The notes beneath the pieces are model-generated. The model was given only the letters and a program-made list of their open reading frames with translations, did no database searches and was not told the origin of the DNA. Source: Candidatus Woesearchaeota archaeon (GTDB lineage: Archaea > Nanobdellota > Nanobdellia > Woesearchaeales > ARS49). Taken from it: 50,708 nt of DNA. The stretch is taken from positions 1 through 50,708 of the forward strand of contig JACQMY010000039.1 of assembly GCA_016203305.1 (NCBI GenBank). Direction: 5' to 3'. Positions 1-50,708 of this stretch are shown piece by piece; the stretch's first letter is position 1, and each line of letters starts with the position of its first letter. The position numbers and the translations under genes are program-made.

Positions 1-1546
1 CATCGTCGTCACCATACTTGAGCTGGTGCGTGAACGCCGGAGAACCACCAGTCAAACCAAGGGCTGCAGCAGTGTTTCCTGCCTCGTTGCTTGCCAAAGG
101 AACATCGAAAAAGATGCCCTCCTGGTTGGTGAACTCCAAGTCATACTCGTCGTCACCAGCTGCATCAACACGAACCAACGTGACACCAGTGTCCATCAAG
201 CCCTCGTATCGAATGTCCCAGTTCGGAGTCAACAAGCCCTCAGGCTCATCAAGCTGCGCACGAACACCAGTTCCTGGCGGGATATACATGTCGCCAAGCA
301 CTGCGTCAGCAGTCAAGTGATACCTCAAAGATGCCACTTCATACTCTGCGCCGGTCAAACTGTTGGCCTGCGGCGGGTTCGTTACGAACTGACCATTGAT
401 CAACACAAACGAGTCCTCAATGGTTTCCTCATTCACTTCAGCACCTGCAGCGACAAAGAGTGCATTCGACGTGTTTGTATCACGGAACTCAACCTTGTAC
501 GCACCAAGATAGAACTGAACGATGGACTTCTGAATGTCCTTACCAGTCGCGAGGATGTCACGAATACCAATCTGGGTACCGTCTGCAAGGACGTCAGTCT
601 CACCATCTTCAAGCTCATCGGTAATCTCTCCGTTGATACGGAACTTCACCGACCCTTCACCTGCGTTGGACGTCTCGGAAATAACGAGAACTTCAACCTC
701 GTACTCCTTGCCATCAACAACATAAGTCTCCTTATCGTTCTCTCCGAGAACAGCGGAAACCGCACCACCGATAAACTCAATGGTAAGGTCTGGCGTCGCA
801 TTAGTCCCTGTCAAAGTATTACCCGCACTACCCAAGTTTGCCAAGACCACGTTGTTAACTCGCAAATCCGTGTCAACAATGACAAAAGGCTGGCCGAGAA
901 TGGTGACATCCTCGTCTTCCAAATCCACCAAGTCGTCGCCCTCAACCTCAGACTCAAGACCCTCTTCAAATTCGAGTTCCCACTCAAAAATCAAGTCGCC
1001 ATCGTCCCAAAAAAGGTAATGACCAACACGATCACGCTCATCCTCAGCAAAAATCACTGAACTCGAACGCAAATTCGTGTGCGCCACCGGAGTACCCGCC
1101 GGAGTAACAAACCTCAAATACTGATTAAACTCCGTGCTACCCTGATCAGTAACAATCTGACCACCCTTGAGCATGTCAAGGTCCACTTCAGTAAGAGTCT
1201 CACGAACGTCCCCAATCTTCTCGCCAATTTCCAGCAAGTCAGAGGTCGATCCGATCTCCACCGCATCACCCTCAACCACGAGCTGCGAAGGCGCACCAGT
1301 TGCTGCGACCTTCACTACTGCCTGCGATTGAAGGCTCTGAATAATGTCGACTGCACCGACAACGTCTGAACCATCTGCTTGGTCACCGACAATAATAGCC
1401 AGGTTTGAAGCAGGCGTTCCATTCACGACGAATGGCGCCGGGTAATCTGACAACTTGGCCGCTGATGCACCGAAAATCGTCGCACCAACCATGGTCAAAC
1501 CCATACCCAAAGCCACCATCTTTTTTACCGCTTGTATTGCTTTCAT
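1..1546 (-). CDS. S-layer-like surface protein, 3' end outside the window (partial)
   Basis: Minus-strand frame open from the window edge to ATG at 1546, with GGAGGTG upstream. N-terminus MKAIQAVKKMVALGMGLTMVGATIFGASAAKLSDYPAPFVVNGTPASNLAIIVGDQADGSDVVGAVDIIQSLQ: signal peptide plus an archaeal S-layer-like start. Missing from the ORF track because it has no stop in the window. Confidence 0.85.
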   Translation of the reverse strand, partial: MKAIQAVKKMVALGMGLTMVGATIFGASAAKLSDYPAPFVVNGTPASNLAIIVGDQADGSDVVGAVDIIQSLQSQAVVKVAATGAPSQLVVEGDAVEIGSTSDLLEIGEKIGDVRETLTEVDLDMLKGGQIVTDQGSTEFNQYLRFVTPAGTPVAHTNLRSSSVIFAEDERDRVGHYLFWDDGDLIFEWELEFEEGLESEVEGDDLVDLEDEDVTILGQPFVIVDTDLRVNNVVLANLGSAGNTLTGTNATPDLTIEFIGGAVSAVLGENDKETYVVDGKEYEVEVLVISETSNAGEGSVKFRINGEITDELEDGETDVLADGTQIGIRDILATGKDIQKSIVQFYLGAYKVEFRDTNTSNALFVAAGAEVNEETIEDSFVLINGQFVTNPPQANSLTGAEYEVASLRYHLTADAVLGDMYIPPGTGVRAQLDEPEGLLTPNWDIRYEGLMDTGVTLVRVDAAGDDEYDLEFTNQEGIFFDVPLASNEAGNTAAALGLTGGSPAFTHQLKYGDDD

Positions 1547-1678
1547 CTAACAAACACCTCCGTGTTTTTCGGTATCTTTACTTGATACAGCAAGAATTTT
1601 CCAAAACCGTCGTACATGGCTGTTTTTTGAATGACCATTTTTGTGGAACACGCCCTCTCTTTATTTTACAAGCCACAA

Positions 1679-1731
1679 TCTGGTAACGAGTTCAAGCTAC
1701 CAGACAACTAGAAAATTTGTCTGCTTATAAA
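1679..1731 (-). promoter_or_regulatory. Promoter and structured leader of the S-layer-like gene
   Basis: Minus-strand TTTATAAG (1724-1731) and a perfect 7-bp hairpin TCTGGTA/TACCAGA (1679-1704). Long leader (~150 nt) before the ATG at 1546. Confidence 0.5.
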
Positions 1732-1800
1732 TTTTTCGCGCAATCCACCGTACTTTTTCTCTGGAAAACGTACTTGTTCCACGCGTTTATCGACGGTGAT

Positions 1801-2343
1801 TTATATACTGACCTTGCCGAAACGATCCCTTGAACACATCACCAACATCCTGGTACGTGAGTCTTCTTTTATAAGTTCTTTATAAACAGAAACGTCCTGA
1901 TCACTCGCCAAACACTCCCACACAGGATGACTATGCACATCAACAAGCACACCAGCAGGACAGGACACACTAGAAACATGAACAACAGACGCGCGCAACA
2001 CCTCCGGAAAAAACACGCGCTCTATAATATACTCCGAACCAGAAACCCTGCCAAACAAACACGCCTTAATCTCACGATGCTGATTAGCAACATACTCCTC
2101 TTGCAAACGCTCCAAAGAACCATTCACAAAAACAAAAGAAACATCAGAAAAAACCAAAGAAGCAGAACTAACCTTACTACTCTCAACCCAACTCTGCAAA
2201 GAATCAGAAAACACCAAAGAAACAACCAACACCAACAACAAAAAACCAACAACCATCAACAAAGGCTTCCTCAATGTAGAAACAGGCACGTCCTTCAACA
2301 AATCTTCTTCTTTAATACCTTCAAAAACCGGATTACGACTCAT
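1801..2343 (-). CDS. Membrane-anchored JAMM/MPN-domain protein
   Basis: One N-terminal TM helix (PLLMVVGFLLLVLVVSLVF), then HSHPVWECLASDQD, which fits the JAMM motif HxHx7SxxD. Confidence 0.7.
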   Translation of the reverse strand: MSRNPVFEGIKEEDLLKDVPVSTLRKPLLMVVGFLLLVLVVSLVFSDSLQSWVESSKVSSASLVFSDVSFVFVNGSLERLQEEYVANQHREIKACLFGRVSGSEYIIERVFFPEVLRASVVHVSSVSCPAGVLVDVHSHPVWECLASDQDVSVYKELIKEDSRTRMLVMCSRDRFGKVSI

Positions 2344-2420
2344 GGCAATTAGCTATTGGCTGCTGGCTATTAGAAGGTAGTGGTAGGAAGAAGGACTAAG
2401 GCGGAAGGGCGAAGATAGAC
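2344..2420 (+). repeat. Heptanucleotide-periodic array A
   Basis: GGCAATT AGCTATT GGCTGCT GGCTATT AGAAGGT AGTGGTA GGAAGAA GGACTAA GGCGGAA GGGCGAA. Confidence 0.85.
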
Positions 2421-2456
2421 GTCTTCATCCTTCCACCCTATACCTTTATAATCTAT

Positions 2457-2885
2457 TCATCGCAACGGAAGCCCTGAACTCGTAGCAGCACCATAGACAT
2501 ACTTATCACGAGGCAATCTGTACACCGGAGCGAGAACATCCTGATTATTGCCACCAGGCAAACAACACCACTGCTGCTTGTCCTCAAACCACAAGCACGG
2601 ATCAGGCCCATCAGAAGACGGGCCACAAACCAACTTATCCTTATTCGCAACGACCTTACCTTGCATACGCTGAACGAACAAATCATGCTCGTTCACAGAC
2701 GCAAGACGATCAGCACGCTGCTGAGCTCGCTTCAACCCAGGGCCATACAACTTGCCACCAGTGCCATAAGCCATCCAAGCACCATACGCCTGGCCGGTAA
2801 CCGAAGGGTCACCAACAGCAACAAACGTTGCAAAAGCCGAAATCACGACAATGCCAACAATCATAAAAACTACAAATTTTTCCAT
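2457..2885 (-). CDS. Small N-terminally anchored extracytoplasmic protein
   Basis: Starts MEKFVVFMIVGIVVISAFA; similar N-terminus to the next gene; Cys-containing ectodomain. Confidence 0.65.
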   Translation of the reverse strand: MEKFVVFMIVGIVVISAFATFVAVGDPSVTGQAYGAWMAYGTGGKLYGPGLKRAQQRADRLASVNEHDLFVQRMQGKVVANKDKLVCGPSSDGPDPCLWFEDKQQWCCLPGGNNQDVLAPVYRLPRDKYVYGAATSSGLPLR

Positions 2886-2890
2886 AGTCA

Positions 2891-3367
2891 TCACCTGCAA
2901 TTACCGTTATAACACTTCTGACCCTTCAAACACGCACGCGTCACCCAACCAAAACCAGATGACGTCCTCTCACAAACCATACGAACACCCTTCATACAAA
3001 CCTTCGAACCAGCCTTCTTAATATTCCAACGATCAATCCTACAACCACCACTACACATCAAATCAACAGAACAATCAGGATCATCACAATCAACCTTTTT
3101 ATCAAAATCATCATCAACACCATTCTGACAACGCTCCATAGACGTCGGACCAGGACCAGTCATACCCTTCGGCATAGCAGTACTCGGCCTGCCACCACCC
3201 TGCGGATCATAATGCCACTGAGGCTGGTTGCCAACAACAGTAGGAATAAACTGAGACGGCAAACCAACAGGAAACCCCTGCATGCCAGTCAAGGAAAGCT
3301 CACCAAGAACGGCAACCAACGAAATAACAACAATTCCCAAAATTGACAAAACAGCAAAACGTTCCAT
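2891..3367 (-). CDS. Small anchored extracytoplasmic protein with acidic Ca-binding-like motif
   Basis: Starts MERFAVLSILGIVVISLVAVLG; contains CQNGVDDDFDKKVDCDDPDCS and a Cys-rich C-terminus. Confidence 0.65.
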   Translation of the reverse strand: MERFAVLSILGIVVISLVAVLGELSLTGMQGFPVGLPSQFIPTVVGNQPQWHYDPQGGGRPSTAMPKGMTGPGPTSMERCQNGVDDDFDKKVDCDDPDCSVDLMCSGGCRIDRWNIKKAGSKVCMKGVRMVCERTSSGFGWVTRACLKGQKCYNGNCR

Positions 3368-3430
3368 GAGCACCTTTTTTAACAAACATACACCGGAGAG
3401 TATATAAATATTACGAGAAGCAAACGCACC

Positions 3431-4047
3431 ATGCACGAAGTCGAGTACATCGGACCGCTTACAAACGAGCAGTATGAAAGACTATCACACTTCTTCCAAG
3501 AAAATGGAAAGTTCATCAAAGAAAAAAAGCGCTTATCTCTCCTATACTTCCGCGGGGAAATACCAGAAGACATAAACGACATCAAAGATGAACAAGTAGA
3601 CCTGCGCATAAGAATAACCAACAAACAACCAGAACTCACTCTAAAACACGGAACATTCCGCCCAACCAACGGTCGCAAAGAAATCACCGTACAACTAACA
3701 TCCGACCAACTACAAGCACAAACACAACTCCTCTGCCACTAGGATGGGAACACGGCATCATCCACCCCGCACACAGCAAAGTCTACACATACAAAAACGT
3801 CGAATTCGCCCTCGTCACTTTCCCAGGACATGGACACACCTTCGAAGCAGAAATCCTATGCGAAGAAAAACAAGCAAACGACGCACATGAAACGATCAAA
3901 AAACTCCTGAAACAACTCAACCTCACACCATACACCCAAGCAGAATTCTACGAACACTGCAACCAAATGAACAAAACAGCCATGCGATTTGATTTCAGCA
4001 AAGAAACAATAGAAGGATTAAGAGAGTATTACAAAGAATATTTCTGA
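3431..4047 (+). pseudogene. CYTH-domain protein (adenylate cyclase IV/thiamine triphosphatase superfamily), frameshifted
   Basis: 3431..3742 encodes VDLRIRITNKQPELTLKHGTF..RKEITVQL; after the stop the adjacent frame continues GWEHGIIHPAHSKVYTYKNVEFALVTFPGHGHTFEAEILCEE to TGA at 4045-4047. One added base restores one ORF. Confidence 0.65.
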
Positions 4048-4187
4048 ATAGAACAGACGAAAAGGGTTTGGTCAGCAAAATATCCGGAAAACACTACAGA
4101 AAACAACTGTTTCTCCGGTTCAAACCATAAACTATCCCGATTTATCATCGACTGGTATAAATTTGAGTAAAAAAGAAAGAAAAACAC

Positions 4188-4303
4188 GCCGGCGTTGGCT
4201 AACCAGGTTGGCCGGCGGTCCGAAACACCGCTGCCCGTAAGGGCTTCTGGGTTCAAATACCTTTCGGTGTACGACCGTAGGGATGAAAATCCCGGCGCCG
4301 GCG
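4188..4303 (+). tRNA. Type II tRNA (Ser-like, G73) with T-loop intron 4258..4289
   Basis: Acceptor GCCGGCG/CGCCGGC perfect; D-stem GGCT/GGCC; anticodon stem GCGGT/ACCGC; variable arm GCCC-GTAA-GGGC; T-stem CTGGG/CCCGG. T-loop TTCAAA|T is split by 32 nt with a bulge-helix-bulge (AAT, TTCA:TGAA, AAT). Loop CCGAAAC makes the anticodon ambiguous. Confidence 0.75.
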
Positions 4304-4319
4304 GCCTTTTTCATGCGGC

Positions 4320-4404
4320 GGACAGGTAGTCGCCGACTGCGGTCGTCGGAACCTGTCCTTGCTTGTTCGCTTCGCTCACAATGCGGCGGACAGGATTCGA
4401 ACCT
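4320..4404. repeat. Palindromic element plus partial copy of the tRNA-Leu 3' end
   Basis: GGACAGGT..ACCTGTCC hairpin (4320-4358), GTTCGCTTCGCTCAC core (4365-4379), and 24 nt (4381-4404) identical to the 3' end of the tRNA-Leu gene (4482-4505). Confidence 0.65.
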
Positions 4405-4482
4405 CAGCCCGTCTGCGGACGTTCGGAGCTTCGAATCCATCGTGATTTATCCACAAGAATATGCTGCGCATTTCCTATCTTA

Positions 4483-4566
4483 TGCGGCGGACAGGATTCG
4501 AACCTGCGAAGGCACTAAGCCGCTGGAGTCTAAATCCAGCCCGTTTGACCGCTTCGGTACCGCCGC
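4483..4566 (-). tRNA. tRNA-Leu (TAG anticodon)
   Basis: Reverse complement GCGGCGGTACCGAAGCGGTCAAACGGGCTGGATTTAGACTCCAGCGGCTTAGTGCCTTCGCAGGTTCGAATCCTGTCCGCCGCA folds as a type II cloverleaf; A73; no encoded CCA. Confidence 0.92.
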
Positions 4567-4610
4567 GTCAAAGTAAAAATAAGATGATTGTTCTTAAACT
4601 TATTGAGAAA

Positions 4611-4799
4611 TCATAGCTTGCTTCGCTTTCTTGAGTTCTTCCAAGCATAGCCACGCATTTTCGGACCATTGCCAAAACCACAGCTCGCACAAGCCTTCTT
4701 GGTAGCATGATAACTACACCTGCCACAACGCCTGCACGGAATGTGTGACTTCCCGCGCGAGCGCAATCCCTGCGAACCAGTACCGCCAAGTCCTTTCAT
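4611..4799 (-). CDS. rpl37e: Ribosomal protein eL37
   Basis: GKSHIPCRRCGRCSYHATKKACASCGFGNGPKMRGYAW is the L37e zinc ribbon; paired with the LSm gene as is usual in archaea. Confidence 0.9.
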   Translation of the reverse strand: MKGLGGTGSQGLRSRGKSHIPCRRCGRCSYHATKKACASCGFGNGPKMRGYAWKNSRKRSKL

Positions 4800-4801
4800 T
4801 G

Positions 4802-5023
4802 TTATGCAGGACTGATGAGAATGATTGTGTCACCGCGAATAAACGCAGTGCCAAGCTTACGCTTCACTTCACCATCAACCCGTTCCTCTGTATCGTCTAA
4901 AACAACGTTAATGTGAATATCAAACGCTCTCAGCGAACCAACATACTGCCGGCCATTCTTGCACTCCACTATGACCTTGCGGTCACGAGCGCGATTCAAT
5001 GCATCAAGCGGTCTTGCTTCCAT
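4802..5023 (-). CDS. Archaeal LSm (Sm-like) RNA-binding protein
   Basis: RPLDALNRARDRKVIVECKNGRQYVGSLRAFDIHINVVLDDTEE..IRGDTIILISP: Sm1 and Sm2 motifs. Confidence 0.92.
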   Translation of the reverse strand: MEARPLDALNRARDRKVIVECKNGRQYVGSLRAFDIHINVVLDDTEERVDGEVKRKLGTAFIRGDTIILISPA

Positions 5024-5060
5024 TTTAAATCCACCTCTTTGCTCGAAGCCAGAGGGAGAC

Positions 5061-5078
5061 TATTTAAATGTTTCGTAA
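5061..5078 (-). promoter_or_regulatory. BRE/TATA promoter of the LSm-eL37 operon
   Basis: Minus strand TACGAAACATTTAAATA; the same 17-mer recurs upstream of the 36528..37007 gene. Confidence 0.6.
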
Positions 5079-5156
5079 TTCGATTTTCGATGTTCGACGG
5101 AACACCATAACAATACTCCGAAAACATTTTTAAACCTGCCTTTAACACACTGACTT

Positions 5157-5879
5157 ATGTACAAAGAGAAAAAAGTCAGCGTTGTGCTGCCAACCTACAA
5201 CGAAAAAGATTCCATCCGCAAAGCAATACAAGACCTTTATGCAACAGGACTTGTTGATGAAGTAGTTGTTATTAACAACAACGCCAAAAAAGGAACAGAT
5301 GAAGAAGTAAAACAAACACCAGCCACTCTAGTCTATGAAAAAAAACAAGGACTTGGCTGGGCGACAAGAAAAGGATTCCAAGAAGCAACAGGAGACCTCA
5401 TCATACTATCCGAACCAGACGGCACATACGTTGCAAGAGACATTGAAAAATTACTTGTCTTCTCAGATGATTTTGATGTTGTCTTCGGCACGCGAACAAC
5501 ACGAGCTCTAATCTGGAAAGGAGCAAACATGGGGCTATTCCTCAAATGGGGAAACTGGTTTGTGGCAAAACTTGTTGAAGTATTGTATGGAACACCTCAC
5601 CTGAGCGACGTAGGCTGCACAATGAGACTGCTACGCAAAAGCGCTCTCAAGAAAATACAACTATACTTCCAAGGAGGCCACAACATATTCAACGTACAAA
5701 TCCTCCTATTGGTAGCGCTCAAAAAACTCAAGTTCACAGAAGTTCCAGTAAATTACAAAGGAAGAGAAGGCGGAAAAGGATTTACTGAAAATAAGTGGAG
5801 AGCATTCAAACTAGGGTTAATCATGATTGCATACTTGCTCAAGACACGCATGCTATCCTGGCTAGGACGATACCCATGA
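5157..5879 (+). CDS. Family 2 glycosyltransferase (dolichol-phosphate sugar synthase-like)
   Basis: VSVVLPTYNEKDSIRKAIQDL, SEPDGTYVARDIEKLL, LSDVGCTMRLLRKSALKKI. Confidence 0.85.
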   Translation: MYKEKKVSVVLPTYNEKDSIRKAIQDLYATGLVDEVVVINNNAKKGTDEEVKQTPATLVYEKKQGLGWATRKGFQEATGDLIILSEPDGTYVARDIEKLLVFSDDFDVVFGTRTTRALIWKGANMGLFLKWGNWFVAKLVEVLYGTPHLSDVGCTMRLLRKSALKKIQLYFQGGHNIFNVQILLLVALKKLKFTEVPVNYKGREGGKGFTENKWRAFKLGLIMIAYLLKTRMLSWLGRYP

Positions 5880-6508
5880 AATATTTTGAGACCCGATACT
5901 CACAAGACCCCCGCAGAACGGTTGTTTGGAAACAAATTACAAGCTACCTCTCACGCTGGATAACTCCTGATGCAACAGTGCTTGAACTCGGTGGAGGCTA
6001 TTGCGACTTCATCAACAATGTCAAAGCAAAAGAAAAACACGTGGTTGACATAACGCCAAATGTCAAAAAATACGCTGCAACAGACGTACACGCACACGTC
6101 GCAGACGTGCGAACATTCACACTCAACCAAAAGTTCGACATAGTATTCGCCAGCAATCTACTTGAACACTTCACAGATGAAGACCTGGAAAAAATAATGA
6201 AAAACGTTTCACATCTGCTAAAGCCAGGAGGACAACTAATTCTCCTTCAGCCAAACTATCGCTACGCTACAAAAGAATACTTCGACGATTACACCCACAA
6301 AAAAATCTTCAGCCACATCAGCTTGTGCGACTTCCTCGCAACACAAGAATTCACAGTCAAGACCTGCAAGCCCAAATTCCTACCACTCTCATTCAAAAGC
6401 AGCAAGCTTCCCGCGCCAGGCTGGCTAGTATGGCTCTACCTACACTCACCACTCAAACCGTTTGCAAAACAAATGCTAGTGGTGGCAATCAATGAAAAAA
6501 ATAACTAG
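5876..6508 (+). CDS. SAM-dependent methyltransferase
   Basis: VLELGGGYCDFINNVKA..FDIVFASNLLEHFTDEDLEKIMKNVSHLLKPGG; ATGA overlap with the upstream gene. Confidence 0.85.
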   Translation: MKYFETRYSQDPRRTVVWKQITSYLSRWITPDATVLELGGGYCDFINNVKAKEKHVVDITPNVKKYAATDVHAHVADVRTFTLNQKFDIVFASNLLEHFTDEDLEKIMKNVSHLLKPGGQLILLQPNYRYATKEYFDDYTHKKIFSHISLCDFLATQEFTVKTCKPKFLPLSFKSSKLPAPGWLVWLYLHSPLKPFAKQMLVVAINEKNN

Positions 6509-8201
6509 CGTAATTCTCATACTGGTCGCATTCGTCCTCTTACGAGTAATTCCTGCAACCTTCTCATATTATGCAGACGAACACAAATGGGCACTCATCG
6601 TCGATCCAGCAGAAGGAATGCTAGGAAAAATCCCACACCCTCCACTTGGAGAAATAATCATGCACTACGGCGGAGTATTGACGGGCTATACAACTCTAAG
6701 ATTTGTGCCACTCTTCTTTTCAGTACTAGATGCAATTCTAGTCTTTTTCATACTCAGAAGGTACGCAGGAACATCCGCAGCAATCAGCGGACTAATTGCT
6801 CTGACGCTAAGCATGTATTCCGTGCTTGCCTCAACAATGCTTGACACAGACGGAGCAATAATGCCCTTCTTCTTTTTGCTTGGAGCGTACGCTTACTTCA
6901 GATATGAAGAGAAAAAACAAACTTCCTGGCTTGTTTTGTCAGCTGCAAGCGCGGCGGCAGGAACACTCATCAAGCTGCCATTTGTTTTATTCTACCCAAC
7001 ACTCGCACTGCACGTATTCTCAAAGAATACATTACGCAAAACAATCAAAAACCTCGCAATCTACGCAGGAATCACCATTGCAGCAGCAGCAATTATTCTT
7101 CCACTCCTCAGAGTGATTTATCCTCATTTCAACCTACGCTACGCCTTTGGCTACGGATCATCATTCCCCCTATTGAACATTTTAAGCAGAGACTACTTCC
7201 ACACAATGCTACTGCTCGCAATCACACTCATTTACGTCTCACCCTTTATCGGACTTGTCGTATGGAGCATGTTCAACAAAACACCAAAAAAAACATTCCT
7301 GCTCAGCTGGATCGCAATAGCGCTCGCATTCTATCTGTTCATCGTGGACGTTAGCCACAGACCACTCGAACGCTACCTAATGACGATAATTTACCCGCTT
7401 GCAATACTAGCAGGAATTTTCATCAATAAAATTCTGCCTGCGCTGAAGAAAAACGCAGCATTCTTCGCACGCGCAACACTGCTTTTCCTACTGCCCGGCA
7501 TATTTCTCAACAGCATGCAAGCAGAAACGCTACCACTATACCCAAAAACAGCATACGTTGAACACATACTAACTGCAAACCTCCTGTTCTGGGTACCGCT
7601 AACAGGAGGATCAGGACCAATAGGATTCCAAGTCACCGCAGCATTCATCATCACATTTTTCTCGCTCGCATTTGCATTTATAATAATAGGATTGCTCAAC
7701 AAAAAACGTGCAACAACATTTTTCCTAATGTTCCTATCAATAACACTCGCATACAACCTAATACTAACAGAAGAGTTTGTGTTTTCAGCAATGTCACCAA
7801 ACGTCCAAGCAGTCGGAAAGCAAACACTAAATTCAGTGCTAACAAACCCCAACATCAAAAAAATCATAACATTCAACGACGCATTCGCATACGAACTAGT
7901 CAAATCAGGAAAATACGGAGGACGATTCTATGCAGTGCCTGAATACTTCGATGCAAACTTGGCAAAATTCGACAAACACAACGGAACATTCATGATAATA
8001 GACTACCCACAAATCAGCAGAGAAAGCAAATACTGGAAATATTTCACAACATGCAAAACAATGCAAACATTCAGCGACAAAAACAGCACGCTAGGCTACA
8101 TCCTCGACTGCGCTAAAACCCAAAACCCTTCCGCCGCTTCCGATGATACTTCCAACAAGCCCTCCACACGTACGGCGAAACAACAACCAAAAACACAATA
8201 A
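6492..8201 (+). CDS. Multi-TM PMT/GT39-like membrane glycosyltransferase
   Basis: Many TM segments; YADEHKWALIVDPAEGMLGKIPHPPLGEIIMHYGG first-loop acidic motif. Confidence 0.7.
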   Translation: MKKITSVILILVAFVLLRVIPATFSYYADEHKWALIVDPAEGMLGKIPHPPLGEIIMHYGGVLTGYTTLRFVPLFFSVLDAILVFFILRRYAGTSAAISGLIALTLSMYSVLASTMLDTDGAIMPFFFLLGAYAYFRYEEKKQTSWLVLSAASAAAGTLIKLPFVLFYPTLALHVFSKNTLRKTIKNLAIYAGITIAAAAIILPLLRVIYPHFNLRYAFGYGSSFPLLNILSRDYFHTMLLLAITLIYVSPFIGLVVWSMFNKTPKKTFLLSWIAIALAFYLFIVDVSHRPLERYLMTIIYPLAILAGIFINKILPALKKNAAFFARATLLFLLPGIFLNSMQAETLPLYPKTAYVEHILTANLLFWVPLTGGSGPIGFQVTAAFIITFFSLAFAFIIIGLLNKKRATTFFLMFLSITLAYNLILTEEFVFSAMSPNVQAVGKQTLNSVLTNPNIKKIITFNDAFAYELVKSGKYGGRFYAVPEYFDANLAKFDKHNGTFMIIDYPQISRESKYWKYFTTCKTMQTFSDKNSTLGYILDCAKTQNPSAASDDTSNKPSTRTAKQQPKTQ

Positions 8202-9330
8202 TCAAAACATACCAATACCACGCAACACCTGAATCCTCAGCAACATTCGAAACGACAGTTTCATTATCTTGTTGCGCTTCTAAACGCGATTCTGATTGCT
8301 CAACCTTCACAACATCTTCGTCACACCCGTCACCTAAACCATCAGCATCCAAATCAGGCCAACTGCCAGGCAAATTAGGACAATTATCCACAAAATCAGA
8401 AAAGTCATCACCATCAGAATCCTCTTCCTGCACAAACCTAATCACACGATCCAAAGAACCATCCTCGTTCAAGTCACCAACATCACCCTCAGAAGAAACA
8501 AAAACCAACATTCTGCCGAACAACGAAGGATTGCTGCCAGTAATGCCAAGTTTTGCAACAGAATTGTTTTCAGACAAACCAAACAATTGATCACCACGCT
8601 CGAAAACAACACCCTCATTTATTGAGGGATTGGACCCTGAAAAATTCGTTAACCGCAATGACTGCGATTTCACGTCCAACAATGCTATCTTGCCATCAGC
8701 GCTAAAAGCTATCACGCCTTGCTTTGACAAAGACAACCTATCTTTAGCTGCCACTCGCGCATTCGAAACCTGCCTAGACTCCCTATCCAAAATTCTTACC
8801 ACCTTGTCAGCCTTGTCACCATCAGCGTTTAAATCAACACCAACTTGCTCCTCCTCAGTCAAAAACGCAATATGACGCTGGCCAAGAACAGGAAAATCGC
8901 CAACCGCCTTCAAATTCGCCAGCTCCTGAGTCTTCAAATCATACAAGCGCAAAATGTCATCATCCAGGTCACCATCATTCGAAAAATCAACACCCAACTC
9001 CTGCTCCAAAGTCGAGAAAACAACAAACTCAGAAAACACAAACGGATTTCTACCCGCGCCAACAATCTTTACATTTTTATCACGCAAGCTTAAAACTTCA
9101 ACATTGCCACCATTCTCAAATGCAACAGTAAAACCGAAAATAGAAGGATTACTCCCCGGACCCAGACCACCCTCCTCACGCTTGGACAGGTCATAATAGC
9201 CAACATTACCCTCACGCTCAAACACAACAACATCACCATACAAAGAAGGATGATCGCCCTTAATGACAACAGGCTCAACAAACAAGCCAGAAACAGAAGA
9301 CGCCAACAACAACAGCACGAGCCAAAGCAT
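8113..9330 (-). CDS. Secreted beta-propeller-like protein with Ca-binding (thrombospondin type 3-like) motifs and C-terminal TM
   Basis: Signal peptide; repeats DFSNDGDLDDD, DLNADGDKADK, DLNEDGSLDR, DSDGDDFSDFVDNCPNLPGSWPDLDADGLGDGCDED; C-terminal TM plus basic tail. Confidence 0.75.
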   Translation of the reverse strand: MLWLVLLLLASSVSGLFVEPVVIKGDHPSLYGDVVVFEREGNVGYYDLSKREEGGLGPGSNPSIFGFTVAFENGGNVEVLSLRDKNVKIVGAGRNPFVFSEFVVFSTLEQELGVDFSNDGDLDDDILRLYDLKTQELANLKAVGDFPVLGQRHIAFLTEEEQVGVDLNADGDKADKVVRILDRESRQVSNARVAAKDRLSLSKQGVIAFSADGKIALLDVKSQSLRLTNFSGSNPSINEGVVFERGDQLFGLSENNSVAKLGITGSNPSLFGRMLVFVSSEGDVGDLNEDGSLDRVIRFVQEEDSDGDDFSDFVDNCPNLPGSWPDLDADGLGDGCDEDVVKVEQSESRLEAQQDNETVVSNVAEDSGVAWYWYVLIIVFLVVVSPYVWRACWKYHRKRRKGFGF

Positions 9331-9370
9331 AAGCCAAGATAACAGAATACTGATTTAAAGGTTTCGACCA

Positions 9371-9409
9371 GTAACAGGACGCAGGATGAAGGCGGAAGGA
9401 TGAAGAAAC
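9371..9409 (+). repeat. Heptanucleotide-periodic array B
   Basis: GTAACAG GACGCAG GATGAAG GCGGAAG GATGAAG. Confidence 0.75.
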
Positions 9410-9415
9410 TTCTAA

Positions 9416-10045
9416 CTACTTTATGGCAAGGATGTAAAAACCGCGCGTAACAGTACGCTTATGAGTTCTGAACAACCTATCTAAAAAGTACGCAACACCC
9501 CCAAAACGAACCAAGTACACTTGACCGGGCAAAAAATACAACATTGTTTCAAAATAGCCACCAGTCTTATGCAATTGAAGCTTTGAAAAATCGCTGAACA
9601 ACACACGCAAACCATCATCAAAAAATCTGAAATTATCAGGATAAAACCCCTTCCTGGCATGATACGGATAAACAGCAGGAACCCAACCAACAAAAACTCC
9701 GCCCTGCTTCAAAATGCGATGCATTTCCTGAACCGCCTTCTTCGGATCAGAAACATGCTCCAAAACACTCAGACACAACACGCCATCAGCACAACCATTC
9801 TCCAAAGGCAAATTATGAATATCACCAACAATATCCGGACCAAAACGCGCATCAACATCAACAGACTTCACAACAGAATCATCGAACCAAGACCTATACT
9901 TTGCCAACGACTTCTGAAAAGGAGAGCCACCACCAACATCATAAATAACCTTGCACTTGGAAAGGACATGCAAAGCATGCTCGAAAAAACCAACATAATC
10001 TCTCATACGCATCAGAAACCAACCGTGCATTAAAAAGTTTGCCAC
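9416..10045 (-). CDS. Type 11 SAM-dependent methyltransferase
   Basis: VIYDVGGGSPFQKSL..GDIHNLPLENGCADGVLCLSVLEHVSDPKKAVQEMHRILKQGG. Confidence 0.85.
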   Translation of the reverse strand: MANFLMHGWFLMRMRDYVGFFEHALHVLSKCKVIYDVGGGSPFQKSLAKYRSWFDDSVVKSVDVDARFGPDIVGDIHNLPLENGCADGVLCLSVLEHVSDPKKAVQEMHRILKQGGVFVGWVPAVYPYHARKGFYPDNFRFFDDGLRVLFSDFSKLQLHKTGGYFETMLYFLPGQVYLVRFGGVAYFLDRLFRTHKRTVTRGFYILAIK

Positions 10046-10050
10046 ACGAA

Positions 10051-10065
10051 CGAAAGCTTTTTAAA
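10051..10065 (+). promoter_or_regulatory. BRE/TATA promoter of the eS8 gene
   Basis: CGAAAGCTTTTTAAA, about 23 nt before the ATG; near-leaderless. Confidence 0.6.
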
Positions 10066-10087
10066 CACCCCCTCTGGTCTCAAACCC

Positions 10088-10468
10088 ATGGTCGTAATAC
10101 ACCGCGGAAGAATGAGCAAAAAGCCAACAGGAGGCGTCTACCACCCAGTTGGAAGAAAACGAAAATACGAACTAGGCAGCCAGCCGACCAGCACAAAAAT
10201 CGGCAAGCACAAAGTAAAAGTAGTCGACCTAAAAAGCAGCGCGATAAAAATGAAAGTTCTCGTAGCAGAATACGCAAACGTTTACGATCCAAAAAGCAAA
10301 AAATATACAAAAACACCAATCAAGACGGTAGCAGAATGCCCGGCAAACCGACACTTTGTGAGACGAAACATCATAGTCAAAGGCGCAATCATACAAACAG
10401 ACGCAGGAAAAGCACGCGTAACATCCCGTCCTGGACAAGACGGAACTGTTAATGCCATATTGGTATAA
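10088..10468 (+). CDS. rps8e: Ribosomal protein eS8
   Basis: KPTGGVYHPVGRKRKYELGSQPTSTKIG..VRRNIIVKGAIIQTDAGKARVTSRPGQDGTVNAILV. Confidence 0.95.
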   Translation: MVVIHRGRMSKKPTGGVYHPVGRKRKYELGSQPTSTKIGKHKVKVVDLKSSAIKMKVLVAEYANVYDPKSKKYTKTPIKTVAECPANRHFVRRNIIVKGAIIQTDAGKARVTSRPGQDGTVNAILV

Positions 10469-10509
10469 TTCTAGAAAGCCATAAAAACCCCTGTTCTTCA
10501 TCGCTCATT

Positions 10510-11535
10510 ATGAACGTTGAAGAAAAGCTCGCACTGCTAAAAAGAAACACGCAAGAAATCATCACAGAAGAAGAACTAAGAAAACTCTTGCAAACCAAGA
10601 AAAAACCAGCAGTGTACCTGGGAACAAGCGTCACAGGAAGCCCGCACATAGGATACTTTGTCTGGGTAACAAAAATGGCTGACTTTATGAAGGCCGGCTT
10701 CAAGGTCAAAGTGTTACTAGCAGACATACACGGAGCGCTAGACAAAACACCCTGGCCACTATTGGAAAAAAGATACGAGTACTACAACATCATAATCCCT
10801 GCAATCTTCGAAAGCATAGGCGCAGACTTAAACAAGCTAGAACTCATCAAAGGAAGCGACTTCCAGCTAAAAAAAGACTATATGTTCGACGTGTTAAAGT
10901 TGAGCACTTTTGTAACAGTACACGACGCGACAAGAGCAGCATCAGAAGTTGTGAAAATGGGCGACTCGCCAAAACTCGCAGGACTATTGTATCCGTTAAT
11001 GCAGTCAATAGACGAAGAATACCTAAAAGTTGACGTCCAATACGGAGGCGTAGACCAGCGCAAAATCCTCGTATTCGCAAGAGAAAACCTGCCAAAACTC
11101 GGCTACAAGCCAAGAGTAGAATTCATGACCCCATTAATCCCCGGACTAACAGCAAGCGGCAAAATGAGCAGCTCAGAAAAAGGAAGCAAAATCGACCTGT
11201 TAGACGACGAAAAAACAGTAAACGACAGGCTAAACGCAGCGTACTGCCCGGAAAAACAAGTCGAAAACAACGGCGTACTAGCATTTTTGAAACACGTAAT
11301 CATGACACACAAAGCAGACAAAGGACAACAATTAACCATAGAAAGACCGGAAAAGTTCGGCGGACCACTCACGTTCAAAACTTATGAAGAAATCGAACGC
11401 GCGTATACAGACGGTAAATTGCACCCAATGGACTTGAAGAAAGCAGCAGCAAAAGAAATCAACGCACTACTCGCACCAATACGCGCCAAATTCACAGGCA
11501 AAGAACAACTTATCAGAGAAGCGTACCCTGAATGA
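10510..11535 (+). CDS. tyrS: Tyrosyl-tRNA synthetase
   Basis: YLGTSVTGSPHIGYFVWVTKMADF..HIGH-like, KMSSSEKGSKIDLLD signature; archaeal-type length. Confidence 0.93.
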   Translation: MNVEEKLALLKRNTQEIITEEELRKLLQTKKKPAVYLGTSVTGSPHIGYFVWVTKMADFMKAGFKVKVLLADIHGALDKTPWPLLEKRYEYYNIIIPAIFESIGADLNKLELIKGSDFQLKKDYMFDVLKLSTFVTVHDATRAASEVVKMGDSPKLAGLLYPLMQSIDEEYLKVDVQYGGVDQRKILVFARENLPKLGYKPRVEFMTPLIPGLTASGKMSSSEKGSKIDLLDDEKTVNDRLNAAYCPEKQVENNGVLAFLKHVIMTHKADKGQQLTIERPEKFGGPLTFKTYEEIERAYTDGKLHPMDLKKAAAKEINALLAPIRAKFTGKEQLIREAYPE

Positions 11536-12542
11536 TCAAACAACTCCAGGAAAAACTTTCCAATAACAATCTCGACCTTGCACTCTTCTTTGACAACGAT
11601 CCCGCCATAACCTATTTTACAGGAATCAAACCCTTTCACGCATGTCTTGCCGTACCTTCTGATGGAAAACCCCTTCTCTTCGTTCAAGGATTTGAAGCAG
11701 AACGCTTCGCACGCGCTTCAACTGTTGAAGTCGTGAAACAGGGCAAAAACCTGTTTGAAGAACTACAAAACAATTTTCCAGCAAAAAACATCGGCATAAA
11801 CAACAAACAACTCTCATTCGCACACGCGCAAAAAATCCAGGAAACAGCAAGCACGACAGACATAACAAGCCTTTGCACTGAACTTAGACTTGTGAAAACA
11901 GAAGAAGAAATAAGCAGAATCAAAAAAGCCTGTGCGATAACAGACAACATCCTTCACGAACTTTTTGAAAAGCTGTCAACACTCTCAACAGAGCTCGACG
12001 TGGCAAACTTCCTAAAACAACAGATGAACGAAGAGGAACTAGAGCCAAGCTTCCCGCCAATCGTCGCAACAGCAAGCAATGCGGCAACACCACACCATGT
12101 TCCGACAAAAACGAAACTCAAAGGATTCACTGTCATAGACTTTGGAGTTGTTTACAAGAACTATTGCTCGGACATCACAAGGACTATTTATTTTGGAACG
12201 CCAAACAACACAGACAAAGAGCTCTATCGAAAAGTGCTGCAAGTACAGCAAGAGAGCATCAAGAACTGTGTTCAGGGCAACACGCTTGAAAACATCAACG
12301 AGGAAGCACACAAAACACTCGGCAACCAGTTCATCCACCGAATCGGGCATTCAGTAGGAATAGAAGTGCACGATGCGCAGCCAACACCATACACCTTCTT
12401 GCCAGGATGCATTGTAACAATCGAACCAGGACTTTACGAAATAGGAAAATACGGCATCAGAATAGAGGATGACGTCCTGATAACAAAAAAGGAATCGATT
12501 GTTTTGACAAAAACGCCGAAAACGCTGCTTAATTTTACTTGA
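11532..12542 (+). CDS. pepQ: Xaa-Pro aminopeptidase/prolidase (M24)
   Basis: FTVIDFGVVYKNYCSDITRT, RIGHSVGIEVHD, TIEPGLYEIGKYGIRIEDDVLIT. Confidence 0.92.
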   Translation: MIKQLQEKLSNNNLDLALFFDNDPAITYFTGIKPFHACLAVPSDGKPLLFVQGFEAERFARASTVEVVKQGKNLFEELQNNFPAKNIGINNKQLSFAHAQKIQETASTTDITSLCTELRLVKTEEEISRIKKACAITDNILHELFEKLSTLSTELDVANFLKQQMNEEELEPSFPPIVATASNAATPHHVPTKTKLKGFTVIDFGVVYKNYCSDITRTIYFGTPNNTDKELYRKVLQVQQESIKNCVQGNTLENINEEAHKTLGNQFIHRIGHSVGIEVHDAQPTPYTFLPGCIVTIEPGLYEIGKYGIRIEDDVLITKKESIVLTKTPKTLLNFT

Positions 12543-12687
12543 AATCTCCGACGATACCCGACGACCGTTACACTCCCCAGTTAGCAAAACTTTTTCTATC
12601 TCGATAAAGCACAAATAGTTTAACTGTCAAGTGGAACAACATTAGTGAAAAATTATTGGATAGAATATATGTTCAGGCGCGACAATG

Positions 12688-12767
12688 TTTAAATAGGATT
12701 TCCATTTATAGTATACTCCTCAGACGAGAACCACAAGATGTTGTGGTTTTCTGCCACTGGAGAGTGG
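12688..12767 (+). promoter_or_regulatory. nrdR-nrdJ promoter and structured leader with NrdR-box-like palindrome
   Basis: TATA-like TTTAAATA (12688-12695); palindrome CCACAAGATGTTGTGG (12731-12746) inside an 11-bp hairpin (12726-12751); second hairpin CCACT-GGAG-AGTGG (12754-12767). Confidence 0.55.
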
Positions 12768-12796
12768 GCTGGGACAAAAAAGATTGGTGATACGTA

Positions 12797-13261
12797 ATGA
12801 AGTGCCCGTTTTGCAAAGAATCAGAAACAAAAGTCCTAGACAGCAGGTTAACACCTGAAATGCACAGCATACGAAGAAGACGCGAGTGCATAGACTGCGA
12901 AAAACGCTTCACAACCTACGAACGCATGGAACTGGAAGAACTCACTGTTGTAAAACGCGATGGGAGACGAGAACCATTCTCACGGGAAAAGATTCTTAAA
13001 GGAATAATGCGCGCATGTGAAAAACGGCCGGTAAAACGCGAAGAATTAGAGGGGATAGTGGGCTTCGTGGAAAACGCCATAAGGCAAACCGGAAAGAACG
13101 AGCTAAAAACCAGCAGGATAGGAGAATTCATAATGCAAGAACTTGCCAAAATAGACGACGTAGCATACGTCAGATTTGCCAGCGTATACCGCAAGTTCAA
13201 ACACGCAGACCAGTTCGTTCACGCTATCAAATTACTCAAAAAAATGGAGGTCGTTCAATGA
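12797..13261 (+). CDS. nrdR: Transcriptional repressor NrdR
   Basis: MKCPFC..SRLTPEMHSIRRRRECIDCEKRFTTYERME zinc ribbon plus ATP-cone. Confidence 0.95.
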   Translation: MKCPFCKESETKVLDSRLTPEMHSIRRRRECIDCEKRFTTYERMELEELTVVKRDGRREPFSREKILKGIMRACEKRPVKREELEGIVGFVENAIRQTGKNELKTSRIGEFIMQELAKIDDVAYVRFASVYRKFKHADQFVHAIKLLKKMEVVQ

Positions 13262-15825
13262 CGCCAATCAAAGCAGATACAAAAGAAGTGAAACTGGACT
13301 GGGACAAACCAACATTTGGAAACATACCACTAACTGAAAACCAACGCAAAGTCATCAAAGACAAATACCTAAGAGACGACCCAAGCGTCGAATACTGGCT
13401 ATGGAACGTAGCAAAAAACATTGCACTCACAGAACTACTCTACCACCCAGATGTACCCCGCGACCAAATATTTGCAGGCGTACGATACACGCAAGAATGG
13501 GTTGAAGTAGGCAACGGAGAAACCAGCGAGCTAATCACAATTCACACAGGAGCCAAAAACCACGGCGACCAAGACCAAAACCACCACAGGTTCACCCAAA
13601 ACCTCTACAAACTACTCGAAAACAGCGCACGTGCAAGAGAAGTAGCACTAAAAGTAGCAAACCAGTTCTACGACATGCTGGCAAACTTCGACTTCCTGCC
13701 AAACAGCCCAACACTCATGAATGCAGGCAGAGAATTACAACAACTCAGCGCATGCTACGTCCTGCCAATAGAAGACTCCATCGAAGGCTGGGGAGACCTG
13801 GTCAAACACACCATGCTCATCCACAAAAGCGGAGGAGGAACAGGATTCAGCGGTTGCCGCGTACGACCAAAAGGAGACCGAGTAAAAAGCACAAAAGGAG
13901 TGGCATCAGGAGCGCTATCTCCTTTTTCAATCATAAACTACGCAACACAAGAAGTCAAACAAGGCGGAACCAGACGAGGAGCAAACATGGGAATCCTACC
14001 ATACTGGCACCCAGACGTGGTTGACTTCATAAAACACAAAGCAGAAGACGGAAAACTGGAAAACTTCAACATCTCAGTAGCAGTAGACAAAAAGTTCATG
14101 GAAGCAGTCAAGAAAGGAGAAGACTACGACCTTTTGAACCCGCGCACAAAAGAACCGATGGGAAAAGCAAACGCAAAAGAAGTCTTCAACATGATCTGTG
14201 ACTACGCATGGAAAACAGGCGATCCAGGAATGATATGGATAGACAACATCAACAACAGCCTATCCAACCCAACACCAAAAATCGGCCAAATAGAAAGCAC
14301 AAACCCCTGCGGAGAACAACCACTACTACCGTACGAGCCATGCAATCTAGGAAGCATCAACCTGTCAAAGTTCGTCGTAATGGGCAAAATCGACTATGCA
14401 CGACTAGGAGAAATAGTCAAGCTAAGCATAAGGTTCCTAGACAACGTAATCGACGTGAACAACTACCCACTGGCAGAAATCGAACACATCGCAAAAGGAA
14501 ACAGACGAATCGGCCTTGGAGTAATGGGCTGGGCGGAAGCGCTGGCATTACTAAACATACCATACGACAGTCCAGAAGCACTCGCAAAAGCAGAAGAGCT
14601 AATGGCATTTATCAACGAAAAAAGCCTCCAAGCAAGCGAAGAACTAGCATTGGAACGAGGAGTATTCCCCAACTACAAAGACAGCATCTATGACCCGAGC
14701 GGGCAGTACGCAAAAGAATGGGCAAAAGGAAGGCCACGCAACTGCGCACGAACAACAATCGCGCCAACAGGAACCATAGCGATCTGCGCAGGACTACAAG
14801 GTGGAGGAATCGAACCATTCTTCGGCATTGCATACACAAGATATAATGCCAAAGCCCTGGACATGCTCAAAAAAGGACAACAACCCGACGAAAAAGACGT
14901 CTTCCACGAAGTCAACCCAATATTCATGACAGTCGCGGAGAAAAACAACTTCTTTGGAATGCAACCGGTTGAGCTTTGGAAAAAAATAGAAGCAAACCAC
15001 AACTCAGTCAGAGGCGTCAAAGAAGTGCCAGAATCAATACAAAGGGCATTTGCAAGCGCACACGACGTAGCAGTAGACTACCACGTAAAACACCAAGCAG
15101 CATTCCAAAAATACACAGACAACGGCGTCAGCAAAACAATCAACCTGCCAAACAGCGCAAACGTGGAAGACATCAAGAAAACCTACCTGCTAGCATGGGA
15201 ACTGGGATGTAAAGGCATAACAGTCTACAGAGACGGGTGCAAGAGCCACCAAGTGCTCAACATCACCAAAAAAGAAGAAGTCAAAGCAAAACCAAAAATC
15301 GACCCATCAGAAGGAGTCGGCTCAGTGTATTACAAGCTCGACACAGGACACGGACCAATCCACATACACGTCGACCACCACAACGGAGAAATCATGAGAG
15401 TGTTCACCAACATAACACCTGTTGGAACAGAAATCTCAGGACTAACGTGCATCATGGGAATACTCATCTCCAAATACTTGGAAATGGGCGGAGACGTCAA
15501 CGACATAAGAAAACACTTGAACAGCATCAAAAGCGACAAGCCATACGGCTTCGGACCAAAAAGAGTGGAAAGCATCCCACACGCTGTCTCAATGGCGCTA
15601 AGCAAATTCCTGGCACAAACAGGCAACCTGCCAGGCCAACAATTGCTAAGCCCGCACGTCAGCACACCAGCACCAGAAGTCACAGCACAACTAAGCGTGA
15701 CAGTCAAACCAGAAGCACAAGACGACAAAAAGCACTGTCCAAAGTGTTACTCGCCAAATGTAGCCATGCTTTCTGGATGTTCTGGACCGACATGCTATGA
15801 ATGCGGGCATAGTGAGTGCAGTTAG
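13258..15825 (+). CDS. nrdJ: Adenosylcobalamin-dependent ribonucleotide reductase (class II)
   Basis: LPNSPTLMNAGRELQQLSACYVLPIEDS, NPCGEQPLLPYEPCNLGSINLSKFV, C-terminal Cys cluster CPKCYSPNVAMLSGCSGPTCYECGHSECS; 4-nt overlap with nrdR. Confidence 0.95.
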   Translation: MTPIKADTKEVKLDWDKPTFGNIPLTENQRKVIKDKYLRDDPSVEYWLWNVAKNIALTELLYHPDVPRDQIFAGVRYTQEWVEVGNGETSELITIHTGAKNHGDQDQNHHRFTQNLYKLLENSARAREVALKVANQFYDMLANFDFLPNSPTLMNAGRELQQLSACYVLPIEDSIEGWGDLVKHTMLIHKSGGGTGFSGCRVRPKGDRVKSTKGVASGALSPFSIINYATQEVKQGGTRRGANMGILPYWHPDVVDFIKHKAEDGKLENFNISVAVDKKFMEAVKKGEDYDLLNPRTKEPMGKANAKEVFNMICDYAWKTGDPGMIWIDNINNSLSNPTPKIGQIESTNPCGEQPLLPYEPCNLGSINLSKFVVMGKIDYARLGEIVKLSIRFLDNVIDVNNYPLAEIEHIAKGNRRIGLGVMGWAEALALLNIPYDSPEALAKAEELMAFINEKSLQASEELALERGVFPNYKDSIYDPSGQYAKEWAKGRPRNCARTTIAPTGTIAICAGLQGGGIEPFFGIAYTRYNAKALDMLKKGQQPDEKDVFHEVNPIFMTVAEKNNFFGMQPVELWKKIEANHNSVRGVKEVPESIQRAFASAHDVAVDYHVKHQAAFQKYTDNGVSKTINLPNSANVEDIKKTYLLAWELGCKGITVYRDGCKSHQVLNITKKEEVKAKPKIDPSEGVGSVYYKLDTGHGPIHIHVDHHNGEIMRVFTNITPVGTEISGLTCIMGILISKYLEMGGDVNDIRKHLNSIKSDKPYGFGPKRVESIPHAVSMALSKFLAQTGNLPGQQLLSPHVSTPAPEVTAQLSVTVKPEAQDDKKHCPKCYSPNVAMLSGCSGPTCYECGHSECS

Positions 15826-15867
15826 GCAGTGGGTATTGGGCGTTAGGTTGTAGGCAGCAGGGCAAAG
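15826..15867 (+). repeat. Heptanucleotide-periodic array C
   Basis: GCAGTGG GTATTGG GCGTTAG GTTGTAG GCAGCAG GGCAAAG; starts directly after the nrdJ TAG. Confidence 0.85.
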
Positions 15868-15915
15868 AACTGCAAGAGATAGATTTTTATTTTCACTTCT
15901 GATTTTCTTCTCTCA

Positions 15916-16302
15916 ATGAAAACAAAAACGATCCAAAAAGCAGTGCTCAAAAAAGGCGAAAAATACCTTATCCTGCTGCGCTCAAAACAAGCACGATTCT
16001 ATCCTGAACACTGGGACTTCCCCGGAGGTAATCTCGAAGAAAAAGAACACCCCCTTCACGGCGTTGAACGGGAGGTATTCGAAGAAACAGGCCTCAAAGT
16101 CAAGGCTCTGAAACCAGTTACCGCCTTCGATGAATACGAAAACAACACCCGCTACCATTTCATCACGTACTCAACCACCATACTCTCTGGCGAGTTCCAA
16201 TTAAGTTCCGAACACACCGCGTTCAGATGGGCAACAAAAGATGAAATCCTTTCCCTTCAAATCGAGCCCTTCATTGCAGCATATTTTAAGAAAAACCCTT
16301 AG
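15916..16302 (+). CDS. NUDIX hydrolase
   Basis: GGNLEEKEHPLHGVEREVFEETGLKV: Nudix box. Confidence 0.88.
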   Translation: MKTKTIQKAVLKKGEKYLILLRSKQARFYPEHWDFPGGNLEEKEHPLHGVEREVFEETGLKVKALKPVTAFDEYENNTRYHFITYSTTILSGEFQLSSEHTAFRWATKDEILSLQIEPFIAAYFKKNP

Positions 16303-16651
16303 CCCTTCCACCATTCAATCCTTAGCTCTGGAAAAATTTCTTGCACGTATTTGAAATCCTTATCTTTAGTCACAACAACAGCAGAACGGTTCAAACACAT
16401 CGCCGCGATCAAAACATCAATTGTCCAATCATCGTTCCTCTCTTAAGAAGGTGAGCAGCAATCTCAACTGCTCTTGCAAAATCACCCGTGACAGGAAAGA
16501 GTACATCAAAATCACGATCCTTACAGGGTGGATACTCAATCGCGGTAAACACAGTTATTACTCCGCTCTTCGCATGAACCGCTACGGATGTATCAAGTAT
16601 CTTGCCCGCTTCTTGTCCTTCTCCCGTATCTTCTTCGTAAACTCTATCCAT
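16299..16651 (-). pseudogene. VapC-like PIN-domain toxin, frameshifted
   Basis: KILDTSVAVHAKSGVITVFTA..EIAAHLLKRG, then in the next frame NDDWTIDVLIAAMCLNRSAVVVTKDKDFKYVQEIFPELRIEWWKG stop. Confidence 0.7.
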
Positions 16652-16851
16652 TCCTTCTCGCTCACCTTATCGATCGCCTCGCGCGTCTCTGGCGAAACCA
16701 ACCTGAAAAACTCCTTAACATGCATGCTCTTTTTCAAAAGCTTGGTGCGCTCAATAATGCGCTCTCGTGCAACCTCGCTCCACTTAATTTCAGGATGCTT
16801 TTTCATCTCCCTGTACACTTCATCCGGAATGCTCAAAGTTATATGTGCCAT
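16582..16851 (-). CDS. VapB-like antitoxin
   Basis: MAHITLSIPDEVYREMKKHPEIKWSEVARERIIERTKLL; overlaps the PIN gene. Confidence 0.75.
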   Translation of the reverse strand: MAHITLSIPDEVYREMKKHPEIKWSEVARERIIERTKLLKKSMHVKEFFRLVSPETREAIDKVSEKEWIEFTKKIREKDKKRARYLIHP

Positions 16852-16947
16852 ACATATTGTACATAACTGACATATTTGAATACTTTTCCTATTCGCGCGC
16901 GTACTCTTCAAACTTGTACGTTCTCAGGATACCTAGCTCGTGGTCAA

Positions 16948-17160
16948 TTAGAAATTCACATCCTCTCTTGTGAGACCTGCCTGCGTCATAATCGCCCGCA
17001 GAGTTCCTCTGTCTAGCTCGGCATGTTGTGGGACGCTCGTCTGGGCAAATGGACTGTCACGGCGCATGATCACGTGACTTCCCACACGGTGCTTGACATA
17101 GAAACCTTTCTTTGAAAGAATTTTTACCAGATCTGCGCCAGAGATTCTTGGAAGCTTCAT
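16948..17160 (-). CDS. hicA: HicA-family mRNA interferase toxin
   Basis: KLPRISGADLVKILSKKGFYVKHRVGSHVIMRRD..SVPQHAELDRGTLRAIMTQAGLT. Confidence 0.92.
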   Translation of the reverse strand: MKLPRISGADLVKILSKKGFYVKHRVGSHVIMRRDSPFAQTSVPQHAELDRGTLRAIMTQAGLTREDVNF

Positions 17161-17363
17161 GCCTCGGCAAGCATCAAACTTTCGGTTTCAGGAGGAACGG
17201 GAAGGTTATCTTTCTCAAGAGCTTCGATGTACGCTTGAATAGCCTCTCTGATGTTTTCACGAGCTTGCTCCACTGTCTTTCCTTGACTTACGCAACCCGG
17301 AAGAGTTGGACATTCCGCAATCCAATAACCATCTTCACCTTTGAATATGATAACACGTCTCAT
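17157..17363 (-). CDS. hicB: HicB-family antitoxin
   Basis: GEDGYWIAECPTLPGCVSQGKTVEQARENIREAIQAYIEALE. Confidence 0.92.
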   Translation of the reverse strand: MRRVIIFKGEDGYWIAECPTLPGCVSQGKTVEQARENIREAIQAYIEALEKDNLPVPPETESLMLAEA

Positions 17364-17425
17364 CGAGAACACTGAGCTTGCCCGCTATATTAAACTTTCT
17401 TGAGCTCGAGTTATGTCTTTAACTC

Positions 17426-17920
17426 CTACTCCAATGCGTATTCTTCAAACTTGTGCATTCTTAAGACGAGAAATCCACGCCAGTCTGCAATAATGGTCTT
17501 GAATTTTTGACGAATGTCTTGCGAGATTTGCTCTAGTTCTGAGGTATTTTTCGCAATAATCACGCACGTTAAATCATAATCACCCATTAACGAGAGAAGA
17601 TCTATCACTCTTGGATGGCTTTTCAAATGAGCAATGAATGCAACAGTATCTTCCTGACTGTTATTGTGCAGCTTGATTTTAACGTCTGCGACTAAAGGAT
17701 AGCCAACCGCCTTTGGGTTTATAAAGGCACCAACGTGCATGACGTTCTTTTCCTGCATACGTTCAATTCTTGCCTTAACTGTATCAATTGCCACATTGAG
17801 CTTTTTGGCAAGATTCGTCAGGCTAACTCTTCCGTCCCTTTGTAGTGCTCTTAGGATAACCTTGTCCTTCTCGTCTAACGGCTCTAGATTTTCCATCAAA
17901 CCAGGCTTTTCCACTACCAT
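17426..17920 (-). CDS. Lrp/AsnC-family transcriptional regulator
   Basis: LDEKDKVILRALQRDGRVSLTNLAKKLNVAIDTVKARIERM; RAM-like C-terminus GDYDLTCVIIAKN. Confidence 0.9.
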   Translation of the reverse strand: MVVEKPGLMENLEPLDEKDKVILRALQRDGRVSLTNLAKKLNVAIDTVKARIERMQEKNVMHVGAFINPKAVGYPLVADVKIKLHNNSQEDTVAFIAHLKSHPRVIDLLSLMGDYDLTCVIIAKNTSELEQISQDIRQKFKTIIADWRGFLVLRMHKFEEYALE

Positions 17921-18049
17921 AAATCGTAATAAATCGAGTTTCTATTTAAAATTATCTATAAAATATAGAAAAATAATGGAAAATTATAATAATATCTAAT
18001 GTACTACTTACTTGTAGTGAAAAACTACGGAGACAAAAGGTGAATGAAA

Positions 18050-20596
18050 ATGACCAACGAAAAAACAACCAAATTCAAACCAGCAACAAGCACCTCTGAA
18101 GGCATCAAAATCTGCCAAGGAGACGCGTATTTGTGAGGAACGGAAGATGACTGCGACGCGCACCAGAAAGAAAGCGAGAAAGGCGCTATCCCCTCAATTC
18201 GCTAAGAAGGCATTCAAGCCACATCCATCCCCAACAGTACAACGGAACGCTTCAAAAACCTTGATTGGGAAGAGACTCCACCAAACCAACCAGGCCCGGA
18301 AGAGCACCAGCACATTGTAGAACGAGCTAAGAGAATCGATCTTCGCGACACAAGCGCACTCGACACAACTGATTCACAGCTGCAAACATGTCCCCCAGTT
18401 CACCAAGCCATGTGGGTTGAAAGAAAAGGTACCAGTTTTACCATTTACAACGCACCCTGTCTTGGAAACCTGACCTTCATCTACCGTCCCTACCGGGGAG
18501 AAAGAGGGGTTGTTTTGAGTAGACTCCTAAATGCCCAAGGCGGAAGACTACAGAGCCTTGCTGAAGCCATCGTTGTAAGAGCAGCCATTGCCAACGATCG
18601 ACGCGCTCGCCAACAGAGCTTTCAAGACCCTGATTTAGAACGTATGATTTCTCTCGAACGGTCTGATGGACGCCCATATTCTGAAGTGCATTGGACTTAT
18701 AAGAATCCCAATACTAAAGCAAAAGAAAGACTCCTTCCCGCATATAAACAACAATTGGCCTTCTGGGAAAAAAGTGAAAACTACCAGCACACGCGCACCG
18801 TATCAATAAAATTCAAAGACGGTGACAACTATGTTCAAGCTTTCGCAGAACTCGGCACTGATAAAAAAAGTCAAGAACTTCTCAAAAGAATTGATGGCAC
18901 TTTACCTATATCACTTGATGATCCGCTTGTTGCCAAACTTGTTCAAACTGCACGAGAAAACAAAAGAATTACACTGCTCCGCAGATGTACTCGATCCAAA
19001 GAGGAGTTTGAATGGCATGACCGTGAAATCCTACTTCGGACAAACTGGTTGGAATATTCCATAGAACGAGAAAATGGCAGCTCTCAATATGGATCTAGCA
19101 GCACTGTGATTGCTGCAATTGGCAGCCAGGAAATTGCCGAACTCAATGCACAACACCTACGAGAAGCGCACAGAGAAGAGGAGCAAAAGAACCAAAAATT
19201 GTATCCTGACTGGAAATCAAGACTGCCAGCACCAGCAGGCATACTAGAATATACCATCGAAGGATTTGAAAACAGTTTGAACACCCATCAAAAAACAGCA
19301 GAATATTTTATTAGAGAACATAAAGGTGAATATCCAGAATATGAAAAAATGTCAAAACTTTTCAAAGGAGACCGACAAAAAATAGCACTCATCAACATTG
19401 TTGGTATTGGAGGCGGGAATTCCCCCAACCACTGCCTTTTCCAAACAGTTATTGACGCAACTGCCCGCGCTTATCCTGCTGGAGACGCAAGCCTCGTACT
19501 CACCACTGCGCATATCGCAAGCCTTCAGCAGACGACCGGCCACGCTGTGCACCCTGACAATACCCAGCATACCTCCCACTCCATTCAGGATGGTATTGAA
19601 AAAAGATTCAAGAACATTGAATTGAATGACTGCGCACCATCAAAGCCATCCCCGGAAGACTTTTCACGCATCAAAAAACGATTCAAAAATCTGAACTTAG
19701 AACCATACCGCCCAACCCCGCCTTCAAAAGACGATATTGATTACATTGTAGAACGAGCAAAAAAACTTGACTTAGAGCCATGCACTCCAAACCCGGCTCA
19801 AGAAGACACGCAACAGATCAAAAAACGATTTAGAAAACTTGAATTTGATGATGTTTCTCCTCTTGAAAAAATCACTCGACAACTCCAAACAAATTACCGC
19901 GCGCCAACCAATCCCGTCCAAGGATGGCGTGCAGAACGACAAGACTTAACAGAAAAAAATAAGCAAACCGTCTTGAACGAATTGAAAAAACTGTTGCCAA
20001 TCGCTGGAGAATATTACGCAGACCAGCAGCCTGCTTTCTTCACAAGCGACGAGGATGCATTTAATGGATTTCAAATGCGCTGGTGCGATAACAATTACAA
20101 ACCACACAACACTGAAGAAAAAGCATTAGCAAAAAAAGTTCACACTGCCCTGAACAAGCTAGGCCCCGAGCGCGACAGTGTAGATGATGTCGGTCGAGGT
20201 CCTCGAGAACAATACCGCTCTGGACATAGCAAGAAGGTGTTTGCTATTGACCAAAATGGAGATCTCGCAATTAGACACCATCATGTCTTTGAACATGGAA
20301 GCGCCACCTCTTGTTACCAATCTTATACGTATGTCGCTGCAGGATTTGATCTCGAAGAGACACATTTCAACCCTAAAGGAGAATTGATAACCGCAAAGGG
20401 ACCAGACGGTTTACGCATCTTGTGGTCCAAAATAGGGTGCAATCCAACATACAATCGCGTCCAACTCCTCGGACTAAAAAACAAAAAACTCCTCCCTCCT
20501 GCCAGACGACTTTTGCGCAGCGGAAACATCGTCTACGCACAACACTCGGATAGAGAAGTTGCTGCGTACCATTTGACTTTGCAAACACTACTTTAA
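18050..20596 (+). CDS. Orphan protein with ~24-aa tandem repeats; N-terminal part interrupted by in-frame TGA and TAA
   Basis: ORF track gives 18410..20596. The same frame reads back through TAA 18203-18205 and TGA 18134-18136 to ATG 18050 and contains an extra repeat-like unit (ERFKNLDWEETPPNQPGPEEHQHIVERAKRIDL). Confidence 0.6.
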
Positions 20597-21100
20597 ATCT
20601 TTCGTTGTGTGTTCATTCACTTGTTCAAGCAAGTAATTGTACACGTCAATCGTAAAGAAATAGCCTTCATTACTTAGCTTCACAAGACCGTTTTTGAATT
20701 GTTCTCTGTTCAACAGTTTTTTCTTGAGAAGCATGAGCAAAATGCGTGTTGTTCGAATAGGTTCTATTCCCATAATCCTACAGCACTCGACTGCTTCTTT
20801 ATCATCAACAAGCATTTGGTGAATTTTCTCTTGCAAACAAAGTTGTAAAGCGCTTCTTTCGCCCTCGTGCAAGTTTTTGAAATCTTTTCCTCTTTTTGAA
20901 ACCACTCTTTGCTTGATAAAACCAGAACTCACGAACTGCTCAAGAACAACTACTTCTTTGAACCCCTCTTTTTTTCCAATGGTGATAACCTCTTCGTACA
21001 CCTCTGTTGGGATAATGATCTTTGTATACAGTTTTTGAACCAATTCAAGAACATTGAGCTTTGCGAGAAAAATCAAAGGCGATGAATCGCTTACAATCAT
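20588..21100 (-). CDS. DUF3368-like PIN-domain toxin
   Basis: MIVSDSSPLIFLAKLNVLELVQKLYTKIIIPTEVYEEV..LHEGERSALQLCLQ..LVDDKEAVECCRIMGIEPIRTTRILL. Confidence 0.85.
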   Translation of the reverse strand: MIVSDSSPLIFLAKLNVLELVQKLYTKIIIPTEVYEEVITIGKKEGFKEVVVLEQFVSSGFIKQRVVSKRGKDFKNLHEGERSALQLCLQEKIHQMLVDDKEAVECCRIMGIEPIRTTRILLMLLKKKLLNREQFKNGLVKLSNEGYFFTIDVYNYLLEQVNEHTTKDLK

Positions 21101-21408
21101 CCAAACACCGCTTTCACTTCTTCTTGTGCCTCTTCACGCGTGTATTCCATACCTATTTTTCTCTTTTTAACCTCATCCAAAAACTTCCAAAGAGACAGAC
21201 CAGCCAGTTGAGCGGCCTTCCAAAGCGTGGCTTTTCCTTCCTTGTACTTCTGTATTGACATCTCCAGCTTTGCTTCTTTGAGCCCTTGTAAAATAAGTGC
21301 TCGAATGACCTCGGTCTTACCAGTATGTCTGGCTTTTGCCAATAGTTTGATGTCCTGCGCGGTTTCCTCTGGAATTCTTGCCGATATGAGTTCTGTCATC
21401 GTATACAA
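21097..21408 (-). CDS. UPF0175-like antitoxin
   Basis: ARIPEETAQDIKLLAK..KYKEGKATLWKAAQLAGLSLWKFLDEVKKRKI; 4-nt overlap with the PIN toxin. Confidence 0.8.
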   Translation of the reverse strand: MYTMTELISARIPEETAQDIKLLAKARHTGKTEVIRALILQGLKEAKLEMSIQKYKEGKATLWKAAQLAGLSLWKFLDEVKKRKIGMEYTREEAQEEVKAVFG

Positions 21409-21506
21409 ATGATGTTAGATGTGCACATATAAAAATGTTGCGAATAATGAAACTGTAGCTTCCCCTTCCGCAATTTTTATTAACAAACACGCTTACCCTC
21501 AACTCC

Positions 21507-22046
21507 ATGAGCATCGCAACAAAAACAGGTGACAAAGGAGAGACGTCTTTGATTGGTGGGGAGCGCGTTCGTAAGAATGACGTTCGCATAGAAGCATACG
21601 GCACGGTTGACGAGCTGAATGCAGCCATTGGAGTTTCATTATGCTATGTGACGGACCAAAAAATACGGGAATCGCTAAGCCAAATACAACACCAACTGTT
21701 CACAATAGGAGCAGAATTAGCAGCATTAACATCAAAAAAGCTAACAATGACTTTGCCAAGAATAACCTCTGAACACACTGCCTATCTGGAAAAACTACTC
21801 TACCCGCTCGAACAAGAGCTACCAACACAAAAAGCATTCATACTCCCCCACGGAACAGAAGCAGGAGCGCATTTACACCTCGCACGCACAATATGCAGAA
21901 GAGCAGAACGCGCCCTCCTCGCCTGCCAACAACACACCCCTGATCCAGAAATCACAAAGTACCTCAACCGGCTAGGAGATTTACTATTCCTCTTCGCGCG
22001 TAAAGAAAACCACGGCAAAATGCCTGAAGAGGAAGTTAGGTATTAG
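21507..22046 (+). CDS. PduO-type cob(I)alamin adenosyltransferase
   Basis: KTGDKGETSLIGGERVRKNDVRIEAYGTVDELNAAIG; ICRRAERALLA; LNRLGDLLFLFAR. Confidence 0.93.
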   Translation: MSIATKTGDKGETSLIGGERVRKNDVRIEAYGTVDELNAAIGVSLCYVTDQKIRESLSQIQHQLFTIGAELAALTSKKLTMTLPRITSEHTAYLEKLLYPLEQELPTQKAFILPHGTEAGAHLHLARTICRRAERALLACQQHTPDPEITKYLNRLGDLLFLFARKENHGKMPEEEVRY

Positions 22047-22113
22047 GCATTAGGAAGAAGGCTGTTGGCTATTGGTACTAATGGCTAAAAGCTAGCGATA
22101 GTAGGACGAAGGC
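22033..22113 (+). repeat. Heptanucleotide-periodic array D
   Basis: GTATTAG GCATTAG GAAGAAG GCTGTTG GCTATTG GTACTAA..; overlaps the stop of the adenosyltransferase gene. Confidence 0.8.
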
Positions 22114-22153
22114 AAGCATAAAATTAATAAACGGTTTCTAAATAAGACAGCCA

Positions 22154-22300
22154 ATGCACGTTGACAAACAACTCACGCAACACCTCATAAGCCAACCAGG
22201 ATTCGACCCCTGCACTATATGCGGAATGCCCATGCTGGCAAACAAGTGCAAAATTCTTTGCATGCACTGCGGGTTTAAAAGAGACTGTTCGGATAGTTAA
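22154..22300 (+). CDS. 48-aa zinc-ribbon microprotein
   Basis: MHVDKQLTQHLISQPGFDPCTICGMPMLANKCKILCMHCGFKRDCSDS; CxxC...CxxC; below the ORF-track length cutoff. Confidence 0.65.
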   Translation: MHVDKQLTQHLISQPGFDPCTICGMPMLANKCKILCMHCGFKRDCSDS

Positions 22301-22377
22301 TGACTGTTTTTGATATTCGTTATTCGCCACCTAAAATCTTAAATACACAACACGCAATGAATAATCAGGGGTAAAAA

Positions 22378-23034
22378 ATGGGTGCATTAAACCAGCCAGA
22401 ACAAGTAGTGCTCACGTACGAAACACTCTACGAACACCTCCGCAAAGAAAAAACAAGAGAAGAACTGCAAAAAGTAGAGCCCAACTTCCACCAGGACGTT
22501 CTATACTATTTGAAAGACAAACAACAAGCATACGATGAAAGCTTGACCAAAAACGACATCTTCAGCCAAAGCGAGCGCGACAAACTCCACATCCAACTCG
22601 CAAACATCAAAAAAATACTAAGAGACCTCTACGACATAAGAGAAAGAAAAATAATCAACATGGCAGTCAACAGCAGCAGAATCAAAACACACATAATAGA
22701 CACTGCAAACCTCCTACCACCAGAACAAAGCCTCTTCCAAAGCATACATGCAGTATTAAGCCAACACCGAACAGGAATTGTTAACAGAATGCTTGAGCTA
22801 CGCGAACCTGAACTTCTGCCAGTCGTGCTACCCGTTCCTGAAATGAAAGCGCCAGAAACCTTTGTTGAGCCGGCGTTGCCAACCAAAAAACACGTCAAAT
22901 TCCTAGACAACATCGAACAATTCGTAGGCGAAGAACTCGAAATGTACGGGCCCTACGCAACAAACGACGAAGCAGAACTACCATGCGAACTTGCCGAGAT
23001 CCTCATTTCTCAAGGAAAAGCAGTGGAACTATGA
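22378..23034 (+). CDS. Archaeal GINS complex subunit
   Basis: KHVKFLDNIEQFVGEELEMYGPYATNDEAELPCELAEILISQGKAVEL: GINS B-domain signature. Confidence 0.85.
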   Translation: MGALNQPEQVVLTYETLYEHLRKEKTREELQKVEPNFHQDVLYYLKDKQQAYDESLTKNDIFSQSERDKLHIQLANIKKILRDLYDIRERKIINMAVNSSRIKTHIIDTANLLPPEQSLFQSIHAVLSQHRTGIVNRMLELREPELLPVVLPVPEMKAPETFVEPALPTKKHVKFLDNIEQFVGEELEMYGPYATNDEAELPCELAEILISQGKAVEL

Positions 23035-23488
23035 ACCAAGGAGACAACGCGCCAGATTTCACATTAAAAGATGCAAATGAAAAAGACGTCTCTCTGTCTG
23101 ATTTCAAAGGCAAGAACGTCGTTCTATACTTTTACCCAAAAGACAACACACCAGGATGCACAATAGAAGCAATTGATTTCTCCGCGCTCAAGCAAGAATT
23201 CGCCAATAACGATACTGTTGTTCTAGGAATAAGCAAAGACACATGCAGCAGCCACCAAAAATTTATAGACAAACAAGGCCTAACAATAAACCTACTTTCA
23301 GATCCTGACGCCAGCGTACAAAAAAATATGACGTCTGGAAACCATTGAAATTCCTGGGTAGAGAATATCTGGGAACGCAACGAAGTACATTCTTAATAGA
23401 CAAAAAAGGAACAATTGCGCGCACCTGGCCAAAAGTCAGCCCAAAAGGACACGCAAAAGAAGTCCTGGAAGCGGTTAAATCGCTCTAA
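23031..23488 (+). pseudogene. Peroxiredoxin (BCP/PrxQ family), frameshifted at an A7 run
   Basis: GDNAPDFTLKDANEKDVSLSDFKGKNVVLYFYPKDNTPGCTIEAIDF..DASVQK, then in the next frame KYDVWKPLKFLGREYLGTQRSTFLIDKKGTIARTWPKVSPKGHAKEVLEAVKSL stop. Confidence 0.8.
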
Positions 23489-23535
23489 GCTGGCGAATAG
23501 CAAGCTTTTTAAACCCCCCTTCTCCCACGAGCAAT

Positions 23536-23853
23536 ATGAAGTTCCCAAAGACAAGAAATAAGTATTGTCCCTTTTGCAAAAAGCATACTGAGCACAAAGT
23601 ACTTGAGGGAAAGAAGAAAGGAAGAAATGACACTCACCCAATGAGCAGAGGAAGCAGACAACGCCTCAAACACAGAGGAAAACTCGGAATTGGAAACCAC
23701 GGAAAGTATTCCATGCCGCCAATCCTTAGCAGGCGAATGTTTGGAAGAAAAACAAGTAAGAAAACAGACTTCCGCTTCGAATGCAGCGGCTGCAAAAAAA
23801 TGCATGGCATGGCAAACGGCGGCTTCCGCGTGAGAAAAATAGAATTCAAGTGA
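23536..23853 (+). CDS. rpl44e: Ribosomal protein eL42 (L44e)
   Basis: KTRNKYCPFCKKHTEHKV..MSRGSRQRLKHRGKLGIGNHGKYS..KTDFRFECSGCKK. Confidence 0.95.
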   Translation: MKFPKTRNKYCPFCKKHTEHKVLEGKKKGRNDTHPMSRGSRQRLKHRGKLGIGNHGKYSMPPILSRRMFGRKTSKKTDFRFECSGCKKMHGMANGGFRVRKIEFK

Positions 23854-23857
23854 CACT

Positions 23858-24046
23858 ATGAGAAACCGATCACAAGAAACCGAAACCAAGTTCATCAAAA
23901 TACAGTGCCCAAAATGCAAAAACGAACAGATAATGTTCGGCAAAGCAAGCAGCAAAGTAGCCTGCTTAATCTGCAACAAAGACCTAGCAGACCCGGTCGG
24001 CGGCAAAGCACGCGTCAAGGCACGAGTGCTTGAAGTACTTGATTAA
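23858..24046 (+). CDS. rps27e: Ribosomal protein eS27
   Basis: FIKIQCPKCKNEQIMFGKASSKVACLICNKDLADPVGGKARVKARVLEVLD. Confidence 0.95.
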   Translation: MRNRSQETETKFIKIQCPKCKNEQIMFGKASSKVACLICNKDLADPVGGKARVKARVLEVLD

Positions 24047-24052
24047 GCAGCC

Positions 24053-24616
24053 ATGCGAAGAGTCGTTCTGACCGGCACAGCATATTCTGGCAAATCAACT
24101 CTCCTAGAAGCATTAACAATGCAAGGCTATCGAACAGTACCCGAAGCTGAAACACAAATAGTAAAAGAACTTGTCGAACGGCTTGGCCCAACAGAGACCG
24201 GACTGTGGATTCGCAGAAACTATTTTAAATTCAAACAAAGAGTCGGAGAACGAGTAGCCGAACTTGAGTCAGACATCCATGCCAGCCAGGACGAAGTGGT
24301 TGTTTTCGACAGAAGCGCAATATGCTATATCGCATACTGCGCCCTACGAAGCTGCGAGGTCCCACCAGTTTTAGCAACGCTCGCGAACCGTAAAGAACCT
24401 GCACAAGTCTTCTTCTTAACAATGCTGCCATCATTCGACGAAAGATCCGCTACAGGACGCATAATGAAAAGAACTGAGGCTGAAAGATTATCAAAACTAA
24501 TCCAGCACGAGTACACAGAACGGGGCCATCATTTGACTTACGTGCCTGAATTTGATGCAGATCAACAAAAAAATATCCAAGCCAGACTAAAGCAAATCCT
24601 GGAACAAATACTATAA
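24053..24616 (+). CDS. P-loop AAA_28-like ATPase
   Basis: VVLTGTAYSGKSTLLEALTMQGYRTVPEAE Walker A; VVVFDRSAICYIAYC. Confidence 0.75.
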   Translation: MRRVVLTGTAYSGKSTLLEALTMQGYRTVPEAETQIVKELVERLGPTETGLWIRRNYFKFKQRVGERVAELESDIHASQDEVVVFDRSAICYIAYCALRSCEVPPVLATLANRKEPAQVFFLTMLPSFDERSATGRIMKRTEAERLSKLIQHEYTERGHHLTYVPEFDADQQKNIQARLKQILEQIL

Positions 24617-24678
24617 CCAGTTCGCAGCCTTAGTGAAAACGGCAACCTTTTTAAACAGTCATCATCCTCGAATAGCTC

Positions 24679-25455
24679 ATGCTCTTAAAGAAAACAGGGT
24701 TTCCAACAGACGAAGAATTAGTTCTTTGCACGGTAACAGGCATTACCCCACACTCAGTCTTCTGCACGCTTGATGAATACGGCGGCAGAACAGGAATGAT
24801 CCACATCTCTGAAATAGCGCCTGGAAGAATCAAAAACATCAGAGAATACGTACAAGAAGGCAAAAAAGTAGTGTGCAAAGTCCTCCAGACAAACAAGGAA
24901 AAAGGACACATCGACCTTTCATTGCGACGCGTCAACGAGATGCAAAAACGCAACAAGCTCAACCAAATAAAACAAGAACAACTCGCTGAAAAAATAATAG
25001 AATACTCAGCAAAACAACAAGGAGACAGTGTGCTCACTGTTTACAACAAGTTAGCAGAAAAACTAGTGCCAAAATACGGAACAATATTTGCAGCATTCGA
25101 ACAAGTAGCACACGACCAACTCGACCTCGAAACACTAGCAGACAAAAAAATCGCAAAAACTCTCACGGACGCCATAAAGCAACGAATAAAGCCGCCAATC
25201 GTAAAAATAGACGGAACAATGAAACTCACAAGCTACACTCCTGCAGGAATAGAAGACATCAAAGAAGCACTAAGCGAGGCAGTCAAAAAAGGAATCGATG
25301 TCCGCTACCTGGGAGCAGGAGCATACCACTTCGAGGTTCAAGCAGGAGACTACAAAGAAGCAGAAAAAAAGCTCAAAGAAGCAGTTGACGCAGTCGTGGA
25401 ACTAGCAGAAAAACACGACGTGCAAGCAGAATGGGCAAGAACAGAGACAGCATAA
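24679..25455 (+). CDS. eif2a: Translation initiation factor aIF2 alpha
   Basis: S1 domain GYGG-like EYGGRTGMIHISEIAPGRIKNIREYVQEGKKVVCKV..KGHIDLSLRRV. Confidence 0.95.
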   Translation: MLLKKTGFPTDEELVLCTVTGITPHSVFCTLDEYGGRTGMIHISEIAPGRIKNIREYVQEGKKVVCKVLQTNKEKGHIDLSLRRVNEMQKRNKLNQIKQEQLAEKIIEYSAKQQGDSVLTVYNKLAEKLVPKYGTIFAAFEQVAHDQLDLETLADKKIAKTLTDAIKQRIKPPIVKIDGTMKLTSYTPAGIEDIKEALSEAVKKGIDVRYLGAGAYHFEVQAGDYKEAEKKLKEAVDAVVELAEKHDVQAEWARTETA

Positions 25456-25625
25456 TGGAACACATATTCAAATGCCAAAAATGCGGAACGTACACAATGA
25501 AAGAAACATGCAAGTGCGGCAGCCAAGCAATCACGACCAGACCAGTCAGGTACGCGCACGATAATATAGGAAAATACCGAAGAGAAGCAAGAAGAGAAGA
25601 ACTCAAAAATAAAGGACTTCTATGA
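25455..25625 (+). CDS. nop10: H/ACA RNP protein Nop10
   Basis: MEHIFKCQKCGTYTMKETCKCGSQAITTRPVRYAHDNIGKYRREARRE; 1-nt overlap with aIF2 alpha. Confidence 0.93.
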   Translation: MEHIFKCQKCGTYTMKETCKCGSQAITTRPVRYAHDNIGKYRREARREELKNKGLL

Positions 25626-26347
25626 ACTGGACAGTAAAGTACACAAAAAAACCAAGACTCACCAAGCCAGTCCTTATCGAAGGACTCCCAGGAATAGGAA
25701 CAGTCGGCAAACTCGCAGCAGACTATCTGATCGACTCCCTAAAAGCAAAAAAATGCGGAGAACTAACAGGCCCGCTACCTGCAACAGCACTAATCACCGA
25801 ACAAGGCCTAATACAGCTACCAAAAATAGAACTCTACAACAAAGACAATATACTAATACTAACAGGAGACGTCCAACCAAACGAAGACCAACCATGCTAC
25901 ACATTTTGCGAAAAAATACTTGACATCGCCCAAGAACTAAATTGTGCTGAAATCATAACGCTCGGCGGCGTAGGGCTAAAAGAAGAACCAAAAGAACCAC
26001 AAGTTTACGTCACAGGAAACACTACAAACGCAATAAAAACCTACGAAAAACTAGCCAACAAAGACCTCTACGGAATAGTGGGCCCAGTACTTGGAGTAAC
26101 AGGCATACTGCCAGCGCTTGCAGAAAAAAGAAACCTCCCTGCAATAAGCCTCCTTGCAGAAACCAGCGCCCACCCACTCCACCTTGGATTCAGAGCAGCA
26201 CGCAACATACTAAAAGTCATTGAGAAACGAACAAAAACAAACTTAAACCTAAAACTCCTAGACAAAGACATACAAGAGATAGAAAAAGAAGACATGCCAA
26301 GATTCTCAAAATTCCGCAAAAAAGGAGACGTTAACTATATTGGCTAA
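25622..26347 (+). CDS. PAC2-family (proteasome assembly chaperone-like) protein
   Basis: PVLIEGLPGIGTVGKLAADYLIDSLKAKK; usual neighbour of nop10 in archaea. Confidence 0.9.
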   Translation: MNWTVKYTKKPRLTKPVLIEGLPGIGTVGKLAADYLIDSLKAKKCGELTGPLPATALITEQGLIQLPKIELYNKDNILILTGDVQPNEDQPCYTFCEKILDIAQELNCAEIITLGGVGLKEEPKEPQVYVTGNTTNAIKTYEKLANKDLYGIVGPVLGVTGILPALAEKRNLPAISLLAETSAHPLHLGFRAARNILKVIEKRTKTNLNLKLLDKDIQEIEKEDMPRFSKFRKKGDVNYIG

Positions 26348-26390
26348 GGTTTAAATACACTTGTTCTTTATAAACCTCAAAAAGAGGAAA

Positions 26391-27650
26391 ATGTCAAAGA
26401 TATTAGAAATCAAAGCACGAGAAGTTCTAGACAGCAGAGGAAACCCAACAGTAGAGTGCGAAATACGAACAGCGGCAGGAATAAGCAGAGCAAGCGTGCC
26501 ATCAGGAGCAAGCACAGGAAGCCATGAAGCAATCGAGTTAAGAGATGGAGGAGAACGCTACAACGGACTCGGAGTTCAAACAGCAATAAAACACATAAAC
26601 GCGCTATCAAAAAAACTCAAAGATCACGACACGCTTAATCTAGGAAGACTTGATCACACTCTAATAAAACTCGACGGAACACCAAACAAGCAAAAACTAG
26701 GCGCGAACGCCATACTAGCAATCAGCATGGCAGCAGCCAAAGCAGGAGCGCTCGCGCAAGGAATACCGCTATACCAACACCTGGCAAACCTAGACCACAA
26801 CAAAAAGCTCACACTACCAATTCCCGCATTCAACATCATAAATGGAGGCAAACACGCAGGAAACAGAATCGATTTCCAAGAATACATGATACTTCCAACC
26901 GGTGCCAAAAGCTTTGCAGAAGCCCTCCAAATAGGAAGTGAAACGTACCACTCACTAAAAGAACAACTCATAAAAAAATATGGCAAACACTCAGTCAATG
27001 TAGGAGACGAAGGCGGCTTCGCACCCCAAATGAACTGCATCGAAGAACCGTTAGAGGAAATCATGAACGTGCTAATATCACTCGGATACCAAAATAAAGT
27101 CAGACTCGCAATTGACGCTGCCGCGAGCACTTTCTGGAAACACAACCACTACTCTCTCGAAGGAAAAGAACTAACACCAGACCAACTATTAGAACGATAC
27201 GAACAACTGGCCAGCACCTACCCACTAGTCAGCATAGAAGACCCATTCATGGAAGAGGACTTCGAACACTTTGCAGAACTCAAAAGAAAGCTCCCAATCC
27301 AGATCGTAGGAGACGACCTACTTTGCACAAACCCTACACGAGTCAAAAAAGCAATCGATTGGCGAGCATGCAACTGCCTATTGTTAAAAATAAACCAAAT
27401 CGGCACCATAACAGAAGCGCTAAATGCAGCCAGCCTTGCAAAACACCACCATTGGAATATAATGGCATCGCATAGAAGCGGAGAAACAGAAGACTCATTC
27501 ATAGCAGATCTCGCAGTCGGCATCAACGCAGGCCAAATCAAAGCAGGAGCGCCATGCAGAGGAGAAAGACTGGCGAAATACAACCAACTGCTCAGAATAG
27601 AAGAAGAAAGCAAAGCAAAATACGCAGGGAAAGAGATTAGTTTTTCGTAG
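26391..27650 (+). CDS. eno: Enolase
   Basis: KAREVLDSRGNPTVECEI, SVNVGDEGGFAPQ, SIEDPFMEEDF, LLLKINQIGTITEAL, ASHRSGETEDSFIADL. Confidence 0.96.
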   Translation: MSKILEIKAREVLDSRGNPTVECEIRTAAGISRASVPSGASTGSHEAIELRDGGERYNGLGVQTAIKHINALSKKLKDHDTLNLGRLDHTLIKLDGTPNKQKLGANAILAISMAAAKAGALAQGIPLYQHLANLDHNKKLTLPIPAFNIINGGKHAGNRIDFQEYMILPTGAKSFAEALQIGSETYHSLKEQLIKKYGKHSVNVGDEGGFAPQMNCIEEPLEEIMNVLISLGYQNKVRLAIDAAASTFWKHNHYSLEGKELTPDQLLERYEQLASTYPLVSIEDPFMEEDFEHFAELKRKLPIQIVGDDLLCTNPTRVKKAIDWRACNCLLLKINQIGTITEALNAASLAKHHHWNIMASHRSGETEDSFIADLAVGINAGQIKAGAPCRGERLAKYNQLLRIEEESKAKYAGKEISFS

Positions 27651-27671
27651 TTCTCCATTCAAGAGCAGAGC

Positions 27672-27750
27672 GTCGGGTTATAGGGCGCAGGATGAAAACA
27701 GAAGGTACTAGGGCGAAGATAGACGTTCTTCATCCTTCCACCGTGTACCT
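27672..27750 (+). repeat. Heptanucleotide-periodic array E
   Basis: GTTATAG GGCGCAG GATGAAA ACAGAAG GTACTAG GGCGAAG ATAGACG; terminal segment shared with array A. Confidence 0.8.
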
Positions 27751-27752
27751 TC

Positions 27753-28451
27753 TCATTTTGGATAATACTTCTTCAACACGTTATGCTTATCCGATGCCAA
27801 CTTTACATGCTCAGGCAACAAAACAGACTTCCACGACTTCCTTGACACAGCATATGCTGGCCCATCAGGAACCTCAACAGAATACTCAAAATAATCATCA
27901 TACGGCATCTCCCAACGCATCATTTCACTCACTGACGCCTTTTCAAAATATCTCCTAAAAGGACGCATGCTGTTCCCATGCGCAGAAATCGCAACATTAA
28001 GCTTGTGTTTTTTAATGAAAGCAAGCAAGTCCTTTATGAAAGAACGAACCCTTGCTTCCACCATCCTAACACTCTCTCCACCTGGCGGCGGGAAATCATA
28101 CGCACGATGGTACTTCTCATACAAATCCTTGCCAAACTTTCTAATAAAAGCATCATGCGAGTGTCCCTGCAACTCACCATAACAACGCTCAATCATACGA
28201 TCATCACGAAAAACACCTTTACATTCAGGATGGAAACGCAACACTTCCTTCAAGGTATGTTTGGAACGAATCAAACTTGAAGAGAATGCAACATCAATAC
28301 TCTTGTGTTTCAACTTTCTCGCAGTCATGCGCGCGTTTCGATGCCCCTTACCCGTCCAATCAGCATCAAGCCAGCCAGTAAAACGCTTACGCTTGTTAAA
28401 ATGCGTCTGACCATGACGAAACAAATAGACATTCACCCTTTTCATCACCAA
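27753..28451 (-). CDS. Histidine phosphatase/phosphoglycerate mutase family protein
   Basis: LFRHGQTHFNKRKRFTGWLDADWTGKG; ISAHGNSMRPFRRYFE. Confidence 0.88.
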   Translation of the reverse strand: MVMKRVNVYLFRHGQTHFNKRKRFTGWLDADWTGKGHRNARMTARKLKHKSIDVAFSSSLIRSKHTLKEVLRFHPECKGVFRDDRMIERCYGELQGHSHDAFIRKFGKDLYEKYHRAYDFPPPGGESVRMVEARVRSFIKDLLAFIKKHKLNVAISAHGNSMRPFRRYFEKASVSEMMRWEMPYDDYFEYSVEVPDGPAYAVSRKSWKSVLLPEHVKLASDKHNVLKKYYPK

Positions 28452-28482
28452 ACGCTACGAATAGCAGTAAATAAATGTTGTG

Positions 28483-28622
28483 GCGGCAATTGGCTATTAG
28501 GTTATAGGATGAAGGACGTGGGTTGTAGGACGAAGGCTATTGGCTATTAGGCGTTAGGTTGTAGGAATTAGGACGTAGTGTGCAGGATGAAGGGCGAAGG
28601 TATTAGGTTGAAGAACGAAGAC
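28483..28622 (+). repeat. Heptanucleotide-periodic array F (longest)
   Basis: GGCTATT AGGTTAT AGGATGA AGGACGT GGGTTGT AGGACGA AGGCTAT TGGCTAT TAGGCGT TAGGTTG TAGGAAT TAGGACG..: period 7 kept over ~130 nt. Confidence 0.9.
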
Positions 28623-28684
28623 CGTTGCAAAACAATCATTCCACAACAATAAAACATTTAAAAGAAAAGCTTAGAATTACAAAC

Positions 28685-29161
28685 ATGGACAACTGGGAAC
28701 GCACACTAGTCATCGTCAAGCCACATGCGATGCAACACGCGGGATTGATTATCAACCAACAACTTACACAAGTAGGATGCCTGAAACTAGAGCGAGTTGT
28801 TGAAACCGTGCCTCGCGATCTTGTTGCGCGCCATTATGCAGTTCACGACGGAAAACCATTCTACCCTCTGCTCATCGAGCAGTTCGAAGGCAGACGAGTC
28901 CACGTCGCAGTCTACGAAGGACCAGATGTCATAAAAAACATACGCGACAGACTCGGACCAACAGACCCTGCAAAAGCGCGACAACTTGCAAGAGAAACAG
29001 GACGCTCATTCGTCCGTGCAATATACAGCGATCCAGAAGAAAGCATGGAACGCGCAAAACGAGAAAATAGAGCGACAAACAACGTCGCACACGCAAGCGA
29101 CAGCAAGGAATCAGCAGACCACGAGATTGGCATCTGGCTCCCTAGCTATTTCCAACGCTAA
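28685..29161 (+). CDS. ndk: Nucleoside diphosphate kinase
   Basis: ERTLVIVKPHAMQ; NVAHASDSKESADHEIGIWLP active-site region. Confidence 0.93.
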   Translation: MDNWERTLVIVKPHAMQHAGLIINQQLTQVGCLKLERVVETVPRDLVARHYAVHDGKPFYPLLIEQFEGRRVHVAVYEGPDVIKNIRDRLGPTDPAKARQLARETGRSFVRAIYSDPEESMERAKRENRATNNVAHASDSKESADHEIGIWLPSYFQR

Positions 29162-29214
29162 CTCAAACAATTTTGAGATACCTGCTTAAATATAAGTGCC
29201 AGTCTACAGTTTCT

Positions 29215-29925
29215 ATGGAACACGAAATCGAGCGCAAAATCATCCTGAAACTCATACACGCACCAACAGCAAGCTTTAACGAGCTCTGGGGTAAAGAAGG
29301 AGAAAGCAACACGTTCGCATACCACCTAGGCAAACTAGAAGGCAAAGGACTTGTTGTCAAGAATAAAGAAGGGACATACCAACTAACAGAAGAAGGACGC
29401 AAACTATCAGCATTCATCGAAGGAGACACAGGCAAACGCGCAGAATTCCCAATATTCAGCAACGTATTGCTCGTTCAAAACGGCAACAAATGGCTCTGCC
29501 AGAAAAGATTAAAAGAACCATTCTACGGCTACTGGGGATTTGCAAGCGGCAAAATAAACTTCGGCCAGAATTTGTACGAATGTGCAACAAGAGACCTCAA
29601 AGAAGAAGCAGGGCTAGACGCCACAACCTGGCAGCTAAAATGCATAGAACAAGTCAAAACCTACGAGAAAGGCAAGCTCATACACCACCACTACCTATTC
29701 CACCTCTATACGCAAGATGCAACCGGAACAGTCAAAGAAAAAACCCACAAAGCAGAACACGCCTGGCTAACACTCGACGAATACAAACAAAAAGAAACAT
29801 TCCCATCAGAAAAATTCTTCGACCACATTATTCCAGCCAAACGAGCAATCCTAATGGAAGCAGAAAGGTTCATGGAAAATGGAAAGTTTGTCGGGTTCAA
29901 GACTATAAAAGTGAATGAACTCTGA
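29215..29925 (+). CDS. wHTH-NUDIX fusion protein
   Basis: N-terminal wHTH (KIILKLIHAPTASFNELW..TFAYHLGKLEGKGLV), C-terminal GKINFGQNLYECATRDLKEEAGLD Nudix box. Confidence 0.8.
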   Translation: MEHEIERKIILKLIHAPTASFNELWGKEGESNTFAYHLGKLEGKGLVVKNKEGTYQLTEEGRKLSAFIEGDTGKRAEFPIFSNVLLVQNGNKWLCQKRLKEPFYGYWGFASGKINFGQNLYECATRDLKEEAGLDATTWQLKCIEQVKTYEKGKLIHHHYLFHLYTQDATGTVKEKTHKAEHAWLTLDEYKQKETFPSEKFFDHIIPAKRAILMEAERFMENGKFVGFKTIKVNEL

Positions 29926-30009
29926 ACAAATCCGAAAACTATACTGCTAACTTGTAAACTTTCCGGATTTCTCGTTGATGAGTATATTAATGAATAAAAA
30001 AGAAAACGT

Positions 30010-30235
30010 GCCTGCGTGAGTCTGCAAACGGATAAAGCTATCCGCCCTCACCCATACGATAAGCATTAAACACCTGTTAAAACCGTTGGAAGAGTGAGTT
30101 CAAAACAGTCCCACAACGTGATGCTTCATTTAGGCAATAGCGCTGTTGGAAATGCAACAATGCGCAAAATGCATATTTTTGCTTCAGCTTCCAAAAATCG
30201 AGGTTCAACTCCTACACCATCATGCTGACACAGTA
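30010..30235 (+). ncRNA. Candidate structured RNA of unknown family
   Basis: TATA-like element near 29983; nested helices CGGATA-AAGC-TATCCG inside GTGAG/CTCAC, AAGCAT/ATGCTT, CTGTT/AACAG, TTGGAA/TTCCAA with inner GCAAAA/TTTTGC; no ORF. Confidence 0.35.
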
Positions 30236-30236
30236 G

Positions 30237-31364
30237 TTAACTGTTCTTTCCGAGTTCTTTGAAATACATCGCAGAACTCTTGTTTAAGATAATTTTCCAA
30301 AACCCAGAAGGTCTACCGTAATGTGGTCCACTAAAAGAGTGTCCGGCTAATTCCAATAAAGCAGCTAGCTTTTTTTCATAGGCTCGTCCATGAGCCCAGA
30401 CACTAGTATTGATGTGTTTCCCATCATAACTCCTATCCAAACTCGCCACTTGAATTATTCCTAAAAGAAAGTGGTTCATTGTTTCAGTTGTCCATGCAAT
30501 GTCTGGCAAGGTTGAAACTCTTCCTGTTGCGAAGGGAAAATTATGTGCTTTATGCAAAAATGATGTTATTGCACGCGACCCTTTGTGAAGTACGAGTCCT
30601 TCAAGAGATGCATACTCCCTTGGAAGAACAGAATAAGACTCAGTATTATCTTGAACATCCATTTTGTTGTCTCGCACACCAAATTCAACATTAAAAGTTC
30701 GCTCGGCAAGCGGTTTCACATAATTCAATGACAGGTCTCTACTTTTTTCCCGAAAAGCTAGCCCCAATTCATGAGCTCCGCCTTTCTTTCTTAAACGACC
30801 TGTTGCCCAAATGTAACCGAAAAGTCTTGCAATGTTCCCATCTACTTCTTCTGGCAGGGGCAGACAAATTCCTTCTTGCCAATCAAATGAACTGATATTT
30901 ATACCAGGATACACTACTCTGTCAGAAACTTTGACGAGTTCAGTATCGTTTACCTCATATCCTTGCAATCTATGAAGATTGCTTCTGTTACATCCTGTTT
31001 CAATACGCAGTAAATGAGAGCATGGCATCCGCAGTTTTTTTAATTCACTACGTCTTTCCTTATAGTGATCAGCAATACTGTAAGAAATTTGACGTCTTAG
31101 TCTTCTACAACATAATTCATCAGTTTGCTCACATCCCCACTGCTCTTTAAACACAATCATTGCAATGTCTGAAGAAGAAAAACTTTGAAAACCTGCTTTG
31201 GCGCATATCCTTGAAGCGGCCTTGATTTTATCAATCAGTTGTGTTTCTCTAGAAACATCATTCAGTTCTTCATCAAAAATTCCCTTCCCAGTCAAATAAT
31301 TATTTACTTGTTCTGAAGACCACTGGTAACAAATACCCTGCACATGATCTTTCACTCTTGGCAT
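30237..31364 (-). CDS. Degenerate LAGLIDADG-homing-endonuclease-like protein
   Basis: Two motif-like segments: NIARLFGYIWATGRLRKKGGAHELGLAFREKSRDLSLNYV and MNHFLLGIIQVASLDRSYDGKH; catalytic acids replaced. Confidence 0.5.
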   Translation of the reverse strand: MPRVKDHVQGICYQWSSEQVNNYLTGKGIFDEELNDVSRETQLIDKIKAASRICAKAGFQSFSSSDIAMIVFKEQWGCEQTDELCCRRLRRQISYSIADHYKERRSELKKLRMPCSHLLRIETGCNRSNLHRLQGYEVNDTELVKVSDRVVYPGINISSFDWQEGICLPLPEEVDGNIARLFGYIWATGRLRKKGGAHELGLAFREKSRDLSLNYVKPLAERTFNVEFGVRDNKMDVQDNTESYSVLPREYASLEGLVLHKGSRAITSFLHKAHNFPFATGRVSTLPDIAWTTETMNHFLLGIIQVASLDRSYDGKHINTSVWAHGRAYEKKLAALLELAGHSFSGPHYGRPSGFWKIILNKSSAMYFKELGKNS

Positions 31365-31528
31365 GAATTTAAGACTGAAAGGTTATTTATAAACCTTTGT
31401 ACTTTTACTACTCGTAGATGGCAATAGACAGCTTAATTTCCTCTGGCTTCTTAATCGATTGAAAAACTCGTTCTTTTCGCAAGGTTTAAATATAAGTATG
31501 TTCTTATTAGGTATAAGTGTATATGAAA

Positions 31529-31810
31529 ATGACAGAGCTTGCCCAACTAGAAAAACCAGAATCAGAACATTCACCTACGTTGAATACTGTTCTTATGGTA
31601 GAGGAAACGCTCAAGAAAACTGGCGAATTAGTAACGCTTGCGGAATTAAAGCGCAGGCTTCCCAGACAAGTCATGCACGCTACTCTTCTGACTATTCTTG
31701 ACTACTTGCAATTGAGTGGCAAAATAGTTATCGGAACAAAAGGAATTCTTTGGGTGTTCACTGAAAGGCCAGAACTTGATCGTCTCATCAAGGAAGGGCT
31801 CGAATTGTGA
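31529..31810 (+). CDS. Probable wHTH antitoxin
   Basis: Small, upstream of a RelE-like gene with 4-nt overlap; LVTLAELKRRLPRQVMHATLLTILDYLQLSGKIVI helix-turn-helix-like. Confidence 0.55.
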   Translation: MTELAQLEKPESEHSPTLNTVLMVEETLKKTGELVTLAELKRRLPRQVMHATLLTILDYLQLSGKIVIGTKGILWVFTERPELDRLIKEGLEL

Positions 31811-32163
31811 AACCAGTTAGAACCATCATGCAGGGCCAGGCAAAAGAATCATTTGAAAACCTCAACAAGATCGTTGGCGAACAAATCACCAAAGGCATGC
31901 AGAATTCTGACGAGATACAATTATTGAATTCAATCAAGCAGAAAATTGAGCTTGTCAAACAAAATCCATTCTACGGCGACAATATCAAGAAACAACTCAT
32001 TCCGAAAAACCTGAGCGTGCCAAACCTCTGGCGGGTCGAACTCTCGCAGTTCTGGAGAATGCTATACACTATCAGAGGAGATAACATAGAGATCATCTGT
32101 TTCATTCTACACATCATTGATCACCCAACATATGACAAACTATTCGGCTACAAAAAACAATAA
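31807..32163 (+). CDS. RelE/ParE-like toxin
   Basis: IPKNLSVPNLWRVELSQFWRMLYTIRGDNIEIICFILHIIDHPTYDKLFGYKK. Confidence 0.75.
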   Translation: MKPVRTIMQGQAKESFENLNKIVGEQITKGMQNSDEIQLLNSIKQKIELVKQNPFYGDNIKKQLIPKNLSVPNLWRVELSQFWRMLYTIRGDNIEIICFILHIIDHPTYDKLFGYKKQ

Positions 32164-32256
32164 TTTCTCACATCAATATTTGAACGAACAGTAAACACCA
32201 GCGCAGAAGCCAGGAGTTTCCCGACTGTTTGAAATGAGTTTTTGGAAGACCGAGTA

Positions 32257-34050
32257 TTACAACTTATCCACTGCCAAATTATGCGCCTCGATATATCTCG
32301 TGACAAAGCTCTTCCAGTCAGCAGTTGCTGCAAGCTGTTGCGCGACAACCTTATTTTCAACCCTTTCTTTTGTAGAGAAATGAACAAAACGACTCATCGC
32401 GTCTGTCAAGGCGCCTACAACATCTTCACGAGACTTCCCCAAACGAGGAATTACAAAAACGCCAGGATACTTGCCCTGTTTGCACTCCTGACACAAATAC
32501 CTGCCAAAACCAGCCAGGTCTGTTGTAACACTGCTAACGCCCAACGCAGCTGCCTCAAGAGGAGTATAACCCCATGGCTCGTAATAACTCGGAAAAACAC
32601 CAAGATGCGCGCCCTGCATGCTCTCATAATAACTCGTGTCCAACAAGCCATCAGCACCTGAAAGATAAATCGGATAAAATATCACTTTCACCGGATCGTC
32701 CTTACGATTCAACAAGCCGGCCTTCTTGAACCCGTTCAGAATAGCATCAGACTGCTCGTTATCCAACTCGTGAGTGCTCAACGGAGGCAAGCCTTCGCGT
32801 TTCAAACGGCGCAACTTAGGCTTAAGCTCCTGCATAAAGTCCTCGGAAAGCAAGCCATCTTTTGAAAGATCCTGGCCGGTTACAAGCAAGTAAAGCAAAC
32901 GACTATGAATATCCTCGTGCGCATCATTAACAGACTCCTGAACGTCGCGGAAAAACGCCTTGCTCTCCAACAACTCCTGACGAATGCTTTTCACAGCGCC
33001 AGGAATCCAGAAGAAAGCAACAATGGTCTTTTCACACTTTTCTTTTTTTAACTGCTCATTCAACCGTGAAAGCCCCTCTATGAAAACATCAACACCCTTA
33101 TCATGGAATTCATAACGGCCCGCAAGAAAATAGATGAGCACGTTGTCAATATCGAAGTAATAGTACGGGAAAAAGTACACCATCAAAAACTGCTTTATAC
33201 GATTCTTCAACAACTTATGCTTAACAGAAGCCTCCTCAAAGGTAGGAAATTTTGCTATGTTAAGTCCGTTAAACAACAAAACATCTGGCTTACGGCCGAG
33301 AAAGTGCTCCGCCTCCAAGCCAGTAATCTCGCTCACAGTCGTGAAAACGTGCGCCTGCCTTGCACTCTGCTTTTCAACCATGTGCTTAGCCAAGACAGAC
33401 GAGCCAAGACGCCGTGCTTCCTCATCAGGCTTTATCCTTTTCAACTCATCATAAATATCCCGTTCCTGCATTGCAAGCGAACGGCCCAATGTTGTCGCGT
33501 GAGTTGTAAATACTGTTCCAACCTTTACATTCTGCTTGCGCAAATACAAAAGACCAGCACCAGCAAGCCACTCATGAAACTGTGCAACAATCGCCTTCCC
33601 TTTGTAAACCTTGCTTAACTCCTCAATCAACCTGCCAACTGCATATGACCAAATGACTGGCTCGTCAAAATCAAAAAACTCAGTAAACAAGCTGTCAACC
33701 TGATACCACTCCCATAACTTGCGTTTGACATCATTCTTTTGCGCTGAAAACTTAGAAAAATCAATCAACATCACGCGCGGATTACCCTGCGTCAGCCACG
33801 TGCCACAGTGCACTTCTATGCCATCCTTGCGCAAAGCATCAAAAACTCCCTTGCATTCATCAGGAGGAACGTGTTCGTCAAAGATGCCAAAAACCTTCTT
33901 TGGAAAATAAGGGCCAACAAGCAGGTAATTCTCACCATAAAACTGCTGCATAGGCAAAATCTTGCTCTGCACAACGGTAAAAATGCCGCCAACCTTGTTG
34001 CAAACTTCCCAAGAAACCTCAATACAAAGATCTGCTTTTGGCTCGGCCAT
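32257..34050 (-). CDS. Glycogen synthase, GT3/eukaryote-like
   Basis: IEVSWEVCNKVGGIFTVVQSK; VFTTHATTLGRSLA; AHLGVFPSYYEPWGYTPLEAAALGVSSVTTDLAGFG. Confidence 0.9.
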   Translation of the reverse strand: MAEPKADLCIEVSWEVCNKVGGIFTVVQSKILPMQQFYGENYLLVGPYFPKKVFGIFDEHVPPDECKGVFDALRKDGIEVHCGTWLTQGNPRVMLIDFSKFSAQKNDVKRKLWEWYQVDSLFTEFFDFDEPVIWSYAVGRLIEELSKVYKGKAIVAQFHEWLAGAGLLYLRKQNVKVGTVFTTHATTLGRSLAMQERDIYDELKRIKPDEEARRLGSSVLAKHMVEKQSARQAHVFTTVSEITGLEAEHFLGRKPDVLLFNGLNIAKFPTFEEASVKHKLLKNRIKQFLMVYFFPYYYFDIDNVLIYFLAGRYEFHDKGVDVFIEGLSRLNEQLKKEKCEKTIVAFFWIPGAVKSIRQELLESKAFFRDVQESVNDAHEDIHSRLLYLLVTGQDLSKDGLLSEDFMQELKPKLRRLKREGLPPLSTHELDNEQSDAILNGFKKAGLLNRKDDPVKVIFYPIYLSGADGLLDTSYYESMQGAHLGVFPSYYEPWGYTPLEAAALGVSSVTTDLAGFGRYLCQECKQGKYPGVFVIPRLGKSREDVVGALTDAMSRFVHFSTKERVENKVVAQQLAATADWKSFVTRYIEAHNLAVDKL

Positions 34051-34147
34051 ACAAGGACAGAAGGGAACTGTTTAAAAAGGATTATTAACCACTATTGTGT
34101 GATAAAATTCCGCAAGGTTAATAAATGCCCCAAAAAAAGGAAGAAAT

Positions 34148-34285
34148 ATGAAAAACCAAAACTCGCAATCACGGGCGGTAAAGCGTAATGAGGCTAAAAA
34201 GGACCTGGTTTGCCAAAAAAAACTCAAAAACTCCTTCAATTTTAACCTTTCAAAAGCAAGCATAAAAGAAACACGCACACTATAA
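34148..34285 (+). CDS. Possible 45-aa basic small protein
   Basis: MKNQNSQSRAVKRNEAKKDLVCQKKLKNSFNFNLSKASIKETRTL, preceded by GGAAG and ending 4 nt before the next ATG. Confidence 0.3.
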   Translation: MKNQNSQSRAVKRNEAKKDLVCQKKLKNSFNFNLSKASIKETRTL

Positions 34286-34289
34286 ACCC

Positions 34290-35693
34290 ATGGCAGAAAA
34301 CCAACATCACGACACCAGAAAATTCACATTTTCAGGACAAAAAGCATTCTTTTCAGCGCCACCTAGGAGAGGAGACCCAAACGATGCAAAACGCATGAAA
34401 ACAGAACTATGGGGCAGACTAGGACAGATAATACCTGAAGGCGACGAAGGCGGCCAAGTATTCAAACCAGTAGAACACCCTGCTTTCCTAATGGCAAAAC
34501 TAAACTGGGCAGATGGAGAACAAACAGACTTTGAAGAAATCGAAATGGAAGGAGACGGCTGGCTACTGCAAGTAGAGGAACCAAAAGAAGAGAAACCTGA
34601 AAGACCAACCAGCCGCATAAAGCCAAAATGGATCTTTCAACTCCAAGATATTGTAACAGACCCCAACTGGCAAAAACTTGATCGCGATGGCACATTTTTC
34701 AACGCACCAAAAATACCAAGCCACAAGATAGATTCTGCTCGCTATCTAAAACGACTAACAAAAGAAAAAATCCAGTTCGTAAGCGACATGGCAAACATAG
34801 CGCCGGGAACTCATGGATATGAGAAAATAGATGATTGCTATGCAGACAGTCTTGGCAGACTACGTGACAAGGCATTCAACGATGGAAAAGCCCAATACAG
34901 GCTGAGTTTTCTTAAACTAGAAAATGACGCAATACCCCTAATACTTGCTCTTGCAGAACTTCACACTTTTGGAATGGCAGATGATTCAGCAAACCTAGAA
35001 AAAAAAGTACAACAAGCCATCCGAGACTCAAACATCACATACCTGATCGGGGAAGAAACACAACGCCACTTACAATCCAGCAACGCACAATACCTGCGAC
35101 TGCGCTCAACCGACTATGACGTTCCTGACTTGCTAACAAGCATAGGCATTGACGAACGCGAAAGCCTAAGGTTAACTCTTGAAAACATTTGCAAACAAAC
35201 AATGGCGTTCAGAGCAGCCCCCGGCTCTGCAGAATACCCAGAAGAACTCGGCAAACTCCTTCCACGAATACTTGAACTATACGGACTAACACACCCCGCA
35301 CGCGAAGGAATGAACTGGCTCATACCTGAACGAGAAACCACGAAAAACGTCTCCACACTAAACAAAATCGCACGCGTCTTTATCGGCTACTTTGGACACG
35401 AAAGAATGCCAGATGGAAGAAAACTCATCGATGCATACGCTGAAAGATGGGGACAAATTGACGGCGCACTTGCACACGTAGACAGAACTATTTTTCACAG
35501 CGCTCCTTGGCAAAATATTTACAACGCAGGAATCAAACTCACAATCCCCGTCGCAGATATAGACCAAATAGTCAAAAGCATAGAAGAAGTCGGCTATAAA
35601 CCTACTCTAAAACCGCTCACAACAAAACACGGCATCTACGCAAGAGTACAATACACAAAAGGCCAAGAAATTGGGCTCTGGCAGCCAACTTAG
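34290..35693 (+). CDS. Orphan 467-aa protein, function unknown
   Basis: Long ORF with host-like codon use; no motif I recognise. Confidence 0.75.
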   Translation: MAENQHHDTRKFTFSGQKAFFSAPPRRGDPNDAKRMKTELWGRLGQIIPEGDEGGQVFKPVEHPAFLMAKLNWADGEQTDFEEIEMEGDGWLLQVEEPKEEKPERPTSRIKPKWIFQLQDIVTDPNWQKLDRDGTFFNAPKIPSHKIDSARYLKRLTKEKIQFVSDMANIAPGTHGYEKIDDCYADSLGRLRDKAFNDGKAQYRLSFLKLENDAIPLILALAELHTFGMADDSANLEKKVQQAIRDSNITYLIGEETQRHLQSSNAQYLRLRSTDYDVPDLLTSIGIDERESLRLTLENICKQTMAFRAAPGSAEYPEELGKLLPRILELYGLTHPAREGMNWLIPERETTKNVSTLNKIARVFIGYFGHERMPDGRKLIDAYAERWGQIDGALAHVDRTIFHSAPWQNIYNAGIKLTIPVADIDQIVKSIEEVGYKPTLKPLTTKHGIYARVQYTKGQEIGLWQPT

Positions 35694-35785
35694 AGCTGTG
35701 ACAACATAATCACGCCAATGCCAACAACAAGAGAAATCACTACAAACACCGTGTACAGCTCAAATGCTTCTCCATGATGATTCAT
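35690..35785 (-). CDS. 31-aa single-TM microprotein
   Basis: MNHHGEAFELYTVFVVISLVVGIGVIMLSQL, GAGGT 5 nt upstream of the ATG; overlaps the stop of the 467-aa ORF. Confidence 0.5.
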   Translation of the reverse strand: MNHHGEAFELYTVFVVISLVVGIGVIMLSQL

Positions 35786-35808
35786 AACAACCTCAGAAAA
35801 AACTAAGT

Positions 35809-35843
35809 TAAAAAAAATAAAAAAACGGGATTAAACAGTCCCG
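35809..35843 (-). terminator. Hairpin plus U-tract terminator
   Basis: Minus strand CGGGACTGTTTAATCCCG followed by a T-rich tract; the stop codon of the upstream gene lies inside the hairpin. Confidence 0.55.
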
Positions 35844-36439
35844 CCCAATGTTGGAGCTTGGCAGCAGTGGCTCACACCAATGCTCTGCACATACTCCAAA
35901 ACTTCACGCGTTCTTCCAAACGCATCCGGCGACACACGGTCAGCTTCAGATGCCATGTCAGATACACGCATGCATGACCTGCCCATTGCGCCGTAGCTTT
36001 CAGCTTCCTGAACACTTGCTGGTTCAGTCATGCTTGGTCTGTTAGACCGCTCGGACATGAACTGGCACGCTGCCTTGGACGGAATCTCTGTCAAAGCGCG
36101 CTCGTATGTCTTTCGGTAGTCATACTGCTCTCCACGTGGATCGGCTGTTCCGCCGTAGCTTTCGCCACCCACTAGAGTGCCTGCACTACCAGGCCACTGG
36201 GCCGAGAACGGCTCGTCCAACCCTGACGGGTATTCACGAGCCCTACCGGAGAATGCCCTTGAGTACGGGTCCTGAACACCGCGGATCGCACCACCATATT
36301 CCTTTACGGATGGCAATGCAAACTCACCGACTGCCGCTTTCCGTGCACCTGTAAACAGGAGCACTAGGCCAACAATCGCGATGATAGCCACGATGCCAAG
36401 AATTACCAAGGCAACTCCTTTACCGCTTTCTTCTGCCAC
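35831..36439 (-). CDS. Small membrane-anchored surface protein, paralog of the adjacent gene
   Basis: N-terminus KGVALVILGIVAIIAIVGLVLLFTGARKAAVG..YGGAIRGVQDP. Confidence 0.75.
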   Translation of the reverse strand: MAEESGKGVALVILGIVAIIAIVGLVLLFTGARKAAVGEFALPSVKEYGGAIRGVQDPYSRAFSGRAREYPSGLDEPFSAQWPGSAGTLVGGESYGGTADPRGEQYDYRKTYERALTEIPSKAACQFMSERSNRPSMTEPASVQEAESYGAMGRSCMRVSDMASEADRVSPDAFGRTREVLEYVQSIGVSHCCQAPTLGGTV

Positions 36440-36527
36440 AACAAATCACCTCGTTTCGTTGTACTGTAGCGTTTGTACGCATTATTCCTCTGCTAACTTA
36501 TATAGTTTTCGTTCGACCAGTCGTACT

Positions 36528-37007
36528 TTACTGCTGGCCTGCGATACCGCCAACCAAAGGTTCATTGGGGTACACGCAAACTCCTGCCTTGTCGCCACCA
36601 GTGTCCACAATCGTGTAGCCACGGTACGCAAAGTAGCTTGCATCAACACCATTGTCCGAGCTGTGTGGCACAAGGAAACCGCCACGGCCGCACTTCGTCA
36701 ATGCTGAAGGAACATCACCAATCGGATTACGCTTCGGGTCACCCTGATAGTTCCAACTTGTGTGCAAATCATCACTGCTAGTCCAACCAGGATTCCAACC
36801 AGGACCAGGAACTTCTCCTGGAATGTTACGCGGAACACCACGACCAACCCAGTTCGGATATTCAACTTGCTTGATCGCTCCGCCATAAACACCAAGACCT
36901 GCAGAAGATTGCCCTTGAACCAACATCAAAACCAAACCAACAACTGCAACCACGGCCACAATGCCAAGAAGAACCAATGCGATACCTTTTTGCTGTGCTT
37001 CGTCCAT
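36528..37007 (-). CDS. Small membrane-anchored surface protein
   Basis: N-terminus KGIALVLLGIVAVVAVVGLVLMLVQG..YGGAIKQVEYP, shared with 35831..36439. Confidence 0.75.
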   Translation of the reverse strand: MDEAQQKGIALVLLGIVAVVAVVGLVLMLVQGQSSAGLGVYGGAIKQVEYPNWVGRGVPRNIPGEVPGPGWNPGWTSSDDLHTSWNYQGDPKRNPIGDVPSALTKCGRGGFLVPHSSDNGVDASYFAYRGYTIVDTGGDKAGVCVYPNEPLVGGIAGQQ

Positions 37008-37110
37008 TCAGTTCACCTCAATAATCGAATAGGCGCTTACAACTATTACGCCTCTTTTTTACACCAATATAGGATTATGTATACCAGAAGTATTTAAATG
37101 TTTCGTATTC

Positions 37111-37244
37111 AAACTTTTTAAAAAGTTTTGAAGAGCAACTACTCTTCAAAGCCCCGCCGAAATCTTCGTTTCGGCGCGGTTTGATCAAAGCGCTCCTCGT
37201 TCGGGCTCGAAGAAGCAAGTCATAGATGTTTTCGGAGAAAACAT
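37111..37244. other. Hairpin-dense intergenic region
   Basis: AAACTTTTTAAAAAGTTT, GAAGAG/CTCTTC, CGCCGAAA/TTTCGGCG, ATGTTTTC-GGA-GAAAACAT. Confidence 0.55.
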
Positions 37245-37307
37245 GTTTGCTACTCTTCTCTCGCTCTCACGATCTCGCGCAAGCCAAGTGCAGCAAAACC
37301 AGATGTT

Positions 37308-37730
37308 CTACTTCTTCAGACCACGCAAAATTAGAACTAAGACAGCCACAGTAATAGCCGCATCTGCAACATTAAAAACAGGCCAGAAATGCACGTCGAC
37401 AAAATCGATAACAGCACCATAATACAAACGATCAATCAGATTGCCAAAAGCGCCACCGAGCACTAAACCTAATGGGATCTGCTCCTTTGGAAACTCCTTA
37501 TGCTTTGCTATAATATAGACAACTACTGCAAGAGAGAACAGCAATAAAAACAACGATGCACTCTTGCCCAAGCCGAAAAGAGTGCCGGTGTTCAACATAT
37601 GAGTAAATGATACCAATCCAAAGTTTACATCTGCACCAAGAGGCAACAAAGAAACAACCAACAACTTAGAAACACGATCAAGAACAAAAACAACAATTGC
37701 AACGCCCCAGAACTTCACAAGCCTTTCCAT
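37308..37730 (-). CDS. lspA: Lipoprotein signal peptidase (SPase II)
   Basis: Four TM segments; [48 protein letters not shown] catalytic Asp motifs. Confidence 0.92.
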
Positions 37731-38074
37731 CGCTGCTGATACGGACGCTCCTCAGGTTTTCTTTCCAACAAATCCAAACGATGAAGCACAGTCTCCAATT
37801 GCGCCTTTATCGTGTCCAACTTAGCACTAATCAACTGCAACTGCTGGTCAGAAGAAACCTCAGCCTTAGCAAACGCAGCAGGCTGAGCGAATGACGGTTG
37901 TGGAAATGAAGACGATGGCTCTGCAGGCGGCGCAGTAATTCCCTCAGCACCAGACATGCCCAAATTATCCATCGACGGAGAAGACGCAGGTTCTTCAGGA
38001 CGAGGAAACTCAGGAGCAGGATACTCGGTCACCTCTTCTTTCTTCCAAAACTTCAACTTATCCAGAACGCCCAT
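37715..38074 (-). CDS. Small Pro-rich/coiled-coil protein
   Basis: [50 protein letters not shown]; overlaps the lspA start. Confidence 0.6.
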
Positions 38075-38148
38075 ACATCAATTGAAAGACTTTTCCGTTA
38101 TAAACCTTTTGTCGTATATTTTTTAAACAACACTTCAATTTCACGCAC

Positions 38149-39015
38149 ATGCACCATCTAAGTAAATACACCTGGATTTTTGTCATCACAGCAATACTGC
38201 TCGGATTTGTTTGGCCAACACCGGGCATCCTGATCAAACCAGCTGTCAGCATACTTCTAATCGGCCTAATGACCCTTTCATTCATCAAAATAAAAACCGC
38301 GGACATTATAAGGGCATTCACACACGCACGGATTTACATCATAGTTCTCATCACGCTTTTGATCACACCGCTCCTTGCCTTTCTTGCAAAACCCTTTCTC
38401 GCGCCTGAAATCTTTGCCGGCCTCATCATCGCCACAGCAGTGCCTGCAGGAGTTTCTGTTGTGTTCATCTGCACACTCTGCCATGGAAAACCAGTGGATG
38501 CACTTAACATTACAGCCCTAAGCCACATAATCAGTACAATCACGCTGCCTCTCTTAATCTGGCTCGCAGGACAGGAAGCACACATACAACCGAGCACGCT
38601 TCTCTTTGTACTGATAAAATTCATTTTCTTGCCACTGATACTTGCACAAGTGGTAAGCCCCGTTATAGAACAACGCAAAGCGCTAAACTTCACACTCTCA
38701 ACTCTGCTACTCATCGCAATCATATGGGCAATAATCGCACCCACTCGAGCATTCATCATGGCATATCCTGCCCAAACAGTCACCGTCCTACTGATCAGCG
38801 GGACATGCATGCTTCTTCCATTCGCTCTTGGCTGGATAATTGGGAGGAGCCCTAGTGAAAAAATCACCTACTCAATTGCGGCAAGCTACAAGAACTACGC
38901 ACTTGCAACTGTAATCGCATACAGCTTGCTGGGCGAGATAGGAACACTCGCGCCAATCGCATACACCATTCTCAACAACATACTTTTCGCAATCGTTCAA
39001 GAACGTTTTGGCTGA
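38149..39015 (+). CDS. BASS (bile acid:Na+ symporter-like) family transporter
   Basis: About 9-10 TM segments; AGLIIATAVPAGVSVVFICTLCHGKPVDALNITALSHIISTITLPLLIWL. Confidence 0.75.
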   Translation: MHHLSKYTWIFVITAILLGFVWPTPGILIKPAVSILLIGLMTLSFIKIKTADIIRAFTHARIYIIVLITLLITPLLAFLAKPFLAPEIFAGLIIATAVPAGVSVVFICTLCHGKPVDALNITALSHIISTITLPLLIWLAGQEAHIQPSTLLFVLIKFIFLPLILAQVVSPVIEQRKALNFTLSTLLLIAIIWAIIAPTRAFIMAYPAQTVTVLLISGTCMLLPFALGWIIGRSPSEKITYSIAASYKNYALATVIAYSLLGEIGTLAPIAYTILNNILFAIVQERFG

Positions 39016-39674
39016 ACGCGCAGAGATTTGCCCTCAGCAACGAACAATGCATGAAACTCGTTAAACAAAGCAGACCGTTCTTCGTTATTCGTAATTCGTT
39101 GTTCGAATTCGCCATAAAACAAACCCTGCAGTTCATGATAATCAACATCAGCAGAACAAATATCCAGATTACTACAAATTCGTTTGGTGTAAGCATCAAC
39201 AACAAAAACAGGACGTCTCCCAGCATAGAGCAACATGCTATCAGCAGTCTCAGGACCAACACCCCACAAAGAAAGAAGCTCTTCTCGAATTTCGTTTGTA
39301 ACACGCAGCCTGTCGAATAACTTGCTCATTGAACCATGCTTTTTCAGGACATACTGCGCGAACAACTTGAGCTTTTTCGCTTTTTGACGGAAATAACCAC
39401 TGCTCCTTATCAAAGAAGCAAGCCTTCGCTGATTAACACCAGAGAGCTTTTCTAAATCAACCAAACCAGCACCAAATAATGCATCAAGCGCCTTTTCAAC
39501 ATTCTTCCAGCTCGTATTCTGAGTCAAGACAGCACCGATGCAAATCTCCAACAGCTCTTCTTCAGACAACATCCGAGAACCATTCGAAGAATGGTAACCA
39601 AACTGCCTTGTAGGCCACCAACCCTGCGGGCCATGCCTGCGCAACAAAACACCATACAATTGAATGAGTTTCAT
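38997..39674 (-). CDS. HhH-GPD endonuclease III-like DNA glycosylase
   Basis: AVLTQNTSWKNVEKAL; LLSLWGVGPETADSMLLYAGRRPVFVVDAYTKRI. Confidence 0.85.
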   Translation of the reverse strand: MKLIQLYGVLLRRHGPQGWWPTRQFGYHSSNGSRMLSEEELLEICIGAVLTQNTSWKNVEKALDALFGAGLVDLEKLSGVNQRRLASLIRSSGYFRQKAKKLKLFAQYVLKKHGSMSKLFDRLRVTNEIREELLSLWGVGPETADSMLLYAGRRPVFVVDAYTKRICSNLDICSADVDYHELQGLFYGEFEQRITNNEERSALFNEFHALFVAEGKSLRVQPKRS

Positions 39675-40756
39675 CTTAACGATTTCAGCACTTTGTCTAA
39701 CGCTTTGGAAGTAACAGTCCAATCAAACTCCTTCCGAACCTTCTGCTGCAACAATTTCGCCATTCTTTTTGCCTTAACAGGATTTTTCAACACCCAGTTA
39801 ATCCGTTCACGCAAAGCAAGAACGTCCTTTGGTTTGATCAAAAAACCAGTCTTATCATCAATGATCTCGCGCGTGCCGCCAACATCTGTTGCTATCACTG
39901 GAACACCAACAGCACCCGCCTCCAAAACAGAAGTCGGCAAACCCTCAGCATAAGAAGGATTCACAAAAACATCCGAATAAGAAAGAACCTTCCTAATGCC
40001 AGCAGAATCCTGCTCGCCCAAGAAAACAACATTCCTGCCAGCAGCCGATCTAAGCTCACGCGCATAATTACCACTGCCAATAATGAGAACTTTCACGTTC
40101 TCCATTTCAGCAGTTGCTTCCACTAAATCCTGAACACCCTTCGCCTCAATCAAACGGCCAACAAATGAAATAACTTTTTGCCTGTACGGCTTGGTTGTTT
40201 TTACCGGCTTGAAGAATGAGGAATCAATCGCATTATGCAAAACAATAGTCTTGCGCTTACACAAATGTCTTGCAAACTTAGCAGAAGCATCACTAACACC
40301 CGCGACCGCACGTGCACGATGCACAACAAAATAGCCAATCGTATGATCATACAACCAGTTCACAGCGTAGACGAATGGCTTGCTGCCTGTGTGCATAGTC
40401 CCATGCTCGATATGCAAATGCGGAATCTTGTTTTTCCTGGCAAACCGAGCACCAACAAAAGACAACGTGAAGAAACGCGTATGCGTTATGACCGCATCAT
40501 AAGTTCCCAAAGTTTGCAAGAATTTGAAAACGCCAGGCAGGACAACAGGATAAGTTCCACCCAACGCATTCCAAGTTGGAACGCGAAAAACATGCATGCC
40601 ACGATAGGATTCCTTTTCTTTCATGCCACGAAGCAAAGCAGTAACAACATCAACCTTCCAACCATGCTTCACCAAACGAACACCAGTTTCTTCAGCATAC
40701 TTTTCCACGCCGCCACGATGCGGCCAAAAATACGGAGCGAAAATCAAGATTTTCAT
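39671..40756 (-). CDS. Family 4 glycosyltransferase
   Basis: KILIFAPYFWPHRGGVEKYAEE; FVGRLIEAKGVQDLVEA; NPSYAEGLPTSVLEAGAVGVPVIATDVGGTREII. Confidence 0.93.
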   Translation of the reverse strand: MKILIFAPYFWPHRGGVEKYAEETGVRLVKHGWKVDVVTALLRGMKEKESYRGMHVFRVPTWNALGGTYPVVLPGVFKFLQTLGTYDAVITHTRFFTLSFVGARFARKNKIPHLHIEHGTMHTGSKPFVYAVNWLYDHTIGYFVVHRARAVAGVSDASAKFARHLCKRKTIVLHNAIDSSFFKPVKTTKPYRQKVISFVGRLIEAKGVQDLVEATAEMENVKVLIIGSGNYARELRSAAGRNVVFLGEQDSAGIRKVLSYSDVFVNPSYAEGLPTSVLEAGAVGVPVIATDVGGTREIIDDKTGFLIKPKDVLALRERINWVLKNPVKAKRMAKLLQQKVRKEFDWTVTSKALDKVLKSLR

Positions 40757-40760
40757 TTTG

Positions 40761-41195
40761 TCACGGACCATCGGTTCCGCTTCTTCGCTTCGCTCGATCG
40801 CTCATAAAATTGCGATGGTCCGTGAGCACACTCGGAATTCCACCCAATTGATCATCAATTTCGGTGGAATTCCGATGTTTTTTAAGCGCAAACTCGCGCA
40901 CCAATCTTGTCGTGTTACGCTCGAGATTCTCCAAGCGCAAATAAATACGAAACACCAGATAAAATAACAAAATGATTGAAAGATAAACAATAAGGTCAAC
41001 ACCCCGCTCAACACCAAAAGGCTTGCTAACACCAGATGCAAGGCCAGGCAAAAAAGCAATTACGCTTAATCCACCCCAAATCACCAGCCAAAACACGAGC
41101 CACTGACCGGTCAGACGACGTTCACGGAAGAGCGCAAAAGCCCTCAAAATACCGAAAACAGTCACAAGAATTGCAATAATCTGGATCGGAGTCAT
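40761..41195 (-). CDS. DUF2304-like membrane protein
   Basis: Short membrane protein between GT4 and GT2; its C-terminus is encoded by two palindromes. Confidence 0.7.
   Translation of the reverse strand: MTPIQIIAILVTVFGILRAFALFRERRLTGQWLVFWLVIWGGLSVIAFLPGLASGVSKPFGVERGVDLIVYLSIILLFYLVFRIYLRLENLERNTTRLVREFALKKHRNSTEIDDQLGGIPSVLTDHRNFMSDRAKRRSGTDGP
40762..40874. repeat. Two adjacent long inverted repeats
   Basis: TCACGGACCATCG (40762-40774)/CGATGGTCCGTGA (40814-40826); CGGAATTCCACC (40834-40845)/GGTGGAATTCCG (40863-40874). Confidence 0.85.
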
Positions 41196-41199
41196 TTTG

Positions 41200-41880
41200 T
41201 TACCTCATGAATTTATGCAAAAGCATTTTGTATAAAATTCTAAACGCGTTCCACGAACTCTGACCATGCTTCTTCGAATACTCTGTATACTTGATAACAA
41301 CTGGAACTTCCTTATAACGCAACTGTTTCTTCCTTATTTCATCAATAAACTCAGACGCGTGCTCCATGCGGTCAGCACGCAATTCTATGGTCTGTGCAGC
41401 ATGCCGAGACATCGCGCGAAAACCATTATGCGCATCAGTCATTTTTACACCATACAAAAGCCAAATAAAAAAAATGCCGCCCTTCAAGAACAACTTGCGC
41501 ACAAATGGAACACCCGCTTTACCTTTCAAAAACCTACTGCCCAAAGCAATGTCAGCCTTGCCATCAACAACCGGCTTCAGCATTGCGGGCAAGTCCTCAA
41601 CACGATGCTGGCCATCAGCATCAAAAGTCACTATAAACTCCGCACCCTGCTGCAAAGCAAAATCAATACCGGTCTTCAACGAAGCACCCTGGCCCCTATT
41701 AATAATGTGGCGCAACGCCTGCGCGCCATGCTGTTCTGCCATTTGGAACGTTTTGTCCCTAGAACCATCATCAACAACCACAACGTTCTGATAACCCGCC
41801 TCCTTGAGCCCATCAACTACCTTGCCAATCGCATGCTCCTCATTATATGCTGCAATCACAATCCAAGCCCCCTGTTCCAT
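41200..41880 (-). CDS. Family 2 glycosyltransferase
   Basis: WIVIAAYNEEHAIGKVVDGL; VVVDDGSRDKT; VTFDADGQHRVEDLPAML. Confidence 0.93.
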   Translation of the reverse strand: MEQGAWIVIAAYNEEHAIGKVVDGLKEAGYQNVVVVDDGSRDKTFQMAEQHGAQALRHIINRGQGASLKTGIDFALQQGAEFIVTFDADGQHRVEDLPAMLKPVVDGKADIALGSRFLKGKAGVPFVRKLFLKGGIFFIWLLYGVKMTDAHNGFRAMSRHAAQTIELRADRMEHASEFIDEIRKKQLRYKEVPVVIKYTEYSKKHGQSSWNAFRILYKMLLHKFMR

Positions 41881-41962
41881 ATCGACGATAATACAAACAC
41901 CCTTTTAAAAGGTTTATGAACTCCAGAACTAGTTTTATATAGGTTGTTCCGAAGATACATTT

Positions 41963-42769
41963 ATGCGTCTGCACGCACCAAATTTCAACCTTACACACAC
42001 CCTGGACAGCGGACAATTCTTCAGATACGACAAGATAGGAGAATGGTATTACTGCCAAGAAAGGGATGTTTTGTTCAAAATAAAGCAAAATTCAGATTGG
42101 CTAGAGTTTGAAGGAACAACAGAAGAACACGTAAAACGCCTCTTTGGACTACAGTGCGATTACGAACAAATCATAAAAGAACTCTCTAAAGACAAAACGC
42201 TCCTGCCCGCAATCAAAAAATACAAAGGACTCCGCGTGATGCAAAGAGACCCATGGGAAACCCTCGTAAGCTTTCAATGCAGCATAATGAGCAATATCAA
42301 AAAAATAAAGTTAAACATGAGCTGCCTTGCAAAAGAGTTTGGAACTCCAATCAAGCTTGATAAATATGCATCGCACACTTTTCCAAAACCAGGAATGCTG
42401 CATGACTTGGAAAAAATCAAAAGGTGCGCAACAGGATTCAGAGCAAAATACATACACCAAGCAAACAGCCTAGTTGATGACGAATACTTTGAAAAATTAA
42501 GAACGAAAAAATATGCTGAAGCACACGAACAACTAATGGAACTCCCAGGAGTAGCCGAAAAAGTCGCAGACTGCATCTGCATATTCGCACTCTGCAAAAC
42601 AGAAGCATTCCCAGTAGACGTCTGGATTGAACGAATCATGAAACAAACCTATCCAGAAACAAAAAAAATGAAAAACAAACAAATACGACAGTTTGCGTCT
42701 GACAGATGGGGAAAAAATGCAGGATATGCGCAGCAGTTCTTATATCACTATGCGAGGCACAACACATGA
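41963..42769 (+). CDS. OGG1-like 8-oxoguanine DNA glycosylase
   Basis: OGG_N-like FNLTHTLDSGQFFRYDKIGEWYYC; HhH LMELPGVAEKVADCICIFALCKTEAFPVDVWIERIM with K and D. Confidence 0.88.
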   Translation: MRLHAPNFNLTHTLDSGQFFRYDKIGEWYYCQERDVLFKIKQNSDWLEFEGTTEEHVKRLFGLQCDYEQIIKELSKDKTLLPAIKKYKGLRVMQRDPWETLVSFQCSIMSNIKKIKLNMSCLAKEFGTPIKLDKYASHTFPKPGMLHDLEKIKRCATGFRAKYIHQANSLVDDEYFEKLRTKKYAEAHEQLMELPGVAEKVADCICIFALCKTEAFPVDVWIERIMKQTYPETKKMKNKQIRQFASDRWGKNAGYAQQFLYHYARHNT

Positions 42770-43134
42770 AAGCACTCTCACTCAAACAACCATGGGCAGA
42801 ACTGGTTGTTTCAGGAAGAAAAACAATTGAGTTAAGAAACTGGGAAACCAGGTTTCGGGGAGAATTCCTAGTCCACGCATCAAAAAACCCAAACAAAAAA
42901 GCAATGGAACTCCTCGGCTACAAAGAACTGCCACTAGGCAGCATAGTAGGAAAGGCAACACTGGTTGACGTCAAACACTATAAGAACATGGACGAGTTCA
43001 ATTCGGATGCAAACAAACACTTCGCGACACCAGGATGGTACGATGACAAAGCAAAAGGATTTATCCTAAAAAATGCAAGCCGCTTAGAACCGAAACCACT
43101 AAAAGGCAAGCTCAACTTCTTTGAAGTAGGATGA
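42766..43134 (+). CDS. ASCH-domain protein
   Basis: MKALSLKQPWAELVVSGRKTIELRNWETRFRGEFLVHASK. Confidence 0.93.
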   Translation: MKALSLKQPWAELVVSGRKTIELRNWETRFRGEFLVHASKNPNKKAMELLGYKELPLGSIVGKATLVDVKHYKNMDEFNSDANKHFATPGWYDDKAKGFILKNASRLEPKPLKGKLNFFEVG

Positions 43135-43592
43135 ACAATGTTAAAATCAAACAAACCAACAAAGGCAAAGGAATTTTTGCAGCATATGAACTGCAAAAAG
43201 AAACAAAGATTCTAAAATTTGAACGCAACTTTGTCACCCTGCCAAATACTGTGACCTTGCGCATTGATGAACACAAACACCAATTGAGCACAAATCCCCA
43301 CTCAGCTGAAAACTACATCAACCACGCCTGCGATCCCAATGCGTACATTGACTTCAACGACCTAAGTCTTCGCGCACTAAGAAAAATCAAGCTAGAAGAA
43401 GAAATCACCTACAACTACTTCACCAGCGATTGGGACAACGAAGACCCATTCGACTGCAAATGTGGATCTCCATGTTGCAAAAAGCTAATTAATGGATTCA
43501 AGCACCTCTCTCTCACTGAAAAGAAAAAACTTGCGCCACTCCTCTCGCCATTCCTAAAGAAAAAACTTGGAGAGGAACTCACACTCCTATGA
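43131..43592 (+). CDS. SET-domain protein with post-SET Cys cluster
   Basis: GKGIFAAYELQKETKIL; NYINHACDPNAYIDFNDLSLRALRKIKLEEEITYNYFTSDWDNEDPFDCKCGSPCCKKLI. Confidence 0.9.
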   Translation: MNNVKIKQTNKGKGIFAAYELQKETKILKFERNFVTLPNTVTLRIDEHKHQLSTNPHSAENYINHACDPNAYIDFNDLSLRALRKIKLEEEITYNYFTSDWDNEDPFDCKCGSPCCKKLINGFKHLSLTEKKKLAPLLSPFLKKKLGEELTLL

Positions 43593-44242
43593 CACCAACA
43601 CATGACCAAATTGATCGAGTACTAAACATCCTGGTAAAGGAAGAAGGCAGCGCGACAATGCTCGGCAGAATGGGAAAAAAATACGAGCCATTCAAAGTCT
43701 TAATTTCAACCATACTTTCTGCGCGCGCAAAAGACGAAGTAACTGAGGTAGTCGCAGAAAAGCTGTTTGAAAAATATGACACAGCGGAAAAACTTGCCAA
43801 TGCTGACAAGAGAGAAGTGATCAGAATAATAAGAAAAATAGGATTCTACAACGCAAAAAGCAAAAACGTAATCAACACGGCAAAAATGCTTCTAGAAAAG
43901 TTCAACGGAAAAGTGCCAGACAAGCTAGAACAATTGATAGAACTCCCAGGCGTTGGAAGAAAAGTAGCAAACTGCGTTCTCGTCTACGCGTACAAACAAG
44001 ACGCGATACCAACTGACACCCATGTCCACAGAATAAGCAACAGACTAGGATGGGTGAAAACAAAACAACCAGAAGAAACAGAACAAGCACTCGAAAAACT
44101 CGTCCCAAAAAAACACTGGCAGCTCATCAATGACACCTTTGTAACACACGGCAAAACAATTTGCGTTCCAATCTCCCCATTCTGCAGCAAGTGCCCAATC
44201 TACAGATATTGTCAAAAGCAAGAGGTAACAAAAAGTAGATAA
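43589..44242 (+). CDS. nth: Endonuclease III
   Basis: LISTILSARAKDEVT; LPGVGRKVANCVLVYAYKQDAIPTDTHVHRISNRLGW; CVPISPFCSKCPIYRYC 4Fe-4S loop. Confidence 0.95.
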   Translation: MTPTHDQIDRVLNILVKEEGSATMLGRMGKKYEPFKVLISTILSARAKDEVTEVVAEKLFEKYDTAEKLANADKREVIRIIRKIGFYNAKSKNVINTAKMLLEKFNGKVPDKLEQLIELPGVGRKVANCVLVYAYKQDAIPTDTHVHRISNRLGWVKTKQPEETEQALEKLVPKKHWQLINDTFVTHGKTICVPISPFCSKCPIYRYCQKQEVTKSR

Positions 44243-44265
44243 ACACGTTGAACGCAAGGAGGAAC

Positions 44266-44661
44266 ATGGGGAATATAGTCAAAGTTGCAGTCCTGCCAAT
44301 AGTTGATAAAAGAGTTCTAATGTGCCGCAAACTAGGAGTTGACGCGCTCATCAACCTTGGCGGAAAAGTGGAAAATGAAGAAACTGATGAACAGTGCGCA
44401 GAACGAGAAACTCTGGAAGAAGCACAGTGTGGAGTAAAGGATCTTGTCCATTACACCACTGTCACAGCGCCGAGAGTCGATGAACCAAGCTCAACAATAG
44501 AACTCCGCTGTTATTTTGGCCAACTGGATGGAACACCCAAACCAAGAGAAGGTGACAAGATAATAGGCTTTGAATACATCGACAGAACATACAATGCTAG
44601 CAAACTTCCGCCGGCAATGCGAAAAGTCTTTGAGAAACTGGTATCAGACGGGCACCTCTAG
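44266..44661 (+). CDS. NUDIX (MutT-like) hydrolase
   Basis: GGKVENEETDEQCAERETLEEAQCGV; AAGGAGG 3-4 nt before ATG 44266. Confidence 0.85.
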   Translation: MGNIVKVAVLPIVDKRVLMCRKLGVDALINLGGKVENEETDEQCAERETLEEAQCGVKDLVHYTTVTAPRVDEPSSTIELRCYFGQLDGTPKPREGDKIIGFEYIDRTYNASKLPPAMRKVFEKLVSDGHL

Positions 44662-44662
44662 T

Positions 44663-44754
44663 AAAAGACACAATTTTTAGGACAATAGTTGTGTCTTTTA
44701 ATAGATTAGAACAGCGGATTTGCGTTTCAATAATAAATGTCCTGTTCTAATCTA
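44663..44754. repeat. Two tandem perfect inverted repeats
   Basis: AAAAGACACAA (44663-44673)/TTGTGTCTTTT (44689-44699); TAGATTAGAACAG (44702-44714)/CTGTTCTAATCTA (44742-44754). Confidence 0.9.
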
Positions 44755-44792
44755 GCAAAAACCATTTAAACAACACCAACACTCTTCTGACA

Positions 44793-45362
44793 ATGGTCAA
44801 CATGATCAAAATTGTGATTGCTGCAATAGTGCTGCTTACCATAATAGGCTATGCCCTGCTTGGCAAAAACGTCAAACGTGCCATAATCTTCAGAAGCGCG
44901 AAAACAAAAGCTTCAGAAAGTCTCGTCCTAGAAGTTGTAACTGGAATAATAACACTAGCAACAGCGCTCGCATATTATTTGCGCAACCGGCCAGAAGCAA
45001 CCTGGTGGATGGGAGCAGGCATTGTTCTACTTATCCTGGGAGGCATTGTACAACTCATTGCCCGCAAACACCTCTACGAAGACAAAACCTTCGAACACAG
45101 ACTACTGAGCGAGTTCAGCGCAGCACAAACAGGCATATACCGAAAACTCCGCTACCCAGGCAAAACAAGCACCCTGCTACTAACACTCGGATTCTGCCTA
45201 GCAATGGGAAGCACGTGGAGCATCGCAGTATGGGCAGCACTATTCCTACCGAGCACTCTCTACCGCATTAGTCAAGAAGAACAAACACTCCAAGACAAGT
45301 TCGGAGAACGATGGATGAACTACCAAGAAGAAAGCAAAAGAATAATCCCAGGAATATTCTAG
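44793..45362 (+). CDS. ICMT/PEMT-family membrane methyltransferase
   Basis: GIYRKLRYPGKTSTLLLTLGFCLAMGS..RISQEEQTLQDKFGERWMNYQEESKRIIPGIF. Confidence 0.82.
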   Translation: MVNMIKIVIAAIVLLTIIGYALLGKNVKRAIIFRSAKTKASESLVLEVVTGIITLATALAYYLRNRPEATWWMGAGIVLLILGGIVQLIARKHLYEDKTFEHRLLSEFSAAQTGIYRKLRYPGKTSTLLLTLGFCLAMGSTWSIAVWAALFLPSTLYRISQEEQTLQDKFGERWMNYQEESKRIIPGIF

Positions 45363-45439
45363 GCTTTAGGTTGTGGGGTGTAGGTATTAGGGCGAAGGCG
45401 GAAGGACGAAGGTTGTAGGTGTTAGGTTGTAGGACGAAG
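45363..45439 (+). repeat. Heptanucleotide-periodic array G
   Basis: GCTTTAG GTTGTGG GGTGTAG GTATTAG GGCGAAG GCGGAAG GACGAAG GTTGTAG GTGTTAG GTTGTAG GACGAAG: 11 units, no slip. Confidence 0.92.
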
Positions 45440-45444
45440 AACAC

Positions 45445-46419
45445 TTGACCAAAACATATATAAACACACTTTCTTGCAACAAAAACATGCCAAAAGAGGA
45501 ACCACGCGCGGCACGAGTGTTCAAAACACTAAACGAATTCATCACACTGCTAGGCAACCTATTCAAATTCACAATCCTTGTCTTCTTCACACTATTCATA
45601 CTAAGCGCACTGGCATCAAGCATGCCTAAACTTGCAAAAGGAAACGTCGCAGTCATACCAATCAACGGACTCATCGCCACGGAAAGCGACGACTTTATGC
45701 AGGGAACAGACAGCCAAGACATTGCCGAACTCATCGAAGAAGCAAATGAAAATGAAGACATCAAAGCAATATTGTTCGACATCGATAGCCCAGGAGGAAC
45801 GCCCGTTGCAACAGACCAAATAGCCCAAGCAATCAAAGAAATCAACAAAACAACAATTGCGGTCATCGGAGAAACAGGAGCCAGCGGAGCATACTGGATT
45901 GCAACAGCAGCAAACAAAATCTACGCCAACAGAATGAGCGTCACAGGAAGCATAGGAGTAACTTCAAGCAGACTGGAATTCGGAGGCTTGCTCACAGACT
46001 ACAATATCACATATCGCAGACTGGTAGCTGGTAAGTATAAAGACCTCGGAACTCGATGGCGAGCAATGACAAGCGAAGAACAACAACTCTACCAAACGAT
46101 CCTTGATGATCTGCATGATGAGTTCATAACAACAGTATCAGAAAACAGAAAACTAGAACGAGAAAAAGTAAAAGCGCTTGCGACAGGATTCGTCTACCTG
46201 GGCAGCGAAGCAAAAGAACTCGGGCTGGTAGATGAACTAGGCGGGAAAAAAGAAGCGCTGAAATACTTGGAACAAACACTCAACATCACGGCAGAACCAG
46301 TCGACTATGAAAAACAAAAAACCTTCTTCGAAGAATTATCAGGCGTCACGAGCAACGCATTCTACAATCTCGGAAGAGGAATGACAAACCAGCAAGCACC
46401 AGCCATTACCTTAACGTGA
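45445..46419 (+). CDS. sppA: Signal peptide peptidase SppA (S49)
   Basis: ILFDIDSPGGTPVATDQIAQAI; GASGAYWIATAANKIYANRMSVTGSIGV; catalytic-Lys region. Confidence 0.93.
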   Translation: MTKTYINTLSCNKNMPKEEPRAARVFKTLNEFITLLGNLFKFTILVFFTLFILSALASSMPKLAKGNVAVIPINGLIATESDDFMQGTDSQDIAELIEEANENEDIKAILFDIDSPGGTPVATDQIAQAIKEINKTTIAVIGETGASGAYWIATAANKIYANRMSVTGSIGVTSSRLEFGGLLTDYNITYRRLVAGKYKDLGTRWRAMTSEEQQLYQTILDDLHDEFITTVSENRKLEREKVKALATGFVYLGSEAKELGLVDELGGKKEALKYLEQTLNITAEPVDYEKQKTFFEELSGVTSNAFYNLGRGMTNQQAPAITLT

Positions 46420-46804
46420 TCTTCGCCTGAGAACCAACACCAACACTATTCTTCCCTGCCAAACCCGCATTAACTTCCAAAACATAACGTGCAGGAGGGG
46501 AAACATACAACCGACACGGATCAGACTTGCATGGAACGGCTGTCTGAACATCCACAACGGTTCCATTCTCAGAAATAAAAATCATGTCAAGCGAAATCAA
46601 AGTGTTCTTCATCCAAAAAGAACGCTGCTGCTCGCCGTCAAAAACAAACAACATCCCTTGATAGTCATGTAAAGACTCGCGAAACATCAAACCTTTTGCT
46701 TTCTCATCAGCAGTACGTGCAAGCTCAACGTCAAAAGAAGCACCATCAAAAACAACCTTGGACCCAGAGCATGCAATCAAAAATAACAACAATAATCGCT
46801 TCAC
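46406..46804 (-). CDS. DUF192 protein with lipobox-like signal
   Basis: MKRLLLLFLIAC|SGS; GLMFRESLHDYQGMLFVFDGEQQRSFWMKNTLISLDMIFISENG. Confidence 0.88.
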   Translation of the reverse strand: MKRLLLLFLIACSGSKVVFDGASFDVELARTADEKAKGLMFRESLHDYQGMLFVFDGEQQRSFWMKNTLISLDMIFISENGTVVDVQTAVPCKSDPCRLYVSPPARYVLEVNAGLAGKNSVGVGSQAKITLR

Positions 46805-47502
46805 TTACCCAACCCCATCTTACTCTTCCAAATAGGAACCTCATAAGCCATGGGCTCTTTTTCCAGTTTTAGAATACCTGCGTCTATCAAGTCATCAATG
46901 TTAACCATCGCAGTACGCTCATCAGCAATCCTCGGACAGGCAGTATTAACCCAGAAATCAATGAACGAAAAATTCTCAAACTGACGCATGTCAAGCTCGT
47001 CACACGCAAAAATATAGTACTCCTTATCAACATTCTTTGCCAATTCAAACGCGCGCACCAAGTTCTTCTGACCAATCTTCGTGCTAACAATAATGCCAAC
47101 TCTTTTCGCATGAAGGTATTTTGAAAGCTCGCCTGCCTTCCGTCCAGCATGAAGTATCGCTGCTTTATCACTCAACAAACCAAGCTCCTGCGTCGAAGGA
47201 TTCCACAACCAAACCTCCTGACCAGTCTTTAACGCAACCTGAATGGGATGAAACTCGCCAGAACCAACAAACAACCAAGCATCAACCTTGTCCTTAATCT
47301 TCTCAGCCTCAGAAGCATTACAGCCAAGAACCTGGCCCCCAATAATCGCAGTGCGCAATTGTTCCAACACATCACCAATCTTGTGAGCATGCTGAATGGT
47401 GGTAACAACACCCCAACGCTGCTTTGGAAGCATGGCCAACTTGCCCTGGGGCAAACGCACATCCAAAGTGCTCTTTGCATGCACGTGCATAACCTTTATC
47501 AT
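46801..47502 (-). CDS. Dph2-like diphthamide synthase subunit, N-terminally short
   Basis: GGQVLGCNASEAEKIKDKVDAWLFVGSGEFHPIQVALKTGQEV; DFWVNTACPRIADERT. Confidence 0.82.
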   Translation of the reverse strand: MIKVMHVHAKSTLDVRLPQGKLAMLPKQRWGVVTTIQHAHKIGDVLEQLRTAIIGGQVLGCNASEAEKIKDKVDAWLFVGSGEFHPIQVALKTGQEVWLWNPSTQELGLLSDKAAILHAGRKAGELSKYLHAKRVGIIVSTKIGQKNLVRAFELAKNVDKEYYIFACDELDMRQFENFSFIDFWVNTACPRIADERTAMVNIDDLIDAGILKLEKEPMAYEVPIWKSKMGLGK

Positions 47503-47579
47503 GGTACAACGATCCAGATAACGATTTAAAAAACTATTGCTTGTATCTTCTAATGAAATGCTTCAAAGACTTGACATGT

Positions 47580-47746
47580 CGGAATGCCACCAGTCTGATA
47601 TGACTGGTGGTTTTGCTTGCGCAAACCACAATAGGGTGGCATTCCGAGCATGCTCAAGAACCACCGCTATTTTCTATGAGCACTTATAGTGCCCATCATG
47701 CCACCGGTGTTGAGCGAGCGCAGCGAGCGATCACCGGTGGTTCTTG
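47580..47746. repeat. Nested inverted repeats with GAGCGAGCGCAGCGAGCGA core
   Basis: CGGAATGCCACC (47580-47591)/GGTGGCATTCCG (47635-47646); CAAGAACCACCG (47655-47666)/CGGTGGTTCTTG (47735-47746); core 47712-47730. Confidence 0.85.
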
Positions 47747-47804
47747 ACATTTTGAACATGCCGTATTTTTTCCCATGCTGCCGAGCATATTCACGCTGCC
47801 CTCT

Positions 47805-50708
47805 TCATTTACTAGGATGTTTAGAACTTTGTCTATTCCTGCGTGGCTTACCATTCCACATAAAAAGTTGAGCGGGCCTTCCAGTGGTATTAGTTCTAGC
47901 CGTTGCGTGTTTCCCAGAATGAACCCTTTTGAACTTCAGCGTAGCTAGCAAGACAAGCACTGCAAAAACAAGTCCAACAGACCGCACATTCCCCAACCAA
48001 TCGCGAAACACCCAAACAGGATTTGCAGAAGACCCCTGCGCATCCCTTTCTTTCATGGCAGCAACAATTGACTCCTGACGGTTGGCTATTGGCTGTCGGA
48101 CATTGGCTATTGGTGGTTGGCTAGTAGCTATTGGCTGCTTGCCAGTAGTTGGTAGTGGGTAGTTTGTAGTTTGTGAAAGCTTTGCCAAAGCCAAAGACAC
48201 CTGCCTGTTGAAAACAACCAACACCTGAACACGCAAGTCAGAAACACCATCACCAGACACATCAACATCCTTAGACTGACCAGCAGACAACACAAACTCC
48301 TGCAGAACACTCTGAACGCTCAACAACACACGATCATACTCAACGTCCAAAACAGTCAACAAGTGCGCCCCCCCATTAACATCAAAAATCACACTATCCA
48401 ACTCGCCCAAATAAGGAGTAACAAAAGCATCAGACGTCATTACAAACTCTCTACCAACCTGAACCGGAGCAGACACTATAGGACGTGACGCACCACCACC
48501 GCCACCCCCTCCAGAAGGAACCCCTGGAGTTGGCGGAACAACAGCAACATTAACCACCGTAAGCTCAGAAACAACAACAGAACCATTGCCACCAGACAAG
48601 TTCTGGAACGAAACGTTCACAGAGTTGTTTAACGTTCCGCTTGCGCCTGCACTCACGTTCACAGTGATGTTGACAGTCGTGCTACTGCCTGAAGAAAGAT
48701 TGCCCAAGAACCAAGTATTGTTGCCAACACTGGGAACAGGCTGAGAATTGTTGAACACCACACTACTTGGATACAATTCAACCAAAGTAACGTTGAATGC
48801 AGTCTCGCTGCCTGTGTTGTTGATCGTGACAGTGTAAGATAATGCAGAACCATTATTCACAGGATCAGGACTATCCGACTTAGACACGCTAATCGTAACA
48901 TTACCCAACTCACCAGCAGCATAACTCGTGAAGCTAGAAACGTTAAAGACATACACGCCGCCAGTAAAGCTCACCTCAACACACTGCGGAGGATTACACT
49001 GTTCAAACACGCCGTCATCGTTGAAATCAACACGCGGACGAGGGTCGGTGAAAGACAAACCACGCAATGTGATCTGAGCAGACGTGTTCAGGAAGGACAA
49101 GTTGGTGCTGTTCACAAAAGTATTATTGCTGCTGACGTTGAACTTTGCACGAGTTATACTGTGAGCTCCCGACATGGTGAAATTGCCGAAAAATAGACTG
49201 CCATTACGAGTGAAAAAAGTCGTGCTGTTAAATTCTGCCAAAGTATTGACGCCTGTAGAAGCCCAAACAGGCGCGACAACATCCAGCAGACCAATCTGAA
49301 GAACACTCAAGTTCATCACAGTCTCAACCAAAGTCAAACCACTCGAGTTACCAAGATAAGTCAATGTGCTATTGACAATGCGAGCATTAGTAACACCCTG
49401 CGCATACAAACTATGCACCTCCCCTGTCCCATTTGTCCGAACAATAATATTGGAAAGAGTAATCGCTGTTGCATTGGTAAGATTAATCCCAAGAGTCTGG
49501 CTACCAGAAACATTAACCGTAACATTCCTCAAAACAAAGTTAGTACCATTTTGAACTGTAATACCCGCGGCAAAAGGCCCATCAACAACCATTTGTATCG
49601 CACCCCCAAACCCATCACTGGCAGTATCAACAACCGAGAAAATCCACGCCCGCCAGTTTGATCCACTACCTGACAAAAGAACATTATTGTTCCCAAACAC
49701 TACACTAGTCGTGTTGCTAAACTCGACACCAGTATGGTTGCCAGAACTAGAAATCCCAGTGATATTCAACGTCATATTGCCAACAGTCACATTGCTCACA
49801 TTACGCACCAGAACACCAGTGCTCGCGCCATTCCCAGTCAAATTTATAGTGTTGTTATTGATAAAAACGTTCAAAGAATTGTTGACAACAAACCCGCGCA
49901 CGTTCTCACCAACAATCCCCCACATGGTGTTACCAAACGCTTGATTATCACTGCCCGAATCATCCCCATAAACATCCGCATTCACTTTGAGCAAGCTGCC
50001 ACCATCCATCGTATTACCACTGACAACAGAATCAGTGACGAACAACAATCTAATCCATCGCGCCCTATTGGTAGCAGAAGGATTATTGAACGTATTTAAC
50101 TGAACTGTCGGACCAGTGCTATTGACGACCTCCAACCCAGTATACAAGTTCAACGCAGTTCCAAACACAGTATTATTCGCTATCACAATCACTCCAGAAG
50201 AATTGATGAGAATTCCCATAACTGTCCCATCTGAACCGTTAGCAACCAAAATAATGCTCATATTTGTAATGCTGACATTCGTGCTATTGAAAACCTGCAT
50301 TCCAGTCGTAACATTCGACGCGTTCGCCTGAACAGTCGTATTCGTAATAACACTGTTCGACACGTTTGACACATTGATGCCTATCCCGAAATTACCATCT
50401 GTCGAGTTATCGATTACAACGCAGTTGCGAACAGTAACATTTGTACGACTAACTGCAAGTATCCCATACGTCCCATCCCCACCATCCTCATTCCAACGCA
50501 CAGCGAAACCGCCACAGTCAAGCACAACATTACTCGCAAGAATGTTGATCGCAGTAGAAGGACAAGTGATATTCTCAGTCAAAATCGTATCAGAAGCAAT
50601 ACTTAGCGGACAGTCTTCAACAATCAACACATTATTACTCAAAACAGTACTACCATCACTCGCATTCCGATTATCATTAGGAGTAACAGCAACAGACCAA
50701 TTATCACC
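47805..50708 (-). CDS. Secreted right-handed beta-helix protein with DUF11-like domain and C-terminal TM (5' end outside the window)
   Basis: Repeats such as NVTVRNCVVIDNSTDGNFGIGINVSNVSNSVITNTTV; FNVTLVELYPSSVVFNNSQPVP; C-terminal TM. Frame stays open past the proposed TTG at 50642 to the window edge. Confidence 0.85.
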   Translation of the reverse strand, partial: GDNWSVAVTPNDNRNASDGSTVLSNNVLIVEDCPLSIASDTILTENITCPSTAINILASNVVLDCGGFAVRWNEDGGDGTYGILAVSRTNVTVRNCVVIDNSTDGNFGIGINVSNVSNSVITNTTVQANASNVTTGMQVFNSTNVSITNMSIILVANGSDGTVMGILINSSGVIVIANNTVFGTALNLYTGLEVVNSTGPTVQLNTFNNPSATNRARWIRLLFVTDSVVSGNTMDGGSLLKVNADVYGDDSGSDNQAFGNTMWGIVGENVRGFVVNNSLNVFINNNTINLTGNGASTGVLVRNVSNVTVGNMTLNITGISSSGNHTGVEFSNTTSVVFGNNNVLLSGSGSNWRAWIFSVVDTASDGFGGAIQMVVDGPFAAGITVQNGTNFVLRNVTVNVSGSQTLGINLTNATAITLSNIIVRTNGTGEVHSLYAQGVTNARIVNSTLTYLGNSSGLTLVETVMNLSVLQIGLLDVVAPVWASTGVNTLAEFNSTTFFTRNGSLFFGNFTMSGAHSITRAKFNVSSNNTFVNSTNLSFLNTSAQITLRGLSFTDPRPRVDFNDDGVFEQCNPPQCVEVSFTGGVYVFNVSSFTSYAAGELGNVTISVSKSDSPDPVNNGSALSYTVTINNTGSETAFNVTLVELYPSSVVFNNSQPVPSVGNNTWFLGNLSSGSSTTVNITVNVSAGASGTLNNSVNVSFQNLSGGNGSVVVSELTVVNVAVVPPTPGVPSGGGGGGGASRPIVSAPVQVGREFVMTSDAFVTPYLGELDSVIFDVNGGAHLLTVLDVEYDRVLLSVQSVLQEFVLSAGQSKDVDVSGDGVSDLRVQVLVVFNRQVSLALAKLSQTTNYPLPTTGKQPIATSQPPIANVRQPIANRQESIVAAMKERDAQGSSANPVWVFRDWLGNVRSVGLVFAVLVLLATLKFKRVHSGKHATARTNTTGRPAQLFMWNGKPRRNRQSSKHPSK
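48077..48174 (+). repeat. Heptanucleotide-periodic array H, inside a coding region
   Basis: GACGGTT GGCTATT GGCTGTC GGACATT GGCTATT GGTGGTT GGCTAGT AGCTATT..; encodes PIATSQP PIANVRQ PIANRQE on the minus strand. Confidence 0.88.

Follow-up and report, generated by a model that had tools for sequence, protein, structure and literature searches.

Serine-type tRNAs with a T-loop intron and changing, mostly hydrophobic anticodons in Woesearchaeota may break genetic-code rules or work outside ordinary translation

The interrupted gene and its splicing

What can a tRNA gene be for when its T-loop is split by an intron and its anticodon disagrees with its body? The question is raised by a locus in a stretch of 50,708 nucleotides, hereafter the window, from a 1.13-Mb Candidatus Woesearchaeota MAG (G000; 40 contigs, rated 100% complete), so that the archaeal host implied by the original prediction is the actual one. 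The pre-tRNA gene, supported by a covariance-model match, ARAGORN and alignment, lies on the forward strand at 4188..4303. BHB (bulge-helix-bulge) geometry divides it into exon 1 (4188..4257, tRNA positions 1-59), a 32-nt intron (4258..4289) and exon 2 (4290..4303, positions 60-73), which ends with the discriminator G73 (4303); a short T run read in the sequence at 4307..4311 is a possible terminator. The body carries a long, serine-like variable arm (V-arm), TGCCCGTAAGGGCTT (4232..4246), together with the anticodon GAA (4222..4224) in the loop CCGAAAC (4220-4226), whose position 33 is C and not U. G73 and the long variable arm fit tRNA-Phe poorly. The original prediction was silent on this Phe anticodon with C33, on the serine-like body and G73, and on the wider family described below.

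The T-stem strands CTGGG (4247-4251) and CCCGG (4291-4295) enclose a canonical 3-4-3 motif, in which a central helix of 4 bp, formed by TTCA (4252-4255) and TGAA (4284-4287), is accompanied by two AAT bulges (4256-4258 and 4288-4290). Cutting within the bulges, behind the second base, excises precisely 4258-4289 and restores the tRNA fold, as expected of an archaeal BHB intron. The intron contains an inner helix of CCTTTCGGT (4260-4268) and ACCGTAGGG (4274-4282) with a single T.T mismatch, and its 5' part holds the family motif CTTTCGGT. Read as one uninterrupted unit, the gene is missed by ARAGORN and by the Rfam tRNA model, and it is absent among the RF00005 matches of the genome; once the 32 nt are taken out, ARAGORN recognises a tRNA of 84 nt with anticodon GAA. 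The predicted type II tRNA and the limits of its intron are thus confirmed by the BHB geometry and by this call, and its placement at 59/60 by the canonical motif, the central helix of which pairs in 32 aligned members of the family. The family covariance model, which counts the window gene among its training members, scores it at 125.7 bits (E 3.4e-23). The interruption is not a chance feature, because full-length homologues with the intron are found in many same-family genomes; the best in a whole-gene search of these genomes has 86% identity, intron included. A reading of CTGA in the loop as part of a C/D box RNA was dropped, as no kink-turn partner was seen.

An intron at such a position had been expected to imply a broad-specificity splicing endonuclease, and the type of the enzyme was to be sought in the genome. 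The genome holds one PF01974 gene and no paralogue, and its product of 175 aa is a single unit with both the N- and C-terminal EndA domains, matching most closely M. jannaschii EndA (1a79) at 7.7e-31 and the N. equitans catalytic subunit (3iey_A) at 9.2e-31. Tyr, His and Lys, which we take to be the EndA catalytic triad, lie in aligned blocks of the host protein. Judged by its sequence, the host EndA is of the alpha type, a single-unit subunit within the size of about 175-180 aa, and its assembly into an alpha4 tetramer is predicted. The M. jannaschii-type enzyme is a homotetramer, and non-canonical cutting has been ascribed to enzymes of different type, (alpha-beta)2 and epsilon2 among them (PMC4090602, PMC4033280). 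Since the BHB is strictly 3-4-3 and the alpha-type EndA is short and alone, no broad-specificity enzyme need be invoked, and that part of the original prediction is not borne out. The non-canonical introns of Thermoproteales likewise lie away from 37/38, depend on a BHB endonuclease and share similar sequences across several tRNA genes (PMC4033280, PMC8450103). The Woesearchaeota introns, in contrast, occur in a different phylum, at one site of one tRNA family, with a strict 3-4-3 motif and an alpha-type endonuclease.

Other T-loop introns were noticed on the way. A T-loop intron is present in a tRNA-Lys of G000, so that splicing in the T-loop is probably needed for an ordinary tRNA as well; the tRNA-Lys at L167:13427-13540 (minus strand) has an anticodon-loop intron in addition to its T-loop intron. 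Relatives carry T-loop introns in further tRNAs, including ordinary Ser and Pro (G023/G009 loci L214, L217 and L225; GTDB locus L129:2613-2707). True serine tRNAs of relatives (GCT, TGA, GGA) with a T-loop intron suggest a route by which the family arose.

A family with a constant body and changing anticodons

A GTDB scan with a motif spanning the T-stem end, T-loop and intron start matched mainly Candidatus Woesearchaeota records. The few remaining matches are labelled Nanoarchaeia, Aenigmatarchaeota, uncultured archaeon or bacteria, and none of those labelled bacterial is recognised by the family covariance model. At E<=1e-12 this model matches 64/197 sampled genera of the order, with some ordinary tRNA-Ser among the matches, and few genomes outside it. 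The family census, made on MAGs throughout, used a parser that required G73 and a V-arm and left out genomes with weaker matches. It gives 119 distinct genes with a T-loop insertion, 109 of which keep 4/4 central BHB pairs. Those taken as non-serine numbered 106. An ordinary tRNA-Lys and a misparse were struck from these, which leaves 104 distinct genes that combine a V-arm and G73 with a T-loop BHB intron and a non-serine anticodon, in about 40 Woesearchaeota genomes. We met no account of such a family, from Woesearchaeota or from DPANN archaea at large, in the literature searched, which is weak evidence of absence; the family is apparently undescribed so far.

In the 32-member alignment, covariation is seen in every stem (score 0.463 vs 0.167 shuffled; 25 pairs changed on both sides), the central BHB helix is paired in 100% of cells, and the acceptor stem and T-stem measure 7 and 5 bp. 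Most members share a CTTTCGG-like motif in the 5' part of the intron. Copy number reaches about 10 in each of G001, G015 and G109, with a patchy distribution across genomes, and inserts or contig ends interrupt some of the copies. One member with anticodon GAA (L311:1549-1739; G000:C37, about 9914-10104) has a hairpin-rich insert that divides its T-arm before the T-loop intron. Such multi-copy, patchy and partly broken genes could be selfish or neutrally drifting tRNA-derived repeats, pseudogenes or SINE-like elements. We regard this as very unlikely, given the compensatory changes in all stems, the near-invariant BHB, a conserved promoter element and loci conserved across genera; nor are mobile-element genes common neighbours. 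Carriage as mobile-element cargo was likewise rejected: among the clustered neighbour proteins of 73 matches, no integrase or other mobile marker is common, and several neighbours are housekeeping genes.

Anticodons change in place. The ordinary tRNA-Leu(TAG) with A73 that neighbours the window gene on the minus strand (4483..4566) allows the orthologous locus to be recognised in sister species G001 (L175), where the flanking genes and the tRNA-Leu are the same, with repeated 3'-end fragments in both; the window gene reads GAA, its orthologue GTC. Between these two tRNA genes of the window, at 4315-4480, lie two nested copies of the tRNA-Leu 3' end (ATGCGGCGGACAGG...), each closing a palindrome; comparable copies occur in L175 at 4151 and 4260. 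The intergenic stretch separating a ribonucleotide-reductase-like gene from uS7 contains a family member in three genera, reading GAG in G000 (in opposite orientation), GAA in G001 and CTC in G003. One G036 gene and two from G163 differ only in the anticodon arm, their anticodons being CAG, GAC and AAG. On a poorly resolved tree, at least 75 anticodon changes are needed among about 119 genes.

Serine identity and the choice of anticodon

For 102/106 spliced bodies, the best match is an ordinary tRNA-Ser from the window's genome. With its intron removed, the window tRNA shows 72% identity to tRNA-Ser(CGA) and 59% to the best Leu; the ordinary tRNA-Ser genes of this genome (TGA, CGA, GGA) have no T-loop intron. 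G1-C72 is found in 105/106 bodies and G30-C40 in 64/106. SerRS does not read the anticodon, whereas G73 and G30-C40 matter for serine identity (PMC9976931). The V-arm, G73, G30-C40 and G1-C72 together indicate that these tRNAs are most likely serylated by SerRS, of which the genome has one above the cut-off.

Among the anticodons, GAA (28), GAG (20), GAT (17), AAG (12), CAG (11) and GTC (4) are followed by CAA (3), GAC (3), CAC (2) and single others, and A35, as in Phe, Leu, Ile and Val anticodons, is present in 93%. The A35 bias would be unexpected were the anticodon free, and counts against a simple allo-tRNA-like reading. Anticodon-reading synthetases (PheRS, IleRS, ValRS) could instead charge some members. 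Charging of the family by these enzymes, as extra decoding capacity for NUN codons, would render the NUN anticodons harmless, and A35 is indeed an identity element for Phe and Val (PMC9976931). We nevertheless find it unlikely: A73 belongs to the identity sets of Phe, Val and Leu, and G73 is an antideterminant for archaeal LeuRS (PMC9976931), while the counted members have G73 (a criterion of the parser), and members with GTC, GCC and CTC do not fit. Ordinary A73 tRNAs for Phe(GAA) (L138) and Leu(GAG) (L026) are also present in the genome, which rules out the window gene as sole decoder of Phe or Leu codons. This tRNA-Phe(GAA), identified after splicing by hand, lies at L138:200-300 (G000:C9) and has a 24-nt hairpin intron in the anticodon stem, and ARAGORN takes the gene for Leu(CAA). 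Two findings together had been named as speaking against the original prediction, a further, intact tRNA of this identity at another place, and relatives that lack this copy. The former exists, as the tRNA-Phe(GAA); the latter does not hold, the family being present in relatives.

Serine-charged tRNAs with such anticodons pose a problem of their own. UUY codons amount to 45 per 1000 in the genes of the window, and efficient insertion of Ser at these Phe codons would be expected to do harm; decoding is therefore probably poor or only induced. TTT still codes for a conserved Phe in EndA (GADFR), which indicates that this codon is not wholly reassigned. C33 occurs in 18/106 members and a pyrimidine at position 37 in 17/106. 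We know of no archaeal tRNA that uses A34, and its presence in the 12 AAG genes hints that these tRNAs may not serve normal decoding. C33, C37 and A34 all point to decoding that is weak or absent.

Among known systems, the window family works most like bacterial allo-tRNAs, SerRS charging being inferred from identity elements. Allo-tRNAs reportedly go back to Mukai et al. 2017. They combine serine identity and a V-arm with highly diverse non-serine anticodons, and Ser insertion has been demonstrated for some in E. coli (PMC7609411). The window tRNA has the same V-arm, G73 and non-serine anticodon. Allo-tRNAs, however, are bacterial, fold their 12-bp acceptor domain as 8/4 or 9/3 and have no described T-loop intron, whereas the Woesearchaeota family is archaeal, folds 7/5, is interrupted by a BHB and is biased to A35. 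Because the bacterial origin and the 8/4 or 9/3 fold are lacking (7-bp acceptor, 5-bp T-stem), the window tRNA is not filed as an allo-tRNA. Nematode V-arm tRNAs (nev-tRNAs; PMC4033280, PMC4300185) also join a class II body to a class I amino-acid anticodon and bring code ambiguity, but are leucylated products of nematode nuclear genes with mainly Gly(CCC) and Ile(UAU) anticodons, in contrast to the Ser-type body and G73 of the Woesearchaeota tRNA. Neither system is archaeal or T-loop-interrupted. The Candida tRNA-Ser(CAG) for CUG (PMC1991585, PMC4814463) resembles the family as a tRNA-Ser on a leucine codon with a non-U residue at 33 (G33), but has one fixed yeast anticodon, whereas the Woesearchaeota anticodons are many and species-variable, with C33 in some only. 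A tRNA-Sec would require a UCA anticodon and the 9/4 archaeal fold, where the window tRNA has GAA and 7/5.

Promoter, leader copies and possible roles

The upstream sequences were studied by pattern search and inspection. A genome-wide pattern search showed that the window gene is preceded at 4141..4161, on the same strand, by a promoter motif common to G000 family members, TTTATCATCGACTGGTATAAA, composed of an upstream element and a TATA box. Upstream of G000 members, TTTMTCRTCGACKRGTATAWA was found with 0-1 mismatches at three and 2 at a fourth, the T-arm of which is broken by a hairpin insert. The reversed pattern gave 0 matches genome-wide, and the motif was not seen upstream of the ordinary G000 tRNA genes checked. 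A few weaker sites in G000 precede protein genes: L310 and L313 (G000:C3:24016, C15:10741) lie before kinase-like and lamin-tail-like secreted proteins, read as such by eye, whose genes have near-identical 5' leaders. A copy of the motif with 3 mismatches at window 29968-29988 is followed by 230 nt without a clear ORF that contain tRNA-like pieces (GGTTCAACTCC at about 30203); the family covariance model (R1) has no match in this stretch, which is possibly an unannotated RNA.

About 30 members, most of them belonging to other families of the order, have the sequence of their anticodon loop and flanking stem repeated exactly, in the same sense, 29-97 nt upstream, usually at 43-59 nt. Exact 7-nt leader matches number 30 vs 2.6 expected (maximum 10 in 2000 shuffles), and downstream and reverse-complement controls are near background, one G109 tandem pair excepted; the G064 match, at 29 nt and not extending into the stem, appears fortuitous. 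The copy is located in a degenerate tRNA 5' half, and by eye the whole first 43 nt of the tRNA seem repeated in the G187 leader. At one locus in four genomes of one genus, the anticodons are GAT, AAG, AAG and CAG, each with a matching leader copy (examples of leader copies, 29-102 nt upstream of the tRNA: L290:201-316, L259, L267, L266, L268:201-316, L284:201-318, L253, L299 and L303). Gene conversion between tRNA and leader repeats is possible, but the other leader parts have diverged from the tRNA, with about 70% identity in the D-arm and 83% in the 5' anticodon strand, which counts against it. The idea that the leader supplies an alternative 5' half through BHB splicing was discarded on inspection: same-sense copies form no BHB and most leaders have no acceptor strand. 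Pairing of the intron loop with the anticodon loop was also dropped, the mean match (3.25 vs 3.17) not being above chance. Complementarity of at least 6 nt (6-7 nt) occurs in 6/106 vs 1.4 expected (L177:4008, L199:4028, L206, L201, L171, L192:8743), a lead only, as this test was chosen after seeing examples.

The leader copies, which change together with the anticodon, bear on whether these RNAs take part in elongation at all. The spliced RNAs may serve as tRNA-shaped decoys or regulators, with the anticodon arm as their fast-evolving working part, for instance as anticodon-nuclease bait or as an RNA partner. Rapid turnover of this arm on constant bodies and residues unsuited to decoding (C33, C37, A34) are in keeping with such a role. 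A35 in 93% of anticodons resembles a codon-based constraint, however; a decoy has no obvious need for the full cloverleaf, G73 and acceptor stem that are kept, and the window gene has no leader copy of its anticodon loop. We hold such a role to be possible, if not the expected one. We are more doubtful of a broader proposal, in which a serine scaffold gated by the T-loop intron, with an exchangeable anticodon arm, a dedicated promoter and, in many lineages, a matched leader copy, would form a class of reprogrammable tRNA-shaped RNAs that impose serine at NUN codons or bind RNAs or nucleases.

The reading that we consider probable is that of a spliced class II tRNA that is serylated and behaves like an allo-tRNA with a foreign anticodon. 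The gene would be transcribed from its own TATA promoter, the lone alpha-type EndA would cut the T-loop BHB, and ligation would yield the 84-nt tRNA, which the single SerRS, blind to the anticodon, would most likely charge with serine. The resulting Ser-tRNA, here with GAA, would decode poorly or only when induced (C33), or act outside elongation.

A pipeline that found the window gene would label it Phe by its anticodon. If its tRNA is serine-charged, the family would be the first archaeal counterpart of allo-tRNAs, as far as the searched literature shows, and would bring code ambiguity, from many genes and in quickly changing form, to a diverse archaeal group; otherwise it would still be a large family of tRNA-shaped RNAs. 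The paired leader copy offers a concrete, testable handle on the family. Either way, serine-type tRNAs with changing, mostly hydrophobic anticodons may break the rules of the genetic code or work outside ordinary translation.
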